Source: Pseudomonas versuta
GTDB taxonomy: Bacteria; Pseudomonadota; Gammaproteobacteria; Pseudomonadales; Pseudomonadaceae
Length of the DNA stretch: 64,000 nucleotides
Direction: 5' to 3'
Assembly (NCBI RefSeq): GCF_001294575.1
Contig: NZ_CP012676.1
Location: 1,240,001-1,304,000, forward strand
Under the pieces are notes generated by a model. That model saw only the letters and a program-made list of their open reading frames with translations. It was not told where the DNA came from and made no database searches. Each line of letters begins with the position of its first letter. The stretch's first letter is position 1. Both the position numbers and the translations under genes were made by a program. Positions 1 through 64,000 of the stretch are shown one piece after another.

Positions 1-699
1 GTTGAGCAGTACCGTGTATTCATAGGTGCCGAGCTTGGCGGTGCCCACCGGGATGATCTGGTTTTGCGCTGCCAGTGCGTTGCCCACGTCCTGTGCCGAC
101 AAGCCTTTGGCTGCCAGGGCCTGGGGGTCGAGGTCGAGGGTGATCTGACGCTGTTTACCGCCCATGGGGGTCGGCATGGCCAGACCGGGCAGCGAGCTCA
201 GGGGCAGGCGGATTTTGTTCTGCACCAGATCGCGGATCTTGGCTTCCGAGAGCGTGGGACTGGAAAACGCCAATTGCAGGATCGGCACCGTGGAGGCGCT
301 GTAGTTAAGAATCAGCGGCGGGGTGATCCCCGGCGGCATCTGCTTGAGTACGGTTTGAGACACCGCGGTCACTTGCGCGTTGGCGGTCCTGATATCGACG
401 CCGGGCTGGAAGAAAATCTTCACGATGCCCATGCCGGGCAACGACTGCGACTCGATATGTTCGATGTCGTTGACCGTGGTACTGAGCGAGCGCTCGTAGG
501 TGTAAATCACCCGGCCCGCCATATCGGCCGGTGCCAGGCCGGTGTATTGCCAGACGACGGCGACTACCGGAATACCAATGTCAGGGAATACATCAGTGGG
601 CGTGCGCACAGCTGCCAACGGCCCGATGATGCAGATGAAAATCGCCAGCACGATAAACGTGTAGGGCTTGTGCAGTGCGGTCTTTACCAGCCCGAGCAT
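1..699 (-). CDS. RND efflux permease (HAE1 type), N-terminal part, cut by window start
   Basis: The reverse strand reads an open frame of 233 codons from the ATG at 699, starting MLGLVKTALHKPYTF and running off the left edge. It has a first membrane helix (about residues 13-30), the PTDVFPDI sequence seen in RND pumps, and a periplasmic porter region with the segment LPGMGIVKIFFQPG. This is the pattern of the inner-membrane proton/drug antiporter of tripartite RND pumps. An AGG-rich ribosome site (GGAGG) lies just upstream of the ATG. The outer-membrane and adaptor partners are not visible. Substrate cannot be judged. The family call is firm; only about a fifth of a typical 1,000-residue permease is present. 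Confidence 0.85.
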   Translation of the reverse strand, partial: MLGLVKTALHKPYTFIVLAIFICIIGPLAAVRTPTDVFPDIGIPVVAVVWQYTGLAPADMAGRVIYTYERSLSTTVNDIEHIESQSLPGMGIVKIFFQPGVDIRTANAQVTAVSQTVLKQMPPGITPPLILNYSASTVPILQLAFSSPTLSEAKIRDLVQNKIRLPLSSLPGLAMPTPMGGKQRQITLDLDPQALAAKGLSAQDVGNALAAQNQIIPVGTAKLGTYEYTVLLN

Positions 700-916
700 G
701 CCTGAACCTCCGAGGAGTGGAATTGCAAACCTCGTCAGTCTTACCGCCCGATCCTAACGATCAGCTTTCAGCAACGTGAAGGATCCTTTAGGAAAGAGCT
801 GAAAATCCCTTCACTTTCATTCATTTGGCGCAACACGCGCTGGGTCGCAAGCTTGAGGCCTGTTCGACGGGTCAGCCTGTCGTATCTTTTTGAACTCTGT
901 GCGAGGCGTACTTGCG

Positions 917-1327
917 ATGACTCTTAAACCGCTTTTGCTGATTCCGTCCCTGAGCCTGGTGTTGTTGCTGTCAGCCTGTGCCGGACCGATGCCCAAACAA
1001 GACCCGGGCCAAGCCTGGATCGGTCTTAAGGAAGAGGGCAGCAGTGACCTGATGGCCGAGCGGGTAGACGGCAAGAACATCAATGATGGTCGTTACTTTG
1101 AAGTGACCCCCGGTGCTCACCGGCTGGACGTGACCTTGTTTGAGGGTGCCACCGGTGATGAAAACCAGGTCGATTGCCAGGGCAAGGTCAATTACAAGCA
1201 ATTCAAGGCCGGAGAGCGCTACGAGCTGATCGAGTCGAGCCTGGGGCCGGAAATCAGCGCGACGCTGGTGGACTCCCACGGCAAGGAAGTGGCCCACACC
1301 GCGGACTTCAACTGCATGCCGGGTTGA
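917..1327 (+). CDS. Small lipoprotein of unknown function
   Basis: This 136-residue protein starts at the ATG at 917. It has a hydrophobic signal segment ending in the lipobox LLSAC (Cys at about residue 22), so it is predicted to be lipidated and envelope-anchored. The mature part is small and soluble and contains two further cysteines (in VDCQG and FNCMPG). The later start is preferred to one at 890 because it puts the lipobox at a normal distance and has a GAGGCG-like ribosome site. It resembles short PA0061/PA0062-type lipoproteins of Pseudomonas as far as I can judge from memory. No function can be assigned. Confidence 0.75.
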   Translation: MTLKPLLLIPSLSLVLLLSACAGPMPKQDPGQAWIGLKEEGSSDLMAERVDGKNINDGRYFEVTPGAHRLDVTLFEGATGDENQVDCQGKVNYKQFKAGERYELIESSLGPEISATLVDSHGKEVAHTADFNCMPG

Positions 1328-1350
1328 GATCCCCCGGAACCACTGCCTCT

Positions 1351-1409
1351 GTAGGAGCGAGCTTGCTCGCGAGCTGTTGCGAGTTGCGCCGAGACGCTCG
1401 CTCCTGCAG
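1351..1409. repeat. REP element pair (GTAGGAGCGAGC family)
   Basis: GTAGGAGCGAGCTTGCTCGC is followed about 30 bases later by the inverted GCTCGCTCCTGCAG, between two convergent genes. The same core recurs at 2844, 13174, 46499 and 53595. This is a typical extragenic palindrome of Pseudomonas and may also act as a transcription stop. Confidence 0.85.
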
Positions 1410-1412
1410 GTG

Positions 1413-2822
1413 TTAGAACGAGCGGACGATCTTGCCCAGGGTTTCCATGGCCTTTTCACTGGCTTCGTCCCACGGGCTGCCGTAGTTCAGGCGGATGCAG
1501 TTGCGAAAACGCTGGGTGGCCGAGAAGATCGGGCCCGGGGCAATGCTGATGCCTTGGGCCAGGGCCATCTGGAATAACTTGAGTGAGTCCATTTGCTCGG
1601 GCAGTTCCAGCCACAAAAAATACCCGCCCGACGGCTGGCTGACTCGGGTTTGGGCCGGGAAGTAGCGGGCTATCGCCGCCAGCATCGCACTCTGTTGTTC
1701 TTCCAGGGCATAGCGCAGTTTGCGCAGGTGGCGATCGTAGCCGCCGTGCTGCAGGTAGTCGGCAATCGCCGCCTGGGCCGGCATCGAGGCGCACAGCGAG
1801 GTCATCAGTTTGAGACGCTCGATTTTCTGCGCGTAGCGACCCGCCGCCACCCAGCCAATGCGATAGCCCGGGGCCAGGCTTTTGGCAAACGAGCCGCAAT
1901 GCATCACCAGCCCTTCGCTATCAAAGGCTTTCGCCGGTTTTGGCGCATGCTGGCCGTAATACAGCTCGGCGTAGACATCGTCTTCAATCATTGGCACCTG
2001 GTGGCTGCGCAACAGTTCGACCAGCGCCTGTTTTTTGGCCTCGGGCATGGTCGCGCCAATCGGGTTCTGAAAGCTGGTCATGCACCACACCGCCTTGATC
2101 GGATGGCGCTCCAGGGTTTGTGCCAGCACCCCCAGGTCGATGCCGTCTCGCGGGTGGACCGGGATTTCCACGGCTTTGAGTTTGAGCCGCTCCAGTACTT
2201 GCAGGCAGGCATAGAACGCCGGGGCCTCGATGGCCACCAGGTCGCCGGGCTCGGTGACGGCTTGCAGGCACAGGTTCAAGGCTTCCAGGGCGCCATTGGT
2301 GATCAGCAGTTCTTCCATGGGCAGCATCAGCCCGCCGACCATGTACCTCAGGGCAATTTGCCGACGCAGCTGCGGGTTGCCCGGCGACATGTCGGTGACC
2401 ACCATGCGCGGGTCCATTTCGCGGCTGGCGGTGGCCATGGAACGGGCCAGTCGTTGCAGCGGGAATAAGGTCGGGCTGGGGAACGCCGAACCGAAGGGCA
2501 CGGTGTGCGGGTCTTTCATCGAGTCCAGTACCGAGAACACCAGGGCGCTGACATCCACTTCGGTGGATTCGGTCACATGGCTACTGAACACCGGCTCGCA
2601 AAACGGACTCGGCGCATGCACGTTGACGAAGTAGCCGGAGCGCGGCTTGGCGCGGATCAGGCCGCGGCGTTCGAGCAGGTAATAGGCCTGAAACACGGTG
2701 GAGGGGCTAACCCCGTAGGTCTGGCTGGCATAACGTACCGAAGGCACGCGCTGGCCGGGGCCGAGCACTCCGCTGCGAATCAGTTCAGCAATATCGTCGG
2801 CGAATTTTTCGTAGCGTTTCAT
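1413..2822 (-). CDS. MocR-type regulator: GntR DNA-binding domain fused to a PLP aminotransferase-like domain
   Basis: The protein has 469 residues from the ATG at 2822. Residues about 1-70 form a GntR winged helix (RVPSVRYASQTYGVSPSTVF). The rest is a fold-type I aminotransferase domain with the PLP lysine in SFAKSLAPGYRIGW and the segment ITNGALEALNLCLQ. Such MocR/GabR/PdxR proteins are transcription regulators that sense PLP or an amine through the transaminase domain and often control a divergent or nearby gene. A longer upstream reading to 2927 runs through a REP element and was not used. The target is not evident: neighbours are a small lipoprotein and ccoG. Family is certain, role unknown. 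Confidence 0.9.
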   Translation of the reverse strand: MKRYEKFADDIAELIRSGVLGPGQRVPSVRYASQTYGVSPSTVFQAYYLLERRGLIRAKPRSGYFVNVHAPSPFCEPVFSSHVTESTEVDVSALVFSVLDSMKDPHTVPFGSAFPSPTLFPLQRLARSMATASREMDPRMVVTDMSPGNPQLRRQIALRYMVGGLMLPMEELLITNGALEALNLCLQAVTEPGDLVAIEAPAFYACLQVLERLKLKAVEIPVHPRDGIDLGVLAQTLERHPIKAVWCMTSFQNPIGATMPEAKKQALVELLRSHQVPMIEDDVYAELYYGQHAPKPAKAFDSEGLVMHCGSFAKSLAPGYRIGWVAAGRYAQKIERLKLMTSLCASMPAQAAIADYLQHGGYDRHLRKLRYALEEQQSAMLAAIARYFPAQTRVSQPSGGYFLWLELPEQMDSLKLFQMALAQGISIAPGPIFSATQRFRNCIRLNYGSPWDEASEKAMETLGKIVRSF

Positions 2823-2843
2823 TAATAAGGCCCGGCTATTGCT

Positions 2844-2930
2844 GTAGGAGCGGGCTCGCTCGCGATGGCTCACTCCGGTCAGTCTGATTGACCGGGGTGA
2901 TGCTATCGCGAGCACGCCCGCGGCCACAGG
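2844..2930. repeat. REP element pair
   Basis: GTAGGAGCGGGCTCGCTCGC is followed by the inverted copy ATCGCGAGCACGCCCGCGGCCACAG, with a GGTCAGTCTGATTGACC hairpin between them. It fills the gap between ccoG and the MocR-type gene. Confidence 0.8.
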
Positions 2931-2940
2931 GATTTATCGT

Positions 2941-4362
2941 TTATCGATTCAATGGCGCTACAAAACGGCTCTTGGCCACACTGCGCACGCTCGGTTGATC
3001 TGTGTCGGTGACCACAAACCCGATGGTTTGCGAACTGCTTTTCGGGCGCTCGGCCAATAGCGCGACCGATACCGGCACATCGACGATTTCGCCGGGGGCC
3101 AGGGTCAGCTCGGTCTTGCCCTGCAAGCGGAAATCTTCGTTGTCTTGCAAGGACACCCGGTAATGCTGCGGCGCCTGGGTCTTGTTGATGATTTTAAGGC
3201 TGTAGATGTTCTCTATCTGGCCCTGACTGTTTTCGCGAAACAGGCCCCGGTCCTTGATCACATCCAGTGACACCATCGAGCGCTGGTCAAGCGCGACCAC
3301 CAGAGCCCCGATCATCAGCACCAGCACCACTGCGTAGCCGATCAGTCGCGGGCGCAGCAGGTGAGTTGTGCCGCCCTGCAACTCGTGTTCGGAGGTGTAG
3401 CGCACCAGCCCGCGGGCATAGCCCATTTTGTCCATTACCGTATCGCAGGCGTCGATACAGGCGGCGCAGCCGATGCACTCCATCTGCAGGCCATCGCGGA
3501 TGTCGATGCCGGTGGGGCAGACCTGCACGCACATCTGGCAGTCGATGCAATCCCCCAGGCCAGCCTGGGCCGGGTCGACTCCGCGTTTGCGCGGGCCGCG
3601 GTTTTCGCCACGGGCCACGTCATACGAGATGGCAAGGGTGTCTTTGTCGAACATCACGCTCTGGAATCGCGCATAGGGACACATGTGCATGCACACCGCC
3701 TCGCGCAGCCAGCCGGCGTTGATATAGGTGGCGCCGGTGAAAAACAGCACCCAGAACAGACTGACGCCTGCCATTTCCAGGGTCAGCAATTCTGTGGCCA
3801 GCGGCCGGATCGGGGTGAAGTAACCGACAAAGGTCAGCGCTGTCATTACGCTGATTGCCATCCACAGCGCGTGCTTGGCGGTGCGGCGCACGATCTTGTT
3901 CAGGCGCCAGGGCGCGGCTTGCAGTTTTATGCGCTGGTTCCTGTCACCTTCGGTGATCTTCTCGCACCACATAAACAGCCAGGTCCAGGTGCTTTGCGGG
4001 CAGGTGTAGCCACACCACACCCGGCCCGCAAAGACCGTGATCGCAAACAGGCCGAAGGCGGCAATGATCAGCAGCGCCGACAACAGGATGAAATCCTGCG
4101 GCCAGAAGGTCGCCCCGAAAATGTGGAACTTGCTTTCAGACAAGTCCCACAGGACCGCCTGACGACCGTCCCAATTGAGCCAGACCGTGCCAAAGAACAG
4201 CAAAAACAGAACGCCTGCGCCGACGATGCGCAGGGTCCGGAACAGGCCGGTAAAGCTGCGGGTGTGGATTATGTTGTCACTGGAGCGGCTTTTGTTTTTT
4301 GCGGCTCTGGGTCGCGAAGCCTCGAATGTTTCAAGTATCTGGACGGGAATTTGTTCGCTCAT
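2941..4362 (-). CDS. ccoG: CcoG/RdxA/FixG, Cu(II) reductase-type cbb3 oxidase assembly factor
   Basis: The protein has 473 residues starting MSEQIPVQ at 4362; an in-frame ATG at 4386 is possible but family members begin at the chosen site. It has several membrane helices (about residues 40-60, 85-105, 160-180, 195-210 and 340-360). The NapH-type motif GRVWCGYTCPQS is present, and two 4Fe-4S clusters are seen in CIDCQMCVQVCP and CIGCAACIDACD. The C-terminal periplasmic domain is immunoglobulin-like. CcoG proteins act in copper delivery to cbb3 oxidases at the inner membrane. It stands alone here, without ccoNOPQ or ccoHIS, so it is probably a second copy. An orphan ccoN lies about 52 kb away in this window. 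Confidence 0.93.
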   Translation of the reverse strand: MSEQIPVQILETFEASRPRAAKNKSRSSDNIIHTRSFTGLFRTLRIVGAGVLFLLFFGTVWLNWDGRQAVLWDLSESKFHIFGATFWPQDFILLSALLIIAAFGLFAITVFAGRVWCGYTCPQSTWTWLFMWCEKITEGDRNQRIKLQAAPWRLNKIVRRTAKHALWMAISVMTALTFVGYFTPIRPLATELLTLEMAGVSLFWVLFFTGATYINAGWLREAVCMHMCPYARFQSVMFDKDTLAISYDVARGENRGPRKRGVDPAQAGLGDCIDCQMCVQVCPTGIDIRDGLQMECIGCAACIDACDTVMDKMGYARGLVRYTSEHELQGGTTHLLRPRLIGYAVVLVLMIGALVVALDQRSMVSLDVIKDRGLFRENSQGQIENIYSLKIINKTQAPQHYRVSLQDNEDFRLQGKTELTLAPGEIVDVPVSVALLAERPKSSSQTIGFVVTDTDQPSVRSVAKSRFVAPLNR

Positions 4363-4464
4363 GGTCTTTCGCTCATCAGCCTCCATCAGGCCTGAGCACT
4401 ATCCCCTGCGAACTGTTTGCATAACAGACTCAGTCATTTGATTAAAAACCGGATCAGATGCGTT

Positions 4465-4615
4465 TCAGGAGCCGCCTGCGACAACTTGCTGCACCCGGGT
4501 CGCGGCCATGTGCAGCAAGCCCTTGATGCCTTTAACCCAGGTCCGGGCGGTGAGTGCTGACTGAGGTCAATTAAATCACCGAATCACCGAAGTTGAGCCC
4601 AGGCTTGCGGCTCAT
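4465..4615 (-). pseudogene. Possible frameshifted small gene
   Basis: An ATG at 4615, preceded by a GAAGGGC ribosome site, opens MSRKPGLNFGDSVI and then stops. The next frame, without a stop down to 4465, reads ALTARTWVKGIKGLLHMAAT and then RVQQVVAGGS. The span is 151 bases, one more than a whole number of codons, as expected of a 50-codon gene with one inserted base. The helical C-terminal part looks protein-like. Evidence is limited to this pattern, and it may be chance. Confidence 0.3.
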
Positions 4616-4628
4616 CAGTCCAAGCCCT

Positions 4629-4865
4629 TCAGATAATTGACTCACTCCCCCCCGCTCGCAGCAACTCGCGGCTGTCCTTGGCGCCCGCCGCGACCAGGGC
4701 TTCGGCCTCGTCTGAGGTGATGGCGATGCGCAGGCCATTCATCAGCGCCATGCACATTCTCGAGGCGTGGTCTGTAATGACTTCTACCCGCTCGGCCGGG
4801 GAGTGCTCCGCGCCTTCGGGTGATTCATACCAGCAGCTTTTGTCGGCATCGATTGTGATAGTCAT
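4629..4865 (-). CDS. DUF3203-like small protein
   Basis: This 78-residue acidic protein has no signal peptide or membrane helix. The core VEVITDHASRMCMALMNGLR followed by an ITSDEAEALVAAG segment resembles the short DUF3203 proteins found almost only in Pseudomonas. Function is unknown. It lies alone between ccoG and a REP-flanked gap. The family name is from memory and needs a profile search. Confidence 0.65.
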   Translation of the reverse strand: MTITIDADKSCWYESPEGAEHSPAERVEVITDHASRMCMALMNGLRIAITSDEAEALVAAGAKDSRELLRAGGSESII

Positions 4866-4964
4866 GAACGTGGTCCTTTTATGGGGGGTTAAACGTTAGT
4901 GCGTGGAAAACCGGCCGGGTTCGATTGAATGGATTGGCGGTCATTGGCTGCGCGCTGCGCGCGG

Positions 4965-5137
4965 GTAGTCGCTGACGAGGAACGAAGGCTGCGAGCTGTT
5001 AAGCAGCAACCGCAACCGCCGTTTAGTCAGTAGCAACCACCCTGACTTCAGCACCGCGTGGTATCAGTCATATCCAGAGCCCGGTTTTACGGCCGCTTCG
5101 CGCCCGATCGCAGCCTTCGTTCCTTGTCAGCGACTAC
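4965..5137. repeat. Second REP family, inverted pair
   Basis: GTAGTCGCTGACGAGGAACG at 4965 onward is answered by the inverted CGTTCCTTGTCAGCGACTAC ending at 5137. The same unit recurs as an inverted pair at 28715-28817. It differs from the GTAGGAGCGAGC family. The 300-base gap between the DUF3203 gene and the next small gene holds only this element. Confidence 0.8.
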
Positions 5138-5165
5138 GCAGGTTGGACAGCGCTCAAGACTGGCA

Positions 5166-5330
5166 TCAGATTTTCATCGGTGCATCTTCGCAAGGTGGAT
5201 CACCAATCGGGTTGGGGTCCTTGACCGGCGGATCCTCTTCCGGAACCGGCTCGGTATCACCGGGTGGTAATACGGGATCGTCAATATTGGGATCGGGGGT
5301 TTCTGCGGGAATGGGGATATTCATGGACAT
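5166..5330 (-). CDS. Small proline- and aspartate-rich protein
   Basis: A 54-codon frame on the reverse strand runs from the ATG at 5330 (second ATG at 5324) to TGA at 5166. The product is dominated by Pro, Asp and Glu, with repeats of the type DPPV and PIGDPP. It has no predicted fold, no membrane helix and one cysteine near the end. A GAGG ribosome site precedes the start. Similar short Pro/Asp/Glu-rich proteins are common in pseudomonad genomes near stress genes, to my recollection. It lies just ahead of, and divergent to, glgE. The biased composition is not expected of random sequence, which is why I call it a gene. Confidence 0.6.
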   Translation of the reverse strand: MSMNIPIPAETPDPNIDDPVLPPGDTEPVPEEDPPVKDPNPIGDPPCEDAPMKI

Positions 5331-5538
5331 GGCCTCATTGCTGCATGGGAAGGGTTACAGCCGGTCGACCTCACTGAAGGCCGCTCGGTTCCCCGGCCAA
5401 TGACCAACGGAGTATCGGTAATTAGTCTGAACTTTTAATTCTTTCCCCCGCTCCCAACCAGGTGCCCGGTGACCGATGCCGGGAATGGCTTTGCTACGAC
5501 CACACATGAACGTCTGCGGGCGTGAGGAGTGCTGCTCG

Positions 5539-7536
5539 ATGACTGCTGATTTCCCGCAAGACCCTGATTCCACTGCGAATTTGCCGTTGTCGCAGGCGTT
5601 GCTGTTGCCGCGTATTGCTATTGAATCCACGTCCCCGGTGCTCGAAAACGGTGAGTTCGCGGTCAAGGCTACTGCGGGGCAGCAGGTCGATGTGCGCAGT
5701 AAAGTGTTTGTCGACGGTCACGACCGGCTGGCAGTCGTGTTGCACTGGCGTCGGGCCAGTTCCGGGGACTGGTCGGCAACGCCTATGCAGTTTCTGGGCA
5801 ATGACAGCTGGAGCGCACAGTTCCCGGTGCCCGAAGTGGGGCGCTATGTGTTTTGCATTGAGGCCTGGATTGATCGCTATGCCAGCTTTTGCCATGAGCT
5901 GGAGAAAAAACATCAGGCGGGCATTGCCGTCAGCCTGGAGTTGCAGGAAGGCCGCATCCTGGTGCAGCACGCCATTGAACGCAGCCAGGGCGAACTGCAT
6001 GAACAGCTGCAGGCATTGCTCGGGCAATTGTCAGGACTGCTGGAGACTGAGCAGGTGGCGCTGTTTATGCACGAACATAGTGCGCAGTTGATGGCCGAGG
6101 CACAAAACCACGCTTATTTGAGCCTTAGCCCCGAGTACCCGGTAGAGGTTGAGCGTCAGCTGGCGCAGTTTGCCAGCTGGTACGAGCTGTTCCCGCGTTC
6201 GGTCACCGATGACCCGGCTCGCCACGGCACCTTCAATGATGTGCACCAGCGCTTGCCGATGATTCACGACATGGGCTTTGACGTTCTGTACTTCCCGCCG
6301 ATCCACCCCATTGGCCGCCGTCATCGCAAAGGCCCCAACAATTCATTGCAGGCCGGGCCGGATGATCCGGGCAGCCCTTATGCGATTGGCAGCGAGGAGG
6401 GGGGGCATGACGCCATCCACCCGCAGCTGGGCACCCGTGATGACTTCCGGCGCCTGGTCGCTGCTGCCGCGGACCATGGTCTGGAAATCGCTCTGGATTT
6501 TGCCATTCAGTGCTCCCAGGACCACCCTTGGCTCAAACAGCATCCCGGCTGGTTCAACTGGCGCCCCGATGGCACCATTCGTTACGCCGAAAACCCGCCG
6601 AAAAAGTATCAGGACATCGTCAATGTCGATTTTTATGCCCCGGATGCGATTCCCGGTCTGTGGCTGGAGTTGCGTGACATCGTGCTGGGTTGGGTCGATG
6701 AGGGGGTCAAGATCTTCCGCGTCGACAACCCGCACACCAAACCCCTGCCGTTCTGGCAGTGGTTGATCGCAGAGGTGCGCGCCCTGCATCCGCAGGTGAT
6801 GTTCCTCGCCGAGGCATTCACCACCCCGGCCATGATGGCGCGCCTGGGCAAGGTCGGTTACACCCAGAGCTATACCTATTTCACGTGGCGCAACACCAAA
6901 GCCGAGCTGGCAGCGTATTTCACAGAGCTGAATGAAAGCCCGTTGCGTGAGTGCTTTCGCCCTAACTTCTTCGTCAATACCCCGGATATCAACCCCGGCT
7001 TCTTGCATGACTCGGGGCGCCCCGGCTTTTTGATCAGGGCGGCGCTGGCAACCATGGGCTCGGGCTTGTGGGGCATGTACAGCGGCTTTGAACTTTGTGA
7101 GTCGGCGGCGGTGGCGGGGAAAGAGGAGTACCTGGATTCGGAGAAGTACCAGATTCGCCCCCGTGATTTCAGCGCGCCGGGCAATATCGTGGCCGAGATT
7201 GCCCAGCTCAATCGCATCCGGCGTCAGAACCCGGCCCTGCATAGCCACCTGGGCTTCACGCTGTACAACGCCTGGAATGACAACATCCTGTATTTCGGCA
7301 AACGCAGCGCCGACGGCAGCAATTTTGTACTGGTGGCGATCAGTCTCGACCCGCATAACGCCCAAGAGGCTCATTTCGAGCTGCCCTTGTGGGAAATGGG
7401 CCTGGCTGATGATGCCTGGACCTCGGGGGAAGACCTGATGAACGGCCACCGCTGGACCTGGTATGGCAAAACCCAATGGATGCGCATCGAGCCCTGGCAA
7501 CAGCCGTTCGGCATCTGGCGCATCAAACCCCTTTAA
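5539..7536 (+). CDS. glgE: GlgE, alpha-1,4-glucan:maltose-1-phosphate maltosyltransferase
   Basis: The enzyme transfers maltosyl units from maltose-1-phosphate to a growing alpha-1,4-glucan in the cytoplasm. The 665-residue protein has an N-terminal beta-sandwich domain (DUF3416-like, residues about 30-190) and a GH13_3 barrel. The nucleophile is Asp396 in [10 protein letters not shown] and the acid/base is Glu425 in LAEAFTTP; their spacing of 29 matches the well-studied Streptomyces enzyme. The start at 5539 is chosen because it follows GAGGAG and matches the family N-terminus; an upstream ATG at 5476 is less likely. It is the first gene of a glgE, treS-pep2, glgB operon with a 55-base gap to the next gene. 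Confidence 0.95.
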
Positions 7537-7591
7537 GCACCTATTGCCAGGGGGCTTTGTCGGCTCCGGGCAACCAGCAGGTATTTTCCTT

Positions 7592-10500
7592 ATGGCAAAG
7601 AAACCCGCTTCGGCCAGCTTTATCAAAGACCCGCTCTGGTACAAGGACGCGGTGATCTATCAAGTGCACATCAAATCGTTTTTCGACTCCAATAACGATG
7701 GAATCGGCGACTTTCCCGGCCTGATCAGCAAGCTGGATTACATCGCGGAGCTTGGGGTCAATACCCTGTGGCTATTGCCGTTTTATCCCTCGCCCCGTCG
7801 TGATGATGGCTATGACATCGCCGATTATCGTGGCGTGCATCCGGACTACGGCACCCTGGCCGACGTCAAACGGTTTATCGCCGAGGCCCACAAGCGCGGT
7901 CTGCGGGTCATCACTGAACTGGTGATCAACCACACTTCGGATCAACACCCGTGGTTCCAAAAGGCCCGCCGCGCCAAGCCCGGCTCCAAGGCGCGGGATT
8001 ACTACGTGTGGTCGGATACCGATGAAAAGTATGACGGCACCCGGATCATTTTTCTCGACACCGAAACCTCGAACTGGACCTGGGACCCGGTCGCCGGGCA
8101 GTACTTCTGGCACCGCTTTTATTCCCACCAGCCGGACCTGAATTTCGATAACCCGCAGGTGATGAAAGAAGTGCTGGCCGTGATGCGCTACTGGCTGGAC
8201 ATGGGCATTGACGGCCTGCGCCTGGATGCCATCCCGTATTTGATCGAGCGCGACGGCACCAACAACGAGAACCTTCCCGAAACCCATCAGATCCTCAAGC
8301 AGATCCGCGCTGAAATCGATGCCCATTACCCCGACCGCATGCTGCTGGCAGAGGCCAATCAATGGCCGGAAGACACCCAGCAGTATTTTGGCGACAGTGA
8401 TGGCATCAATGGCGACGAATGCCATATGGCCTTTCACTTTCCGCTGATGCCGCGCATGTACATGGCGCTGGCCCAGGAAGACCGCTTTCCGATCACCGAC
8501 ATTCTGCGCCAGACCCCGGAAATCCCGGCCAATTGCCAATGGGCGATTTTCCTGCGCAACCATGATGAGCTGACCCTGGAAATGGTCACTGACAAGGAGC
8601 GCGATTACCTGTGGAACTACTATGCCGCCGATAAGCGGGCGCGGATCAACCTGGGGATTCGTCGGCGCCTGGCGCCGTTGATGGAGCGTGACCGCCGGCG
8701 AATCGAGCTGCTCAACAGCCTGTTGCTGTCGATGCCCGGTACCCCGACCCTGTATTACGGCGATGAAATCGGCATGGGGGACAATATTTACCTCGGCGAC
8801 CGGGACGGGGTGCGCACGCCGATGCAGTGGTCGATTGACCGTAATGGCGGGTTTTCGCGGGCCAACCCGGCGAGCCTGGTATTGCCGCCGATCATGGACC
8901 CGCTGTATGGCTATCAGTCGGTGAACGTTGAAGCGCAAGCCGGCGATCCGCACTCATTGCTCAATTGGACCCGGCGTCTGCTCGCGGTGCGTCAGCAGCA
9001 AAAAGCCTTTGGCCGCGGCAGCCTGAAAATGCTGTCGCCGAGCAATCGGCGGATTCTGGCGTACATCCGCGAATACACCGATGGCGACGGCAGGAATGAA
9101 ACCATCCTGTGTGTGGCGAACGTGTCACGCAGTGCCCAGGCGGCAGAGCTGGAACTGTCGGAGTTTGCCGGGCGGGTACCGGTCGAGATGCTGGGCGGCA
9201 ACGCCTTTCCGCCCATTGGCCAGCTGGATTTCATGCTGACCCTGGCGCCGTACGGTTTTTACTGGTTTTTGCTGGCCAGCGAGAATCAGATGCCGAGCTG
9301 GCACGCAGAACCGGCGCAAAGCCTGCCTGAACTGCTGACCCTGGTGCTCAAGCAACGCCTTGAAGAGTTACTCGATGCCCCGGCACGCACCACTCTGGAA
9401 AACGTGATCTTGCCCGCCTGGTTGCCCAAGCGGCGCTGGTTCGGGCAAAAGGATGCACCGATCGAGCAGATCAGCATCCTCCACGGCACGCGTTTCGGTG
9501 ATGCCCGAGACCCCATGTTGCTGACCGAGGTGCAAGTCACCAGCGGTGGCGAACAGCACAGTTATCAAGTGCCCCTTGGGGTATTGGGCGAGGATCAGGC
9601 CGGCAGCGCACTGGCTCAGCAGTCGGTGCTGTCGCGACTGCGGCGTGGCCCTCAGGTCGGTTTCATGACCGATGCTTTCGGTCTTGAAGCCTTTGTGCGT
9701 GCCGTACTGGCGGGCATGCAAAACGGCCAGACAATCAGCAGCAGCGCGGGGGATATCAGCTTCACGGCGACCCCTCAGCTGGCGGCCCTGGGGCTGGACG
9801 AACAGAGTGAGGTGCGTTACCTCACGGCCGAGCAATCCAACAGCTCGGTGGTGATCGGCGGCGCCATGGTGCTCAAACTGATCCGCAAAATCAGCAGTGG
9901 TCAGCATCCGGAGCTGGAACTGGGCGCCTATCTGACCGAAGCCGGATTTCAGCATATTTCTCCGTTGCTCGGCGCGGTGGTGCGCCATGAAACCGGGGGT
10001 GAAGAGACCTTGCTGATGATTGCCCAGGGCTATCTGAGCAATCAGGGCGATGCCTGGACCTGGACCCAAAACAACCTGGAGCGGGCCATTCGTGACGAAA
10101 TGGCCGACGCCATGTCCGAGCACGAACAGCATTACAACGCCCTGGGTGAGCTGGCAGATTTCGCCGGTCTGCTCGGCCAGCGTCTGGGCGAGATGCATGT
10201 GGTGCTGGCGCAAGCGAGCAACAACCCGGACTTTGCCCCTCAGACCACATCCGAGGCGGACACCCGGCAGTGGGCAAGTCATATCAATGGGCAACTCAAG
10301 CACGCCTTGACACTGCTCAAGCAGCATCTGCCGGCGCTTGCTGAGCGCGAACAGAAACAGGTCAAGAATCTGATCGCCCAACACAGTGCGATTAGCGCCC
10401 ATGTGCAGCAACTGGCCAAAAAAACCCTGGGAGGATTGAAGATCAGGGTGCATGGTGACTTGCATCTGGGGCAGGTGCTGGTGGTCAAGGGCGATGCTTA

Positions 10501-10939
10501 CTTCATCGACTTTGAAGGTGAGCCGGCGCGCTCGCTGTCAGCCCGGCGCAGCAAGCACAGCCCCTATAAAGACTTGAGCGGTGTGTTGCGCTCTTTCGAT
10601 TACGCCGCGGCCATGGCGGTCAGCAACGTGCAACAGTCGGACCATTCGGATCAGGCCGCCGATGCCCGGCAACGGGTGGTTGAACGCTATATACAAGAGG
10701 CTCGCAGGGCGTTGGTCGATGCATATCGGCTGGCAACAGCTAGCCTTGAACATAACTGGAAAACGGCCACAGGCGAGGATGCTGCGCTGGCGTTGTTCAG
10801 TCTGGAAAAGGCGGCTTATGAAGTTATCTATGAAGCAGCAAATCGGCCTGCCTGGTTGCGTGTTCCCTTGCAGGGCTTAAGCGATTTGCTCACCCACTTG
10901 CCAAGCACGGCCAAGCCTTTACCGGATGGAGAGAAGTGA
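7592..10939 (+). CDS. treS: Trehalose synthase-maltokinase fusion (TreS-Pep2)
   Basis: This 1,115-residue cytoplasmic fusion couples isomerisation of trehalose and maltose with ATP-dependent phosphorylation of maltose to maltose-1-phosphate, the donor used by GlgE. Residues about 10-550 are a GH13_16 barrel with catalytic Asp212 ([10 protein letters not shown]), Glu254 ([10 protein letters not shown]) and Asp325 ([10 protein letters not shown]), at almost the same numbering as stand-alone TreS. The remainder is a maltokinase with the kinase-like segments [13 protein letters not shown] and [12 protein letters not shown]. The start at 7592 follows AGCAGG. The gene ends TGATG, overlapping the glgB start. 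In actinobacteria TreS and Pep2 are separate; the fusion is common in pseudomonads. Confidence 0.95.
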
Positions 10940-13164
10940 TGAGTTCAAGCAAGGTTCCAGGCCCGGAGAAAACTGCTCTGTTGCCCCCGCGTGAAGATAT
11001 CGAGGCGCTGATTAATGCCCGGCACCGGGACCCGTTTGCGGTGCTGGGCCCGCATCCGGATGGAGCAGGCGGGCAGGTGATACGGGCGTTTTTGCCCGGC
11101 GCCCTGAGCGTCAAGGTAGTGGCCCGCGACTCGGATGACGTCATCGGCACTCTGGACAGCACCGAAGTCCCGGGCCTGTTTGCGGCCCGTTTTGCCGATG
11201 CCTGCGGCTATCGGTTGCGCATCAACTGGGCCGGCGGCGAGCAGACCAGCGAAGATCCTTACAGTTTTGGTCCTTTGCTGGGGGAAATGGACCTGTATCT
11301 GTTTGCAGAGGGTAATCATCGCGACTTGAGCAGCTGTTTCGGTGCCCAGCTCATGAGCGTCGATGGCGTACCCGGCGTGCGTTTTGCGGTGTGGGCCCCC
11401 AATGCCCGGCGGGTTTCGGTGGTAGGAGATTTCAATGTCTGGGATGGCCGCAGGCACCCCATGCGTCTGCGCCATCCAAGCGGGGTCTGGGAGTTGTTTA
11501 TCCCGCGTCTTGAGGCAGGTGAAGCCTACAAGTACGAAATACTCGGGGCCAATGGCATCTTGCCGCTCAAGGCCGATCCGGTGGCGCTGGCAACCCAGTT
11601 GCCGCCCGATACGGCTTCCAGAGTGGCCTCGCCGCTGCAGGTGGAGTGGCAGGACTCGGCCTGGATGCAGGGCCGCTCAGAACATCACAAGCCCGATGCG
11701 CCGTTGTCGATCTACGAATTGCATGCCGGTTCATGGCAGTGCGAAGTGGACGATGCAGGGGAGGTCGCTCGCCAGTACAACTGGCACGAACTGGCAGTAC
11801 GCTTGATTCCTTACGTGCAGCAACTGGGTTTTACCCATATCGAACTGATGCCGATCATGGAGCACCCGTTTGGCGGCTCGTGGGGTTATCAACCGTTATC
11901 CCAGTTTGCGCCGAGCGCGCGCTACGGTTCGCCGGATGATTTCGCAGCCTTCGTCAATGCCTGCCATGTGGCCGGGATCGGGGTGATTCTGGACTGGGTG
12001 CCCGCGCATTTTCCGAACGATGCCCACGGCCTGGCGCAATTTGACGGCACGGCGCTGTATGAATATGCCAACCCGCTGGAAGGTTATCACCAGGACTGGA
12101 ACACGCTGATTTACAACCTGGGCCGCACTGAAGTACACGGCTTCATGCTGGCCTCGGCGTTGCACTGGCTCAAGCATTTTCATATCGACGGCCTGCGGGT
12201 GGATGCGGTGGCCTCGATGTTGTACCGCGATTACTCGCGCAAAGCGGGCGAGTGGGTGCCCAACATTCATGGGGGCCGTGAAAACCTTGAAGCCATTGAG
12301 TTCTTGCGCCATCTCAATGATGTGGTGGCCCTGGAAGCTCCCGGCGCGCTGATGATTGCCGAAGAGTCAACGGCGTGGCCCGGTGTCAGCCAGAGTACCG
12401 GGCAGGGCGGTCTGGGGTTTTCCTACAAGTGGAACATGGGCTGGATGCATGATTCGTTGCATTACATCCAGCAAGACCCGTTGTACCGCGCCCATCATCA
12501 CAACGAGTTGAGCTTTGGTCTGGTGTACGCCTGGAGCGAGCGTTTTATCTTGCCGATTTCCCACGATGAAGTGGTGCACGGCAAACATTCGCTGATCGAC
12601 AAGATGCCGGGTGATCGCTGGCAAAAGTTCGCCAACCTGCGGGCCTATCTGAGTTTTATGTGGGCGCATCCGGGCAAGAAGTTGTTGTTCATGGGCTGTG
12701 AATTCGGGCAATGGCGTGAGTGGAATCACGATCAGCAACTGGACTGGTACCTGTTGCAATACCCGGAGCACCAGGGGGTACAGAAGCTGGTGGGCGATTT
12801 GAACCGCCTGTACCGCGAAGAACCGGCGCTGCATGATCAAGATGATGTGGCGCAAGGCTTTCAATGGTTGATCGGGGACGATGCGAGCAACAGTGTCTAT
12901 GCCTGGTTGCGCTGGAGCAAGGCGGGTAAACCACTGTTGGTGGTAGCGAACTTTACCCCTGTGCCCCATCCCGGTTATCGCATCGGGGTGCCGTTTGCCG
13001 GCAACTGGCAAGAAGTACTCAACAGTGATGCCGGGACCTATGCGGGTTCCAACTATGGCAATGGTGGTGGGGTCATGACTCAGGATGTGCCAAGTCATGG
13101 CCAAGGGGTTTCGGTGGCGTTGAATCTGCCGCCGTTAGGGGTTTTGTTTTTGCAGCCGACGTAA
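10939..13164 (+). CDS. glgB: GlgB, 1,4-alpha-glucan branching enzyme
   Basis: The enzyme makes alpha-1,6 branches in linear alpha-glucan by intramolecular chain transfer. The 741-residue protein has tandem N-terminal carbohydrate-binding sandwich domains (the second contains [20 protein letters not shown]), a GH13_9 barrel and a C-terminal beta domain. Catalytic residues are Asp422 ([10 protein letters not shown]), Glu475 ([10 protein letters not shown]) and Asp543 ([10 protein letters not shown]). The ATG at 10939 overlaps the TGA of treS-pep2, so translation is coupled; an in-frame GTG one codon earlier is also possible. It is the last gene of the operon and is followed by a REPIN and a hairpin terminator. 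Confidence 0.96.
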
Positions 13165-13173
13165 GCCCGACCC

Positions 13174-13238
13174 TGCAGGAGCGAGCTTGCTCGCGAGCTG
13201 TTCCAGGTAAAAAGCTCGCGAGCAAGCTCGCTCCTACA
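13174..13238. repeat. REPIN (inverted REP pair)
   Basis: TGCAGGAGCGAGCTTGCTCG and a near-perfect inverted copy ending CTCGCTCCTACA flank a short spacer. It sits directly after glgB and marks the left border of the accessory region that splits the alpha-glucan genes. Confidence 0.88.
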
Positions 13239-13263
13239 ACAATGCGATAAGCATTTTACCCCT

Positions 13264-13294
13264 GAGCCCCCGCATGGCATTTATGCGGGGGCTC
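13264..13294 (+). terminator. Hairpin terminator after glgB
   Basis: A perfect 12-base stem (GAGCCCCCGCAT with ATGCGGGGGCTC) encloses a 7-base loop. It lies between the convergent glgB and tpsA genes and may serve both. The following T-tract is weak. Confidence 0.65.
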
Positions 13295-13310
13295 TGTTCA
13301 CTGGGGCCCT

Positions 13311-15260
13311 CTAACGTGTCTCGATACCCGCCTGCAATTCCTGGCGGTCACTGTGCCCGCCAACCCGCAACGGGCCCAGGTTGAAGACTTGATCCTTGCG
13401 TGTTGCATCGTCCTTTTTGTCGGAAAGTTCGTTTTGGGAGTCCACAATCAGATTGACTGGCGATTTCGAAAGGTTCAGGCCCACATCGGCGCGATAGTCG
13501 CTGCCGGCCAGAGCCGTTGCAGTGACGGCTGAACCACCCAGATCAACTTTCCCCCCGGTGGCACTGATGCGTGCCCCCGTCAGCTGAGTACCGCCCTGAA
13601 CCTGCAAATTGACACCCTCGATGCTGCTGATACCCGAAGCTTGAGAAGCGTTGTCTTTGACGATATGGCTGACATCCAGATTCAGGGTCGGGGTGTAGAC
13701 GGTGTTACCGCTCTTGTCGCCGAACAATAGGCTTTGTGCAGCATTGGCCACGGCCGGGCCAGGGCTGAGCTTGCCGCCGCCAGCATAGTTGTTGACGGTG
13801 TTTTCTATTTTTTCGCGGTTGTTCTCGAATGCACCTTCTGCCTTGGCTTGCACCTTGTCCTTGAGCGGGCCAGTGGCCTCGGCCACTTTGTTGACCGCGC
13901 CAGGCTGGTTTTTCTCGGCATCCAGCCTGGTATCGACGGTGACTTGGGTGCTGTTGACCTGATCCTTGCGGCTCTCGACCACCAGGTCCCCGCCAATCTT
14001 GCCCTGCACCTTGCCTGCTTCGATCCTTGCCCCGGCCAGCCGGGTATCGCCAGCACTGGTGATCACCACGTTGTCGGCCTTGATCAGGCTGTGGTGCTGA
14101 GTGGTGCCTTGCTGGTGATCAACGCTGACCCTGGCCCGGGCATTGATGCCGTGATTGGACGTGTCCTGTTCGCTGGCGCTGGCTAGGGTGGTTTTGCCGC
14201 CTGTCCCCCCTGCGCCGAGCGTCAGGCCCCAGCTGTTGTGAGCCTGGGTTGATTGCGCGGACTCTTGCAGGATGCCGCCTTTTCCTGCATCCAGACTGAC
14301 GCTGCCAGCCGCGACTTGAGTGCCTTGCAGATGTATGGCGTCGCCAGTGCCGGCGCCACTGGCGAGGGTGACCCTGGCGTTGCTGTGCAACTGCCCGACG
14401 CTGACGCTGCGGTCATTTTCCGCGACTTTGCCGATATTGACGTTGGCGCTCAGGCTGCCGGTCTTGCTGCTGCTTTCGGCGCTGCCGGCCTTGGTGGCAC
14501 CGGCGCTCACGCCGCCGCCCAGGTTGTTGCCATCGCTGATGTGGCTCCCGGTCGCGGCTTGCAGGTCCAGCTTGCCACCGGCGTTGAGGCTGATATCGCC
14601 GGTTTTTTCGCTGCTGCTGCCAATCCGCGTGCCTTGCAGGGTCAGGTCGGCGCCGCTGGCGAGCCGGACAGTGCCCTTACCCTCAATGGTCGCAACGCGG
14701 GCCTGACTGTCCTCGGTAGCCAGCCGTTTGTGGTCCAGCTGCGCGCTGGCACCGAGGTTGGCGCCAGTGCCGTTGGTGCCCGGTGTTGTGCCCAGGGTCA
14801 ATGACGCGTTGCCGCGCAGGGATGTGTCGGTTTTACTCCGGGTATCGTTGCTCTGATTGAGCGCCAGCTTGCCGCCTGCCTTGAGGTCGACCCCGGCCTG
14901 GTTGCCCTGGAACTGGCTACCCTGGTGGCTGGCATCACCCTTGACCTCGATGGTGACGCCCTGTGCACCGTTATAGCCGGCAACCACGGCCGTACGTGTC
15001 GATTCCCGCACATCGCTGCTGCCGCCTGCGCCGCTGCCACGCAGGTTCAGGTCCTGGCTGGTGTTGGTGTAGACCCGTAGCCCCGCCTTGGCGTCCAGTC
15101 CTTGCTCGCTGCGACTGTGGTCATTGGCCGCGGCCGTGGCATTGTGGCTACCGGCATTGATCTTCAAACCGCCATCAGTGGCACGATATTGAGTGCCCTC
15201 ATCCTTGAGCGTGCCTGCCACATTGACTTGCACCGTGCTGCCCCTCAATTGACTGACCAC
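13311..15260 (-). pseudogene. TpsA filamentous haemagglutinin-like adhesin, 3' part after a frameshift
   Basis: This frame carries the C-terminal 650 codons of the exoprotein encoded by the preceding reading frame (15245-18013). From NTAVVSQLRGSTVQVNVAGT onward it continues the same kind of haemagglutinin repeats (beta-helix segments of the type LNAGGKLDLQAA and VTLASGAG). It ends with FNLGPLRVGGHSDRQ and a stop at 13311. It has no secretion domain of its own and no credible ribosome site, so it is unlikely to be made or exported separately. No C-terminal toxin module of the CdiA type, and no immunity gene, is visible after it. A sequencing or assembly error at about 15260-15300 is an alternative to a true mutation. 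Confidence 0.8.
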
Positions 15261-18013
15261 CGCCGTGTTGTCCGTTTGAGTGCGGTTTTGTCGGGCATGG
15301 TTTGCTTCAACATCAACCCCAGATTGGGCTGCTCGAGTGCATCCACCAGCATTGGCTGATGAAACTTGGTCTGGGGGGTGTCCTTGAGAGCTTTTTCGAC
15401 GGGCCGGGAAATGCCCTTGTATTCGATACTGGCGCCGGCATCGGCGCTCCAGCTGTTCTTCTTGAGGGTGGAGGTTTCGCTGTTATGCGCTGCCTGGTTA
15501 TCGACCCGGGCGGCGTTGACCTCTAACTGGGCATCGGCTTCGACCCGGGAGCCCTGGGTGGTGAGGGTGCCGGTATTGATGGTCAGGTTGCCGGCCGCCG
15601 CCAGGTTGCTGCTTTGCACGGTAGTTTTGTTGCTGGTGTCGTGCGTGCTCTGATGGCTGATCTCTGCACCACTGCCGGCCTTGTCGAGGCCGCCGGTGTA
15701 GTAGACGCCGCCTGCGGTCGTGGTCTGTCCGGCTGCAGTACGATGAGTGTCTTGTGTCGCCAGCAGGTTGATGTTTTTGCCATTCAAGGTTGCATCGCCC
15801 CGTGTGGCCTTGAGTTCGGAACCCTTGACGTTCAAGTCAGCGCCTGCCGCAACGGTCAGGGTGCCGCCGCTAAGACTGGAGGCTTGCTGTCGCGTAGTGT
15901 CGGTGCTGGCGGTGTTCTTCCGGTCTTCATACCGCACCCCAGCACGATACTGACGGCTGCCGTCGGCAGTTTCCCCGGCATGGCCATCAATTTCGCGAGT
16001 GTGGTTGCTGTTGGCGTCTTGCGAGGTGTTTTGTGCTGAAGCGATGTTGATATCGCCCTTGGCGTCAACCTTCAGCCCACTTGCGGCAGATACCCGTGAA
16101 CCGCTGACTTCGATATCTTTGGCGCTTTGTAGTACCAGATTGCTGTCCGAGCGCAGATCGCTGGCGACGATGTTGCTGTCCTTGAGGTTCTTGCGGTTTT
16201 CATGGCTGGAGAAACCGAAGAACTTGCTGTCCTTGTTGTAGCGATTATCGTGGGTGGTGTCGCGCACGCCGTCGATCACCAGCGAACCTTTGTCGCTGAT
16301 AACGCTGGCCTGCGTACCCCCACGGGCCTGGCTGCCACTGATATGCACTTGATCGGCCCTGACGATCAGCTTGCCGCCCGCGTTGACCTTGCTGCCGGTA
16401 TTCAAGGTCTTGCCCTTGTCTCCGTCGCCCTTGGTGCCAAAGAAACTGCCACCCACGAGGTCGCCGGCATAGGTGTTGTCGCGACTGCTCTCGGTGCGAC
16501 TGGCGCTGGTAATTTCCACTTGCCGCGCGGTCAGTTGAATATCCCCCGCAGTTTTCAGCTCGGCCCCTTGCAGTTGCAGTGTTTTCTGGCTGCTCAGTTC
16601 AAGGTTTTTACCGGCCTTGAGGAGACTGGTGACACTGCTTTGCTCGCTGCTGGACTTGTCCCAATTGGCGTTCCACAAGTGCTTGCGGTGTTTGCCCTTA
16701 TCATGCCGTTCATGGGTCTGGGTGGCGGCGCTCAGGTGCAAGTCAGCGCCGCTGTCGACGCGCAGGCTATCACCGGCATCAATGCTGCTGGCCTCGATCC
16801 GGGTGTTGGCACCGGAAGACAATGCAGCATTTTGCAGGGCGACGATTTTGTTGCCGTGCTCACGCGAGTCTTTGTCGGTGATGGTGGCGTCATGGGTCTC
16901 GTAAGTAAAAAGGTGATTGGCCTTGTTCCACTTATCGCGTTTTTCCTCAAGTTTTTGGCTTTGCAGGCTGCTCAGGGTCAGGTTGCGGCTAGCGTCGAGT
17001 TTGACGTTGCGCCCCTGGACATCGGTGGCCGCCAGGTTCAAGTCCCCGGCGCTGTGTACGTCGACATCGCCCTGACGGCTCTTCAGGCCGGCACGCGTGG
17101 TTTCGTGGCTGTTAGCGTGTACCTGGCCGCTTATATCGAGGCTGCCGGCCGAGCTGATCTTCACGCCGTCGCGGCCCTCTATTTGCACGGCCCCTACGCG
17201 CACACCCGCCCCTTCGGCGGTGCTGACAATGTTGATCCTTCCGGCCTGCATTGCACCAAAAAGGCTGGCGTCTATACGTTGGTCCCGGGTGTTGCCGGCA
17301 GGCTGTGTGCGCAGCACCCGGGCGCTGGCTGAGTCGACCTGATTACGGCCGGCGATCAGGTTCAATTGATCACGGGCGATCAGACGGCCGTTGCTGTCGA
17401 TGCGCGGTGCAATCAGGCTGAGCGAGCCGTCGAGGTTTTTCAGGCCTTGTTCTTGCACCGTCAACTGGCCGTCGGCAATGCCGGTGTTCAAGGCTTGCAA
17501 CTTGCCGTTGTCGAGCTCGGCACGACCTACCACCAGGTTGGCGTTGGGGGTGTTGATGAAGCTGGCGCCATTGACGGAGATGCCGTTCGGATTGGCCAGC
17601 ACGTAATCTGCTGCCCGGCCAAAAATTTCCTGGGCGCCGTTCAGAGTCGAAGCGTTGCGGCTGACTACTTCGTTGAGGATGACGCTGGCCGCATGGCCCC
17701 GCAGTTGCGGGTTGGCCGCCAGATGCCCGGCAAGCTGGGACTGGCCGTCCTGCAAGGCGTTGTTCAATACCACGCCCTGGCGGTCGACGTTGTAGTCGAG
17801 AAACTGGTTATGGGACAGACCGCCAGCGTTGGGCGCGACGATATTGAGGATAGGCACGCCGGCCTGATTTTGTAATTGAGGGGTTCCGCCAGGCCCTTCA
17901 ACGACAGTAAGGCCTGCGGCCAGAACCAGTTGAGGGAGCAGGGGCAGGCTGGCTATGGCCCAGCGTAGTTTGCCCCGTGCAGACAGGTGAAAGAGGTGGG
18001 TATGATTTGTCAT
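15245..18013 (-). pseudogene. TpsA filamentous haemagglutinin-like adhesin, 5' part (secretion domain and repeats)
   Basis: The frame opens at the ATG at 18013 with a signal peptide ending near LAAGLTVV. The TPS secretion domain (residues about 30-250) carries the hallmark NPNG in VLANPNGISVNGASF. Then come long runs of haemagglutinin beta-helix repeats (GSRVSAASGLKVDAKGDINI, for example). It stops at 15245, where homologous sequence continues in another frame, giving about 1,570 residues if joined. TpsA proteins pass through their TpsB pore and act as surface adhesins or contact toxins. The fragment retains the export signals, so a truncated but secreted adhesin of 922 residues is possible. 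It lies 118 bases downstream of tpsB in the same direction. Confidence 0.85.
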
Positions 18014-18131
18014 CAATAGTCTCGCTCTGGGTTGGCTGATCCGCGAAGTACGCTGTTCTTTGCAGCGCTGCTTCGCCGGTCGGGTGCTGCGGTTATTTCA
18101 GGCTAATCAGATGTGTGTCTTGTCTGCAGGC

Positions 18132-19847
18132 TCATATCTGCAAGCTCAGGCGCGTCAGCCAGACTTCAGGTTCCCGGGTAAAACCTGCGGGCGTGTTGAG
18201 GTTGCGCTGGTAATCGAAGTCGAGCTGCAGGTTTTTCCAGTGCAGGTTGATTCCGGCACTGGCGCTGCTCAGGCGTTGGCTGCTGGCGCCGTGCTCGCGT
18301 TTGATCCAGCCGTTATCAAGCCCCAGGCGCGGGGTGACCCTGAACGGCAGGTCGCTGTTGAGTGGCAGGCGTAAGGTGTTGCGCCACGCCATACCGATGG
18401 CGCCGGAGGCGATGTTTTCGCGATAGCCGCGCACCGCAGAGTCATCGGTGCCCAGCAGTTGTTCCAGGGCGGGTAACGTATCCGGGCTGTATTGCATTGA
18501 TACCTGGCTCTGCCACTGCCACGGTTGCCCCTGAACCTGCCCGTTGCGCCATTGGGTAAGGTTGGCCCGGTACCTTTGAAATTGCGCACGGGGCAGGTTT
18601 TTCTGTAACTGATCTGCATCGCGATCGGCGCCGAACCAGGTCAGCCCGCGGGCATAATTGACCTCCAGGTTCCATACCGCCTTGTTGAGCCAGAATAGAT
18701 TCACCCCGGCCTCGGCCACGGTCAGGGTCGGGCTCTGAATCCCCAGGCGAACCTTTTGCAGATAGCTATCGACGTCTTTGTAGGCCAGTTGCAGGTTGGC
18801 GCTCAGTTGATGCCCCTGGTCGCGCCATAGCACCCGGTCGGTACGCAAGCTGACCTGATCGGTACGGCCGCTGTTGTAGAGCGTGGTGTTGCTGAGTTTG
18901 AACGCTGAACGATATTCGGCATGGCTGGCAAACAGGCTGTAGGTCCAGTAACCATAGGGGACTGAATAGAAAAGACTGTGGCTGCGGCTGTAGCGCGGGC
19001 CGTGGTTGAGGGTATCGCTGAAGCTCAGGTTTAACGAGTCGATGAGCTGCAACGGGTTGTCCAGGCTCAAGCTGATGGTGTTGCGGTCACGCCCGGGTGC
19101 GGCACTTCCCAGGTTGTCGACCCCTAGCCCCAGCCCCCAGCGCGGGGCGTTGCTGCGCGAACGCAGAATGATCCGTGAGGCACCAGGCGCACTGCCAGGG
19201 GCAATGTCGGCGGTGAGGTCCACCGAACTCAGGCGATTGAGCTGGTCCAGGCCCTGTTCCAGGTCCCGCAAGTTCAGCGGTTCGCCGAGCATCCCTGGAA
19301 ACGCCCCGCGTAGCGACAGCGCCAGGCTTTGGTCGGCCAGCTCGATGGCTTCGAGGTAGCCTTCTTCAACGTGAATATCCAGCGTGTGTCCCGCGACCGG
19401 GGTGCTGATCAGGTAAGGACGACTGGCTATATAGCCTTTATCTCCATACAGACGGGTGATCCCGGCCAGCAGACGGTTGATCCGGTTGACGCTCATGCAC
19501 GGCGCTACATAGGGCTCGATGAGCGTGTTCAGGCTGGTGTTGTTGAACCGGGTGACACCGGCCACGCGTATACCGCTCAAGGGCCAGCAACGTTCGTCTT
19601 CGAGGCTGTCCGCAGGCAGTGCGGGCGTTACGGGTTGTGCCGCGGAAGCGCCTCTTTGAATTTGCCGCCGGCGCTGATCCCGTTGTAATTGCTGCAACTC
19701 ATGCTGCTGTTGCTGTTGCAGGCGAAGGGCTTCCTGATCGGGCTGCTGCCCAACGGCAGAGGTCATGGGCAACGCGTACAGGCAAAGCATGGAGACGATC
19801 AATTTCACGGGGCCACAGGGGCATTCAGTTGAGAGCGGATTGAGCAT
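18132..19847 (-). CDS. TpsB two-partner secretion pore (ShlB/FhaC/HecB family)
   Basis: This outer-membrane protein exports and folds the TpsA adhesin encoded next to it. The 571-residue protein has a signal peptide (to about residue 33), a glutamine-rich linker (LRLQQQQQHELQQLQRDQRR) and a POTRA_2 domain (CWPLSGIRVAGVTRFNNTSL). A second POTRA region follows, then a 16-strand barrel region with the conserved loop VRGYRENIASGAIGMAWRN, and a C-terminal strand ending LSLQI. A strong AGGGAGGTG site precedes the ATG at 19847. It is 12 bases after the small membrane-protein gene at 19860-20186, which suggests one transcript. The gene itself looks intact although its substrate gene is frameshifted. 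Confidence 0.95.
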   Translation of the reverse strand: MLNPLSTECPCGPVKLIVSMLCLYALPMTSAVGQQPDQEALRLQQQQQHELQQLQRDQRRRQIQRGASAAQPVTPALPADSLEDERCWPLSGIRVAGVTRFNNTSLNTLIEPYVAPCMSVNRINRLLAGITRLYGDKGYIASRPYLISTPVAGHTLDIHVEEGYLEAIELADQSLALSLRGAFPGMLGEPLNLRDLEQGLDQLNRLSSVDLTADIAPGSAPGASRIILRSRSNAPRWGLGLGVDNLGSAAPGRDRNTISLSLDNPLQLIDSLNLSFSDTLNHGPRYSRSHSLFYSVPYGYWTYSLFASHAEYRSAFKLSNTTLYNSGRTDQVSLRTDRVLWRDQGHQLSANLQLAYKDVDSYLQKVRLGIQSPTLTVAEAGVNLFWLNKAVWNLEVNYARGLTWFGADRDADQLQKNLPRAQFQRYRANLTQWRNGQVQGQPWQWQSQVSMQYSPDTLPALEQLLGTDDSAVRGYRENIASGAIGMAWRNTLRLPLNSDLPFRVTPRLGLDNGWIKREHGASSQRLSSASAGINLHWKNLQLDFDYQRNLNTPAGFTREPEVWLTRLSLQI

Positions 19848-19859
19848 CCGACACCTCCC

Positions 19860-20186
19860 TTAAAGCTGAAATTCAGGCGAGGGAGCTACTTCGGGCTGAT
19901 CCAGATCATCTGATTGCAGTACCGTTTTGTACGGCCTGAACATCGGCGCCTGACTTTCCAGCCCGTCCGGCAAAAAGTATTCTTCGTCGTTATACAGCTG
20001 CGGGTTTATTGGTGCGGGCACAGGCGCAGCGTCACTCGAGTCGCACTCTTGTACGCGGGCCCTTAAATGGTCAATTTGAGAGTTGAACTGAATAAAGTAC
20101 AGGCCCAGAGCCAGACTCATGGCGATAATGAAGTACAGGCAGTGCGTTATAATGCTCGAGTGATTTTTAATGTTTTTTACATACAT
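19860..20186 (-). CDS. Small single-pass membrane protein of unknown function, TPS operon
   Basis: This 108-residue protein has one membrane helix at about residues 12-32 (IITHCLYFIIAMSLALGLYF). A Pro- and acid-rich tail follows, containing VPAPINPQLYNDEEYFLPDG, probably in the periplasm. I do not recognise a family. It lies 12 bases before tpsB and on the same strand, so it is likely co-expressed with the secretion pair. A role in TpsA export, anchoring or modification is conceivable but is only inferred from position. Confidence 0.6.
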   Translation of the reverse strand: MYVKNIKNHSSIITHCLYFIIAMSLALGLYFIQFNSQIDHLRARVQECDSSDAAPVPAPINPQLYNDEEYFLPDGLESQAPMFRPYKTVLQSDDLDQPEVAPSPEFQL

Positions 20187-20275
20187 GGGCTCACCGTTTT
20201 TAACTAATGAATATTAGTCGTGAAGTTTTGTTGATCAAATGGTCAGGACTTACTGGCCGCTGCACTATCCTTCGT

Positions 20276-20557
20276 TCATCGAACCCGATTATCCAAAGCC
20301 GGACAGAGTTGGACTACCCAGGTTTTGGCGACCGGGTTGTCAATGAAACTGCCTGTAGTTAGTTCCACGTCTAATTCATGTTCCGGGGCGGTAGCCCACC
20401 AGGTGTTGATCATCGAAACATCTTCAATACAGCCTGATTGTTCAGCTGTGCAAACATCTGTACACAACTGCGGCGGGTCAGCGCGAGAAAAAGGGCTGAT
20501 CATTAGCCCTATAATAATGAAAGCCAGTACCATCCAGTTGCCTGAAGCATTGTTCAT
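20276..20557 (-). CDS. Small secreted protein of unknown function, TPS locus
   Basis: This 93-residue protein has an N-terminal hydrophobic stretch (about residues 8-22, WMVLAFIIIGLMISP) ending in a likely signal peptidase site near FSRADP. The mature part has four cysteines (in LCTDVC, GCIED and QLCP), which suggests disulphides in the periplasm or outside the cell. A clear GAGAGG site precedes the ATG at 20557. It opens the leftward run of genes that includes tpsB and tpsA and is divergent from the response regulator. No family is recognised. Confidence 0.6.
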   Translation of the reverse strand: MNNASGNWMVLAFIIIGLMISPFSRADPPQLCTDVCTAEQSGCIEDVSMINTWWATAPEHELDVELTTGSFIDNPVAKTWVVQLCPALDNRVR

Positions 20558-20691
20558 CTCGACCTCTCTTTTGGGAGAACGCAGTGAACAGTAAAAGATC
20601 AGCGGTTACAGCCGGGTTAACGCTGGCACAAATGCACTTAATGCCCCTTATGCTGGTGTGAACAAACTGCTAAAGGTTTAAGGAAACACGC
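20558..20691. promoter_or_regulatory. Divergent promoter region, TPS locus and two-component system
   Basis: These 134 bases separate the leftward small secreted-protein gene from the rightward response regulator. Promoters for both directions must lie in or near it. I see no clear direct repeat that could be named as an operator. Confidence 0.45.
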
Positions 20692-21375
20692 ATGTACATC
20701 AACGTACTGTTGGTAGAAGACAATATTGACTTGGCAATTACACTCGTCGAGTACCTGAATATCAGCAACATTATTTGCGACCACGCCCGGGACGGAGTCA
20801 GCGGCCTGCAACTGGCGCGCGCACAGCGCTACGATGTCATCTTGCTTGATGTGATGCTGCCCAGGATGCATGGTCAGAAGGTCTGTCGCGCCTTGCGCGA
20901 AGATGGCGGACAAACTCCGATCCTCATGCTGACCTCACTGGATGCCTTGCAAGACAAGCTTGACGGCTTCGCGTCAGGTGCCGACGACTATCTGGTCAAG
21001 CCCTTCGATCTGCAGGAACTGGTCGCTCGTATTCGCGCATTGAGCCAGCGACGCAGTTGTCAGGCCAGTCTCCTGCAGGTTGCAGACCTGTGCTTGAACA
21101 CCGCCAGCCGGGAGGTTTCACGCGATAACCAGCCTTTGCATCTTTCACCAACCAGTTGGCAACTTCTGGAATGCCTGATGCGCGCCAGCCCCGCGCCTGT
21201 TAGCCGTGAACGCCTGGAATTGGCGATCTGGGGTGATGATCCACCGGACAGCAATAGCTTGAAGGTGCATATGTGCCGCCTGCGGCGCAGTGTCGACAAG
21301 GGCTTCAAGGTGCCATTGATTCATACGCTGGCAGGTGTGGGATTCAAACTGGGGGTGATATGCGACAAGGCTTGA
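20692..21375 (+). CDS. OmpR/PhoB-type response regulator
   Basis: The 227-residue protein has a receiver domain (residues 1-120) with the phosphoacceptor Asp53 in VILLDVMLPRMHG and the conserved Lys in YLVKPFD. A winged-helix DNA-binding domain follows, with RLELAIWGDDPPDSNSLKVH and the wing IHTLAGVGFKL. It overlaps the histidine kinase gene by 16 bases. Its position, divergent from the two-partner secretion genes, suggests it controls them. That is an inference; no binding motif was identified. Confidence 0.93.
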   Translation: MYINVLLVEDNIDLAITLVEYLNISNIICDHARDGVSGLQLARAQRYDVILLDVMLPRMHGQKVCRALREDGGQTPILMLTSLDALQDKLDGFASGADDYLVKPFDLQELVARIRALSQRRSCQASLLQVADLCLNTASREVSRDNQPLHLSPTSWQLLECLMRASPAPVSRERLELAIWGDDPPDSNSLKVHMCRLRRSVDKGFKVPLIHTLAGVGFKLGVICDKA

Positions 21376-22628
21376 GCCTCAAGTACGTGATGGGAGGAGG
21401 TATCGGGCTGATGATTGGCGCGATACTGGTGGTCTGTGTACAGATATTGTCGACCTACACGGGGCACGGAGTGGACTATATCGGCAGCTACATCATGGAA
21501 GAGGAGGCCCTGTATTTCTCTGAACGATATGAAAAGGATCCGCTGACCCCGTTGCCCAAAACTGCTTTTTTTACCGGAGTCATTGGCAAGCAATCATTAC
21601 CTGAAAATGTGCGTTTGCTTCTAGAGTCACCCCCTACGCGGGTAGTCGGCACGGTGCAGATATTTGAAGATACACCCGAGGCGCCTTTCGCTGTTTATCT
21701 GCAGATGCAACCACTGGATGATGGCAAAGTGCTTTATCTGTTTGAAACCCTGCGTGACGAGGACAGGGAAGAGGTTCCCCGCCTCTCCGAAGAGTACTTC
21801 GAGAAAAAAATCCGCGGGCTAATCGCCGTTGGTCTGTCAGTACCTCTCACTGCGTTGCTGGTGATCGTTGGCCTGGTATGGCTGATAATCAATCCGCTGC
21901 ACCGTTTGACCCGCTGGTCGACCGCCCAGGGCAATCCTGGGGCAAACCCAGGCCTGCGGCCCAATTTCAGTTACAGGGAGCTCAATATTCTTGCCTCCTC
22001 GCTTGCGGACAGTGTGCAGCGGGTCAAAGCCGCGAGCCTTCGAGAGGAGCGTTTGCTCAGGTACAGTAGCCACGAACTGCGCACGCCTTTGGCCATTGCC
22101 AAAGCAAACCTGCAACTGCTGGCATTAAACGGTGAGCTCTCTCCACCGTTGCAACGCCTGCAGCGATCGGTGCAAAACATGCAGAACATCACCGAAACCC
22201 TGCTATGGATGAGCAAGGAACATTCTGCCGCTCCGGCCAGAGAAACTGTTGATATACGCTTGATGCTGGGGGAGTTGATGGAAGATCACGAGTACCTGGC
22301 TGGCTCCCGAAATCTCAAACTGATGATCACTGCCCAGGAAACCCTGTATTTATTGCCAGCCCAGGCTTGCCGCATTATTTTCGGCAACCTGTTGCGCAAT
22401 GTGCTGCAATACGCTGATGAAGGTTATATAGAAATTGTGTGTACGCCACAGCAACTGAGCGTGATAAATCGCGTAGGGGTTTTACGGTCCGGGGATGACT
22501 CCGCAGATTTCGGCTATGGCCTTGGCCTGGAACTGGTTCAACAATTGTGTGAGAGGCTGGGATGGCAAGTTCACCTGCACGAGGAGGGGCACTGCTTTAC
22601 CGCTGTCATAATATTCGCCCCCTATTAG
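21360..22628 (+). CDS. Sensor histidine kinase partner
   Basis: The 422-residue inner-membrane kinase starts at the ATG at 21360 behind GGGGGTG, inside the end of the regulator gene. A first helix (about 8-30), a periplasmic sensor region of about 130 residues and a second helix (about 160-183) lead to the kinase core. The phosphorylated His238 is in RYSSHELRTPLA, the N-box in GNLLRNVLQYADE, and the G-box in DFGYGLGLELVQ. The signal is unknown. The ATP-binding domain is somewhat short and lacks an obvious F-box, but the key motifs are present. Confidence 0.9.
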   Translation: MRQGLSLKYVMGGGIGLMIGAILVVCVQILSTYTGHGVDYIGSYIMEEEALYFSERYEKDPLTPLPKTAFFTGVIGKQSLPENVRLLLESPPTRVVGTVQIFEDTPEAPFAVYLQMQPLDDGKVLYLFETLRDEDREEVPRLSEEYFEKKIRGLIAVGLSVPLTALLVIVGLVWLIINPLHRLTRWSTAQGNPGANPGLRPNFSYRELNILASSLADSVQRVKAASLREERLLRYSSHELRTPLAIAKANLQLLALNGELSPPLQRLQRSVQNMQNITETLLWMSKEHSAAPARETVDIRLMLGELMEDHEYLAGSRNLKLMITAQETLYLLPAQACRIIFGNLLRNVLQYADEGYIEIVCTPQQLSVINRVGVLRSGDDSADFGYGLGLELVQQLCERLGWQVHLHEEGHCFTAVIIFAPY

Positions 22629-23227
22629 CGGGAGATTTATTTGCATCATCCCGGGTGCCGGCCTACTCAGGTTTTCGACTATTGTTGATTCTGCCTTGGC
22701 CACTTCTCTTCATATAAGTACGCCGCTCCTGCAAGAGCTGAGCCGTGAGAGTCATGCGTGTGCCTGGCAATCTTCAAATCCCTTGGATGAGCTTCGTGTA
22801 GACCTGTGCTCAAAGACCCGTTAGTTACTTGAGTGATCATGGGGTATCACTGGTTAGCGTTATTCATCAAGTAGAAATTAGATGAGTCGCTGAAAATTTC
22901 GGAAGTTTCCTACATACAAATTCTTGTTAATAAAGATTCGGGATGTTTAGTGGTCTCTTATTATTTATTGTTTGTTTTTGGTGATCTGTACTGATTAGAA
23001 TCGCCCCCGAAATTTTCAATCATGCGATACACCTGTCCTTAGCTTTACCCGCAATTGCCTGATTGGTAATGGGCTTTTCTGTGTCCGATGCCGCGGGCCG
23101 TAAAACGGTTTGCAACGCAGCTGCGCCAGGCGCACGTCAATATCAAGTTTGATGCTATAGCCTGTGCGAACTCGCATTGGCTATTGAAGGGATGTCATTA
23201 GTGATCCGTGGCCAAGGAGGCCTGAAC
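22629..23227. other. AT-rich gap before vgrG with a 12-base inverted repeat
   Basis: No gene is seen in these 600 bases. The central part (about 22830-23020) is much richer in A and T than its surroundings. TGAAAATTTCGG at 22891-22902 is matched by its exact inverse CCGAAATTTTCA at 23007-23018, enclosing 104 bases. The region probably holds the vgrG promoter. AT-rich DNA of this type is a usual target of MvaT-like silencers, and the inverted repeat could equally be the ends of a small relic element. Confidence 0.5.
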
Positions 23228-25945
23228 ATGTCTACTCAACTGCGCACTTTTTTTGACCACAGCCGCCATAAACTGTGGGTACGTAATGTTACTTCGCTGC
23301 TCGACGTTCTCGCCTTCGAGGGCCGCGAAGGCCTGAGCCAGGTGTTCAACTACCGGATTGAATTCACTTGCACCGACACTGATATCGCGGCCGAGTCCAT
23401 GCTCGGCAAAGACGCCAGTTTCAGCCTCTACGCCCCCCTTAAACCGCTGCCTTATCGGGGTTTTGTCCGGCCCGAGATCAAGCCCTTGCGGGCATTGAAC
23501 GGGGTGATCAGCAGCTTCAGGCGCCTGTCCGGTTCACGCGACGAAGGCCGCTACGAAATCACCCTCGAACCCCGCCTGGCGCTGCTCGGTCGCGGCCGGC
23601 AGTTCCGGATCTACCAGCACCAGACGGTGCCGGAAATTGTCGAAAGCATCCTGCGCAGCCGTCACGACTTTCGCGGCCAGGATTTTTTCTTCAACCTGCT
23701 ATGGGAATACCCCAAGCGCCTGCAAGTGATGCAGTACGGCGAAAGCGACCTGGCCTTCATCACGCGGCTGCTGGCCGAGGTCGGCATCTGGTACCGCTTC
23801 ACCCGCGATGAGCGCCTGAACATCGACGTAGTGGAATTTCACGATCACCAGCGCTTCTACCAGTTCGGCGTCGAGGTCGACTACCTGCCGCCCTCGGGCA
23901 TGAGCAGCAGCGGCCACGACAGCGTCTGGGCCCTGCAATCGAGCCACCAGGTGGTGGAACGCCACGTCAACATCCGCGCCTATGACCCGCGCAACGTCCA
24001 CGCCCATCTCGACGGCGAACTCGACCAGACCCGTGGCGCCAGCGGCACCTACGGCGAGGCCTACCACTACGCCGAGCCCTACACCGAAATGGGCGACCGC
24101 TACGCCTATGACGACGACCTGCCAACCGAAAGCGGCTACTTCTACGCGCGCATTCGCCACGAACGCTACCTCAACAGCCGCACCGGCCTCAGCGGGGTCA
24201 GCAGCAGCGCGACCCTGGCCCCCGGCCAGGTACTGACCGTCAACGGCGGCCCGCCCCAGGCCTTCCTGCCGCGCATAGTCATCACCCGAGTCACCACCCG
24301 GGCCGCCCGCGACCGCAGCTTCGAAGTCAACTTTGAAGCCATGCCGTACTCGCAAACGGTGTGCTTTCGCCCGCCCCTTGAGACCAAACCCCAGATCGCC
24401 GGCACCGTTGCGGCGCGGGTCACCAGCCCGCAGCCACACGACCCCTACGCCCACATCGACCTTGAAGGGCGCTACAAGGTCAACTTCCTGTTCGACCGCG
24501 ACAGCTGGCAGCCGGGTGCAGAAAGCCTGTGGCTGCGCCTGGCCCGACCCTACGCCGGTGACACCCACGGCCTGCACCTGCCGCTGATCCCCGGCACCGA
24601 AGTGGCGGTGGCCTTCGAACAGGGCGACCCCGACCGGCCGTACATCGCCTGCGCGTTGCACGACAACGAGCACCCGGACCATGTGACGCTGGGTAAACGC
24701 GACTACACGCGCAACGTGCTGCGCACGCCAGCCAACAACAAGCTGCGCATGGAAGACCGGCGCGGGCAGGAGCACATCAAGCTCAGTACCGAGCACAGCG
24801 GCAAGAGCCAACTCAACCTTGGGCACCTGGTCGATGCGCAGAAGCAAAAACGCGGCGAAGGCTTTGAACTGCGCACCGATGGCCGGGGGGCGATTCGGGG
24901 TGGCAGCGGCATCTTTATCAGTGCCGACGCGCAGCCCAAAGCCCAGGGCCAGATGCTGGAAATGGATGCCGCCGTGAGCCGCTTGCAGCAGGCCGGCGAA
25001 CAACTGCAAAAACTCTCCAGCGATGCCGTGGCCAGCCACACCGACCCCGCAGACCTGCAGGCCCAACTGGACCTGCTGAAACAGGATCTACAACAGCTCA
25101 AGTCATCGGTGCTGCTGCTCAGCGTCCCCCAAGGCATCGCCCTCACCAGCGGCAAACACCTGCAACTGGCCGCGCAAAACAACCTGATGATCAACGCCGG
25201 TGCCGGCGCCGACATCAGCGTGGTCAAGCGCCTGTTTATGGGGGTGGGGCAGGGCCTGAGCCTGTTCGTGCGCAAGCTGGGGATCAAGCTGATCGCCAAT
25301 CAGGGGCCGGTGAGCATCCAGGCGCAGAACGACAAACTGCAACTGCTGGCGCGCCATGGGCTGGAGATCACCAGCACCGAAGATGAAATCCGCATCACGG
25401 CAAAAAAGAAAATCACCCTCAATGCCGGTGGCAGCTACATCACCCTCGACCAGAACCGCATCGAATCGGGCACGGCAGGCGACTACAACATCAAGTCGGC
25501 GCACTTCGAGTACAGCGGGCCGGCCAGCCTGACGGCCTCGCATCCGGAATATCCGCAGAGTCAGACCACACAAGCATTACGCCTCAGCGTGCCGCAATCG
25601 GCCAATGACTCTCGCCAAAACTGGGCCGGCATGCCCTACACACTCTACGCCGACGGTGCACGGCTCAAGCAGGGTGTGTTGGACAACAGCGGACATCTGC
25701 TGGTTGACCATCAGGTCGTAACCCGCAATTACCGGCTGGCCCTGAGCAACGGCGTGAGTTTCCAAATCCCGGTGCCCACCGATTACCGCAACCGCGAGCA
25801 AGCACTCCTGGCCAATAGCGGGATGCACAACCACCGCTCGCAGGCCGACACCGAGGTGAGCCAACCCTCATCCCACACGGATCACCGTGACCTCTACGCG
25901 GCACAGATGGATAGCTTTAACGACTCTCAAGGAAGAACCCCATGA
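23228..25945 (+). CDS. vgrG: VgrG (TssI) type VI secretion spike protein with C-terminal extension
   Basis: VgrG trimers form the puncturing tip of the type VI secretion tube. The 905-residue protein starts at 23228 behind a perfect AAGGAGG. It has the gp27/gp5-like core (FFDHSRHKLWVRNVTSLLDV; then VNFLFDRDSWQPGAESLWLR in the OB-fold). The DUF2345-type beta-helix runs over about residues 640-780. Residues about 790-905 form an extension with TLYADGARLKQGVLDNSGHL, which resembles transthyretin-like domains that dock effectors. Its stop overlaps the start of the phospholipase gene by four bases. No other T6SS structural genes are near, so it is an orphan vgrG island. Confidence 0.95.
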   Translation: MSTQLRTFFDHSRHKLWVRNVTSLLDVLAFEGREGLSQVFNYRIEFTCTDTDIAAESMLGKDASFSLYAPLKPLPYRGFVRPEIKPLRALNGVISSFRRLSGSRDEGRYEITLEPRLALLGRGRQFRIYQHQTVPEIVESILRSRHDFRGQDFFFNLLWEYPKRLQVMQYGESDLAFITRLLAEVGIWYRFTRDERLNIDVVEFHDHQRFYQFGVEVDYLPPSGMSSSGHDSVWALQSSHQVVERHVNIRAYDPRNVHAHLDGELDQTRGASGTYGEAYHYAEPYTEMGDRYAYDDDLPTESGYFYARIRHERYLNSRTGLSGVSSSATLAPGQVLTVNGGPPQAFLPRIVITRVTTRAARDRSFEVNFEAMPYSQTVCFRPPLETKPQIAGTVAARVTSPQPHDPYAHIDLEGRYKVNFLFDRDSWQPGAESLWLRLARPYAGDTHGLHLPLIPGTEVAVAFEQGDPDRPYIACALHDNEHPDHVTLGKRDYTRNVLRTPANNKLRMEDRRGQEHIKLSTEHSGKSQLNLGHLVDAQKQKRGEGFELRTDGRGAIRGGSGIFISADAQPKAQGQMLEMDAAVSRLQQAGEQLQKLSSDAVASHTDPADLQAQLDLLKQDLQQLKSSVLLLSVPQGIALTSGKHLQLAAQNNLMINAGAGADISVVKRLFMGVGQGLSLFVRKLGIKLIANQGPVSIQAQNDKLQLLARHGLEITSTEDEIRITAKKKITLNAGGSYITLDQNRIESGTAGDYNIKSAHFEYSGPASLTASHPEYPQSQTTQALRLSVPQSANDSRQNWAGMPYTLYADGARLKQGVLDNSGHLLVDHQVVTRNYRLALSNGVSFQIPVPTDYRNREQALLANSGMHNHRSQADTEVSQPSSHTDHRDLYAAQMDSFNDSQGRTP

Positions 25946-26478
25946 ACGATCCCGACATAGTGGTGCCGGTCGCACTCCAGCACACCAATGAAGCTGTCTG
26001 CAGTGCGCCCTGGTACGTGCAGAACACCGAATACCCCCCGGCAAAGGCCACCTATCAACCGCTGATCAACGGTGAGGAAGCCTTCAGGGCGGTGCACCTG
26101 GCTATCGCCAGCGCGACTACAACCATCGACATCATCTGCTGGGGGGTTCAGCCGTCGATGTATTTCATTCGCGATGGCAGTGCCCCGTGCATTGGCGAAC
26201 TGCTGATGAGCAAAGCCCAGGAAGGGGTCAGGGTACGGCTACTGGGCTGGGAGATGCCGTTCAACTCGGCGGGCGTTGCGGGCGAGGCCAACTTGCCCGG
26301 CAAGGGCACGATCCGGATCAAGGACCGGGCGTTGCAAAGCGCTACAGAGGATCAGTACGCCTATGACCATCAGTGGTTTGCCGACTGCGCGGTCCCGGAC
26401 AGCAAGGCCGCTGGGCGTGGTGCCGATGGCATGCCGGTGTTTGTCAGTCGCGGCTTCAGTTGGGACGAACGGGCCTAA
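25942..26478 (+). pseudogene. Phospholipase D effector (Tle5-like), N-terminal fragment before an internal stop
   Basis: The frame starts with ATG in the overlap ATGA with the vgrG stop and reads 178 residues to a TAA at 26476. It includes the beginning of the first phospholipase D domain (FRAVHLAIASATTTIDIICW). The same frame continues without shift past the stop with IAHQVKYSGLDPQ, exactly where homologous proteins run on. A single base change, for instance GAA to TAA, would explain it. This piece lacks both HKD catalytic motifs and cannot be active alone. Confidence 0.85.
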
Positions 26479-26490
26479 ATTGCCCATCAG

Positions 26491-27753
26491 GTGAAATACA
26501 GTGGCCTTGACCCGCAGATCAGCAGGCAGATGCGCAATACGCTGAGGTTTTCCGCGACCCACCATCAAAAGAGCGTTCTGGTTGATTACGGGCGGGTGGA
26601 TAGTGCCGTTGGCTTTGTCATGGGCCACAACATGCTGGGCGAGTACTGGGACACAGATCGGCATTCGGCGCTGAACCGTTCCGGGAACCACAAGCCGGCT
26701 CCGAACCTGGGCCCCCGTGGTGCTCAGCCCCGCCAGGATATTTCCGGCCAGGTCAGCGGGCCGATTCTGGAGCACCTGCACCACAATTTCGCCACAGCCT
26801 GGCGCAAGGAAACCGGTGAGGACCTGCTGGCTTTACGCCAGGCCAAACTGGTCGGGCCACAGCTGCAATGCACCCCCGGCGCGACCCGCCAGATCGCCCA
26901 GATTGTGCGTACCCAGCCGCAAGACGGCAAACGCGACATCGAAAGGATTTACCTGAAAGCGGTTAACAACGCGACGCAGTTCATCTACATCGAAAACCAG
27001 TACTTTCGCTGGCCGCCGTTGGCCGAGGCGATCAAGAAGGCCGCGCTGGAACAGACCGGCAATGGCCGCGATCCGGGCCTGCATGGCGCCTTGCACCTGT
27101 TCGTGGTCACCAACGCCACCACCGATGGCGTGGGCGCGGGCACCCTCAACACCCAGCGCATGCTGGAAAGCCTGGGGCGTGCCGAAACCATTCCCGAAGT
27201 GACCAAGTTACTGCTCATCAAACAGGCACAAAAAGATGCTCCGCCGCGTCCACAACCCGACTCGCGTGACCAGGCGGGGCAGAGGGAGCTGGCGCAATGG
27301 CAGACCGATCGCGATCAGGAAGCAAAAAAAATCGTGGACAGCACGCTGGTCTTGCAACCGATTCCCGGCCTCAAAGTCCACGTCTGCTCGCTGGTCGCAC
27401 CCGATTCACCGGCGGGTAAACCCTGGATGCCGGTGTACATCCATTCCAAGCTGATGATCGTCAATGACGTGTTCACCACCCACGGCTCGGCCAACATCAA
27501 CACCCGCAGCATGCAGGTGGACAGTGAGCTGAATATTGCCCATGAGTGGGTGAGTGTGACCCGGGCGTTGCGGCGCAGATTGTGGAATCTGCATACCAAT
27601 GGAATGGGGGCGCAGGATGATCCGGCGAAGGCGTTCAAGGCTTGGGAGGAGATCATCAAAAATAACAAAGATTCTCAATCAAGAAATTTGATGCCGACTG
27701 CTCCTCTTGTCGAGTTTTATTACGGTGAGAAGACCCTGAAGGACCTTGACTGA
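26491..27753 (+). pseudogene. Phospholipase D effector (Tle5-like), C-terminal fragment with both HKD motifs
   Basis: This is the continuation in the same frame, 420 codons from a GTG at 26491. Counted from the original start, it carries the first HKD motif at His208 (HQKSVLVD) and the second at His501 (HSKLMIVN). In the second motif Asn stands where the motif usually has Asp, followed by Asp, and then comes the conserved THGSANINTRSM. Tle5 enzymes cleave membrane phospholipids of rival cells after type VI delivery. The piece could only be made by re-initiation or stop read-through. It ends one base into the start of the lipoprotein gene. Confidence 0.85.
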
Positions 27754-28606
27754 TGCATCGATTCCTATTGCTGACAAGTCTGCTGCTGGCCGCCTGTGAC
27801 AGCCGCAGTGAATTTACTTATATGAAGAAGGACCCTCATGTGAAATCGCTCAGCGAGATCAAGGCCAATCTGGCGTTCACCTGCGTACACGAAAAAATAC
27901 CTGCGGCCACAGCCGAGTCTGAAGTTCTGTTTCAGTACGCGCGCTGGTTACAGAGAAACAACCAGCTAAAACAGGACCAAAGCGTCAATGCCGAGATCGA
28001 GCGGTTGTACCGGATTGCTGCCGAGAACGGCCATTACAAGGCCAATATCAACCTGCAGAACGGCACCATGCGTGGTCATTTCAAACTGCGGGGCGATGAG
28101 CATTTGCGCCTGAGCCAGCAACTGATCGATGCGGGTGTGGCGACGGGTTATTACTTTATTGGCATCTTCCTGAAGAACGGTTCTGCCGGGTTGCAGCAGG
28201 ACCCGGAAATGTCATTGCGTTATTTCGCAAGGCAGCCGACCAGGGCAGTGCCCTAGCCCAGCCTGACAGCAGGCTGCACTACCTAGGGCAACAGGAAGAC
28301 GTTGAACGCGCTGAACGCTATAAAACCATCTGGCGAATACTTGCCAATTACTCCTACGCCGATCCAAAAGTCCCTGAGATCAACGAAATCCTCCCTTTGC
28401 CACCGGCCAAGCTTCCTGCCTGGGACGCCAAGCTGCAATGGCTGGAAGCCCGGCTGGCCAATGTGCCGCCGAAAAAGCCCGGCGAAGCGCTTATCCAGCA
28501 GTTGGCCAAGGCCATGTTGCTAGAGCCAGCGACCGGCAGAGCCACGGCTGTTTCTTCCGCTCTTTTCAAAGCCAGCTACCCGCACCGACCTGTGCCAGCG
28601 GCTTAG
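27753..28606 (+). pseudogene. Probable Tle5 immunity lipoprotein (Sel1-like/DUF6396-like), frameshifted
   Basis: An ATG overlapping the phospholipase stop opens a lipoprotein (lipobox LLAAC, Cys at about residue 15), which suits a periplasmic protector against a phospholipase. The first frame stops at 28256 after 167 residues. The other frame, from about 28220, reads FRKAADQGSALAQ, the core of a Sel1-type repeat, and then the C-terminal part YLGQQEDVERAERYKTIW and LPPAKLPAWDAKLQWLEARL to a stop at 28606. The join between the Sel1 unit and the tail is abrupt, so part of the repeat region may also be deleted. Function as immunity is inferred from position and lipobox. Confidence 0.7.
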
Positions 28607-28714
28607 CCCTCGTACCTCCAGGCCCTGAGGTTCTTCAGATAAACCGTGCACTGAGGATTACGGTCGCTGCGCGACCGGACGTAGCCTTCGGCAACTGCTA
28701 CGAAAAGCGGAGTT

Positions 28715-28817
28715 GTAGTCGCTGACGAGGAACGAGGCTGCGATAAGGGCCGCAGGGCCTTCAGTTGCGGGGCCTGCTGCGCAGTCCATCGCAGCCTCGT
28801 GCCTCGTCAGCGACTAC
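28715..28817. repeat. REPIN of the second family
   Basis: GTAGTCGCTGACGAGGAACG is answered by the inverted CGTGCCTCGTCAGCGACTAC. The same unit occurs at 4965-5137. Shorter related fragments with CTTCGGCAACTGCT lie on both sides (about 28686 and 28852). It marks the right border of the accessory region between the two alpha-glucan blocks. Confidence 0.82.
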
Positions 28818-28862
28818 AGGTGGGCGGCAACGAGCGTGATGGTCACCCTTCGGCAACTGCTG

Positions 28863-29663
28863 CTACAAATGCACTTCAACCGCCAACGGCAGGTGATCCG
28901 ATAAATGGGTCCACGGCTTGTTACCCAGGATGGTCGGGTTATGGCTGGTGGCATTGCGCAGGTAGATCCGGTCCAGTCGTAGCAGCGGCCAACGCGCGGG
29001 GTAGGTTCTGGCCAGCTTGCCGTGGTGGCGCTCAAAGACTTCGTGCAGATCGTCGCGCTGGGAAAGCATGGCATTGCCTTGCAATTTCCAGTCATTGAAG
29101 TCGCCGGCAATGATCACCGGATCGCCAGGCGGCAAGGACTTGAGCAATTGATTAAGCAGCACGATCTGCAACTGTCTGTGGCTTTCGAGCAGGCTCAAAT
29201 GGACGCATATGGCATGCACGTTCTCGTGCCCCGGGACCTCCAGCACGCAGTGCAGCAGGCCACGCCGTTCAGGGCCGGTGATGGAGACATCGAGGTTGCG
29301 GTACGACTTGATCGGGTACTTGGACAACACCGCGTTGCCGTGATGACCGTCGGGGTATACCGCATTGCGCCCGTAGGCGTAGTCGGTCCACATGCTGTCT
29401 GCAAGGAACTCGTATTGCGATACCTGCGGCCAGGCGTCGTAGCGCGATGCGTGCTTCTCATGTTCGCCCTGTACTTCTTGCAAAAACACCAGGTCGGCCG
29501 AGGTGCTGCGTACGGCTTCGCGCAGCTCGGGCAGGATGAAACGACGATTCAAAGCTGTGAACCCCTTGTGCATGTTGACCGTGAGCACCTTCATTCGGTG
29601 TACATCGGGCACGGCGACCGGCGCTGGCGAGTCTATGTTGTTGCCGACAATATCAAGGGTCAT
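28863..29663 (-). CDS. Endonuclease/exonuclease/phosphatase family protein
   Basis: The 266-residue protein has the EEP fold: LTVNMHKGFTALNRRF, VFLQEVQGEHE with the metal-binding Glu, VIIAGDFNDWKL with the Asp-x-Asn pair, and the final SDHLPLAVEV His. These metal-dependent hydrolases cut phosphodiester or phosphomonoester bonds, and bacterial members often sit next to phospholipid or cardiolipin synthase genes. Here it ends the glgX-led operon, 60 bases after the glycosyltransferase gene. No signal peptide is seen. The substrate is unknown; a sugar-phosphate or lipid-phosphate is possible in this context. Confidence 0.88.
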   Translation of the reverse strand: MTLDIVGNNIDSPAPVAVPDVHRMKVLTVNMHKGFTALNRRFILPELREAVRSTSADLVFLQEVQGEHEKHASRYDAWPQVSQYEFLADSMWTDYAYGRNAVYPDGHHGNAVLSKYPIKSYRNLDVSITGPERRGLLHCVLEVPGHENVHAICVHLSLLESHRQLQIVLLNQLLKSLPPGDPVIIAGDFNDWKLQGNAMLSQRDDLHEVFERHHGKLARTYPARWPLLRLDRIYLRNATSHNPTILGNKPWTHLSDHLPLAVEVHL

Positions 29664-29723
29664 GGTCTCTCCTGGTTGTCAGGGTCTGACTCGGTGCGAG
29701 CCTGGCCGTTCAACACAGGCTAT

Positions 29724-30425
29724 TTATAGCGCACCGGGTCGAGAGTCCGGTTGATGTTGATCAGGCCCAGGCCCGGCCAGCAGTGACTTCAAGTAATCAC
29801 CGAAGCCCCCTTTGGCGCGACAGTCCAGCCGGGCACTGGTGGTCACCCTGGGCCGATGGCTCCAGGCGATGGAGGCGCCACAGGCCTGGAACTGCTTCAC
29901 CAGATGCACATCTTCATGGCATGCCAGCGGCTGAAAACCACCGGCCTGGCGATAAGCCCGGGCGCTGAAACCCAGGTTGGCGCCATGAATGTGCCGATGC
30001 CCGTCCTGGCCCTGATAGGCCGCCAGGTAACGAGCCTGGGCGGGCGTATCGATCAGGGTGCCCCAGTCCTCGATCCGCACCGTACCGCACACGGCATCGG
30101 CATTGAGCGCCAGTTGCGCCACCAGCCAGTCATCGGCTACCAGGCTGTCTGCGTCGGTGCAGGAGATCCAGCGCGCCCCCTGGTCGAGCAACCACTGCGC
30201 ACCGGTGCCCCGGGCGATGCCGACATTGCGGGCCTTGATTGGCAGCACCTTGATGTCGTAGTTGGCGGCTATGTCTGCAGAATCATCGCTGCAACTGTCG
30301 AGTACCAGCGTCACCATGACGGCCTCACCGTTGAGCCCGGGGTGCCGGGCTGCCGCAAGTGCGGCTTGCAGGCATTGTGCGAGCAGGTCTTGCTCGTTGT
30401 GAGCAGGGATCAGAATGCCGATCAT
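29724..30425 (-). CDS. GT2-family glycosyltransferase
   Basis: The 233-residue GT-A fold protein begins MIGILIPAHNEQD. It has the nucleotide-binding segment LVLDSCSDDSADIA, a DxD-type motif in CTDADSLVADDW, and an acceptor-side motif CHEDVHLVKQF. It has no membrane helices, so it acts in the cytoplasm or at the membrane surface. It would transfer a sugar from an NDP- or polyprenyl-linked donor to an unknown acceptor. It overlaps the methyltransferase gene by four bases, showing tight co-translation with the acyl-CoA dehydrogenase, PIG-L and methyltransferase genes. Confidence 0.88.
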   Translation of the reverse strand: MIGILIPAHNEQDLLAQCLQAALAAARHPGLNGEAVMVTLVLDSCSDDSADIAANYDIKVLPIKARNVGIARGTGAQWLLDQGARWISCTDADSLVADDWLVAQLALNADAVCGTVRIEDWGTLIDTPAQARYLAAYQGQDGHRHIHGANLGFSARAYRQAGGFQPLACHEDVHLVKQFQACGASIAWSHRPRVTTSARLDCRAKGGFGDYLKSLLAGPGPDQHQPDSRPGAL

Positions 30426-31021
30426 CGCAGGCCCTCCTGGCTTGCCACTGACATAGGGTCGCGGCCCCAGACTTCAAGTACAAAATCATCTTCCAGGTGC
30501 TGCGCGAGCCGGCTCAGCCCCAGGCGGGCATGCAACAGGGCATGCACTTGATCCCCGGTCAGTGCGCAGCCCTCGATGGCCGGGCGCCAGTGACAGGCCA
30601 GGACCTGACCCTGTTCTGCAAGGCTGTCCACGACCCGCTCAATCATGCGCTGCAACTCGTTGGCATCCAGGTAGTAGCCCAGTTCACTGAGTACGATCAG
30701 GTCAAAGCTGCCACTGGCCCAGTCCGCCGGTAACCGGCTCTGACGCACTTCAACGTTCGGGCAATGGTTCAGGCGTTGCTGTGCCAGTTCGACCGCCCTG
30801 GCGGCCGCGTCGCAGCACAACAGGCGGTCAGTGCGCAGGGCCAGGCCGGCACTCAACTCGCCATTGGCACAGCCCAATTCATAGATCGACCCATAATGCT
30901 GACGCGGTAAGCTGGCCAGGGTCAGTGCGCGTTTGCGCTGTTCGTACCAGCGCTCGCGAAAAGCCCACGGGTCCGGGTTTTGCTCATACAGCTGATCAAA
31001 AAAAGCAGTGGAGACACTCAT
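30422..31021 (-). CDS. NodS-like SAM-dependent methyltransferase
   Basis: The 199-residue class I methyltransferase has motif I in IYELGCANGELSAGL, an acidic residue after strand 2 (LLCCDAAARAVELA), and motif IV in FDLIVLSELGYYLD. The start (FFDQLYEQNPDPWAFRERWY) is typical of the NodS-type group, whose rhizobial member N-methylates the deacetylated sugar of Nod factors. Neighbours include a PIG-L deacetylase and a glycosyltransferase, so an aminosugar or its lipid-linked form is a plausible substrate. That is inference. The start lies 3 bases after the deacetylase stop. Confidence 0.82.
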   Translation of the reverse strand: MSVSTAFFDQLYEQNPDPWAFRERWYEQRKRALTLASLPRQHYGSIYELGCANGELSAGLALRTDRLLCCDAAARAVELAQQRLNHCPNVEVRQSRLPADWASGSFDLIVLSELGYYLDANELQRMIERVVDSLAEQGQVLACHWRPAIEGCALTGDQVHALLHARLGLSRLAQHLEDDFVLEVWGRDPMSVASQEGLR

Positions 31022-31024
31022 GTT

Positions 31025-31789
31025 TCACTCCTGCACAAAGACTATTTCATAGGGGCGCAGCAGGCGCTCGAGTGCCAGGGCGGGCAAAATCGGGCCTGAC
31101 CCGGTACTCGGGTCTTCCTGCAACTGACTGGTAAACGCACTGGCCGCATAACGTTTACGGGCCATGGCGCTGGGGCTGAGGTTGATTTTGTGCGCACGGG
31201 CCCAGGGCACCCGTGCATCGTCATCGCGGGCCCAGTGCCAGGTCCAGATCGGCAGTTCATGCAAGGTGGCACCCACGGCTCTGGCGGCCGTGCTACTGGC
31301 GCGGCCGACCGCATCATGATCGCTGTGGCCATCCTCGCGCCACGTTGCAAACACCACATCGCCTGGGCGTAACTGCTGCTCGATAAACATTGCCACCGCG
31401 GCTTCGTGGGTGGCGACCTGACTGTCCTCAAACCCTGCGCGCAGCCATTGCCACTCCGGTAGCGCGAGCCCCAGGCGGCGCAGCGCTTCTTCGGACTCCT
31501 GAACCCGTAACGCGCCCAGCTGCTGCGCAGGCCATCGAGTTGACCCCGGGTGGCTGGCAGTGCCGTCGGTGACCGAGATCAGCAGCAATGAACGCCCGGA
31601 CGCGCCGATCATTTGCAGCAAGCCGCCGCTGCCCAATATTTCGTCATCCGGGTGTGGGGCAATAATCACGGCGCGGGCGCCTTCGGGCACAAGGTCCGAA
31701 AGCTGTATTTCCGGGAGCATGGCCAAGCGTTGAGAGTCGCTCCAGTGATCCAGCGATGTGCCGGCCCCTACGATCAGATTGGTTTTCAT
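31025..31789 (-). CDS. PIG-L (LmbE) family deacetylase
   Basis: The 254-residue zinc-dependent deacetylase has the metal motif IIAPHPDDEILGSG and the second His motif HSDHDAVGRA. Family members remove acetyl groups from N-acetylglucosaminyl compounds (PIG-L, MshB, BshB). The ATG at 31789 overlaps the acyl-CoA dehydrogenase stop as ATGA and has AGGTGG upstream; a GTG three codons earlier is possible. No signal peptide is present, so it acts on a cytoplasmic substrate. It is the clearest hint that the operon handles an N-acetylated sugar. Confidence 0.9.
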   Translation of the reverse strand: MKTNLIVGAGTSLDHWSDSQRLAMLPEIQLSDLVPEGARAVIIAPHPDDEILGSGGLLQMIGASGRSLLLISVTDGTASHPGSTRWPAQQLGALRVQESEEALRRLGLALPEWQWLRAGFEDSQVATHEAAVAMFIEQQLRPGDVVFATWREDGHSDHDAVGRASSTAARAVGATLHELPIWTWHWARDDDARVPWARAHKINLSPSAMARKRYAASAFTSQLQEDPSTGSGPILPALALERLLRPYEIVFVQE

Positions 31790-32787
31790 AGCGGCCACCT
31801 AGTGTCAGGTTGCAGCGCCGCCAGTTTGCCCAGCACTTGCAGATCGCGTTCGGCATGGCTCTGGCGCAGGTACACCGGCAGGTCGGCGCTGAGCTGTGCA
31901 AAGTGCGGATTCTTGCAATAAGGGCCCGCGCCAAGAGCACGGCCGACATGCTGAATCACCTGTTCGGCGCACGCTTCAATGTGCGCCCGGGCCTGGCGTG
32001 CCAGCCGTTGCGCATCGTCCCCGGGTGTTGCGTCCACCTGCTGCGCGCAGTCACGCAACACGCAGGTGGCGCTGTACAGTGCGGCATTAACGGCCCCCAG
32101 ATGGGCCAGCGCATGGGGCTCTTCGCGCTGGCTGCAGTGGTGTTGCAGGTAACTGGCCAGCCGGCTGGCTGCACCGTGCCAGCAGGCGGCGATGCCGATG
32201 GCGCCGTGCCAGAAACCGGGGCGTTGCAAGTAGTCGCCGGGGCCTCCGACACAGGTGGCGGGCGCTTGTTCAAAGGTCACCTCAACGCTGGCGGTGGCGC
32301 GCATGCCTACCGCTTCCCAGCCGTGCGATGCGACGCTGATCTGTGGCTGGTGCATGTCCACCGCCACCAGTTGCACCGCGCCTTGCTCATCCCGTGCGGT
32401 GAGCAAGCCATAACTGACCACCGCCGCGCCCGAACACCAGGCCTTGCGGCCGCTGAGGATGGCCTGGCCATCGGTCATATGCACATCGACCCGCGCATCC
32501 GGCGGTTCTGCGGCCCACAATCCCCAGGTGCTGCCTGGCGCAGGCCGGGCGGCGCCCAGTTCGTGGAGGGTGGCCAGGGCATCGGTATGGCCTTCATAAA
32601 GCTTGCACAGGCCCAAATCATGGGCGGCGACCAACCCCAGTCGCTGCCAGCGCTCCAGAGTCTGGCCGCTGCCCGGCATCGGCAGTTGATCGAGGCCGGC
32701 CTGCACCATGTGCCGCAGGCAATCGCCCAGCGCCTGAGGGGTATCCAGGCGCGGCGCGTTGATGTCAAAAAATGCGTGCAGATCCAT
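31786..32787 (-). CDS. Acyl-CoA dehydrogenase-like flavoprotein
   Basis: The 333-residue protein has the layout of the acyl-CoA dehydrogenase superfamily. It has a helical N-domain, a middle beta-domain with LSGRKAWCSGAAVVSYGLL and GWEAVGMRATASVEVTFEQA, and a helical C-domain. It is shorter than the usual 380-400 residues, and I cannot find the classical catalytic Glu segment with certainty. It may therefore act on a carrier- or sugar-bound substrate rather than in fatty acid oxidation. It starts 2 bases after the glgX stop, so it is translated with glgX, and it overlaps the PIG-L gene by four bases. Confidence 0.8.
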   Translation of the reverse strand: MDLHAFFDINAPRLDTPQALGDCLRHMVQAGLDQLPMPGSGQTLERWQRLGLVAAHDLGLCKLYEGHTDALATLHELGAARPAPGSTWGLWAAEPPDARVDVHMTDGQAILSGRKAWCSGAAVVSYGLLTARDEQGAVQLVAVDMHQPQISVASHGWEAVGMRATASVEVTFEQAPATCVGGPGDYLQRPGFWHGAIGIAACWHGAASRLASYLQHHCSQREEPHALAHLGAVNAALYSATCVLRDCAQQVDATPGDDAQRLARQARAHIEACAEQVIQHVGRALGAGPYCKNPHFAQLSADLPVYLRQSHAERDLQVLGKLAALQPDTRWPL

Positions 32788-32789
32788 GT

Positions 32790-34952
32790 TCAGGCACCTT
32801 GTTCACGCATCAGCTCGAACAGCGCCATCGAGCGTCCATTGACGCAGTAGGTGCTATTGAAAGCGAGGGCATCCTGGCCCTTGATATCCGGGTCGAAGGT
32901 GTCGAGTTTACAAATCCAGCCCGTACCCTCGGGGACTTCTGGCAGGGTGAAGTCGATCCCGTCGTGGTGTGCGTTGACGGCAATCAACAGCGTGGCGTCG
33001 GCCCCGGCCCGTTGTACCCCCGAGACCCGTGCCCGGCCGTCCAGCAGCATGCCCAGGCTGCGGCCATTGGCGTCTTCCCACTGCTCGATACTCATTTCAT
33101 TGCCATCGGGGGCAAGCCAGGTCACGTCCTTGACCCCAAGCTCTTCGTTGTAATGACCGACCAGAAACAGGTTGCGGCGCAGGATCGGGTAGCTCATGCG
33201 CAGTTTGATCAGGCGCTTGACGAACTTGAGCAGCGACTTGCCGTCTTCGTCCAGGTCCCAGTTGACCCAGCCAATCTCGCTGTCCTGGCAATAGGCGTTG
33301 TTATTGCCGTGCTGGGTACGGGCGAATTCGTCACCGGCCACGATCATCGGCGTGCCCTGAGCCAGCAGCAGGGTGGCAAAGAAATTGCGCATCTGGCGCA
33401 GGCGAAGGGTGTTGATTTCAGGATCGTCGGTAGGGCCTTCGGCGCCATGGTTCCAGGACAGGTTGTTGTTGCTGCCGTCCTGGTTGTTCTCGTCGTTGGC
33501 CTCGTTGTGCTTGTCGTTGTAGGACACCAGATCGTGCAGGGTAAAACCGTCGTGGGCGGTTATGAAGTTGACCGAGGCATAGGGCCTGCGTCCACGCTGG
33601 TCATACAGCTCGCCGGACGCGGTCATGCGCGCGGCGAAGTCGGCTAGCTGGCCTTCGTCGCCTTTCCAGAAGGCGCGCACGGTATCGCGAAACCGGTCGT
33701 TCCACTCTGCCCAGCCGGGCGGGAAACCGCCCACTTGATAACCTCCGGGGCCGCAGTCCCAAGGCTCGGCAATCATCTTCACCTGGCGCAGCAATGGGTC
33801 CTGACGGCAAGCCACCAGAAAGCTGTGCCGCTCGCTGAAGCCTTCGTGATAACGCCCCAGAATGGTCGCCAGATCGAAGCGGAAACCGTCCACGTGCATT
33901 TCCTGGGCCCAGTACCGCAAGGAGTCGGTGACCATCTGCAGCACGCAAGGGTGGCTCAGGTCCAGGGTATTGCCGGTGCCGGAATCGTTGATGTAGTAGC
34001 GATTGTCATCGGGCATCAGCCGGTAGTAGGAGGCGTTGTCGATCCCGCGCATCGATAAGGTGGGGCCCTGCTCATTGCCCTCGGCGGTGTGGTTGTAGAC
34101 CACGTCCAGAATCACTTCCAGCCCGGCCTCGTGCAGGTGGGCGACCATCTCCTTGAACTCGGCAATTTTGCCGCTGGCGAGGTAGCGCGGGTCGGGGGCA
34201 AAAAACGCAATGCTGTTGTAGCCCCAGTAGTTGGTCATGCCTTTTTGCAGCAAGTGCTGATCGTTGACGAAGGCGTGTACCGGCAGCAGTTCGACGCTGG
34301 TGACCCCCAGCTTGCGGATGTGCTCGATAACTTCGTCCACCATCAGCCCGGCAAAGGTGCCGCGTACCTCATCAGGCACCGCCGGATGACGCATGCTGAT
34401 CCCGCGCACGTGGGTTTCGTAGAAAATCGTACGGTCCCATGGCACTTGCACCCGATGGTCGTGGCCCCAGGTGTGGGCGGGGTCGATGACTTTGCATTTG
34501 GGTACAAAGGGCGCGCTGTCACGTTCGTCGAAACTCAGGTCGGCGTCGGGATGGCCAATGGTGTAGCCAAACAACGCTTCTGACCATTTCAGCTCGCCCA
34601 CCAGTTGCTTGGCATAGGGGTCGATCAGGAGTTTGTTGTGGTTGAAGCGATGGCCATTTTGCGGGTCGTACGGGCCATATACCCGGTAACCGTAGATTTG
34701 CCCCGGGTGCGCATCGGGCAAGTAGCCGTGGTAGGTCTCGTCGGTGTATTCGGGCAGTTCAATGCGTTCAAGTTCGACTTCGCCGGTGGGGTCGAACAGG
34801 CACAGTTCGACTTTGGTGGCGTTGGCCGAAAACAATGCAAAGTTGACACCCAGTCCGTCCCAGGTCGCGCCGAGCGGAAAGGGCAGGCCTTCACGAATAC
34901 GCGAGTGTTCGACATCCGGTGTAACAGGGGGGGCTGACTTGCGCTTGGTCAT
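32790..34952 (-). CDS. glgX: GlgX, glycogen debranching enzyme
   Basis: The enzyme hydrolyses alpha-1,6 branch points of alpha-glucan, preferring short limit-dextrin branches. The 720-residue cytoplasmic protein has an N-terminal CBM48 domain (PLGATWDGLGVNFALFSANA) and a GH13_11 barrel. The catalytic residues are Asp360 (GFRFDLATIL), Glu396 (MIAEPWDCGPGG) and Asp468 (ITAHDGFTLHD), at spacings like those of E. coli GlgX. AGGAG precedes the ATG at 34952. It is separated from the DUF2934 gene by 167 bases with a hairpin, and it heads a six-gene run (glgX, ACAD, PIG-L, methyltransferase, GT2, EEP) with overlaps or gaps of only a few bases for the first five genes. Confidence 0.96.
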   Translation of the reverse strand: MTKRKSAPPVTPDVEHSRIREGLPFPLGATWDGLGVNFALFSANATKVELCLFDPTGEVELERIELPEYTDETYHGYLPDAHPGQIYGYRVYGPYDPQNGHRFNHNKLLIDPYAKQLVGELKWSEALFGYTIGHPDADLSFDERDSAPFVPKCKVIDPAHTWGHDHRVQVPWDRTIFYETHVRGISMRHPAVPDEVRGTFAGLMVDEVIEHIRKLGVTSVELLPVHAFVNDQHLLQKGMTNYWGYNSIAFFAPDPRYLASGKIAEFKEMVAHLHEAGLEVILDVVYNHTAEGNEQGPTLSMRGIDNASYYRLMPDDNRYYINDSGTGNTLDLSHPCVLQMVTDSLRYWAQEMHVDGFRFDLATILGRYHEGFSERHSFLVACRQDPLLRQVKMIAEPWDCGPGGYQVGGFPPGWAEWNDRFRDTVRAFWKGDEGQLADFAARMTASGELYDQRGRRPYASVNFITAHDGFTLHDLVSYNDKHNEANDENNQDGSNNNLSWNHGAEGPTDDPEINTLRLRQMRNFFATLLLAQGTPMIVAGDEFARTQHGNNNAYCQDSEIGWVNWDLDEDGKSLLKFVKRLIKLRMSYPILRRNLFLVGHYNEELGVKDVTWLAPDGNEMSIEQWEDANGRSLGMLLDGRARVSGVQRAGADATLLIAVNAHHDGIDFTLPEVPEGTGWICKLDTFDPDIKGQDALAFNSTYCVNGRSMALFELMREQGA

Positions 34953-35085
34953 GACGGCTCCTGGTGGTGGGTGAAAGCATGAATGTGAATTTAGAAAAGT
35001 GACCGGTTTCGCCGACGGTGTTTTTTGCGGGCAACACGTGCCCGTCAGGCATTACCGGCCCGTTAAAAACAACATCAGCGATTAA

Positions 35086-35107
35086 GTGCGCAGTTGCGTC
35101 TGCGCAC
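35086..35107 (-). terminator. Hairpin after the DUF2934 gene
   Basis: On the reverse strand GTGCGCAG and CTGCGCAC form an 8-base stem with a 6-base loop, followed by TTAAT. It lies 12 bases past the DUF2934 stop, so it may end the glgA-treZ-malQ-treY transcript before glgX. Confidence 0.45.
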
Positions 35108-35119
35108 TCGGCGTCAGGG

Positions 35120-35371
35120 TTAAGGCGTCGCCGGCTTGCGTGGAGCCCGGGTTTTTTTCGCTGCAGGCTCCTTCGGTGGCGCTTTTGGGGCCGCGCTGGC
35201 CCCCGGTTTGGCCCGGGCCTTGCGGGGTTCGGCCTGGGTCGGGGCGAGCGCTTCGGCCTGAGCCAGTTTGTGCGCCATATCCCAATGCCGGGTTTCCTGA
35301 CCTTCGGGTTTTCCTTCGGATTCCCATATTTGGTAGGCAAATTCACGGATGCGTTTTTCGTTGGTACTCAT
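35120..35371 (-). CDS. DUF2934 domain small protein
   Basis: This 83-residue protein has the DUF2934 signature in IREFAYQIWESEGKPEGQ and HWDMAHKLAQAE. The tail is rich in Ala, Pro, Arg and Lys and probably disordered. AGGAG precedes the start. Its place between glgX and treY is the same as in other pseudomonads as I recall (for example PA2161), which suggests a constant but undefined role in alpha-glucan or stress metabolism. Confidence 0.85.
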   Translation of the reverse strand: MSTNEKRIREFAYQIWESEGKPEGQETRHWDMAHKLAQAEALAPTQAEPRKARAKPGASAAPKAPPKEPAAKKTRAPRKPATP

Positions 35372-35387
35372 CGCAAAGCTCCTGAAC

Positions 35388-38156
35388 TCAAGTGTTGATC
35401 ATGAGGGTGACGGGGAAGGTGTCGAGAGCATCGCTGACCCGTAGCGTCTTACTTTTAATGACTACGGGTATTTCAAAAAGTCCCTTAAATTTGCAGCCGA
35501 ATCGGTCAGACGGTAATTCGATGCAGGTATCTGCCCAAACTGAGGCTGAATTAAAGGTGGGTGTCTGTTGTTGAATGTCATGGGCGCACAGGCGGGGCAC
35601 CACGATCACGGCTGTCTGGTCCTGCCATTGGCGGGCAAAAGCCAGTATTTGGCCGGCCCGCGGGCCGTTCACCGCAAGCGGGATGTAACTGCCGTGGCTG
35701 AACAATTGGGGATGCTGGGCGCGCAGATTCAGGGTGCGTGCAATCAACGCCTGTTTGATCGCGCCGCTGCGCCAGTCCTGCAGCAGCATCTGTTCGTCGG
35801 GGCAGGTATCGAGCAGTTGCCGGCGCTGTTGGAAATCCACCGCCCGCCGGTTGTCCGGGTCCACCAGGCTCAGGTCCCAGAGATCGGTGCCCTGATAGAT
35901 ATCGGGGACTCCGGGAGTTGTCAGTTTCAACAGGCATTGCGCCAGCCCGTTGACGGCTCCGGCACTGGCGATAGCTTCGCAAGCCCGGAAAAGCTCCATT
36001 CGCAATGTCAGGCCGGCCGGTTGCAGCAACAGCCTCTCAATAAAGGTTTTGACGGCGAGTTCATAAGGCTCATTGGGTGCGTCCCATTGGCTCTGGAGCT
36101 TGGCTTCGCGCAAGGCCTTGAGCTGCCATTGCCAGAGCCTGTCGTTGTACTGCTGCAAGCCGTGCCCGTCTTCAGGGCTCAGATCCAGTGGCCAGCTGCT
36201 GAGGATGACTTGATACAGGATCAACTCATCGCCGGGCGTGGGGCTTGCGGCGTCGGTCTTCAGAGCCTGCGCCAGCGGTAGCCAGCGCTCGACGCATTGC
36301 ACATACCAGGTGCTGCGCTCACTGAGCACGGCAAGGCGTGCACGGCTGTCTTCGCCGCGCTTGTGATCATGGGTGGCGGTGGCCAGCAGGTTATGGGGGA
36401 AGTGTTTTAAGCGCTGGGCACAGGCGCGGTGAAAATCCTCGCTCGGGGCGCTGAAACGCTCAACACTGAAGCCCACATCGTTGCGCGACAACAACCGCCC
36501 ATAGCGATAGAACGCAGTGTCTTCCACGGCTTTGGCGGCCGCGGGCGAGGTCAGTTGCTGAAAGCGCGCGCAGGCATGTTTGAGGCGTCTGCGCGTGCGT
36601 CCCGGCGGCAAGTTGCGCCAGGGATTACCGCCCAGCCACTGCTGTAAACAGTCCAGTACCGGCCAGTCCGCTTCACTCAGGTCTTCGCGGGCGCCGGCCA
36701 GCGCTTGCTGAAAGAAAACCTCATCGGCGGCACCGCGTCCGTCTGCACTGATGTAGGTGCGGTACACCGGAAAATGTATCACCAGGGCTTCCAGAGCCCG
36801 GCGTATGGCGCCCAGGGTCAAGTCGCGGCTCATGATGTCGTCGCGGGCGACGTCCAGCAATGCATGGGCCACGCTTGAGAAATCACCGGCCAGCGAACCT
36901 TTGAGGATCTGTTGGCGTGCCAGCAGCGCTTCGGGCTGGAAGTCGGCCGGCCTCTGGCTCAGGGTCGACCATAATTGAGCAAGGGGCTGCTCACCCTCGG
37001 GCTGATGCTGGAGCAATGACACCTGATCCATGAATTCATAACCGGTGGTGCCGTCTACACACCAGTCGTCAGGCAGTTGTTCGTCCATGGCGAGGATTTT
37101 TTCCACATGGATCGATACATGCTGGCCAGGTCTGAGACTGTCGACCCGGCGTCGTAATTTTCGGCAATACGCCCTGGGGTAGGCGAGGCCGTCAATGTGA
37201 TCGATGCGCACGCCGTCTACCAGCCCTTCGGCAATCAGCTGGAAAATTTTGCTGTGGGTGGCTTCAAACACCGTCGAGCGCTCAACGCGCACACCTGCGA
37301 GTTCGTTGACATCAAAGAAGCGCCGCCAGTTGATGTCATCGGCGGCAGTACGCCAACTGGCGAGTCGGTAAGCCTGACGTTCGAGCAACTGGTGCAGGCG
37401 GGCAAAGCCTTGGGCATGGCGTGAATCGAAACGCGACAACAATTGCCCGATAGCCTCAGTGCAGTCCGCAGACTGGCTTAAGCCGGCCAGCTCCTGTTGC
37501 AGCGCCAGGGCCTGCTCCCGGGGGGAGTCACTGTCTTTGAGTGCGCCAAAGCGCTCTGCCAGTGCCTGCAATTGCGGCTGCGGGCTGTTGTCCAGCAGGC
37601 TGGGGTAATGCAGCGGGCAAATCGGGAAATGATGAGCGCCATACTCTGCGTGAAAAGCCCCCGTGCCGGGATTGAAACGCAACCGGATACTGCCTTCCTG
37701 CAGGCTTGCTCCATAGTCATTGCCCAGAAAGGGCAGCAATAACAGGCCATTGAGCAACGGGTCGGTGGAGTTCCACTGGATATCAAAATATTCGGCGTAG
37801 GGGCTGGCCCGGCCCCAGGCCAGCAGGTCAAGCCACCAGGCATTGTCGCTGCCGCCGACGGCCATATGATTGGGCACGATATCGAGAATCAGCCCCATGC
37901 CGTGGGCCCGCAACTCTGCCACCAGCCGGCGCAACGCCGGTTCACCGCCCAGTGCGGGGCTGACGTGGGTCGGGTCCACCACGTCGTAGCCATGCATCGA
38001 GCCTTCACGGGCGGTGAGCAACGGCGAGGCGTAAATATGGCTGATGCCCAGGCGAGCGAGGCAGGGCACCTGCAGTCGTGCATCGTCCAGGGTGAAACCG
38101 GCATGCAATTGCAAGCGCTGGGTTGCCCGAAGGGAGAGTGCAGTAGCCCCGTTCAT
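35388..38156 (-). CDS. treY: TreY, maltooligosyl trehalose synthase
   Basis: The enzyme isomerises the reducing-end bond of maltooligosaccharides to the trehalose linkage. The 922-residue GH13_26 protein has the early motif ISHIYASPLLTAREGSMHGY, the catalytic Asp region DGVRIDHIDGLAYP, a catalytic Glu in HVEKILAMDEQL, and ATATHDHKRGEDSRAR near the third acidic site. Its ATG overlaps the malQ stop as ATGA. It works with TreZ (next but one upstream) to release trehalose from alpha-glucan. The DUF2934 gene follows after 16 bases. Confidence 0.96.
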   Translation of the reverse strand: MNGATALSLRATQRLQLHAGFTLDDARLQVPCLARLGISHIYASPLLTAREGSMHGYDVVDPTHVSPALGGEPALRRLVAELRAHGMGLILDIVPNHMAVGGSDNAWWLDLLAWGRASPYAEYFDIQWNSTDPLLNGLLLLPFLGNDYGASLQEGSIRLRFNPGTGAFHAEYGAHHFPICPLHYPSLLDNSPQPQLQALAERFGALKDSDSPREQALALQQELAGLSQSADCTEAIGQLLSRFDSRHAQGFARLHQLLERQAYRLASWRTAADDINWRRFFDVNELAGVRVERSTVFEATHSKIFQLIAEGLVDGVRIDHIDGLAYPRAYCRKLRRRVDSLRPGQHVSIHVEKILAMDEQLPDDWCVDGTTGYEFMDQVSLLQHQPEGEQPLAQLWSTLSQRPADFQPEALLARQQILKGSLAGDFSSVAHALLDVARDDIMSRDLTLGAIRRALEALVIHFPVYRTYISADGRGAADEVFFQQALAGAREDLSEADWPVLDCLQQWLGGNPWRNLPPGRTRRRLKHACARFQQLTSPAAAKAVEDTAFYRYGRLLSRNDVGFSVERFSAPSEDFHRACAQRLKHFPHNLLATATHDHKRGEDSRARLAVLSERSTWYVQCVERWLPLAQALKTDAASPTPGDELILYQVILSSWPLDLSPEDGHGLQQYNDRLWQWQLKALREAKLQSQWDAPNEPYELAVKTFIERLLLQPAGLTLRMELFRACEAIASAGAVNGLAQCLLKLTTPGVPDIYQGTDLWDLSLVDPDNRRAVDFQQRRQLLDTCPDEQMLLQDWRSGAIKQALIARTLNLRAQHPQLFSHGSYIPLAVNGPRAGQILAFARQWQDQTAVIVVPRLCAHDIQQQTPTFNSASVWADTCIELPSDRFGCKFKGLFEIPVVIKSKTLRVSDALDTFPVTLMINT

Positions 38157-40234
38157 TGATCGCGCTCCTGAGCTTGCAGCCGGGCGCAGGCAAGTAATTC
38201 CAGGCGTCGGGATACGTCCGGTGAATCAAGCAGGGTTTCGCCATCGGCGCCAAGGCGTCGGCACCAGTTGGGGTGGGTGCTCACGGTTCCAGGCAAATTG
38301 GCCTGCTCTTGCAGGCCCAGCGCATCCTCGATGGGCAGCAGCACCAGCGGAGCGCGGGTATGCCCGAGGAAGCGGGCGCTGGCGTCGAGTACCTGATCGG
38401 CGCCGGTGGATTCATCGATGAAGTTTTGCGGGTCCTGACCCAGGGCGTTGCGCAGGCCATCACGTTCCTGCTGGCGGTTTTCCCGCCAGTGCGCCTCAGT
38501 CACCTGATCCACCATGCCCAGCCGGGCATTCCAGTCGATATCGCGTTCCAGCCACCAGCCATTGAGCGTCGGTAAATCATGGGTGCTGGTGGTGGCCAGG
38601 GCGTTATCCGGCCAGTCCAGAATGGGCCTGAAACGTGCCCCGTAATCTTGTTCGAACAACAACACGCGCATGCCGAGGATTGAGCGTTCACTCAGTTTTT
38701 CGCGCAGTCCGTCGGGAACGGTGCCCAGGTCTTCACCCATGACGATGGCCTGGTGGCGTACGGATTCGAGCGCCAGCAGGCGCAGCATGTCTTCGACCGG
38801 GTAATACAAGTACGCCCCTTCATGGGCCGGAGCGCCCAAAGGGATGACCCACAGGCGTTGCAGGCCCATCACGTGGTCAATACGCAAGCCGCCGGCGTAA
38901 GCAAAATTGGCCCGCAGCATTTCAATAAAGGCGCGGAAACCGTTGCGTTTGAGGCCGTCAGGCGAAAAGGCCGAGATGCCCCAGCCCTGGCCCTGGCGAT
39001 TGAGCAGGTCCGGTGGCGCACCGACGGTGAGCTGCGCCAGCAATTCATCCTGGCGGCACCAGGCCTGGCTTCCGCCGCCATCGGCGCCCACTGCCAGATC
39101 GGCGATCAGGCCAACGGCCATACCGCTGTCGCGGGCCGCTTTCTGTGCCTGTGCCAGACACCGGGCAATCAGCCATTGGCAAAAGGCGTAGTAGCCGATC
39201 TCGTGGGCATGTTCTTCGGCAAATATCAGCAGCGCCGGGCTGTCGGGGTCGCGCCATTGCTCGGGCCAGAGCCGCCAGTCGATGCTTTGATGTTCGGCGA
39301 CATGCAGGGCTTGCAACGCTTCGAACCGGCAGTGGTTTTCAAGTGCTTCACCACCGCTGTCGCGAAACTGATTGAAGTCCTCGCTCAGCGGTTGCTCACC
39401 CAGCAGAAAGTCTTCGTAGAGCTGGCGCAGCAGCGTTTGTTTGGCCACCGTTGCCGCAGGCCAGTCAATCAGTGGCAGTTGTTCCAGGCGGTGCAGCTCG
39501 GGCCCCAGACCGCAGGTCTCAATCGCCCGTTGCACGGCCACCTCCCCCAAAATGCTGGCTGGGGCGGCGTACAGGCTGTTGAGAAACAGCCGGCTGGACG
39601 GTGAGTAGGGGCTATAGCGATACGGGTCGCAGCTGAACATGGCATGCATCGGGCTGATAGCAAGGGCGTCGGCGCCACGCTCACCCGTGACCTTGGCAAA
39701 TATTTCCAGGGCCTGTGTGTCGCCAAAGCCGCCATCACCCTGGCGTCTGAGCGAATACAGTTGTGCACTCAAACCCCAGGCCCGGGGCGTCGCGTTGTCG
39801 ACGGCGTCCGCCATGCTGTAGCACTGCGCGGGGGCGACGGCGAGGGTGAAGTGTTGATCATCAACTTGCGCCCGGTGATAACCGACCGGAATCATGCCTG
39901 GAAGCCAGGCGTCGGCGTCCAGTTGAACGTCCAGGGTGCCGCCGGTTTCCAGGTGGATGACACAGTGGCTATGGGGGTTGAAGTAGCGGGTCAGGTCCAG
40001 CCCTCTGCCCACATCGGCGGTCAGCAGGGGTGGCAGGCGTTTGTTTTGCTGTTCCAGTTGCAAATTGAGCAAGCTGGTTTCTATCGCTTCGGCCGTGTCG
40101 GCAGGCAATCCGAGCCCGGCCAGCACCGCTTCGAGTACGTGGGGCGAGACATGCTGAGGTGTACCGTTGGCATCGACCCAGTCCACTGCCAGGCCTGCAC
40201 GGCTGGCCAGTATTTCAAGTTGCGCTTCACTCAT
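38153..40234 (-). CDS. malQ: MalQ, 4-alpha-glucanotransferase (amylomaltase)
   Basis: The enzyme transfers glucan segments between maltooligosaccharides and so adjusts chain lengths for TreY and GlgB. The 693-residue GH77 protein has the conserved GGLRIDHVMGLQRLWVIP with the nucleophile Asp, VMGEDLGTVPDGLREKL with the acid/base Glu, and STHDLPTLNGWW. The N-terminal extension of about 150 residues is usual for the proteobacterial form. Its start overlaps the treZ stop by four bases, and its end overlaps treY, so treZ, malQ and treY are translationally coupled. Confidence 0.95.
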   Translation of the reverse strand: MSEAQLEILASRAGLAVDWVDANGTPQHVSPHVLEAVLAGLGLPADTAEAIETSLLNLQLEQQNKRLPPLLTADVGRGLDLTRYFNPHSHCVIHLETGGTLDVQLDADAWLPGMIPVGYHRAQVDDQHFTLAVAPAQCYSMADAVDNATPRAWGLSAQLYSLRRQGDGGFGDTQALEIFAKVTGERGADALAISPMHAMFSCDPYRYSPYSPSSRLFLNSLYAAPASILGEVAVQRAIETCGLGPELHRLEQLPLIDWPAATVAKQTLLRQLYEDFLLGEQPLSEDFNQFRDSGGEALENHCRFEALQALHVAEHQSIDWRLWPEQWRDPDSPALLIFAEEHAHEIGYYAFCQWLIARCLAQAQKAARDSGMAVGLIADLAVGADGGGSQAWCRQDELLAQLTVGAPPDLLNRQGQGWGISAFSPDGLKRNGFRAFIEMLRANFAYAGGLRIDHVMGLQRLWVIPLGAPAHEGAYLYYPVEDMLRLLALESVRHQAIVMGEDLGTVPDGLREKLSERSILGMRVLLFEQDYGARFRPILDWPDNALATTSTHDLPTLNGWWLERDIDWNARLGMVDQVTEAHWRENRQQERDGLRNALGQDPQNFIDESTGADQVLDASARFLGHTRAPLVLLPIEDALGLQEQANLPGTVSTHPNWCRRLGADGETLLDSPDVSRRLELLACARLQAQERDQ

Positions 40235-42039
40235 GGGCGCTCTCCGGCGGGGGACGATTGATGGGGGGCACGAACCAGACTGACCAGCGCGCTATAAGGC
40301 GCCAGCAGATGCCGGTCGCGCAGTTGCGTGGCCACGTCGGGCTGGCTTTGAAACAGGAGTTCGGTGTCTGGCGCAGCCGTATGGCTCACCGGGCGGGGGC
40401 TCAAATTCAGGGCAATGTGCAGCACGCTGTTATCGCCCATGAGCCAGCGGGCGGCCACGGCACCCGCTGCCAGTGTATGGGCCCCCAGTGACTGGGCATC
40501 GGCCAGGCGTGGAATGATCGATTGGTGGCGTATGCGCAGTAATTGTTGATAGAGCGCGAGCATGTTGTTTCGCTGCCCGTCATCGGCCCTGGCCAGTGAG
40601 GGACGGGCGTGCTCAAAGGTAGACCGGACATTGGGGTCGGGAATTCCCGGCCCCGGGTTTTGCGAGTTGAAGCTGCTGAAATCGGCGAACTCCTTGCGCC
40701 GGCCCTCAGTGACGGCCTGCGCCAGTTCGCCGGTGTAGTCGGTGAAAAACAGAAAGGGCTCGGGCGCTGCACTTTCTTCGCCCATGAACAGCAACGGAAT
40801 CATCGGTGATAGCAGCAGCAGGGCAGTCGCGGCGCGCAAGGCCTGGGGCGGGCAAAGTTCATGCAGGCGATCGCCAAGGGCGCGATTGCCGACCTGATCG
40901 TGATTTTGCAAAAACAGGACGAAGGCAGTGGGAGGCAAATGGCTGCTGGGTTCACCCCGTGCGTTTCCGTGGCGGTCGTTCTGGCCTTGAAAGATAAATC
41001 CCTCACTCAAGCAGCGGGCCAGCTTTTGGGTGGTGTCTTCGACAAACTCGGCGTAATAGGCGTCCGTCTCTGCCGTCAGCAGTACATGCAGAACGTTGTG
41101 GCCGTCATCATTCCATTGCGCGTTGTAGTCGTTTTCCAGCAGGAACGCCTGATTGGCCTCATTCTCCAGGGTCAACCAGACCTGGCGTGCCGGCTCTACA
41201 TGCTGGCGCACCTGGTGTGCCAGTTCATGCATAAAACCCGGGTGATTGATTGCATGCACCGCATCCAGGCGCAGCCCGTCGAAGCGATACTCAAGCAACC
41301 ACATCAGTGCGTTGCCAATGAAGAACTCACGTACCTCACGGCGTTCGTAGTTGATCCCTGCACCCCAGGGCGTATGGGTCTGTTCGTTGAAAAACGGGTT
41401 GGCATAGGTGGGCAAGTAATTGCCTTGTGGCCCGAAATGGTTGTAGACCACGTCCACAATCACCATCAGGCCCAGGCCGTGGGCCTGGTCAATCAACTGC
41501 TTGAGTTCTGCAGGTGAGCCGTAGGTGTCATGGGGCGCGTAAAGCAGGGCGCCGTCATACCCCCAATTGCGTTCGCCGCTGAATTGCGCCAGCGGCATCA
41601 GTTCTATGGCGGTGATGCCCATTTGCGCCAGACGCGGCAATTGTTTAGCCACTTCGCCATAGCCGCCCAGCACCCCGACATGCAGCTCATAGATCACCGC
41701 CTCATGCCAGGGCCGGCCTTGCCATTGATTGTTTTGCCATGGGTAATCGTCGGGGTCGACGACCACGCTGTAACCGTCGAGCCCGCCGTCCTGTGCGCGA
41801 GACGCCGGGTCCGGCACCTCAAACTCGCCATTGATGCAGTAGCGATAACGAGTGCCCTTCGGGCAGGGGGCATCCAGTAAAAACCAGCCTTCAGGGCGGG
41901 GCAGCATCTGCAGCGAGCGGCCATCCTTCAGTTCAACGCTGACCGAATGCGCGTCCGGTGCCCAGAGCGTGAAGCGCGTGTGGTGCGCGTCCAGCAACTG
42001 GGCGCCATGGGGCCAGGTTTTCAATGTCTGTGAAGGCAT
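40231..42039 (-). CDS. treZ: TreZ, maltooligosyl trehalose trehalohydrolase
   Basis: The enzyme cuts free trehalose from the product of TreY. The 602-residue GH13_10 protein has a short CBM48-like N-domain (FTLWAPDAHSVSVELKDGRS), the nucleophile region RFDGLRLDAVHAINHPGF, the acid/base region WLTLENEANQAFLLENDY and FLQNHDQVGNRALGDRL. It lies 14 bases after glgA and overlaps malQ by four bases. The barrel and all three acidic residues look intact. Confidence 0.95.
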   Translation of the reverse strand: MPSQTLKTWPHGAQLLDAHHTRFTLWAPDAHSVSVELKDGRSLQMLPRPEGWFLLDAPCPKGTRYRYCINGEFEVPDPASRAQDGGLDGYSVVVDPDDYPWQNNQWQGRPWHEAVIYELHVGVLGGYGEVAKQLPRLAQMGITAIELMPLAQFSGERNWGYDGALLYAPHDTYGSPAELKQLIDQAHGLGLMVIVDVVYNHFGPQGNYLPTYANPFFNEQTHTPWGAGINYERREVREFFIGNALMWLLEYRFDGLRLDAVHAINHPGFMHELAHQVRQHVEPARQVWLTLENEANQAFLLENDYNAQWNDDGHNVLHVLLTAETDAYYAEFVEDTTQKLARCLSEGFIFQGQNDRHGNARGEPSSHLPPTAFVLFLQNHDQVGNRALGDRLHELCPPQALRAATALLLLSPMIPLLFMGEESAAPEPFLFFTDYTGELAQAVTEGRRKEFADFSSFNSQNPGPGIPDPNVRSTFEHARPSLARADDGQRNNMLALYQQLLRIRHQSIIPRLADAQSLGAHTLAAGAVAARWLMGDNSVLHIALNLSPRPVSHTAAPDTELLFQSQPDVATQLRDRHLLAPYSALVSLVRAPHQSSPAGERP

Positions 42040-42053
42040 CGATTAAGGCCTCT

Positions 42054-43622
42054 TCAAGATTTTCCGGCGTTGCTCTGAGACGTGCTCACCAATTGTTCGT
42101 ACAGCTCGGCATAGGGTTCCACTGCCTTGCACCAGTTGAACGGTGCGGCCATGGCGCGGCAGCGCATGGCGTTAAGCAGTCCGGGGTAAGCAAAGACCTT
42201 GAACGCACGGCGCAGGGCCTGTTCATAGCTTTCTACGGTGGATTCATCAAACAGGAAGCCGGTGACCCCGTCTTCTATGGTGTCGGCCAGGCCGCCGGTG
42301 TTGCGTGCCACGGGCAGAGAGCCGAAGCGTTGCGAGTACATCTGGCTCAAGCCGCAGGGCTCGTAGCGAGAAGGCATCAATAAGAAGTCGCTGCCGGCGA
42401 ACATGCGCCGGGCATCGGTTTCGTTAAAGCCGATGCGCACGCTGACATGTCCCGGAAAGCGCTGGGCCAGTTCACGCATGGCCTGTTCTGCTTCAGGCTC
42501 GCCACGCCCGATGATGCAAATCTGCCCGCCCGAAGCGACGATAAACGCCGCCACGGCTTCAGTCAGGTCCAGCCCTTTTTGGTACACCAGGCGCGACACC
42601 ACGGCGAACAAGGGGCCTTTGGACGGTTTGAGGCCAAACAGGTTGCGCACGTGATCTGCGTTCAGGGCCTTGCCTTTCCAGTCGCCCATGCTGAACGGGG
42701 CGATCAGGTGCGGATCGGTAGACGCTTCCCAGCTTTCATCAATGCCGTTGGGGATACCGCTGAGCAGGCCTTGCTGGGTTTTGCTGGCGAGGAATCCGTC
42801 CAGCCCGCAACCAAAGGCCGGGGTGGTGATTTCTGCGGCATAGGTGGCACTGACGGTGGTGATATGGCTCGAATACGCCATGCCGGCCTTGAGGAACGAC
42901 AATTTTCCATAGAACTCCATGCCGTCCTGTTGCAGGGCATGGTCCGGAATCGCCAGCTCGGGGCAGCAGGCCCGGCTGAACACCCCCTGATAAGCCAGGT
43001 TATGGATGGTGAACAATGTGGGGGTGCTCTGGCCGCGCCAATGCATATAGGCCGGCGTCAGCCCGGCTGGCCAGTCGTGAGCGTGTACCAGGTCGGGCTG
43101 CCAGTGGATTTGCGCCAGGTTGGCTGCAATATCGGCCGCTGCCAGGCCCAGACGGGCAAAGCGGATATGGTTGTCCGGCCAGTCACGACCATTATTGGCG
43201 CCATACGGGCTCCCTTCGCGCTCATACAGTTCGGGGCAGATCAGCACATAGATGACCAGCCCGTCTTTCAAGTCCATGCGTCCGATTTTGCAGGCGGGCA
43301 AGGCTGCATGCCCGCTGAGTTCACCGATGACATGAATCGGATTGTCACTGTTGAGCACCTGGCGATAGCCCGGAATCAATACCCGTACGTCATGCAGGTG
43401 GCGCATGGCCCGTGGCAGTGCAGCGGATACATCCCCCAGACCGCCGGTTTTAACCAGATCTGCCAGTTCCGATGTAACAAACAGAACTTTCTTTTTGTTG
43501 GGGTTGGCATTCCCTGCCGGCAGTACTGCCTTTCCCGCAGGACCTGAATCTGGCAGTGAAACCAGATTGGAGGCCTGGGGGGCAAGCCGATCATCTTGTT
43601 GAGGCGCAGCAGCACTGATCAT
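42054..43622 (-). CDS. glgA: GlgA, glycogen/starch synthase
   Basis: The enzyme extends alpha-1,4-glucan from an NDP-glucose donor. The 522-residue GT5 protein has the donor-binding KTGGLGDVSAALP, an N-terminal Rossmann domain with HAHDWPAGLTPAYMHW, and a C-terminal domain with PSRYEPCGLSQMYSQRFG and TGGLADTI. A 40-residue extension precedes the usual start at KKKVLFVTSE. AGGGAG precedes the ATG at 43622. It heads the glgA, treZ, malQ, treY, DUF2934 operon. No glgC is present in the window, so the donor source is not shown. Confidence 0.95.
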   Translation of the reverse strand: MISAAAPQQDDRLAPQASNLVSLPDSGPAGKAVLPAGNANPNKKKVLFVTSELADLVKTGGLGDVSAALPRAMRHLHDVRVLIPGYRQVLNSDNPIHVIGELSGHAALPACKIGRMDLKDGLVIYVLICPELYEREGSPYGANNGRDWPDNHIRFARLGLAAADIAANLAQIHWQPDLVHAHDWPAGLTPAYMHWRGQSTPTLFTIHNLAYQGVFSRACCPELAIPDHALQQDGMEFYGKLSFLKAGMAYSSHITTVSATYAAEITTPAFGCGLDGFLASKTQQGLLSGIPNGIDESWEASTDPHLIAPFSMGDWKGKALNADHVRNLFGLKPSKGPLFAVVSRLVYQKGLDLTEAVAAFIVASGGQICIIGRGEPEAEQAMRELAQRFPGHVSVRIGFNETDARRMFAGSDFLLMPSRYEPCGLSQMYSQRFGSLPVARNTGGLADTIEDGVTGFLFDESTVESYEQALRRAFKVFAYPGLLNAMRCRAMAAPFNWCKAVEPYAELYEQLVSTSQSNAGKS

Positions 43623-44020
43623 GACTATCTCCCTTTATATTTATTGATTCACTTTTGTCTGGCCGGCAGGGAAACAAGCATTTCCACAGGGGGCGACATT
43701 TAACTCCGCATTAATAAATAAACGACGACTGATGGCTTGCAAGCGCAAGCGGCTGACAGATCGCTGCAAGGAATGCACCATAACCGGTGCCCCGCCTTTA
43801 ACTTGACCTGTGCCTGATGCAGAAGGTTCGGTTTATTTAAGCGCGAAAATCAAGCGTCGTAATTGCGACAGCCTGCAGTGTAGGAGGGATGCACTAAGGC
43901 TGTATGACAGGTGTCATGAATAAGCGCTGTCAGAGGGAGATTCGGCTGAGCGGTAAGGTTTCGCAGACGTGCGGCCAGGCCTGCAAACGCACTCACTTGG
44001 TGCGTTTGCAGGCGTGCAGA
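43623..44020. other. Gap upstream of glgA, with a hairpin at 43982-44010
   Basis: No gene is seen in these 400 bases. The glgA promoter should lie here. At 43982-44010 an 11-base perfect stem (TGCAAACGCAC with GTGCGTTTGCA, 7-base loop) follows the DUF411 gene on the reverse strand and may be its terminator, though no T-tract follows it. Confidence 0.5.
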
Positions 44021-44467
44021 TCAATTTCCCGGATATTGCGCAACCACCTCATCGCGGCCGTCGTTACGCAGGCCTATCACCTGATAGGCATCCTTGCGAT
44101 CGCCCATTTCCATACCCGGGGAACCCACCGGCATGCCCGGAACGGCAATGCCCTTGAGGTCATTACGTTTGGTCAAGGCCACCACCTGATCGGCCGGCAC
44201 ATGACCTTCCACGAACTTGCCGTTGATCATGCCGGTGTGGCATGAGGCCAGTCGCGGTTCAACGCCTGCCTGCTGTTTAAAACTGCTCATGTCCGCTTCT
44301 ACATGGTCATTGACCTTGAAGCCATTGGCTTGCAGGTGGGAGATCCAGGTTTTGCAGCAGCCACAATTGGCATCGCGGTGAACATCGATAGTCAGTTGCT
44401 CGGCAGCCTGTGCCATGGAGGTCAGCAACAGGGCCGAAAGGGCGACAAGACGTAATGGGGTTTTCAT
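44021..44467 (-). CDS. DUF411 protein, probable periplasmic copper-related
   Basis: The 148-residue protein has a cleavable signal peptide (to about SMAQA at residue 21), then the DUF411 core with DANCGCCKTWISHLQANGF, SCHTGMINGKFVEGHVPADQ, and GIAVPGMPVGSPGMEMG. The CGCC cysteines, His and Met residues suit binding of a soft metal, and DUF411 genes often sit beside copper-resistance genes. No copper genes are adjacent here. The gene is alone, divergent from the AraC-type regulator. Confidence 0.88.
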   Translation of the reverse strand: MKTPLRLVALSALLLTSMAQAAEQLTIDVHRDANCGCCKTWISHLQANGFKVNDHVEADMSSFKQQAGVEPRLASCHTGMINGKFVEGHVPADQVVALTKRNDLKGIAVPGMPVGSPGMEMGDRKDAYQVIGLRNDGRDEVVAQYPGN

Positions 44468-44643
44468 CGGGTTCCTCTTTATCCAAAAAGTTTCAGTCTG
44501 AGTGACAGCTACTGTCAGGCAGCTGATAACAAGATGACGAATTTGTCAGGCAAGGGCAGTTCTGGCGCCATCAAGACTTCAGTCTGGTTGTCGGGCAATG
44601 GCTTGGCTACCATGGCTCCTCACTTTTCTGACGTTTACTGCTC

Positions 44644-45429
44644 ATGGCGCTTGCAGCCCCGCCTGATTTGTCTGATCCCGCCGTGCCGGTACAGCCGTTG
44701 GCACGTACGTATCCGCGCGGTTTATACATTGATCCCCACGAGCATGAGTGGGGCCAATTGTTATATGCCATGTCTGGGGTGATGTGGGTCGATACCCCGC
44801 AGGAGGCACTGGCGGTTCCGCCGCAACGGGCGGTGTGGCTTCCACCGGGGGTGCCCCACGGGATTCGTGTGGTCTCGGACTTGCAGATGCGCAATATCTA
44901 CTTGCCCCCGGCACTGGCCAGAACCCTGGACAGCACCGTGCAGGTCATCGAAGTCGGCCGGTTACTGCGCGAGCTGATTATTAATCTGGTGGAGCAAGCC
45001 GACGGGCAATCGCCTTACACCGAGGCAGTGCTCAAGCTGACCTTGCTCGAGTTGCAACGGGCGGGCCGTACCCTGCTCAGGGTGCCGCTGCCCGACACGG
45101 CTGATCGGCGTCTGTTGCACCTTTGCCAGTCGGTAATGGCCAGCCCGACCCTGGACATCTCCTTTGAACAGCATGCACAGCACGCCGGGGCCAGTGTTCG
45201 CACCCTGGCGCGGCTGTTTCAGATCGAGCTGGGCACAGGCTTTGCGCAATGGCGGCGTCAGGTGCAATTGGCCACCGCTGCTGCCGAGCTGATTCAGGGC
45301 ACTGGCGTCAATCAAATCGCACACTCGTTGGGGTATTCGCCCAGCAGCTTTAGTGACATGTTCCGACGCGAGTTGGGTATGAGTCCTTCTTTATATGCCT
45401 GTCGCCAAGGGGGCGGGATCAAGGTTTGA
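44644..45429 (+). CDS. AraC-family transcription regulator
   Basis: The 261-residue protein has a cupin-type sensor domain at the N-terminus (HEHEWGQLLYAMSGVMWVDT, then AVWLPPGVPHGIRVV) and a double helix-turn-helix at the C-terminus (GASVRTLARLFQIELG and INQIA-type GVNQIAHSLGYSPSSFSDMF). The layout resembles the NimR/YdiP-like group that controls a neighbouring exporter or enzyme. The next gene on the same strand, an oxidoreductase starting 84 bases on, could be its target. The ribosome site is weak. Confidence 0.92.
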   Translation: MALAAPPDLSDPAVPVQPLARTYPRGLYIDPHEHEWGQLLYAMSGVMWVDTPQEALAVPPQRAVWLPPGVPHGIRVVSDLQMRNIYLPPALARTLDSTVQVIEVGRLLRELIINLVEQADGQSPYTEAVLKLTLLELQRAGRTLLRVPLPDTADRRLLHLCQSVMASPTLDISFEQHAQHAGASVRTLARLFQIELGTGFAQWRRQVQLATAAAELIQGTGVNQIAHSLGYSPSSFSDMFRRELGMSPSLYACRQGGGIKV

Positions 45430-45513
45430 CCGATAGGCAGAAGCCTTTGGCCGGCTGGTGTCGTTTATCGGTCATACACTGGGGCCTTCAATCCACCACC
45501 CGAAGGGCCGAGC

Positions 45514-46473
45514 ATGCACGCACTGCAATTTTCCACAACCGGTGACCTGGCCGCACTGAGCCTGGTTGAACTGCCCGCACCTGTAGCCGCTGCAGACGAG
45601 GTGCTGGTGCAGGTCAAGGCCGCTGGCCTGAACCCCAGCGATGTGAAGAATGTGCTGGGGCGTTTCCCCTACACCACTTTGCCGCGTATTCCGGGGCGAG
45701 ACTTTGCCGGGGTCATTGTCGATGGCCCGGCAGCACTGGTAGGGCAAGAGGTGTGGGGCACCGGCAAGGAGCTGGGGTTCTATCGTGATGGTTCCCATGC
45801 CGGTTTTCTGGTCTTGCCGGTTGAAGGCGTAGCGCTTAAGCCCCGGTCCTTGAGCTTTGTTCAGGCCGCCAGCCTGGGCGTGCCCTACACCACGGCCTGG
45901 GATGCATTGCAACGCAGCGGTGTAGGCACTGACACCTGCTTGTTGGTGATTGGTGCCAACGGAGCTGTAGGCCGCGCGGCCATTGCGTTAGCGAAAGTAC
46001 TTGGCGCCAGGGTGCTGGCGGCGGTACGTGGCCCGGAGCAGGCCCAGACATTGCGTGAGCAAGGCATCGAAGTGATTGTCCTGGGCAAGCCTGAAGACCT
46101 GGCTGCTCAGGTCAATTCAGTGTTTAGCGGTGGGGCTGAAGTCATCTTCGATACCACCGGTCACTGGCTGCCGGCGACCGTCGGGGCGCTGCGGGTTTTT
46201 GGCCGGGTCGCCTTCATTGCCGCGCCACTGGACGGCCACGTGCACTTGCCAGCATTGGCGCTATACCGCAAGGGCGGAACCTTGATCGGAGTCAACTCGC
46301 TGCTCTACAGCTGTGGCGAATGCGCCCGGATGCTTGATCAATTTGGCCAGTATTTCGACCAGGGCCTGCTGCCCGTACCCCACCCGCTGCAAGAAGCGCG
46401 ATTGGCCGACGGGCTGGGCAGCTATGCGGAGGTCAATGCAGGAACCTGCGCCAAAGTGGTTCTGATCCCTTAG
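45514..46473 (+). CDS. Quinone oxidoreductase-like zinc-free alcohol dehydrogenase (MDR family)
   Basis: The 319-residue medium-chain reductase has a GroES-like N-domain (KAAGLNPSDVKNVLGRFPYT, RIPGRDFAGVIVDG) and a Rossmann domain with VIGANGAVGRAAIALAKVLG. It lacks the Cys and His ligands for zinc, as in quinone/enone reductases that use NADPH. A GAAGGG site precedes the ATG. It follows the AraC-type regulator and may be under its control. The natural substrate is unknown. Confidence 0.88.
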   Translation: MHALQFSTTGDLAALSLVELPAPVAAADEVLVQVKAAGLNPSDVKNVLGRFPYTTLPRIPGRDFAGVIVDGPAALVGQEVWGTGKELGFYRDGSHAGFLVLPVEGVALKPRSLSFVQAASLGVPYTTAWDALQRSGVGTDTCLLVIGANGAVGRAAIALAKVLGARVLAAVRGPEQAQTLREQGIEVIVLGKPEDLAAQVNSVFSGGAEVIFDTTGHWLPATVGALRVFGRVAFIAAPLDGHVHLPALALYRKGGTLIGVNSLLYSCGECARMLDQFGQYFDQGLLPVPHPLQEARLADGLGSYAEVNAGTCAKVVLIP

Positions 46474-46498
46474 GTGGAATGTGTTGGTGAATCCCCTT

Positions 46499-46525
46499 GT
46501 AGGAGCGAGCTTGTCTCGCGAGCTT
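46499..46525. repeat. Single REP unit
   Basis: TGTAGGAGCGAGCTTGTCTC and GCGAGCT form one REP hairpin of the first family, with one base inserted in the loop, between the convergent oxidoreductase and HD-domain genes. Confidence 0.75.
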
Positions 46526-46561
46526 TTCAGCGCGGTATCGGCGATCTGGAACAGGGGCGGG

Positions 46562-47233
46562 TTAGGAGGGTTCGTTTATTGGCTGGCCGGTTATTTCATC
46601 CATGAATTCATGCAGGAAGCTTTCCAGGCGTTGATGTCTGATTGCAGCCAGGCGGGCGCCTTCCGGGGTTTGAAAGCCTGAGGCCAGCCTGAGCAGCTTG
46701 GTATGAAAGTGTTCGATGGTGAAACGCTTGTCTTGATACTCACGCCCGGTCGCCAGCGGGTTGGTGTAGTCATACAGCGCCGACCCCATTCTTCCCGAGA
46801 CGTAAAAGCAACGGGCTACGCCGATCAGGCCGATGGCATCCAGGCGGTCGCTGTCCTGCAGGATTTTTGCTTCCAGGGTCGTGGGTATCAGGGCCGCGGA
46901 AAAGCTGTGGGTCTGCACGGCATGGGCCACGGCGTTCACTCTCGAATCCGGCCACGACAGGCCGTTCAGGATCCTCGCTGCCCTGTCAGCCGACAGGGTG
47001 GACGCCTGAGCCCGTAAAGGTGAGTTCTTTTCGACGGGCACACAGTCATGCAGGAGGGTGGCAGCCAGCAGGATTTCCGGATCCCCGCCTTCTTTGGCCT
47101 GGATTACTTGTGCATTGGTCCACACGCGGTGGATGTGCGACAGGTCGTGGGAGCCGTCCCCGTTGTCTTCCGGCAGGAAGGGAAGCAAGGTGTCGGCCAG
47201 CGCCTGAAAGGGGAAAAATGGCTGTTTGTTCAC
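46562..47233 (-). CDS. HD-domain phosphohydrolase
   Basis: The 223-residue protein has the HD metal motif: first His in DLSHIHRVWTNAQ, the HD pair in LLAATLLHDCVPVEKNSP, and later KILQDSDRLDAIGLIGVAR. It resembles the YedJ/YpgQ type HD phosphohydrolases, which act on nucleotides or similar phosphates. No membrane helix is seen. It lies 32 bases after the secreted protein gene at 47266-47796 on the same strand. Confidence 0.88.
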   Translation of the reverse strand: MNKQPFFPFQALADTLLPFLPEDNGDGSHDLSHIHRVWTNAQVIQAKEGGDPEILLAATLLHDCVPVEKNSPLRAQASTLSADRAARILNGLSWPDSRVNAVAHAVQTHSFSAALIPTTLEAKILQDSDRLDAIGLIGVARCFYVSGRMGSALYDYTNPLATGREYQDKRFTIEHFHTKLLRLASGFQTPEGARLAAIRHQRLESFLHEFMDEITGQPINEPS

Positions 47234-47265
47234 TGGGCAGATTCCGGTCTGGACAAGTACAGGGT

Positions 47266-47796
47266 TTATGGCGTCAGCCGCAGGCTGGCCCGTATCCCCA
47301 ATACTTCAGCTTCGTTGACTTTGTAGCCATCGGCCGGGCCGGCGTAGGAAAGGGCGTAGGCATTGCTGTCATGGGTGGCGGCCACCAGCGTCTGGGTGAT
47401 CACGTGGTTGCCGTTCTGGGTGATTTTGCAGGTGGTTTCCAATGCATCCAGGCCGCCCAGGGTGCTGCTGTGAATTTTGTTACAGGCGCTCTGATAGCCG
47501 GCACCGGCGAAATTCTTTTGCAACGTCTTGCGCATCTGCAGCAGCACCGCCTCCATGTTGACCTTGTGGTCAGGCGTCAATGTGGTCTGGGTCAGTTCCA
47601 TCACCATTAACGGATCACCGTGGGGGTCATTTTTTACCGCCCGCTGGCGCTGGCCATTGTCATCGGGTGCAGGCGGCACGGCCTGAACCTCCCAGTCGCC
47701 GGGCCAGATGATCGTCAGGCTTTCGGCATTCGCCATCGGTAGGGAGAGGGCGGCCAGCAGTCCGATCAATGCGGTGTAACGGTGCGAAACAGTCAT
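47266..47796 (-). CDS. Periplasmic protein, DUF4946-like
   Basis: The 176-residue protein has a signal peptide with a cleavage site near PMANA-ES (residue 24). The mature part has the pattern WPGDWEVQAVP, RQRAVKNDPHGDPLMVMELT, and CNKIHSSTLGGLDALETTC with two cysteines likely forming a disulphide. It resembles DUF4946 proteins of pseudomonads as I recall them. Function is unknown. Confidence 0.7.
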   Translation of the reverse strand: MTVSHRYTALIGLLAALSLPMANAESLTIIWPGDWEVQAVPPAPDDNGQRQRAVKNDPHGDPLMVMELTQTTLTPDHKVNMEAVLLQMRKTLQKNFAGAGYQSACNKIHSSTLGGLDALETTCKITQNGNHVITQTLVAATHDSNAYALSYAGPADGYKVNEAEVLGIRASLRLTP

Positions 47797-48023
47797 GGGC
47801 GACAGGCCTTCCGGGCAGTTTTTTGGCAGACATAGTGTATCAATTGGTTTCCAACTGTTGCTTTGACGCGACAGATGATTTTCACCGTTGCTCAGCTAAA
47901 CCTTTGCTTCTTATGGCGAATCCCCCAGAATCGCGCCCTTCTTATGGTCGGGGCGTTGTCTGTAAGGTGTGTTTTGTCCGCCCCGGCCGCGTGGTAACGA
48001 CCGGCTAGCGGAGATTCGACCGG

Positions 48024-49301
48024 ATGAATGACCAGGCTAACAGCGTCGATGAACGCTTTGACGCGGCACCTGCGACCCTCAGTCGCTGGAGTCGTCATGA
48101 CACTACCTGGATGCTGGGCCTGTTTGGCACGGCCATTGGCGCAGGTACTTTGTTTTTGCCCATCAATGCAGGGCTTGGCGGCTTTTGGCCGTTATTGATT
48201 CTGGCACTGCTGGCATTTCCGATGACGTTTTATGCTCACCGTGGGTTGACCCGTTTCGTACTCTCCGGACGCGAAGGTTCAGACATCACTGATGTGGTTG
48301 AAGAGCATTTCGGTCTACGGGCCGGTGCGCTGATCACGTTGCTGTATTTCTGTGCGATTTTTCCGATTCTGCTGATTTACAGCGTTGCCCTGACCAACAC
48401 GGTCGGCAGCTTTATGCTCAATCAACTGCATATCACGCCGCCACCCCGGGCTATTTTGTCGCTGGTATTGATTCTCGGCCTGTTGGCCGTGGTGCGTTGC
48501 GGCGAACAGGCGATCGTCAAGGCCATGAGCATGATGGTCTATCCGTTCATTGTCGCGCTGTTGTTTTTGGCGGTGTTTCTGATTCCACACTGGAACGGCG
48601 GGATTCTGAGCACGGCGAGCACCCTGCCGGCGCCGTCAGCGTTGCTGCACACCTTGTGGCTGGCGATCCCGGTGATGGTGTTTTCATTCAACCACTCGCC
48701 GATCATTTCGGCCTTCGCCGTTGATCAGAAGCGCCGTTACGGCGCCAACGCTGATGAGCGCAGCTCGCAGATCCTATCCCGCGCCCACCTGTTGATGGTG
48801 GCCATGGTGCTGTTCTTCGTCTTCAGCTGCGTGCTCACGCTGTCACCTGAACAGCTGGCTGAAGCCAAGGCGCAGAACCTGTCGATCCTGTCCTACCTGG
48901 CCAATCATTTCAGCAACCCGACCATTGCCTTTGCCGCACCGTTGATAGCATTTGTGGCGATTGCCAAGTCGTTCCTGGGCCACTACATCGGCGCCAGTGA
49001 AGGCCTTAAAGGTCTGGTGTTGAAAACCGGCAAGCGCCCGGCAGAGAAAACCCTGGACCGCATGACTGGCGCATTCATGCTGGTGGTGTGCTGGGCAGTT
49101 GCCACGCTTAACCCGAGCATCCTGGGCATGATCGAAACCCTGGGCGGCCCGGTGATCGCGGCCATCCTGTTCCTGATGCCGATGTATGCCATTCGCCGCG
49201 TTCCGGCCATGCGCCAGTACTCGGGCAAGATCTCCAACGTGTTTGTCACTGCAGTTGGCCTGGTGGCTATTTCGTCGCTGGTGTATTCGCTGATTCCTTG
49301 A
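48024..49301 (+). CDS. Amino acid transporter, HAAAP family (serine/threonine type)
   Basis: The 425-residue inner-membrane protein has about 11 helices. It begins with RHDTTWMLGLFGTAIGAGTL, the first-helix motif of the SdaC/TdcC group, and later has FSFNHSPIISAFAVDQ and AIAKSFLGHYIGASEG. These proton or sodium symporters take up serine, threonine or aromatic amino acids. The match is closest to serine transporters in my judgement, but no linked serine dehydratase gene is visible, so the substrate remains open. Confidence 0.88.
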   Translation: MNDQANSVDERFDAAPATLSRWSRHDTTWMLGLFGTAIGAGTLFLPINAGLGGFWPLLILALLAFPMTFYAHRGLTRFVLSGREGSDITDVVEEHFGLRAGALITLLYFCAIFPILLIYSVALTNTVGSFMLNQLHITPPPRAILSLVLILGLLAVVRCGEQAIVKAMSMMVYPFIVALLFLAVFLIPHWNGGILSTASTLPAPSALLHTLWLAIPVMVFSFNHSPIISAFAVDQKRRYGANADERSSQILSRAHLLMVAMVLFFVFSCVLTLSPEQLAEAKAQNLSILSYLANHFSNPTIAFAAPLIAFVAIAKSFLGHYIGASEGLKGLVLKTGKRPAEKTLDRMTGAFMLVVCWAVATLNPSILGMIETLGGPVIAAILFLMPMYAIRRVPAMRQYSGKISNVFVTAVGLVAISSLVYSLIP

Positions 49302-49392
49302 TTGTGCCCCGTCTGTTGCCGCCGTCCTGTGCGGCATCAGGCGGGTGATTGGCCCTCGCAAGCCGCTCAAGGCTTGAGTCTGGCAGGCGCTG

Positions 49393-49425
49393 CGAATATG
49401 ATTGCGACCCATTCCTATTCGTAAT
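49393..49425. promoter_or_regulatory. Possible Fur site before the fecI-like gene
   Basis: GCGAATATGATTGCGACCCA and ATTCCTATTCGTA precede the sigma gene, with AAT/ATT units spaced like a degenerate Fur box. A related GAATAGGAATTAATCG occurs at 51034-51050 before the receptor gene. The match to consensus is weak. Confidence 0.25.
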
Positions 49426-49453
49426 TGTTGCCCAGTACGCCCCGAGGGTTCCC

Positions 49454-49978
49454 GTGTCGCCATCCCCGTCGAACCCGTCGCTGTTGTATTCAGACGTTCA
49501 CGCCCTCTATAGCGACCATCACGTCTGGCTGGTGAGCTGGTTGCGCCGGCGCCTGCGCGATACAGACAATGCTGCGGACATGGCGCACGACACCTTTCTT
49601 TATGTACTGGGCAAACCGGAGCAGGTTGCGCATTTGCGTGAGCCCCGCGCCTGGTTGAGCAGCATCGCCAAAGGCTTGCTGATTGACCGCTTTCGTCGCC
49701 AGCAAGTCGAGCGCGCCTATCTGGACGCCATCGCCAATTTGCCGGAGCAGGATGTGCCTTCGCCCCAGGAGCGCCTGATCCTTCTGCAAACCCTGACCCG
49801 CATTGATGCTTTGCTCGACGGCCTGAGGCCCAGGGTGCGGACTGCCTTCTTGCTGTCGCGCCTGGAAGGCCTTGGCTATCAAGCAATAGCCGGGCGCCTG
49901 GGGGTCAGCGTGAGTTCAGTGGAGAAGTACATGGCCACGGCTATCCGCCACTGTTTTCTGGCGCGTAACAGTCTTTGA
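49454..49978 (+). CDS. FecI-type ECF sigma factor
   Basis: The 174-residue protein starts with GTG at 49454 behind GAGGG. It has sigma region 2 (NAADMAHDTFLYVLGKPEQV, LIDRFRRQQVERAYLDAIA) and region 4 (FLLSRLEGLGYQAIAGRLGV, then SVSSVEKYMATAIRHC). Sigma factors of this type switch on one ferric-siderophore receptor gene after a signal through FecR. It is followed, overlapping, by the fecR-like gene and then a receptor gene with a signalling domain, the standard cassette order. Confidence 0.93.
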   Translation: MSPSPSNPSLLYSDVHALYSDHHVWLVSWLRRRLRDTDNAADMAHDTFLYVLGKPEQVAHLREPRAWLSSIAKGLLIDRFRRQQVERAYLDAIANLPEQDVPSPQERLILLQTLTRIDALLDGLRPRVRTAFLLSRLEGLGYQAIAGRLGVSVSSVEKYMATAIRHCFLARNSL

Positions 49979-50970
49979 GCCGCAGGGAAACCGGTGGCCC
50001 GGTACAGGTGACGTTCACCCCGCAGGTGCTCGATCAGGCGATCGAGTGGTTGGTCAAAACCGGGTCCGGAGAGGCGTCACCCCGGGTGTATACGAAGTGT
50101 GAGCAGTGGCGTGCTGCAGACGCCAGCCATGAGGCCGCCTGGCAAGCGCTGCAAGTCGCCGAATCGACCTTTCGCCAGGCCTCGACGCTGCCCGGCGGCG
50201 TGGCCCTCGAAACCCTGGCCGGGAGCGACCGGCTGCGCTCGCGCCGCCAGACCCTCAAAGTGCTTGGTTTAGGCCTGCTGGGGGCCGGGGCGGGCGGGTT
50301 ACTGGTGCAACAACCCTGGCGCACCTTTGGCGCCGATTACACGACCGGCGTGGGTGAGCGAAGGCTGTTCAACCTGGCTGACGGTACGCGTTTGCAGCTC
50401 AATACCGACAGTGCTGCTGATGTGCTGTTCAGTGAGCAACAGCGGCTGGTGGTGTTGCGTGCTGGCGAGATCTTTATCCGCACGGGGGGCGATTCTGACT
50501 TTGCCCCGGGCCGTCGACCGTTTTGGGTGCAGACCCGTGAGGCGCAATTACAGGCCATCGGCACGGCTTTCGATGTGCGTCAGGAGTCAGCAGGCACGCG
50601 TCTGATGGTCGAAGAGGGAGTCGTGGCAGTGCATCGGCCCCATTCCGGGCCGCCGCTGTTGGTGCAGGCGGGCAGCGAGTACCTGATCGATGCGCGCTCG
50701 GCACAGTTACAGGTCTCGCCCGGGTTGTATGCCAGTGGCTGGGCGCGAGGAGCACTGGTGGCCAGGCAAATGTCCTTGCAAGACCTGGCGGGCGAACTGT
50801 CACGCTATCGCCATGGCTGGCTGAACTGCGATCCGGCTGTGGCGCAGCTGCGGGTCTCGGGCGTGTTCCAGCTCGAACACATTGATCTGGCGCTGGATAG
50901 CCTGAGCCAGTCGCTGGCGGTACGCATTGAACGCAGAACGCGTTTCTGGACGCGGATCGTGGCGGCCTGA
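49975..50970 (+). CDS. FecR-type anti-sigma/signal transducer
   Basis: The 331-residue protein has a cytoplasmic N-domain (VLDQAIEWLVKTGSGEASPR, DASHEAAWQALQVAESTF), a membrane helix at about residues 96-113 (LKVLGLGLLGAGAGGLLV) and a periplasmic FecR domain (GERRLFNLADGTRLQLNTDS, IGTAFDVRQESAGTRLMVEE). It relays receptor occupancy to the sigma factor. The chosen start is a TTG overlapping the sigma stop; a GTG at 50008 is an alternative. Confidence 0.9.
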   Translation: MSRRETGGPVQVTFTPQVLDQAIEWLVKTGSGEASPRVYTKCEQWRAADASHEAAWQALQVAESTFRQASTLPGGVALETLAGSDRLRSRRQTLKVLGLGLLGAGAGGLLVQQPWRTFGADYTTGVGERRLFNLADGTRLQLNTDSAADVLFSEQQRLVVLRAGEIFIRTGGDSDFAPGRRPFWVQTREAQLQAIGTAFDVRQESAGTRLMVEEGVVAVHRPHSGPPLLVQAGSEYLIDARSAQLQVSPGLYASGWARGALVARQMSLQDLAGELSRYRHGWLNCDPAVAQLRVSGVFQLEHIDLALDSLSQSLAVRIERRTRFWTRIVAA

Positions 50971-51127
50971 GGAATCAGCTTGCTGGCGATGGGATCAGCT
51001 CAATCCTGCAGGCAAACCCGGATCGGCTTTATGGGAATAGGAATTAATCGCAAATTTATTTGCGGGTTTTTGGGCGTCCTTCGACAAACAGGGCATAGGA
51101 CCATTTAATTGCAGGAGCCCCACGCCA

Positions 51128-53575
51128 ATGTCCCGTGTTTTTCGCAACCTTCCTTTGTCGTCGCGCAACCGTTTAGCCATCGCCTTGCACGCCGTTTTAC
51201 TGGGCAGTGGCGTGCTGACGGTCACGCAGCCGGTCACAGCCGCGCCTGTCAGCGCGCAACGCAGCTTTGATGTGCCTGCCAGCGATCTGCAGGAGTCGTT
51301 AAATATATTTGCCCAGCAGGCCAATATTTCCCTGCCTTACGACCCCGCGCTGGTGAATAACAAACAGGCTCCTGCCCTGAGGGGCCGATTTGATGTGGCG
51401 CAGGGCTTGCAACGCCTGCTCGGCGGTAGCGGCCTGACTGCCACCGAAAGCGCCGAGGGTGTGTGGACTCTGTACCCGCTGACGTCCGGCGGTGCTGGCG
51501 GGCAATTGCAACTGCAAGCCACCAGCGTAACGGGGCAGGTATTGGGTGCCACCACTGAAGGCAGCCATTCCTACACCACCGGGGAAACAAGGACCGCCAC
51601 CAGGCTGGCGCTTTCGCCGCGAGAAACACCGCAATCGGTCACGGTCATCACCCGTCAGCAAATGACCGATCAAGGCTTGGGCAGCATCGCCCAGGTGCTG
51701 GGGCAAACCCCGGGGATCACGGTGGTGCATGACGATAGCGAGCGATTCAACTTCTACTCCCGTGGCTTCACCCTGGATAACTTTCAATACGACGGCGTGC
51801 CGACCTCGGATTTCACCACGAATACCAATGGCCTGGGCATGCGCGACATGGCGATTTACGACCGGGTTGAAGTGGTGCGCGGCGCAACAGGGTTGATGAG
51901 CGGGGTGGGCAGCCCGTCCGGCGCGGTGAACCTGGTGCGCAAGCGTCCAACCAAAGAGTTTCAGGGGTATGTGGCCGGCAGCGGCGGCTCCTGGGACCGC
52001 TATCGCAGTGAACTGGACCTGTCGGGCCCGCTTACTGAAAACGGTGCGGTGCGCGGCCGGATTGTCGCGGCCCGTGAAGATGGCCGCTCCTTTATCGATC
52101 GCTATTCCTCCACCAAGGATGTGTTTTACGGCATCGGCGAAGCCGACCTGAGCGATGACACCACCGCCTATGCGGGCATCGACTATCAACGCATCAACTC
52201 CAATGGCTCAAGCTTTGGTCAATTACCGCTGTATTACAGCGACGGCAGCCGAACCCACTTCAAGCGCTCGACCAATCCGGCGGCGAAATGGGCGTATGCC
52301 GACAGCGAAAGCACCAAATACTTTGCCGGGGTAGAACAGCGTTTTGCCAGCGACTGGCTGCTCAAGGTCGAGGCCAGCCACTGGAAAGGCAATACCGAAC
52401 AGCTACAAGGCAACATCGTGGGCTGGGGGCCGTTCCCGGACAAAACCACCGGTCAAGCGCAGTTCATGAGCGGTACCAAAACCTTCGAAATAAACACGGA
52501 CACCCTGGACGCCTATGCCACCGGGCCATTTGAGTTGTTAGGCCGCAGCCATGAGCTGGTGCTGGGGGTTAACGTCAGCAACCGCCGTACCGACTATCTG
52601 GCCATGAATGCCGATGATGTGACCATCAACTATCAAGACTGGAACAACGACGCGCCACGCCCTGCTGATTTAAGCCGCGGCTTGAAGCAAAGGTATAAAA
52701 CCAGAGAGTCAGCGGCCTACGGCGCGTTGCGCTTGAAGCCCACGGATGATTTGTCGGTCATTCTCGGGACACGGGTGGTGGACTACGACCGCAAGGGGTC
52801 CATGACCTACAACGCCGAGCAAACAACGCCGACCACGGATAACTCGAAAACATCTGGAAAAATGATCCCTTACGCGGGCATCGTCTACGACCTGAATGAA
52901 AACCACTCGGTCTATGCCAGCTATACCGATATTTTCACCCCGCAAAGTTACTTTGACCGTGATGACAAAGTCCTGGCACCGATGACCGGCCAGAGCTATG
53001 AAACAGGATTGAAGTCGGAATATTTCGGCGGTGCCCTCAACACCAGCTTTGCACTGTTCCTGATCAAGCAGGACAACTACGCCCAATACGACGGCGTGCG
53101 CTCCAACGGCGAAGAGGCCTACAAGGCCATCAGCGGGACCAAAACCAAAGGCTTTGAGGCTGAAATCTCCGGCGAAATCATGAGCGGCTGGCAGTTGCTC
53201 GCGGGCTATACCTACGCCCAGCCACGGGACAAGGACGGCAAACGGATCAACAGTAACCACCCTGAGCAGTTGTTCAAGCTGGCGACCAGTTATCAGCTTG
53301 ACGGCGACCTTAAAGACCTGACGGTCGGCGGTAATGTGGCGTGGCAAGGCTCGACCTACACCGAGCTGGATTCCTCGATCAAGGCTGATGCCAAGGAGGG
53401 CAGCTTCGCGGTGGTGGGCTTGATGGCCCGCTATGAGATCAACCGCAACCTCAGCGCTACGGTCAATCTCAACAACGTGTTCGACCGCGAATACCTCAGC
53501 GGTTACGGGCTGTATTCGACCTATTACTACGGCGATCCACGCAATCTGATGCTGGGGATGAAGTACAGTTTCTGA
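51128..53575 (+). CDS. TonB-dependent ferric siderophore receptor with signalling (STN) domain
   Basis: The 815-residue outer-membrane protein has a signal peptide (to about AAPVSAQ, residue 44), an STN domain (SFDVPASDLQESLNIFAQQA to about residue 120), a plug and a 22-strand barrel. A TonB box-like stretch may lie near TGETRTATRLALSPRE. The plug has SVTVITRQQMTDQGL and VEVVRGATGLMSGVGSPSGA. The barrel ends in the usual aromatic residue (LGMKYSF). The STN domain would contact the FecR-type protein encoded just upstream. It resembles FpvA/FoxA-like receptors for hydroxamate or pyoverdine-type siderophores; the ligand is not shown by sequence alone. Confidence 0.94.
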   Translation: MSRVFRNLPLSSRNRLAIALHAVLLGSGVLTVTQPVTAAPVSAQRSFDVPASDLQESLNIFAQQANISLPYDPALVNNKQAPALRGRFDVAQGLQRLLGGSGLTATESAEGVWTLYPLTSGGAGGQLQLQATSVTGQVLGATTEGSHSYTTGETRTATRLALSPRETPQSVTVITRQQMTDQGLGSIAQVLGQTPGITVVHDDSERFNFYSRGFTLDNFQYDGVPTSDFTTNTNGLGMRDMAIYDRVEVVRGATGLMSGVGSPSGAVNLVRKRPTKEFQGYVAGSGGSWDRYRSELDLSGPLTENGAVRGRIVAAREDGRSFIDRYSSTKDVFYGIGEADLSDDTTAYAGIDYQRINSNGSSFGQLPLYYSDGSRTHFKRSTNPAAKWAYADSESTKYFAGVEQRFASDWLLKVEASHWKGNTEQLQGNIVGWGPFPDKTTGQAQFMSGTKTFEINTDTLDAYATGPFELLGRSHELVLGVNVSNRRTDYLAMNADDVTINYQDWNNDAPRPADLSRGLKQRYKTRESAAYGALRLKPTDDLSVILGTRVVDYDRKGSMTYNAEQTTPTTDNSKTSGKMIPYAGIVYDLNENHSVYASYTDIFTPQSYFDRDDKVLAPMTGQSYETGLKSEYFGGALNTSFALFLIKQDNYAQYDGVRSNGEEAYKAISGTKTKGFEAEISGEIMSGWQLLAGYTYAQPRDKDGKRINSNHPEQLFKLATSYQLDGDLKDLTVGGNVAWQGSTYTELDSSIKADAKEGSFAVVGLMARYEINRNLSATVNLNNVFDREYLSGYGLYSTYYYGDPRNLMLGMKYSF

Positions 53576-53594
53576 CGCAATGCTTTGCGCTTTC

Positions 53595-53625
53595 TGTAGG
53601 AGCGAGTTCGCTCATGCGGTGAGCG
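53595..53625. repeat. REP unit, degenerate
   Basis: TGTAGGAGCGAGTTCGCTCA followed by TGCGGTGAGCGG is a single, diverged REP of the first family, between the receptor gene and hldD. Confidence 0.65.
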
Positions 53626-53740
53626 GCATTCAGCTATGGTTGGTTCAGCCAGGCGGCTGCAGGCGCAACATCTGATCTGCGTCAAGACTGTCTGAGCGCA
53701 CCGGCATAGGCTGAGCTCAACCCATGGGAGGTAGTGACTG

Positions 53741-54730
53741 ATGAGCATCATCGTAACCGGGGCCGCCGGTTTTATCGGCAGCAACCTGGTGAAGGCACTT
53801 AACCGGCGCGGTGAGCGTGACATCATTGCCGTGGACGATCTGACTGAAGGCGACAAGTGCCGCAATCTGGCGGACTGTGATATCGAGGACTACATCGATA
53901 AACGCGAATTCGTGCATCGTTTTTCCAACCGTCAGTTGGGTGATATACGCGCCGTGCTGCATCAGGGCGCATGCTCCAGTACGGTTGAAAGTGACGGCCG
54001 GTTGATGATGGACAACAACTACCGTTTCAGCTGTGACGTGCTGCAAGCCTGCCAGGAGCAATCGACTGCTTTTATTTATGCCTCCTCGGCTGCGGTCTAT
54101 GGCGCCAACCGGGATTTTCGCGAAGTTCGCGAGTGTGAGCGGCCGCTGAACGTGTACGCCTACTCCAAATTTCTCTTCGACCAGTACGTGCGCCGGCTAC
54201 TGCCCAGGGCGCGCAGCCAGATTGTGGGTTTGCGCTACTTCAATGTGTACGGCCCGCACGAGCAACACAAAGGGCGAATGGCCTCGATGGTCTGGCATTG
54301 CTTCAACCAGTACCGCGAGCATGGTCATGTCGAGTTGTTTGGTGAATACGGCGGCTACCCGGCAGGCGGGCACATGCGCGATTTTGTCGCGGTGGAGGAT
54401 GTGGTCAAGGTCAATCTGCACTGGCTCGATCACCCGCACACCAGTGGCATTTTTAACCTGGGTACCGGTGTAGCCCGTACGTTCAACGATCTGGCGCTGG
54501 CGACAATCAACTGTTTGCGTGGGGCAGCGGGGCGGCCGCCCTTGACCCTGGAAACGGCAGCCCTTGAAGGGGCGTTGCGCTATTTCGAATTCCCTGAAGA
54601 GCTCAAGAGCAAATATCAGGTTTACACCTGTGCCGACCTGAGTCAGTTGCGTGAGGCGGGGTATGGCGAGCCGATGGCGGGTCTGGAGGCGGGCGTGGAA
54701 CGCTATTGCAGGAGTCTGCTGACTCGCTGA
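53741..54730 (+). CDS. hldD: HldD (RfaD), ADP-L-glycero-D-manno-heptose 6-epimerase
   Basis: The enzyme makes the heptose donor for lipopolysaccharide inner core. The 329-residue extended SDR protein has the NADP site [16 protein letters not shown], the catalytic YAYSK (in [15 protein letters not shown]), and the family segments [20 protein letters not shown] and [15 protein letters not shown] precedes the ATG. The gene is alone; no other LPS genes are adjacent in the window. A perfect hairpin follows it. Confidence 0.94.
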
Positions 54731-54735
54731 ACACC

Positions 54736-54767
54736 CCTGTGGGAGCGGGCAAGCCCGCTCCCACAGG
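54736..54767. terminator. Bidirectional hairpin between hldD and tal
   Basis: CCTGTGGGAGCGGGC and its exact inverse form a 15-base stem with an AA loop. It is a REP-like palindrome lying 6 bases after the hldD stop and between two convergent genes, so it can stop both transcripts. Confidence 0.65.
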
Positions 54768-54801
54768 TTGTGTGCTGCTGCGCCTGCGGGAGAGGCGCGG
54801 G

Positions 54802-55725
54802 TTACTTGGCCGTTAACAATGCCTCGAGTTTTTCCTGGTCGCGGGCGAACTGGCGGATGCCCTCGGCCAGTTTCTCGGTGGCCATTGCGTCTTCGTTGGA
54901 GGCCCAGCGGAACTGCGCTTCGTTCAGGCTCTGGCGTGGCTCGCCCTGATGGCCCGGGCTCAATTTGCGCTCCAGTTGGCCTTGGTCCAGTGCCAGTTTT
55001 TCCAGCAGGTCCGGGCTGATGGTCAGGCGGTCGCAACCGGCCAGCTGTTCGATCTGGTTCAGGTTACGGAAGCTGGCACCCATGACCACGGTCTTGTAGT
55101 CATTGGCTTTGTAGTAGTTGTAGATGCGGGTCACGGACTGCACACCCGGATCATCCGACCCTGTGTAGTCAATGCCGGTGGATTTTTTGTACCAGTCGTA
55201 GATCCGGCCCACGAACGGCGAAATCAGGAACACCCCGGCATCGGCACAGGCAGCAGCCTGGGCAAACGAGAACAGCAGGGTCAGGTTGGTTTGAATGCCG
55301 TCATTTTCCAGTTTTTCAGCGGCACGGATGCCTTCCCAGGTCGAGGCAAGCTTGATCAGTACCCGGTCGCGGCCCACGCCGGCCTTGTCGTAAAGCTCGA
55401 CCAGCTGGTTGGCTTTTTTCAGCAAGGCATATTCGTCGAACGACAGGCGGGCATCGACTTCGGTCGAAATACGGCCCGGAATGACCTTCAAGATACCGCT
55501 ACCCACCGAGACCGCGAAGTGGTCGCAGGCCAGGCCAACATCACCGTTTGCGTGGGCGATGGCGTTTTTCAGCAGCTCGGCATAACCCGGCATGGCTGCG
55601 GCTTTAAGCAGCAGCGATGGATTGGTGGTGGCATCAACAGGTTTGAGGCGGGTAATCGCGTCGAGGTCGCCGGTGTCTGCGACCACGGTGGTGAACTGCT
55701 TGAGTTGTTCCAGCTTGGAAGTCAT
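54802..55725 (-). CDS. tal: Transaldolase
   Basis: The enzyme exchanges dihydroxyacetone units between sugar phosphates in the non-oxidative pentose phosphate pathway. The 307-residue protein has [20 protein letters not shown] with the conserved Thr-Thr-Asn-Pro, and the Schiff-base Lys in [16 protein letters not shown]. It has [20 protein letters not shown] near the C-terminal half. It is of the TalA/TalB size. It stands alone, reading away from the orphan ccoN cluster. Confidence 0.95.
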
Positions 55726-55880
55726 GAGCGTCTCTGTCGGAAAGGTATTAATGGCTGTACAGATTGAGTGCGTAGTCGATCAAAAGTTCGTTAAACCCAA
55801 GCTGGCAGAATGCCGCCGAACACCTTGGTTGTGCAACTGATCGTGCGATTTAATCTGTGCAAAGGGCCATTCTCCTCGAT

Positions 55881-56111
55881 TCAGAGTTCCAGCGTGTACC
55901 GGTCTGGCTTGCGGCTTTGTGGCTCGCTCATCTGCACTGCGTTGATCTTTTTGCCCGTGGCGCGTTCAACCCGGCGCGCCACTTCAGGGTCATCGGCAAA
56001 GGGGATCAGGCTGGCCTCGTCGATATCGCTTTGGGTTTTATGTTTCAAACACCAGCTGATGGCGCAATAGAGGCTGATGACGGCTGCGCAATTGAGGGCT
56101 ATTTCGATCAT
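55881..56111 (-). CDS. Small membrane protein associated with orphan ccoN (PA4134-like)
   Basis: The 76-residue protein has one N-terminal membrane helix (about residues 3-21) and a polar tail with ADDPEVARRVERATGKKINA. It follows the orphan ccoN gene by 61 bases on the same strand. P. aeruginosa has the same pair, ccoN4 (PA4133) and PA4134, linked to respiration under cyanide or low oxygen according to published work as I recall it. The role of the small protein is not known. Confidence 0.8.
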   Translation of the reverse strand: MIEIALNCAAVISLYCAISWCLKHKTQSDIDEASLIPFADDPEVARRVERATGKKINAVQMSEPQSRKPDRYTLEL

Positions 56112-56172
56112 GTCCAGCGCTCCTTGTTGGATAGCACCCGGCGCAGGTCCGGCGACCTGCGTCGGGTGAGGG

Positions 56173-57600
56173 TCAAGCTATCTGTGCCGTCAGCTCGGCT
56201 TGCTTGAGGTTGGCCACGCGTACTGTCCGCCACACGTTCCAGCACATCAGCAGCATGCCGCTGAGGAAGAACAGCCCGCCCACCAGACGAACGACGTAGC
56301 CCGGGTGGCTGGCGGTCAACGACTCTACGAACGAATAGGTCAGGGTGCCGTCGTCGTTGATCGCGCGCCACATCAGGCCCTGGGTGATGCCGTTGACCCA
56401 CATCGAGGCGATGTACAGCACGGTGCCGATGGTCGCCAGCCAGAAGTGCAGGTTGATCAGCCCAATGCTGTACATCTGCTCGCGGCCGAAGATCTTCGGA
56501 ATCATGTGATAGAGCGCGCCGAAGGTGATCATCGCCACCCAGCCCAAAGCGCCGGCGTGGACGTGGCCAATGGTCCAGTCGGTGTAGTGGGAGAGGGCGT
56601 TGACAGTCTTGATTGCCATCATCGGCCCTTCAAAGGTCGACATGCCGTAGAACGCCAGGGACAGCACCAGAAACCGCAGGATCGGGTCGGTGCGCAATTT
56701 ATGCCAGGCCCCCGAAAGGGTCATCATGCCGTTGATCATGCCGCCCCAGCTCGGGGCCAGCAGGATGATCGACATGGCCATGCCTAGCGACTGCGCCCAG
56801 TCAGGCAGTGCGGTGTAGTGCAGGTGATGGGGCCCGGCCCAGATATAGAGAGTGATCAGCGCCCAAAAATGCACAATCGAGAGGCGATACGAGTAGATCG
56901 GCCGGCCGGCCTGTTTCGGCACAAAGTAGTACATCATCCCGAGAAAGCCGGTGGTCAGGAAAAATCCTACTGCGTTATGCCCATACCACCACTGCACCAT
57001 GGCGTCGGTGGCCCCGGCATACACCGGATAAGACTTGAACCAGTCCACCGGAATCGCCAGGTGGTTGACCACGTGCAGCATGGCAATCACCAGAATAAAG
57101 GCGCCAAAAAACCAGTTGCCGACGTAGATATGTCTGGTTTTGCGCTGCACCACGGTGGTGAAGAACACGATGGCGTAGACGACCCAGACCACGGTCAGCC
57201 ACACGGCACCGGTGAATTCTATTTCTGCGTATTCCTTGGTTGTGGTGTAGCCCAGCGGCAGGGTGACCAGCATGATCACGATCACCGATTGCCAGCCCCA
57301 AAAGGTGAAGGCCGCCAGCTTGTCGGAGAATAACCGTACCTGACAAGTGCGCTGCACCGCGTAATAGCTGGCGGCAAACTGTGCGCTGCCGGCAAAGCCG
57401 AAAATCACCAGGCTGGTGTGCAGGGGTCGCAGGCGGCCGAAGGTGGTCCAGGGCAGGTCCAGATTCATTTGCGGCCAGACCAGTTGCGAGGCGATCCACA
57501 CCCCCATGGCCATGCCGACCACGCCCCATACTACCGTCATGATGGCGAATTGGCGGACGACCTTATAGTTATAGGCCTGCCCGTTTAGTGCTGTGCTCAT
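56173..57600 (-). CDS. ccoN: Orphan cbb3-type cytochrome c oxidase subunit I (CcoN4-like)
   Basis: This is the catalytic subunit of cbb3 oxidase, with 12 predicted membrane helices, 475 residues, starting MSTALNGQ at 57600. The haem and copper ligands are present: His61 in [21 protein letters not shown] (CuB), AGPHHLHYT (CuB pair), and [12 protein letters not shown] (the two haem histidines). No ccoO, ccoP or ccoQ follows, so it must assemble with subunits encoded elsewhere, as shown for orphan CcoN proteins of P. aeruginosa. The later start is chosen over 57615 on the basis of family N-termini. A clear ANR box was not found. Confidence 0.93.
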
Positions 57601-57914
57601 GCTCAAGTCTTCCACGGTTCAAAGTCCTGCCAGGCCTGGTGGTCTGGCGCTGGATGAACTCTAGGAAGTTGGCGAGAAACAAAACAGATTCAGGGGGATA
57701 GAATTAATACGGAGCAGATTTCAATGCACATTTGAACGTTTTTTTAGAATCTGATCTGGTTTTTTTTTGGAATTGAATATTTTTTTTCTTCTGAGCTGTG
57801 CAGTTTTAGAGCTGACACCATGGAATATTGATCTGCGAGGCAGCGATTTTTCGCGGGGTTAGCTATACCTACACTCCGTACATATAAAGTTACGTCCTCA
57901 CCAGGAGCTACAGC
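57601..57914. other. Divergent AT-rich intergenic region
   Basis: No gene is seen in these 314 bases between ccoN and the DUF3313 lipoprotein gene. It holds several T-tracts (about 57739-57788) and the imperfect palindrome TTCAATGCACATTTGAA at 57720-57736, which is only loosely like an ANR site. Promoters for both genes must lie here. Confidence 0.45.
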
Positions 57915-58586
57915 ATGAAGCTTGGACTTATGATCGGTACGTTGTGTATTGCCTCAATCGGGGTAGTCGGTTGTGCAAGCAAGGTCCAGCAGCCGGATGA
58001 ATACTCCGGTTTTTTGAAGGATTACAGCCGTCTTAAAGAAGCCAAATCGCCTTCGGGTGCTGAAGTAATGCGCTGGATCGATCCAAAGCTGAATGTGAAC
58101 AAGTACACCAGCGTCTATATCGAGCCAAGCCAGCTCTACCCGGCGCCGAAACCGACGGAGAAGATCCCGCAAAGCACTTTGAACGGCATCACCAGCTACT
58201 ACGATCAAGCGCTCAAGCGTGAACTCAGCAAGTCATTGCCCTTGGCCAGTGCCCCCGGGCCGGGCGTAATTGTGCTGCGGCCAGCGATCACTGCCGTGAG
58301 CAGCGAGACCGAGAGCCTGGCACCTTACGAATATATTCCGGTAGCGCTGGTGGCGGCTGCGGTCAGTACTGCGTCGGGTATCCGCGATCAGGAAACCCAG
58401 CTGGCAACCGAAGCCGTGTTTATTGACGGGCAAAGCCAGGACGTTGTAGCGCAGGTGGTGCGCAAAGGCATCGGCAAGCCGCTGGCGAACAGCAGCCAGC
58501 AAATGAAGCCCGATGATGTGAAAAAAGTGATTGATGGCTGGGCATCAGACGTTCATCAGTCGTATCTGAAGATCAAGAATCAGTAA
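57915..58586 (+). CDS. DUF3313 lipoprotein
   Basis: The 223-residue protein has a lipobox GVVGC with Cys at about residue 20. The mature part has SGFLKDYSRL, MRWIDPKLNVNKYTSVYIEP and PGVIVLRPAITAVSSETESL, the pattern of DUF3313 lipoproteins. AGGAG precedes the ATG at 57915. It is probably anchored to the outer membrane. Function is unknown. A strong terminator follows. Confidence 0.85.
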   Translation: MKLGLMIGTLCIASIGVVGCASKVQQPDEYSGFLKDYSRLKEAKSPSGAEVMRWIDPKLNVNKYTSVYIEPSQLYPAPKPTEKIPQSTLNGITSYYDQALKRELSKSLPLASAPGPGVIVLRPAITAVSSETESLAPYEYIPVALVAAAVSTASGIRDQETQLATEAVFIDGQSQDVVAQVVRKGIGKPLANSSQQMKPDDVKKVIDGWASDVHQSYLKIKNQ

Positions 58587-58604
58587 AAACCCCGCGCTGT
58601 AACT

Positions 58605-58633
58605 AAAAACACCCCGGCTTGCCGGGGTGTTTT
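58605..58633 (+). terminator. Rho-independent terminator after the DUF3313 gene
   Basis: AAAACACCCCGGC, TT, GCCGGGGTGTTTT: a perfect inverted repeat with an A-tract and a T-tract on either side. It can serve both the lipoprotein gene and the convergent gene at 58650-59441. Confidence 0.9.
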
Positions 58634-58649
58634 CGTATCAGCCCGTTAT

Positions 58650-59441
58650 TTACTTGCCGAAGGTGACGTTAATCCCGGCAAACAGGGTGAATTGCGGCAA
58701 GTCATCGCCTTTGCGTTCTACGGTCCATTGCGGTTCAACGTAGGCGTTGAGGATGTTGCTCCCGGCTTTCCACGCCTTGCCGATACCCAGCCCTACAGGG
58801 ATGTAGTGGGTGTTGTTTTTCAGGTCGTAGGTCCAGGTGCCGGTGGAGCGCAAATACCAGCCCTTTGGCAGGTTATGGATGATGAACGGCTGGAAAGTGG
58901 CGCTCTCGACATGCTGACGATCACTGTCGCCGGCGAACGAACTTTGGTACTGCACCAGAGCCCCCAGCAGGCCACGTGGTGAAGCGTCGATGGCAACTGC
59001 GGCCAGGCCTGCTTGCCACTTGCCGGTGCCCAGTTCGTCATGTTCGGCCGTTGGCGCCGTAATTTGCGGGCCGATGCCCAACTGCACACCGTCGGTTTTG
59101 AGGAGGAAAATGTCGAACAGGTTGAGATCGCCGATGCCCGTGCTGTAACCACTTTTGGGGTCAGGCCGGGTGCTGATCGGCAGGGTGGCGCGCAACAGTT
59201 GCGGTACGCCGATAAAATCGCTCGGTGCTACCGGTAGCGTGCCACGCAGCAGGGCATCATTAGTGTGGATGTTGCTGTCGTACACCTGGGGGGTGTAATA
59301 GTCCTGCAGGTTCATGCCCGGTGCCAGGTTCAGCGGGTTGTTACTTTTGTTGGCTATATCGGGGTTATCTGCCAGAACTGCAGTGGCCGGCGCCAGAGCG
59401 AAAGTCAGTAAAAGTCCAGAAGCAAGGCGTGTGTTCGACAT
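58650..59441 (-). CDS. Predicted outer-membrane beta-barrel protein (Phenol_MetA_deg-like)
   Basis: The 263-residue protein has a signal peptide (cleavage near AVLADNP, residue 25). The mature part alternates polar and aromatic strands (YSTGIGDLNLFDIFLLKTDG, LGIGPQITAPTA, WYLRSTGTWTYDLKNNTHYI) and ends with VTFGK. Proteins with this pattern are often named neuromedin U-like or Phenol_MetA_deg in databases and are thought to form small outer-membrane barrels. No substrate is known. Confidence 0.75.
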   Translation of the reverse strand: MSNTRLASGLLLTFALAPATAVLADNPDIANKSNNPLNLAPGMNLQDYYTPQVYDSNIHTNDALLRGTLPVAPSDFIGVPQLLRATLPISTRPDPKSGYSTGIGDLNLFDIFLLKTDGVQLGIGPQITAPTAEHDELGTGKWQAGLAAVAIDASPRGLLGALVQYQSSFAGDSDRQHVESATFQPFIIHNLPKGWYLRSTGTWTYDLKNNTHYIPVGLGIGKAWKAGSNILNAYVEPQWTVERKGDDLPQFTLFAGINVTFGK

Positions 59442-59691
59442 GAATGTCCAATTCCCTGGAGGTTTTGAAAAGCAGGCTGAATCTGAACGCTAGCAGCTGA
59501 TTGCAGCATCGCCACTTCCCGGACGTTTGCGACTGCTTTTTGTTTGAGGTTGGGCCTCGGTTGGCTTTTTCATTATTGGCACAGCCTTTTTGTAACCATG
59601 GCCATGACAATTTACGTGCGGGCCGTAGGTCGGCTGCCTGATTCGTGTTTAACTTCGGCCTCTTCAAAAACCGTTAAGAAGGACATCGTTC

Positions 59692-60192
59692 ATGGCTCAA
59701 GTGACGCTTAAAGGCAACCCTGTTCAAGTCAAAGGCGAACTGCCAGCAGTAGGTTCCAAGGCGCCGGCGTTTTCGCTGGTAGCAGGTAATTTGTCCGATG
59801 TGACATTGGCCAGCCTTGCGGGTAAACGCAAAGTGCTGAACATCTTCCCGAGCGTTGATACTCCGACCTGCGCGACTTCGGTGCGCACGTTCAACGCCAA
59901 GGCCAACGAACTGGCCAACACCGTGGTGCTGTGCATCTCGGCTGACCTGCCGTTTGCCCAGGCCCGTTTCTGCGGTGCCGAAGGTCTGGAAAACGTACAG
60001 AACCTGTCGACCCTGCGCGGTCGTGAGTTCATCGAGAACTACGGCGTGGCAATCGCTGATGGTCCGTTGGCTGGTCTGACTGCCCGCGCGGTAGTCGTGC
60101 TGGACGAAAACGACAACGTGCTTTACAGCGAGCTGGTTAAAGAAATCGCTGAAGAGCCGAACTACGAAGCAGCACTGGCTGCTTTGAAGTAA
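59692..60192 (+). CDS. tpx: Tpx, thiol peroxidase
   Basis: This atypical 2-Cys peroxiredoxin reduces hydroperoxides with electrons from thioredoxin. The 166-residue protein has the peroxidatic Cys60 in [15 protein letters not shown] and the resolving Cys94 in QARFCGAEG, matching the E. coli spacing. AAGGA precedes the ATG. It stands alone, divergent from the barrel-protein gene. A terminator follows. Confidence 0.96.
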
Positions 60193-60206
60193 GTCGCACC
60201 GCTACT

Positions 60207-60245
60207 AAAAAAACGGCCCGGCATTTATTGCCCGGCCGTTTTTTT
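60207..60245 (+). terminator. Rho-independent terminator after tpx
   Basis: A run of seven A, a CGGCCCGGCA/TGCCCGGCCG stem with one mismatch and a short loop, then seven T, lies 15 bases past the tpx stop. Confidence 0.88.
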
Positions 60246-60476
60246 GTGGGCTGCTACAAATAACTCTGCAGGCGTGGAGCCCGGCCCGGTGTAAATGTCA
60301 CACCCGTCGGTTAAAACCGAACCGCCCCCCGACTGCTGCGGCAGACGATTCACAGGATTGCGGGGCAAACCCATGGCCTTGACACCGCTATAACGTAAAT
60401 ACCCGGTAAAGAACCTTTTCATAACCGTGCGCACTGCTTATCTTTCAGCCTCCTGATAATAAGCGCTCGCCGCCCA

Positions 60477-61772
60477 ATGGTTGATCATTCAATGCAATCG
60501 TCTGTTTCCCACAAATCTCGTCGCTGGCTGTTTGGCCTGCTGGTCCTGTTGATCGTTGTTGCCCTGTGCTGGTGGCTGTGGCCATCCGCCTCGAAAAAGG
60601 CAGCGACTGCTCAGCCCGCCGGGCACACCAGCAAGTCGGGGATGATGCGTCCCGGATTCGGCGGTTCGACCCAGGCAGTGCCGGTTCGGGTTTCAGAAGT
60701 GACGCGGGGTGATTTTCCGGTCTACTACAAGGCGCTGGGCACGGTAACCGCGCTCAACACGATCAATGTACGCAGCCGGGTGGCAGGCGAGCTGGTCAAG
60801 GTCTATTTCAAGGAAGGGCAGATGGTCAAGGCTGGCGAACTGCTGGCTGAAATCGACCCGCGCAGCTATCAAAACGCCTTGCTCCAGGCCGAAGGCACGC
60901 TGTTGCAGAATCAGGCCCAGTTGAAAAACGCCCAGGTCGATGTTCAGCGCTATCGTGGCCTGTACGCTGAAGACAGTATCGCCAAGCAGACCCTGGACAC
61001 CGCAGAAGCACTGGTCGGCCAGTATCAGGGTACGGTCAAGACCAATCAGGCAGCGGTCAACGACGCCAAGCTGAATCTGGACTTCACCAAGATTCGCGCT
61101 CCGATCACCGGCCGTGTGGGCCTGCGTCAACTGGACGTCGGCAACCTGGTGGCGGCCAACGACACCACCGCGCTGGTGGTGATCACCCAGACCGAGCCGA
61201 TTGTGGTCAGCTTCACCTTGCCCGAGAAGGACCTTGCCCTGGTGCTTGAGCGTTATCGCAGCGGCGCCAAGTTGCCGGTACAAGCCTGGAACCGTGGCGA
61301 CACCCAGGAGCTGGCAACAGGGGTGTTGAGCAGTATCGATAACCAGATTGATATCACCACCGGCACCTTGAAGTTCAAGGCCCTGTTCGATAACCGCGAT
61401 CAGGTGTTGTTCCCCAATCAGTTCGTTAACGTGCACCTGCTGGCCGACACCCTGAAAAATGTGGTCCTGGCCCCGACCGCAGCGATTCAGTACGGCACCA
61501 ACGGTTCGTTCGTCTATGTGATGGACGGCGACAAAAAGGTCAAGATTCGCAGCATCAAGGCCGGTGTCACCGACGGTGATGTGACGGTGATCGAACAAGG
61601 CCTCGAGCCCGGCGATCGCGTAGTGCTTGAAGGCACAGACCGCCTGCGTGATGGCGGTGCGGTGGAAGTGGTCAACGACAGCACCGAGGTGCCGGCCACT
61701 CCGGCGCAGCACCTGCAAGGCGGGTCTGAAGCCGATGCAACGGCTGATGGCAAGGGCAAGGCCCACGAATGA
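60477..61772 (+). CDS. muxA: MuxA/MdtA-like RND periplasmic adaptor
   Basis: The 431-residue membrane-fusion protein has an N-terminal helix (about residues 19-36, [19 protein letters not shown]). A lipoyl domain follows ([40 protein letters not shown]), then a coiled-coil hairpin, a beta-barrel ([20 protein letters not shown]) and a membrane-proximal domain. It links the inner-membrane pump to an outer-membrane channel. It resembles MuxA of P. aeruginosa and MdtA of E. coli. Its stop overlaps the start of the permease gene as ATGA. Confidence 0.9.
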
Positions 61773-64000
61773 ATCTGTCGCGGCTGTTTATCCTGCGCCC
61801 GGTCGCAACCACGCTATGCATGCTCGCCATCGTATTGTCCGGGATCATCGCCTATCGCTTGTTGCCGGTATCGGCCTTGCCCCAGGTCGATTACCCGACC
61901 ATCCGCGTAATGACGCTCTATCCGGGTGCCAGCCCGGATGTCATGACCAGTGCGGTGACTGCACCGCTTGAGCGTCAGTTCGGGCAAATGCCGGGCCTGA
62001 CGCAAATGGCCTCCACCAGCTCCGGCGGTGCTTCGGTGCTGACCCTGCGTTTTAACCTCGACATCAATATGGATGTCGCCGAGCAGCAGGTGCAGGCCGC
62101 GATCAATGCCGCCAGCAACCTGCTGCCCAAGGATCTGCCGGCGCCACCGGTGTACAACAAGGTCAACCCGGCGGATACCCCGGTGTTGACCCTGGCGATC
62201 ACCTCCAAAACCATGCTGTTGCCCAAACTCAATGATCTGGTCGACACCCGCATGGCGCAAAAGATCGCCCAGATCAGCGGCGTCGGCATGGTCAGCATTG
62301 CCGGCGGTCAACGCCAGGCGGTGCGCATCAAGGTCAACCCTGAAGCGCTGGCCGCCAACGGTTTGAACCTGGCGGACGTGCGCACCCTGATCGGTGCCTC
62401 CAACGTCAACCAGCCCAAGGGCAACTTTGACGGCCCGACCCGGGTGTCGATGCTGGACGCCAATGACCAGCTGAAAACCCCGCAGGAATATGCCGAGCTG
62501 ATCCTTGCCTACAACAACGGCGCGCCGTTGCGGCTCAAGGATGTGGCGGAAATTGTCGATGGCGCCGAAAACGAACGTCTCGCCGCCTGGGCCAACGAAA
62601 ACCAGGCCGTGTTGCTGAATATTCAGCGCCAGCCGGGCGCCAACGTGATTGAAGTGGTGGACCGGATCAAGGCGTTGCTGCCAAGCATCACCGACAACCT
62701 GCCGGCCGGTATCGACGTTACCGTCCTCACCGACCGCACCCAGACCATCCGCGCCTCGGTGCGCGATGTGCAGTTTGAATTGCTGATCGCCATCGCGCTG
62801 GTGGTGATGGTGACGTTCCTGTTTCTGCGTCGCGCCAGCGCCACCCTGATCCCTTCGATTGCCGTGCCGCTGTCGCTGGTGGGCACCTTTGGCGTGATGT
62901 ACCTGGCGGGATTCTCGATCAATAACCTGACGCTGATGGCCCTGACCATCGCCACCGGTTTTGTGGTCGATGACGCCATCGTGATGCTGGAAAACATTTC
63001 GCGTTACATCGAAGAGGGCGACAGCCCGATGCAGGCCGCGCTCAAGGGGGCCAAGCAAATCGGCTTTACCCTGATCTCGTTGACCCTGTCGCTGATTGCG
63101 GTATTGATCCCGCTGTTGTTTATGGCTGATGTGGTGGGGCGCCTGTTTCGCGAGTTTGCGATTACCCTGGCGGTGGCGATTCTGCTGTCGCTGGTGGTCT
63201 CGCTCACACTCACGCCCATGATGTGCGCGCGCCTGCTCAAAGCCGAACCCAAGGAAGAAGAGCAGGGGCGGTTCTACCGCGCCAGTGGTGCCTTCATCGA
63301 CTGGATGATCGCCCGCTACGCCAGCATGTTGCAGTGGGTCCTCAGGCATCAGCCGCTGACCCTGCTGGTGGCCATCGGTACTCTGGCGCTGACGGTGGTG
63401 CTGTACATGGTGGTGCCCAAGGGCTTCTTCCCGGTGCAGGACACCGGGGTGATCCAGGGCATCTCCGAAGCGCCGCAGTCCATCTCGTTCAGTGCCATGA
63501 GCCAGCGTCAGCAAGAGTTGGCCAGGATCATTCTGCAAGACCCGGATGTCGAGAGCCTGTCGTCCTACATCGGGGTGGACGGGGATAACCCGACACTCAA
63601 CAGCGGGCGCATGCTGATCAACCTCAAGCCCCATAGCGAGCGCAGCGAAAGTGCCGCGCAAGTGATTGAGCGCCTGCAGCCGCAACTGGACCAGCTGGTG
63701 GGTATTCGACTGTACATGCAGCCGGTGCAGGACCTGACCATCGAGGACCGCGTCAGCCGTACGCAATACCAGTTCAGCCTGTCCTCCCCGGACGCCGAGA
63801 TGCTTAGCACCTGGAGCCAGAAACTGGTGACGGCGCTGAACAATCAGCCCGAGTTGACCGATGTGGCCAGCGACCTGCAGGACAAGGGCCTGCAGGTGTT
63901 CCTGGTGATTGACCGCGATGCGGCTTCACGCCTTGGTGTGTCGGTGGCCAACATCACCGATGCGCTGTATGACGCCTTTGGTCAGCGCCAGATTTCCACC
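61769..64000 (+). CDS. muxB: MuxB/MdtB-like RND permease, cut by window end
   Basis: This proton/drug antiporter begins [20 protein letters not shown] and reads 744 codons to the window edge without a stop. It has the porter-domain start [17 protein letters not shown] and the helix 4 motif [20 protein letters not shown] with the two acidic residues used in proton relay. The partner MuxC/MdtC gene would follow outside the window. MdtBC-type pumps work as heteromeric trimers. Coupled start (ATGA overlap) with the adaptor gene. Confidence 0.93.

Follow-up and report, generated by a model that had tools for sequence, protein, structure and literature searches.

A widespread and mobile four-gene cassette found behind glgX in Pseudomonas probably builds a modified amino-sugar compound

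Genes downstream of glgX in Pseudomonas versuta

Within the window (the whole stretch of 64,000 nt of Pseudomonas versuta DNA that was analysed), an ORF check recovered five genes behind glgX (32790..34952, TIGR02100 at 1086 bits), all of them, like glgX, on the minus strand. The first encodes a 333-aa flavoprotein with an ACAD fold (31786..32787; Pfam Acyl-CoA_dh_M, 36.1 bits against a cut-off of 33.3). It is followed by a PIG-L family de-N-acetylase (31025..31789; Pfam PIG-L, PF02585, 82.4 versus 28.2 bits), for which we took the ATG at 31789 as the start, giving 254 aa, instead of the listed GTG at 31798, by a NodS-like SAM methyltransferase of 199 aa (30422..31021; Pfam NodS, 53.8 versus 24 bits, and also Methyltransf) and by a short, soluble GT2 glycosyltransferase of 233 aa (29724..30425; Pfam Glycos_transf_2, 50 bits). 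The fifth gene encodes an EEP-family hydrolase (28863..29663; Pfam Exo_endo_phos). All five proteins scored above the cut-off of their own family, the flavoprotein narrowly.

The flavoprotein gene starts 2 bp behind glgX and overlaps the PIG-L gene by 4 bp (ATGA); the methyltransferase gene follows after 3 bp and overlaps the GT2 gene by another 4 bp, and 60 bp lie between the GT2 and EEP genes. Because of these gap sizes, the first four genes are tightly coupled and the EEP gene is outside that coupling. The coordinates, strand and tight joins given in an earlier note on this DNA were thus borne out, and its five-gene unit stood for four of the genes. Of the 80 named loci linked to glgX, 38 have the EEP gene, as do 4 of 40 whole-genome context loci, all four with glgX in the same stretch, and on these grounds, together with the 60-bp gap, we rejected it as a fifth member of the cassette.

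A gap of 167 bp precedes glgX on the side of glgA-treZ-malQ-treY, and for this reason transcription of glgX and the cassette together with those four genes is only a possibility. Between 28500 and 35400, no sigma-70-like site was detected and the six terminator-like sites correspond to the level of shuffled sequence (5.8). The glgA-treZ-malQ-treY-glgX trehalose/alpha-glucan operon that hosts the cassette in the window has been described in Pseudomonas, with genes named up to glgX only in the available parts of the two sources (PMC8084333, PMC8982409).

Distribution and neighbourhoods of the cassette

The conservation of the unit was followed in 60 loci chosen by the presence of the flavoprotein gene. 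Within 3 kb of this gene and on its strand, we found the methyltransferase in 58, the PIG-L enzyme in 52 and the GT2 enzyme in 47 loci, and all four genes on one strand within 3 kb in 43. The pairwise distance matrices of the cassette proteins co-vary (r 0.75-0.91), with permutation maxima of 0.34 or less. The cassette also occurs in Actinomycetota, in Cyanobacteriota and on plasmids. The four genes of the window (29724-32787) represent one copy of this conserved cassette, which has spread horizontally and is probably biosynthetic.

In the genus, the flavoprotein gene was present in 92 of the 149 congeneric genomes searched, and 64 of these 92 have its start no more than 3 kb from glgX, so that a chance neighbourhood with glgX, confined to one strain, was rejected. 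Carriers of the cassette include P. paraversuta, P. lundensis and P. fluorescens. The cassette is farther than 3 kb from glgX in the other 28, with ligD directly upstream in 19 of them. The coupling to alpha-glucan turnover proposed in the earlier note is therefore too narrow.

LigD, OtsA and catalase were searched for in 58 genomes: 30 from a phylum sample, all with the flavoprotein gene, plus the 28 of the genus in which this gene is not near glgX; most glgX-linked genomes lie outside this set. Among the 47 LigD-bearing genomes, ligD was upstream of the cassette, co-directional and within 3 kb in 20, against an expectation of 0.06. A catalase gene was within 10 kb of the cassette in at least 4 of the 58 genomes (G255, G143, G138 and G450) and the control family, aconitase, in at least one (G196), both among the matches listed. 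Of 42 TreS copies above the cut-off, two were within 15 kb of the cassette and none within 3 kb; copies below the cut-off were left out, and none of these was within 15 kb. Outside the genus, genes for trehalose, sucrose or glucan metabolism, catalase or NHEJ were found within 10 kb at 11 of 25 loci, compared with 2 of 40 control windows, none of which was drawn for plasmid records (p=2e-4). Individual arrangements include the same-strand runs otsA-cassette-otsB in two Comamonas and otsB-GH65-cassette in Legionella lytica, treZ preceding the cassette on the same strand in Paracoccus and, at locus L070, a sucrose-phosphate-synthase (SPS)-like gene in the same position and orientation. The common factor of these neighbourhoods looks like stress survival, trehalose being one part of it.

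Clustering of neighbours outside the glgX group yielded many antisense artefacts and, for the most part, families without an identity. L068, L083 and L090 share a family resembling ABC permeases (PF00528 in L083) in the vicinity of the cassette, a LacI regulator is located near it in L056, and three more glycosyltransferases are encoded upstream of it in Sphingobium and Novosphingobium.

No published description or product assignment of the cassette was found in the open-access literature searched. P. putida KT2440 presumably has the cassette beside ligD. Searches with guessed locus tags gave nothing for PSPTO_3131-3134 and, for PP_3256-3260, papers that were off-topic by title, one of which names PP_3260 as ligD. 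A term search in the available text of a study on trehalose and the general stress response of Bradyrhizobium (PMC8092242) returned no deacetylase or glycosyltransferase and a single mention of NodS.

Enzyme families of the four proteins

In the PIG-L protein the HPDDE and DGHxDH motifs are intact, and at the 80 named loci the first PIG-L copy has HPDDE without exception. Its nearest solved relatives are diacetylchitobiose deacetylases, then BshB1 and MshB, with which it has the family and the motifs in common. In Rubrobacter a PF01522 deacetylase occupies its place, a replacement that supports a putative de-N-acetylation step. The suggestion of the earlier note that these enzyme families suit the building of a modified amino sugar is supported for the four-gene unit. 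We think it very unlikely that the product is a thiol-like glycoside of low molecular weight, comparable to bacillithiol or mycothiol. Weak matches to BshB1 and MshB and catalase neighbours suggestive of redox stress would fit such a product, but the curated cut-offs were missed by far (BshB1 39.8 of 182.5, BshB2 23.2 of 195.25 and MshB 20 of 224.35 bits), and in the 18 plasmid records whose gene annotation was read, neither a cysteine ligase nor another companion thiol enzyme is named by the cassette.

The methyltransferase is 60% identical over 164 residues to the solved protein 4isc; NodS (3ofj) follows by profile and is the closest of the solved relatives whose function has a name. The enzyme passed the wider Pfam NodS cut-off and missed that of the NodS equivalog NF041650 (57.7 of 300 bits). 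The GT2 model (pLDDT 90.6) matched the fucosyltransferase WrtF first, with TarP, TarS and chondroitin polymerase close behind, and thus gave no answer on the donor sugar. No transmembrane-like stretch was found in any of the four cassette proteins (KD19 maximum of 1.12 for GT2).

Structure comparison recovered the ACAD fold of the flavoprotein. This fold is common to the group D flavin monooxygenases DszC, TdsC and MsuC and the nitrososynthases KijD3 and DnmZ, from which the cassette protein differs by an identity of 18-19% and a length of 333 instead of about 390-400 aa. TdsC gave the best sequence-profile match (49.6 bits), and EGH and CSG of the cassette protein align with GYH and CSG of TdsC, positions that we take to be those of DszC His92 and Ser163. 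DnmZ ranked high in Foldseek and was absent among the best 50 rows of VIA. Structure failed as an arbiter between monooxygenase and dehydrogenase, since TdsC and isovaleryl-CoA dehydrogenase were tied on Z in VIA; acyl-CoA dehydrogenases match as well as the group D enzymes do. The protein could be an ordinary acyl-CoA or acyl-ACP dehydrogenase and supply unsaturated acyl groups, for instance to an N-acyl sugar resembling a Nod factor, in keeping with its fold, the record names and the second-best profile matches (acyl-CoA dehydrogenase type 2). We judge this improbable in view of the TdsC match, of RQSH in sequence A1 where, in an alignment by eye, we presume the catalytic Glu of MCAD to be placed, and of the 18 plasmid records with annotated genes, in which no NodA-like acyltransferase is named by the cassette.

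A putative amino-sugar pathway and its relation to known systems

Taken together, the cassette is widespread, mobile and apparently undescribed, and, judged from its protein families, it probably builds a modified amino-sugar compound. The reading that we favour, and hold to be likely, is a cytosolic pathway, active together with stress functions, to an amino-sugar glycoside that is deacetylated, N-methylated and oxidised by a flavin enzyme. The soluble GT2 enzyme would provide an acceptor with an N-acetylhexosamine, probably GlcNAc, from which the PIG-L enzyme would strip the acetyl group; the methyltransferase would N-methylate the freed amine and the flavoprotein would carry out an oxidation, for which this nitrogen is a possible site, presumably in this order. 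As the gene neighbourhood suggests, this small glycoside may be made with trehalose, catalase or NHEJ functions under drying, osmotic or oxidative stress. A narrower version, to which we give little credence, has de-N-acetylation, N-methylation and flavin N-oxygenation act successively on one nitrogen of an amino sugar attached by GT2 to a non-reducing disaccharide, for instance trehalose or sucrose. The N-methyl-N-oxygenated glycoside would belong to a new class and could protect bacteria of several phyla against stress or trap radicals.

Tailoring of a surface glycolipid or LPS sugar, instead of a free cytosolic glycoside, is a less likely role that deserves consideration. Lipid-linked pathways and LPS pathways both use enzymes of the PIG-L and GT2 families, and the additional glycosyltransferases of Sphingobium and Novosphingobium would suit it; the lack of transmembrane-like stretches argues against it, as does, weakly because most neighbour families are without identity, the absence of an annotated flippase, polymerase or lipid carrier from the surroundings of the cassette in 18 plasmid records with annotated genes. 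There is very little to recommend a catabolic cassette that breaks down amino sugars or foreign glycosides, as a SAM methyltransferase together with a GT2 enzyme is unusual in a degradative path and the annotation of the same records shows neither a kinase nor a deaminase for amino sugars by the cassette. What speaks for it are the nearby permease and LacI genes, as in sugar-uptake loci, and the catabolic function of many group D oxygenases according to the available part of PMC5481743. The presence of the flavoprotein gene in 92 of the 149 congeneric genomes, the occurrence in other phyla and on plasmids and the company of trehalose, catalase and end-joining genes point to an overlooked stress metabolite, which would give bacterial desiccation tolerance another chemical component beside trehalose.

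In its make-up the cassette resembles the NodC, NodB and NodS genes for the head group of Nod factors, as it likewise combines a GT2 enzyme, a de-N-acetylase and a NodS-type methyltransferase; in Rubrobacter even the deacetylase is of PF01522, the family to which NodB belongs. However, NodC-type synthases are membrane-bound, whereas the cassette GT2 is short and soluble, and outside Rubrobacter the cassette has a PIG-L enzyme for NodB, together with an extra ACAD-fold flavoprotein and stress-type neighbours.

The genes behind glgX

Downstream of glgX (32790-34952, minus strand), the upstream neighbour of the cassette, transcription runs through an ACAD-fold flavoprotein, a PIG-L de-N-acetylase, a NodS-like methyltransferase (MT) and a GT2 glycosyltransferase (together 29724-32787, minus strand) to an EEP-family hydrolase (28863-29663, minus strand). 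The gaps from glgX to GT2 are, in order, 2, -4, 3 and -4 bp, confirming the tight joining of four genes to glgX described in the earlier note, and the EEP gene begins 60 bp beyond GT2. None of the five proteins scored above the cut-off of an NCBIfam model, and none contains transmembrane-like stretches. The EEP hydrolase had also been proposed as a fifth member, which was not borne out: the 80 named loci include 38 that have it, but it occurs in only 4/40 whole-genome context loci, these four all having glgX in the same stretch, and in locus L055 it lies behind glgX with the cassette oriented the opposite way. It is separate from the cassette.

On the plus strand (23177-28256), heading towards the EEP gene, are a VgrG-like T6SS gene and genes for a 178-aa, a PLD-family and a 167-aa protein, which look like a T6SS phospholipase module; the 178-aa and 167-aa proteins had no Pfam match. 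A second PIG-L domain of this genome (L002, G000:C1:4086801-4087307) lies in a 553-aa open frame apart from the cassette.

Conservation and spread of the cassette

Searches with ACAD gave matches in 92/149 genomes of the genus and 30/398 of the phylum sample. All 80 named genome loci contain glgX, ACAD, MT and a PIG-L, but as the closest matches these loci over-represent the glgX-linked group. In the gene-order survey around glgX suggested earlier, 64/92 congeneric genomes have the start of ACAD no more than 3 kb from glgX; it lies at 14-19 kb in four and is more distant or on a different contig in 24. The four genes stay together where glgX is not close by, and are a cassette rather than a tail of glgX.

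Among 60 loci picked by ACAD (40 whole-genome stretches and 20 plasmid records), all four genes lie within 3 kb on one strand in 43; individually, MT does so in 58, PIG-L in 52 and GT2 in 47 (49 counting either strand). The distance matrices of the cassette proteins are correlated (r 0.75-0.91, with permutation maxima no higher than 0.34), the PIG-L motifs are intact, and a PF01522 deacetylase replaces PIG-L in Rubrobacter. The cassette is carried by Kitasatospora and, in an unannotated record with the GT2-like gene on the opposite strand, by Nostoc; Deinococcus radiodurans has ACAD and PIG-L adjacent and MT 3.5 kb further, without GT2. In the plasmid collection 75/72,556 records match ACAD at E 1e-5, and the surroundings of 20 of the 75 were inspected.

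In L082 (genome G400) and L057 (G322) we found ACAD-MT-GT2 and no PIG-L close by, the predicted deacetylase being either absent or located elsewhere. The ACAD reading frame is broken in G476 (L086) and G448 (L087), and the protein matched only in part in G472, whose genome is spread over about 650 contigs; the cassette may be decaying in some strains. An extra PIG-L copy occurs in 53/80 named loci, in many behind GT2 (e.g. L052:11833-12738), with HPGDE in 53/54 extra copies versus HPDDE in 80/80 first copies. The changed residue is presumably the catalytic base, so the second PIG-L is probably an inactive or repurposed paralogue.

Stress-related neighbours

A single uniform sequence search (10 kb radius) for trehalose/sucrose/glucan, catalase or NHEJ genes gave hits at 11/25 Pseudomonadota loci outside the genus, 3/6 congeneric loci away from glgX and 11/20 plasmid records (12/20 counting the annotated otsB of record L184). 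The 11/25 compares with 2/40 control windows (Fisher p 2.2e-4), which came from 21 of the 25 genomes, included two overlapping by 1.5 kb and comprised no plasmid windows. Against this stand the 14/25 loci outside the genus without any such neighbour, and a single genus (g105) supplies five of the 25.

In 19/28 congeneric genomes without close glgX linkage, ligD lies upstream within 3 kb, co-directional. Together with G356 from another genus, this placement holds in 20 of the 47 LigD-bearing genomes (58 searched) against 0.06 expected, a Poisson figure that exaggerates independence because the 19 share ancestry. Ku and LigD genes flank the cassette in L085; PP_3260 is named as ligD in PMC8125075.

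OtsA lies within 3 kb of the cassette in 2/22 OtsA-bearing genomes (0.03 expected) and within 15 kb in 3/22 (0.15 expected). The gene order is otsA-ACAD-PIG-L-MT-GT2-otsB in two Comamonas, otsB-GH65-PIG-L-MT-GT2-ACAD in Legionella lytica and treZ-GT2-ACAD-PIG-L-MT in Paracoccus. In L070, MT-ACAD comes after genes for a protein that is SPS-like and has an S6PP domain, one that is weakly GT28-like and one that is GT2-like; sucrose-phosphate-synthase-like genes lie close to the cassette in L070 and L076, and sucrose may replace trehalose in some hosts. On an Acinetobacter ursingii plasmid, the cassette sits between catalase and otsAB, an arrangement resembling a mobile stress-survival block; 20 Acinetobacter plasmid records, L171 among them, match ACAD. 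ABC-permease-like genes recur beside the cassette in L068, L083 and L090 and a LacI regulator in L056, hinting at a tie to sugar transport in some hosts.

A putative amino-sugar glycoside

We lean towards a cytosolic, deacetylated, N-methylated and flavin-oxidised amino-sugar glycoside made alongside stress functions. GT2 would take GlcNAc as donor and a trehalose- or sucrose-type acceptor, deacetylation, N-methylation and flavin oxidation would follow in that order, the sugar nitrogen may be what is oxidised, and stress would induce the cassette. An N-oxygenated disaccharide as the product seems unlikely.

Full-text searches of open-access literature, in which subscription papers are few, gave among the papers listed none that describes this gene set in its title or at the start of its abstract. 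The trehalose/alpha-glucan papers PMC8084333 and PMC8982409 name the genes up to glgX, PMC5481743 and PMC10696468 treat flavin monooxygenases, and PMC8092242 treats trehalose under the general stress response of Bradyrhizobium.
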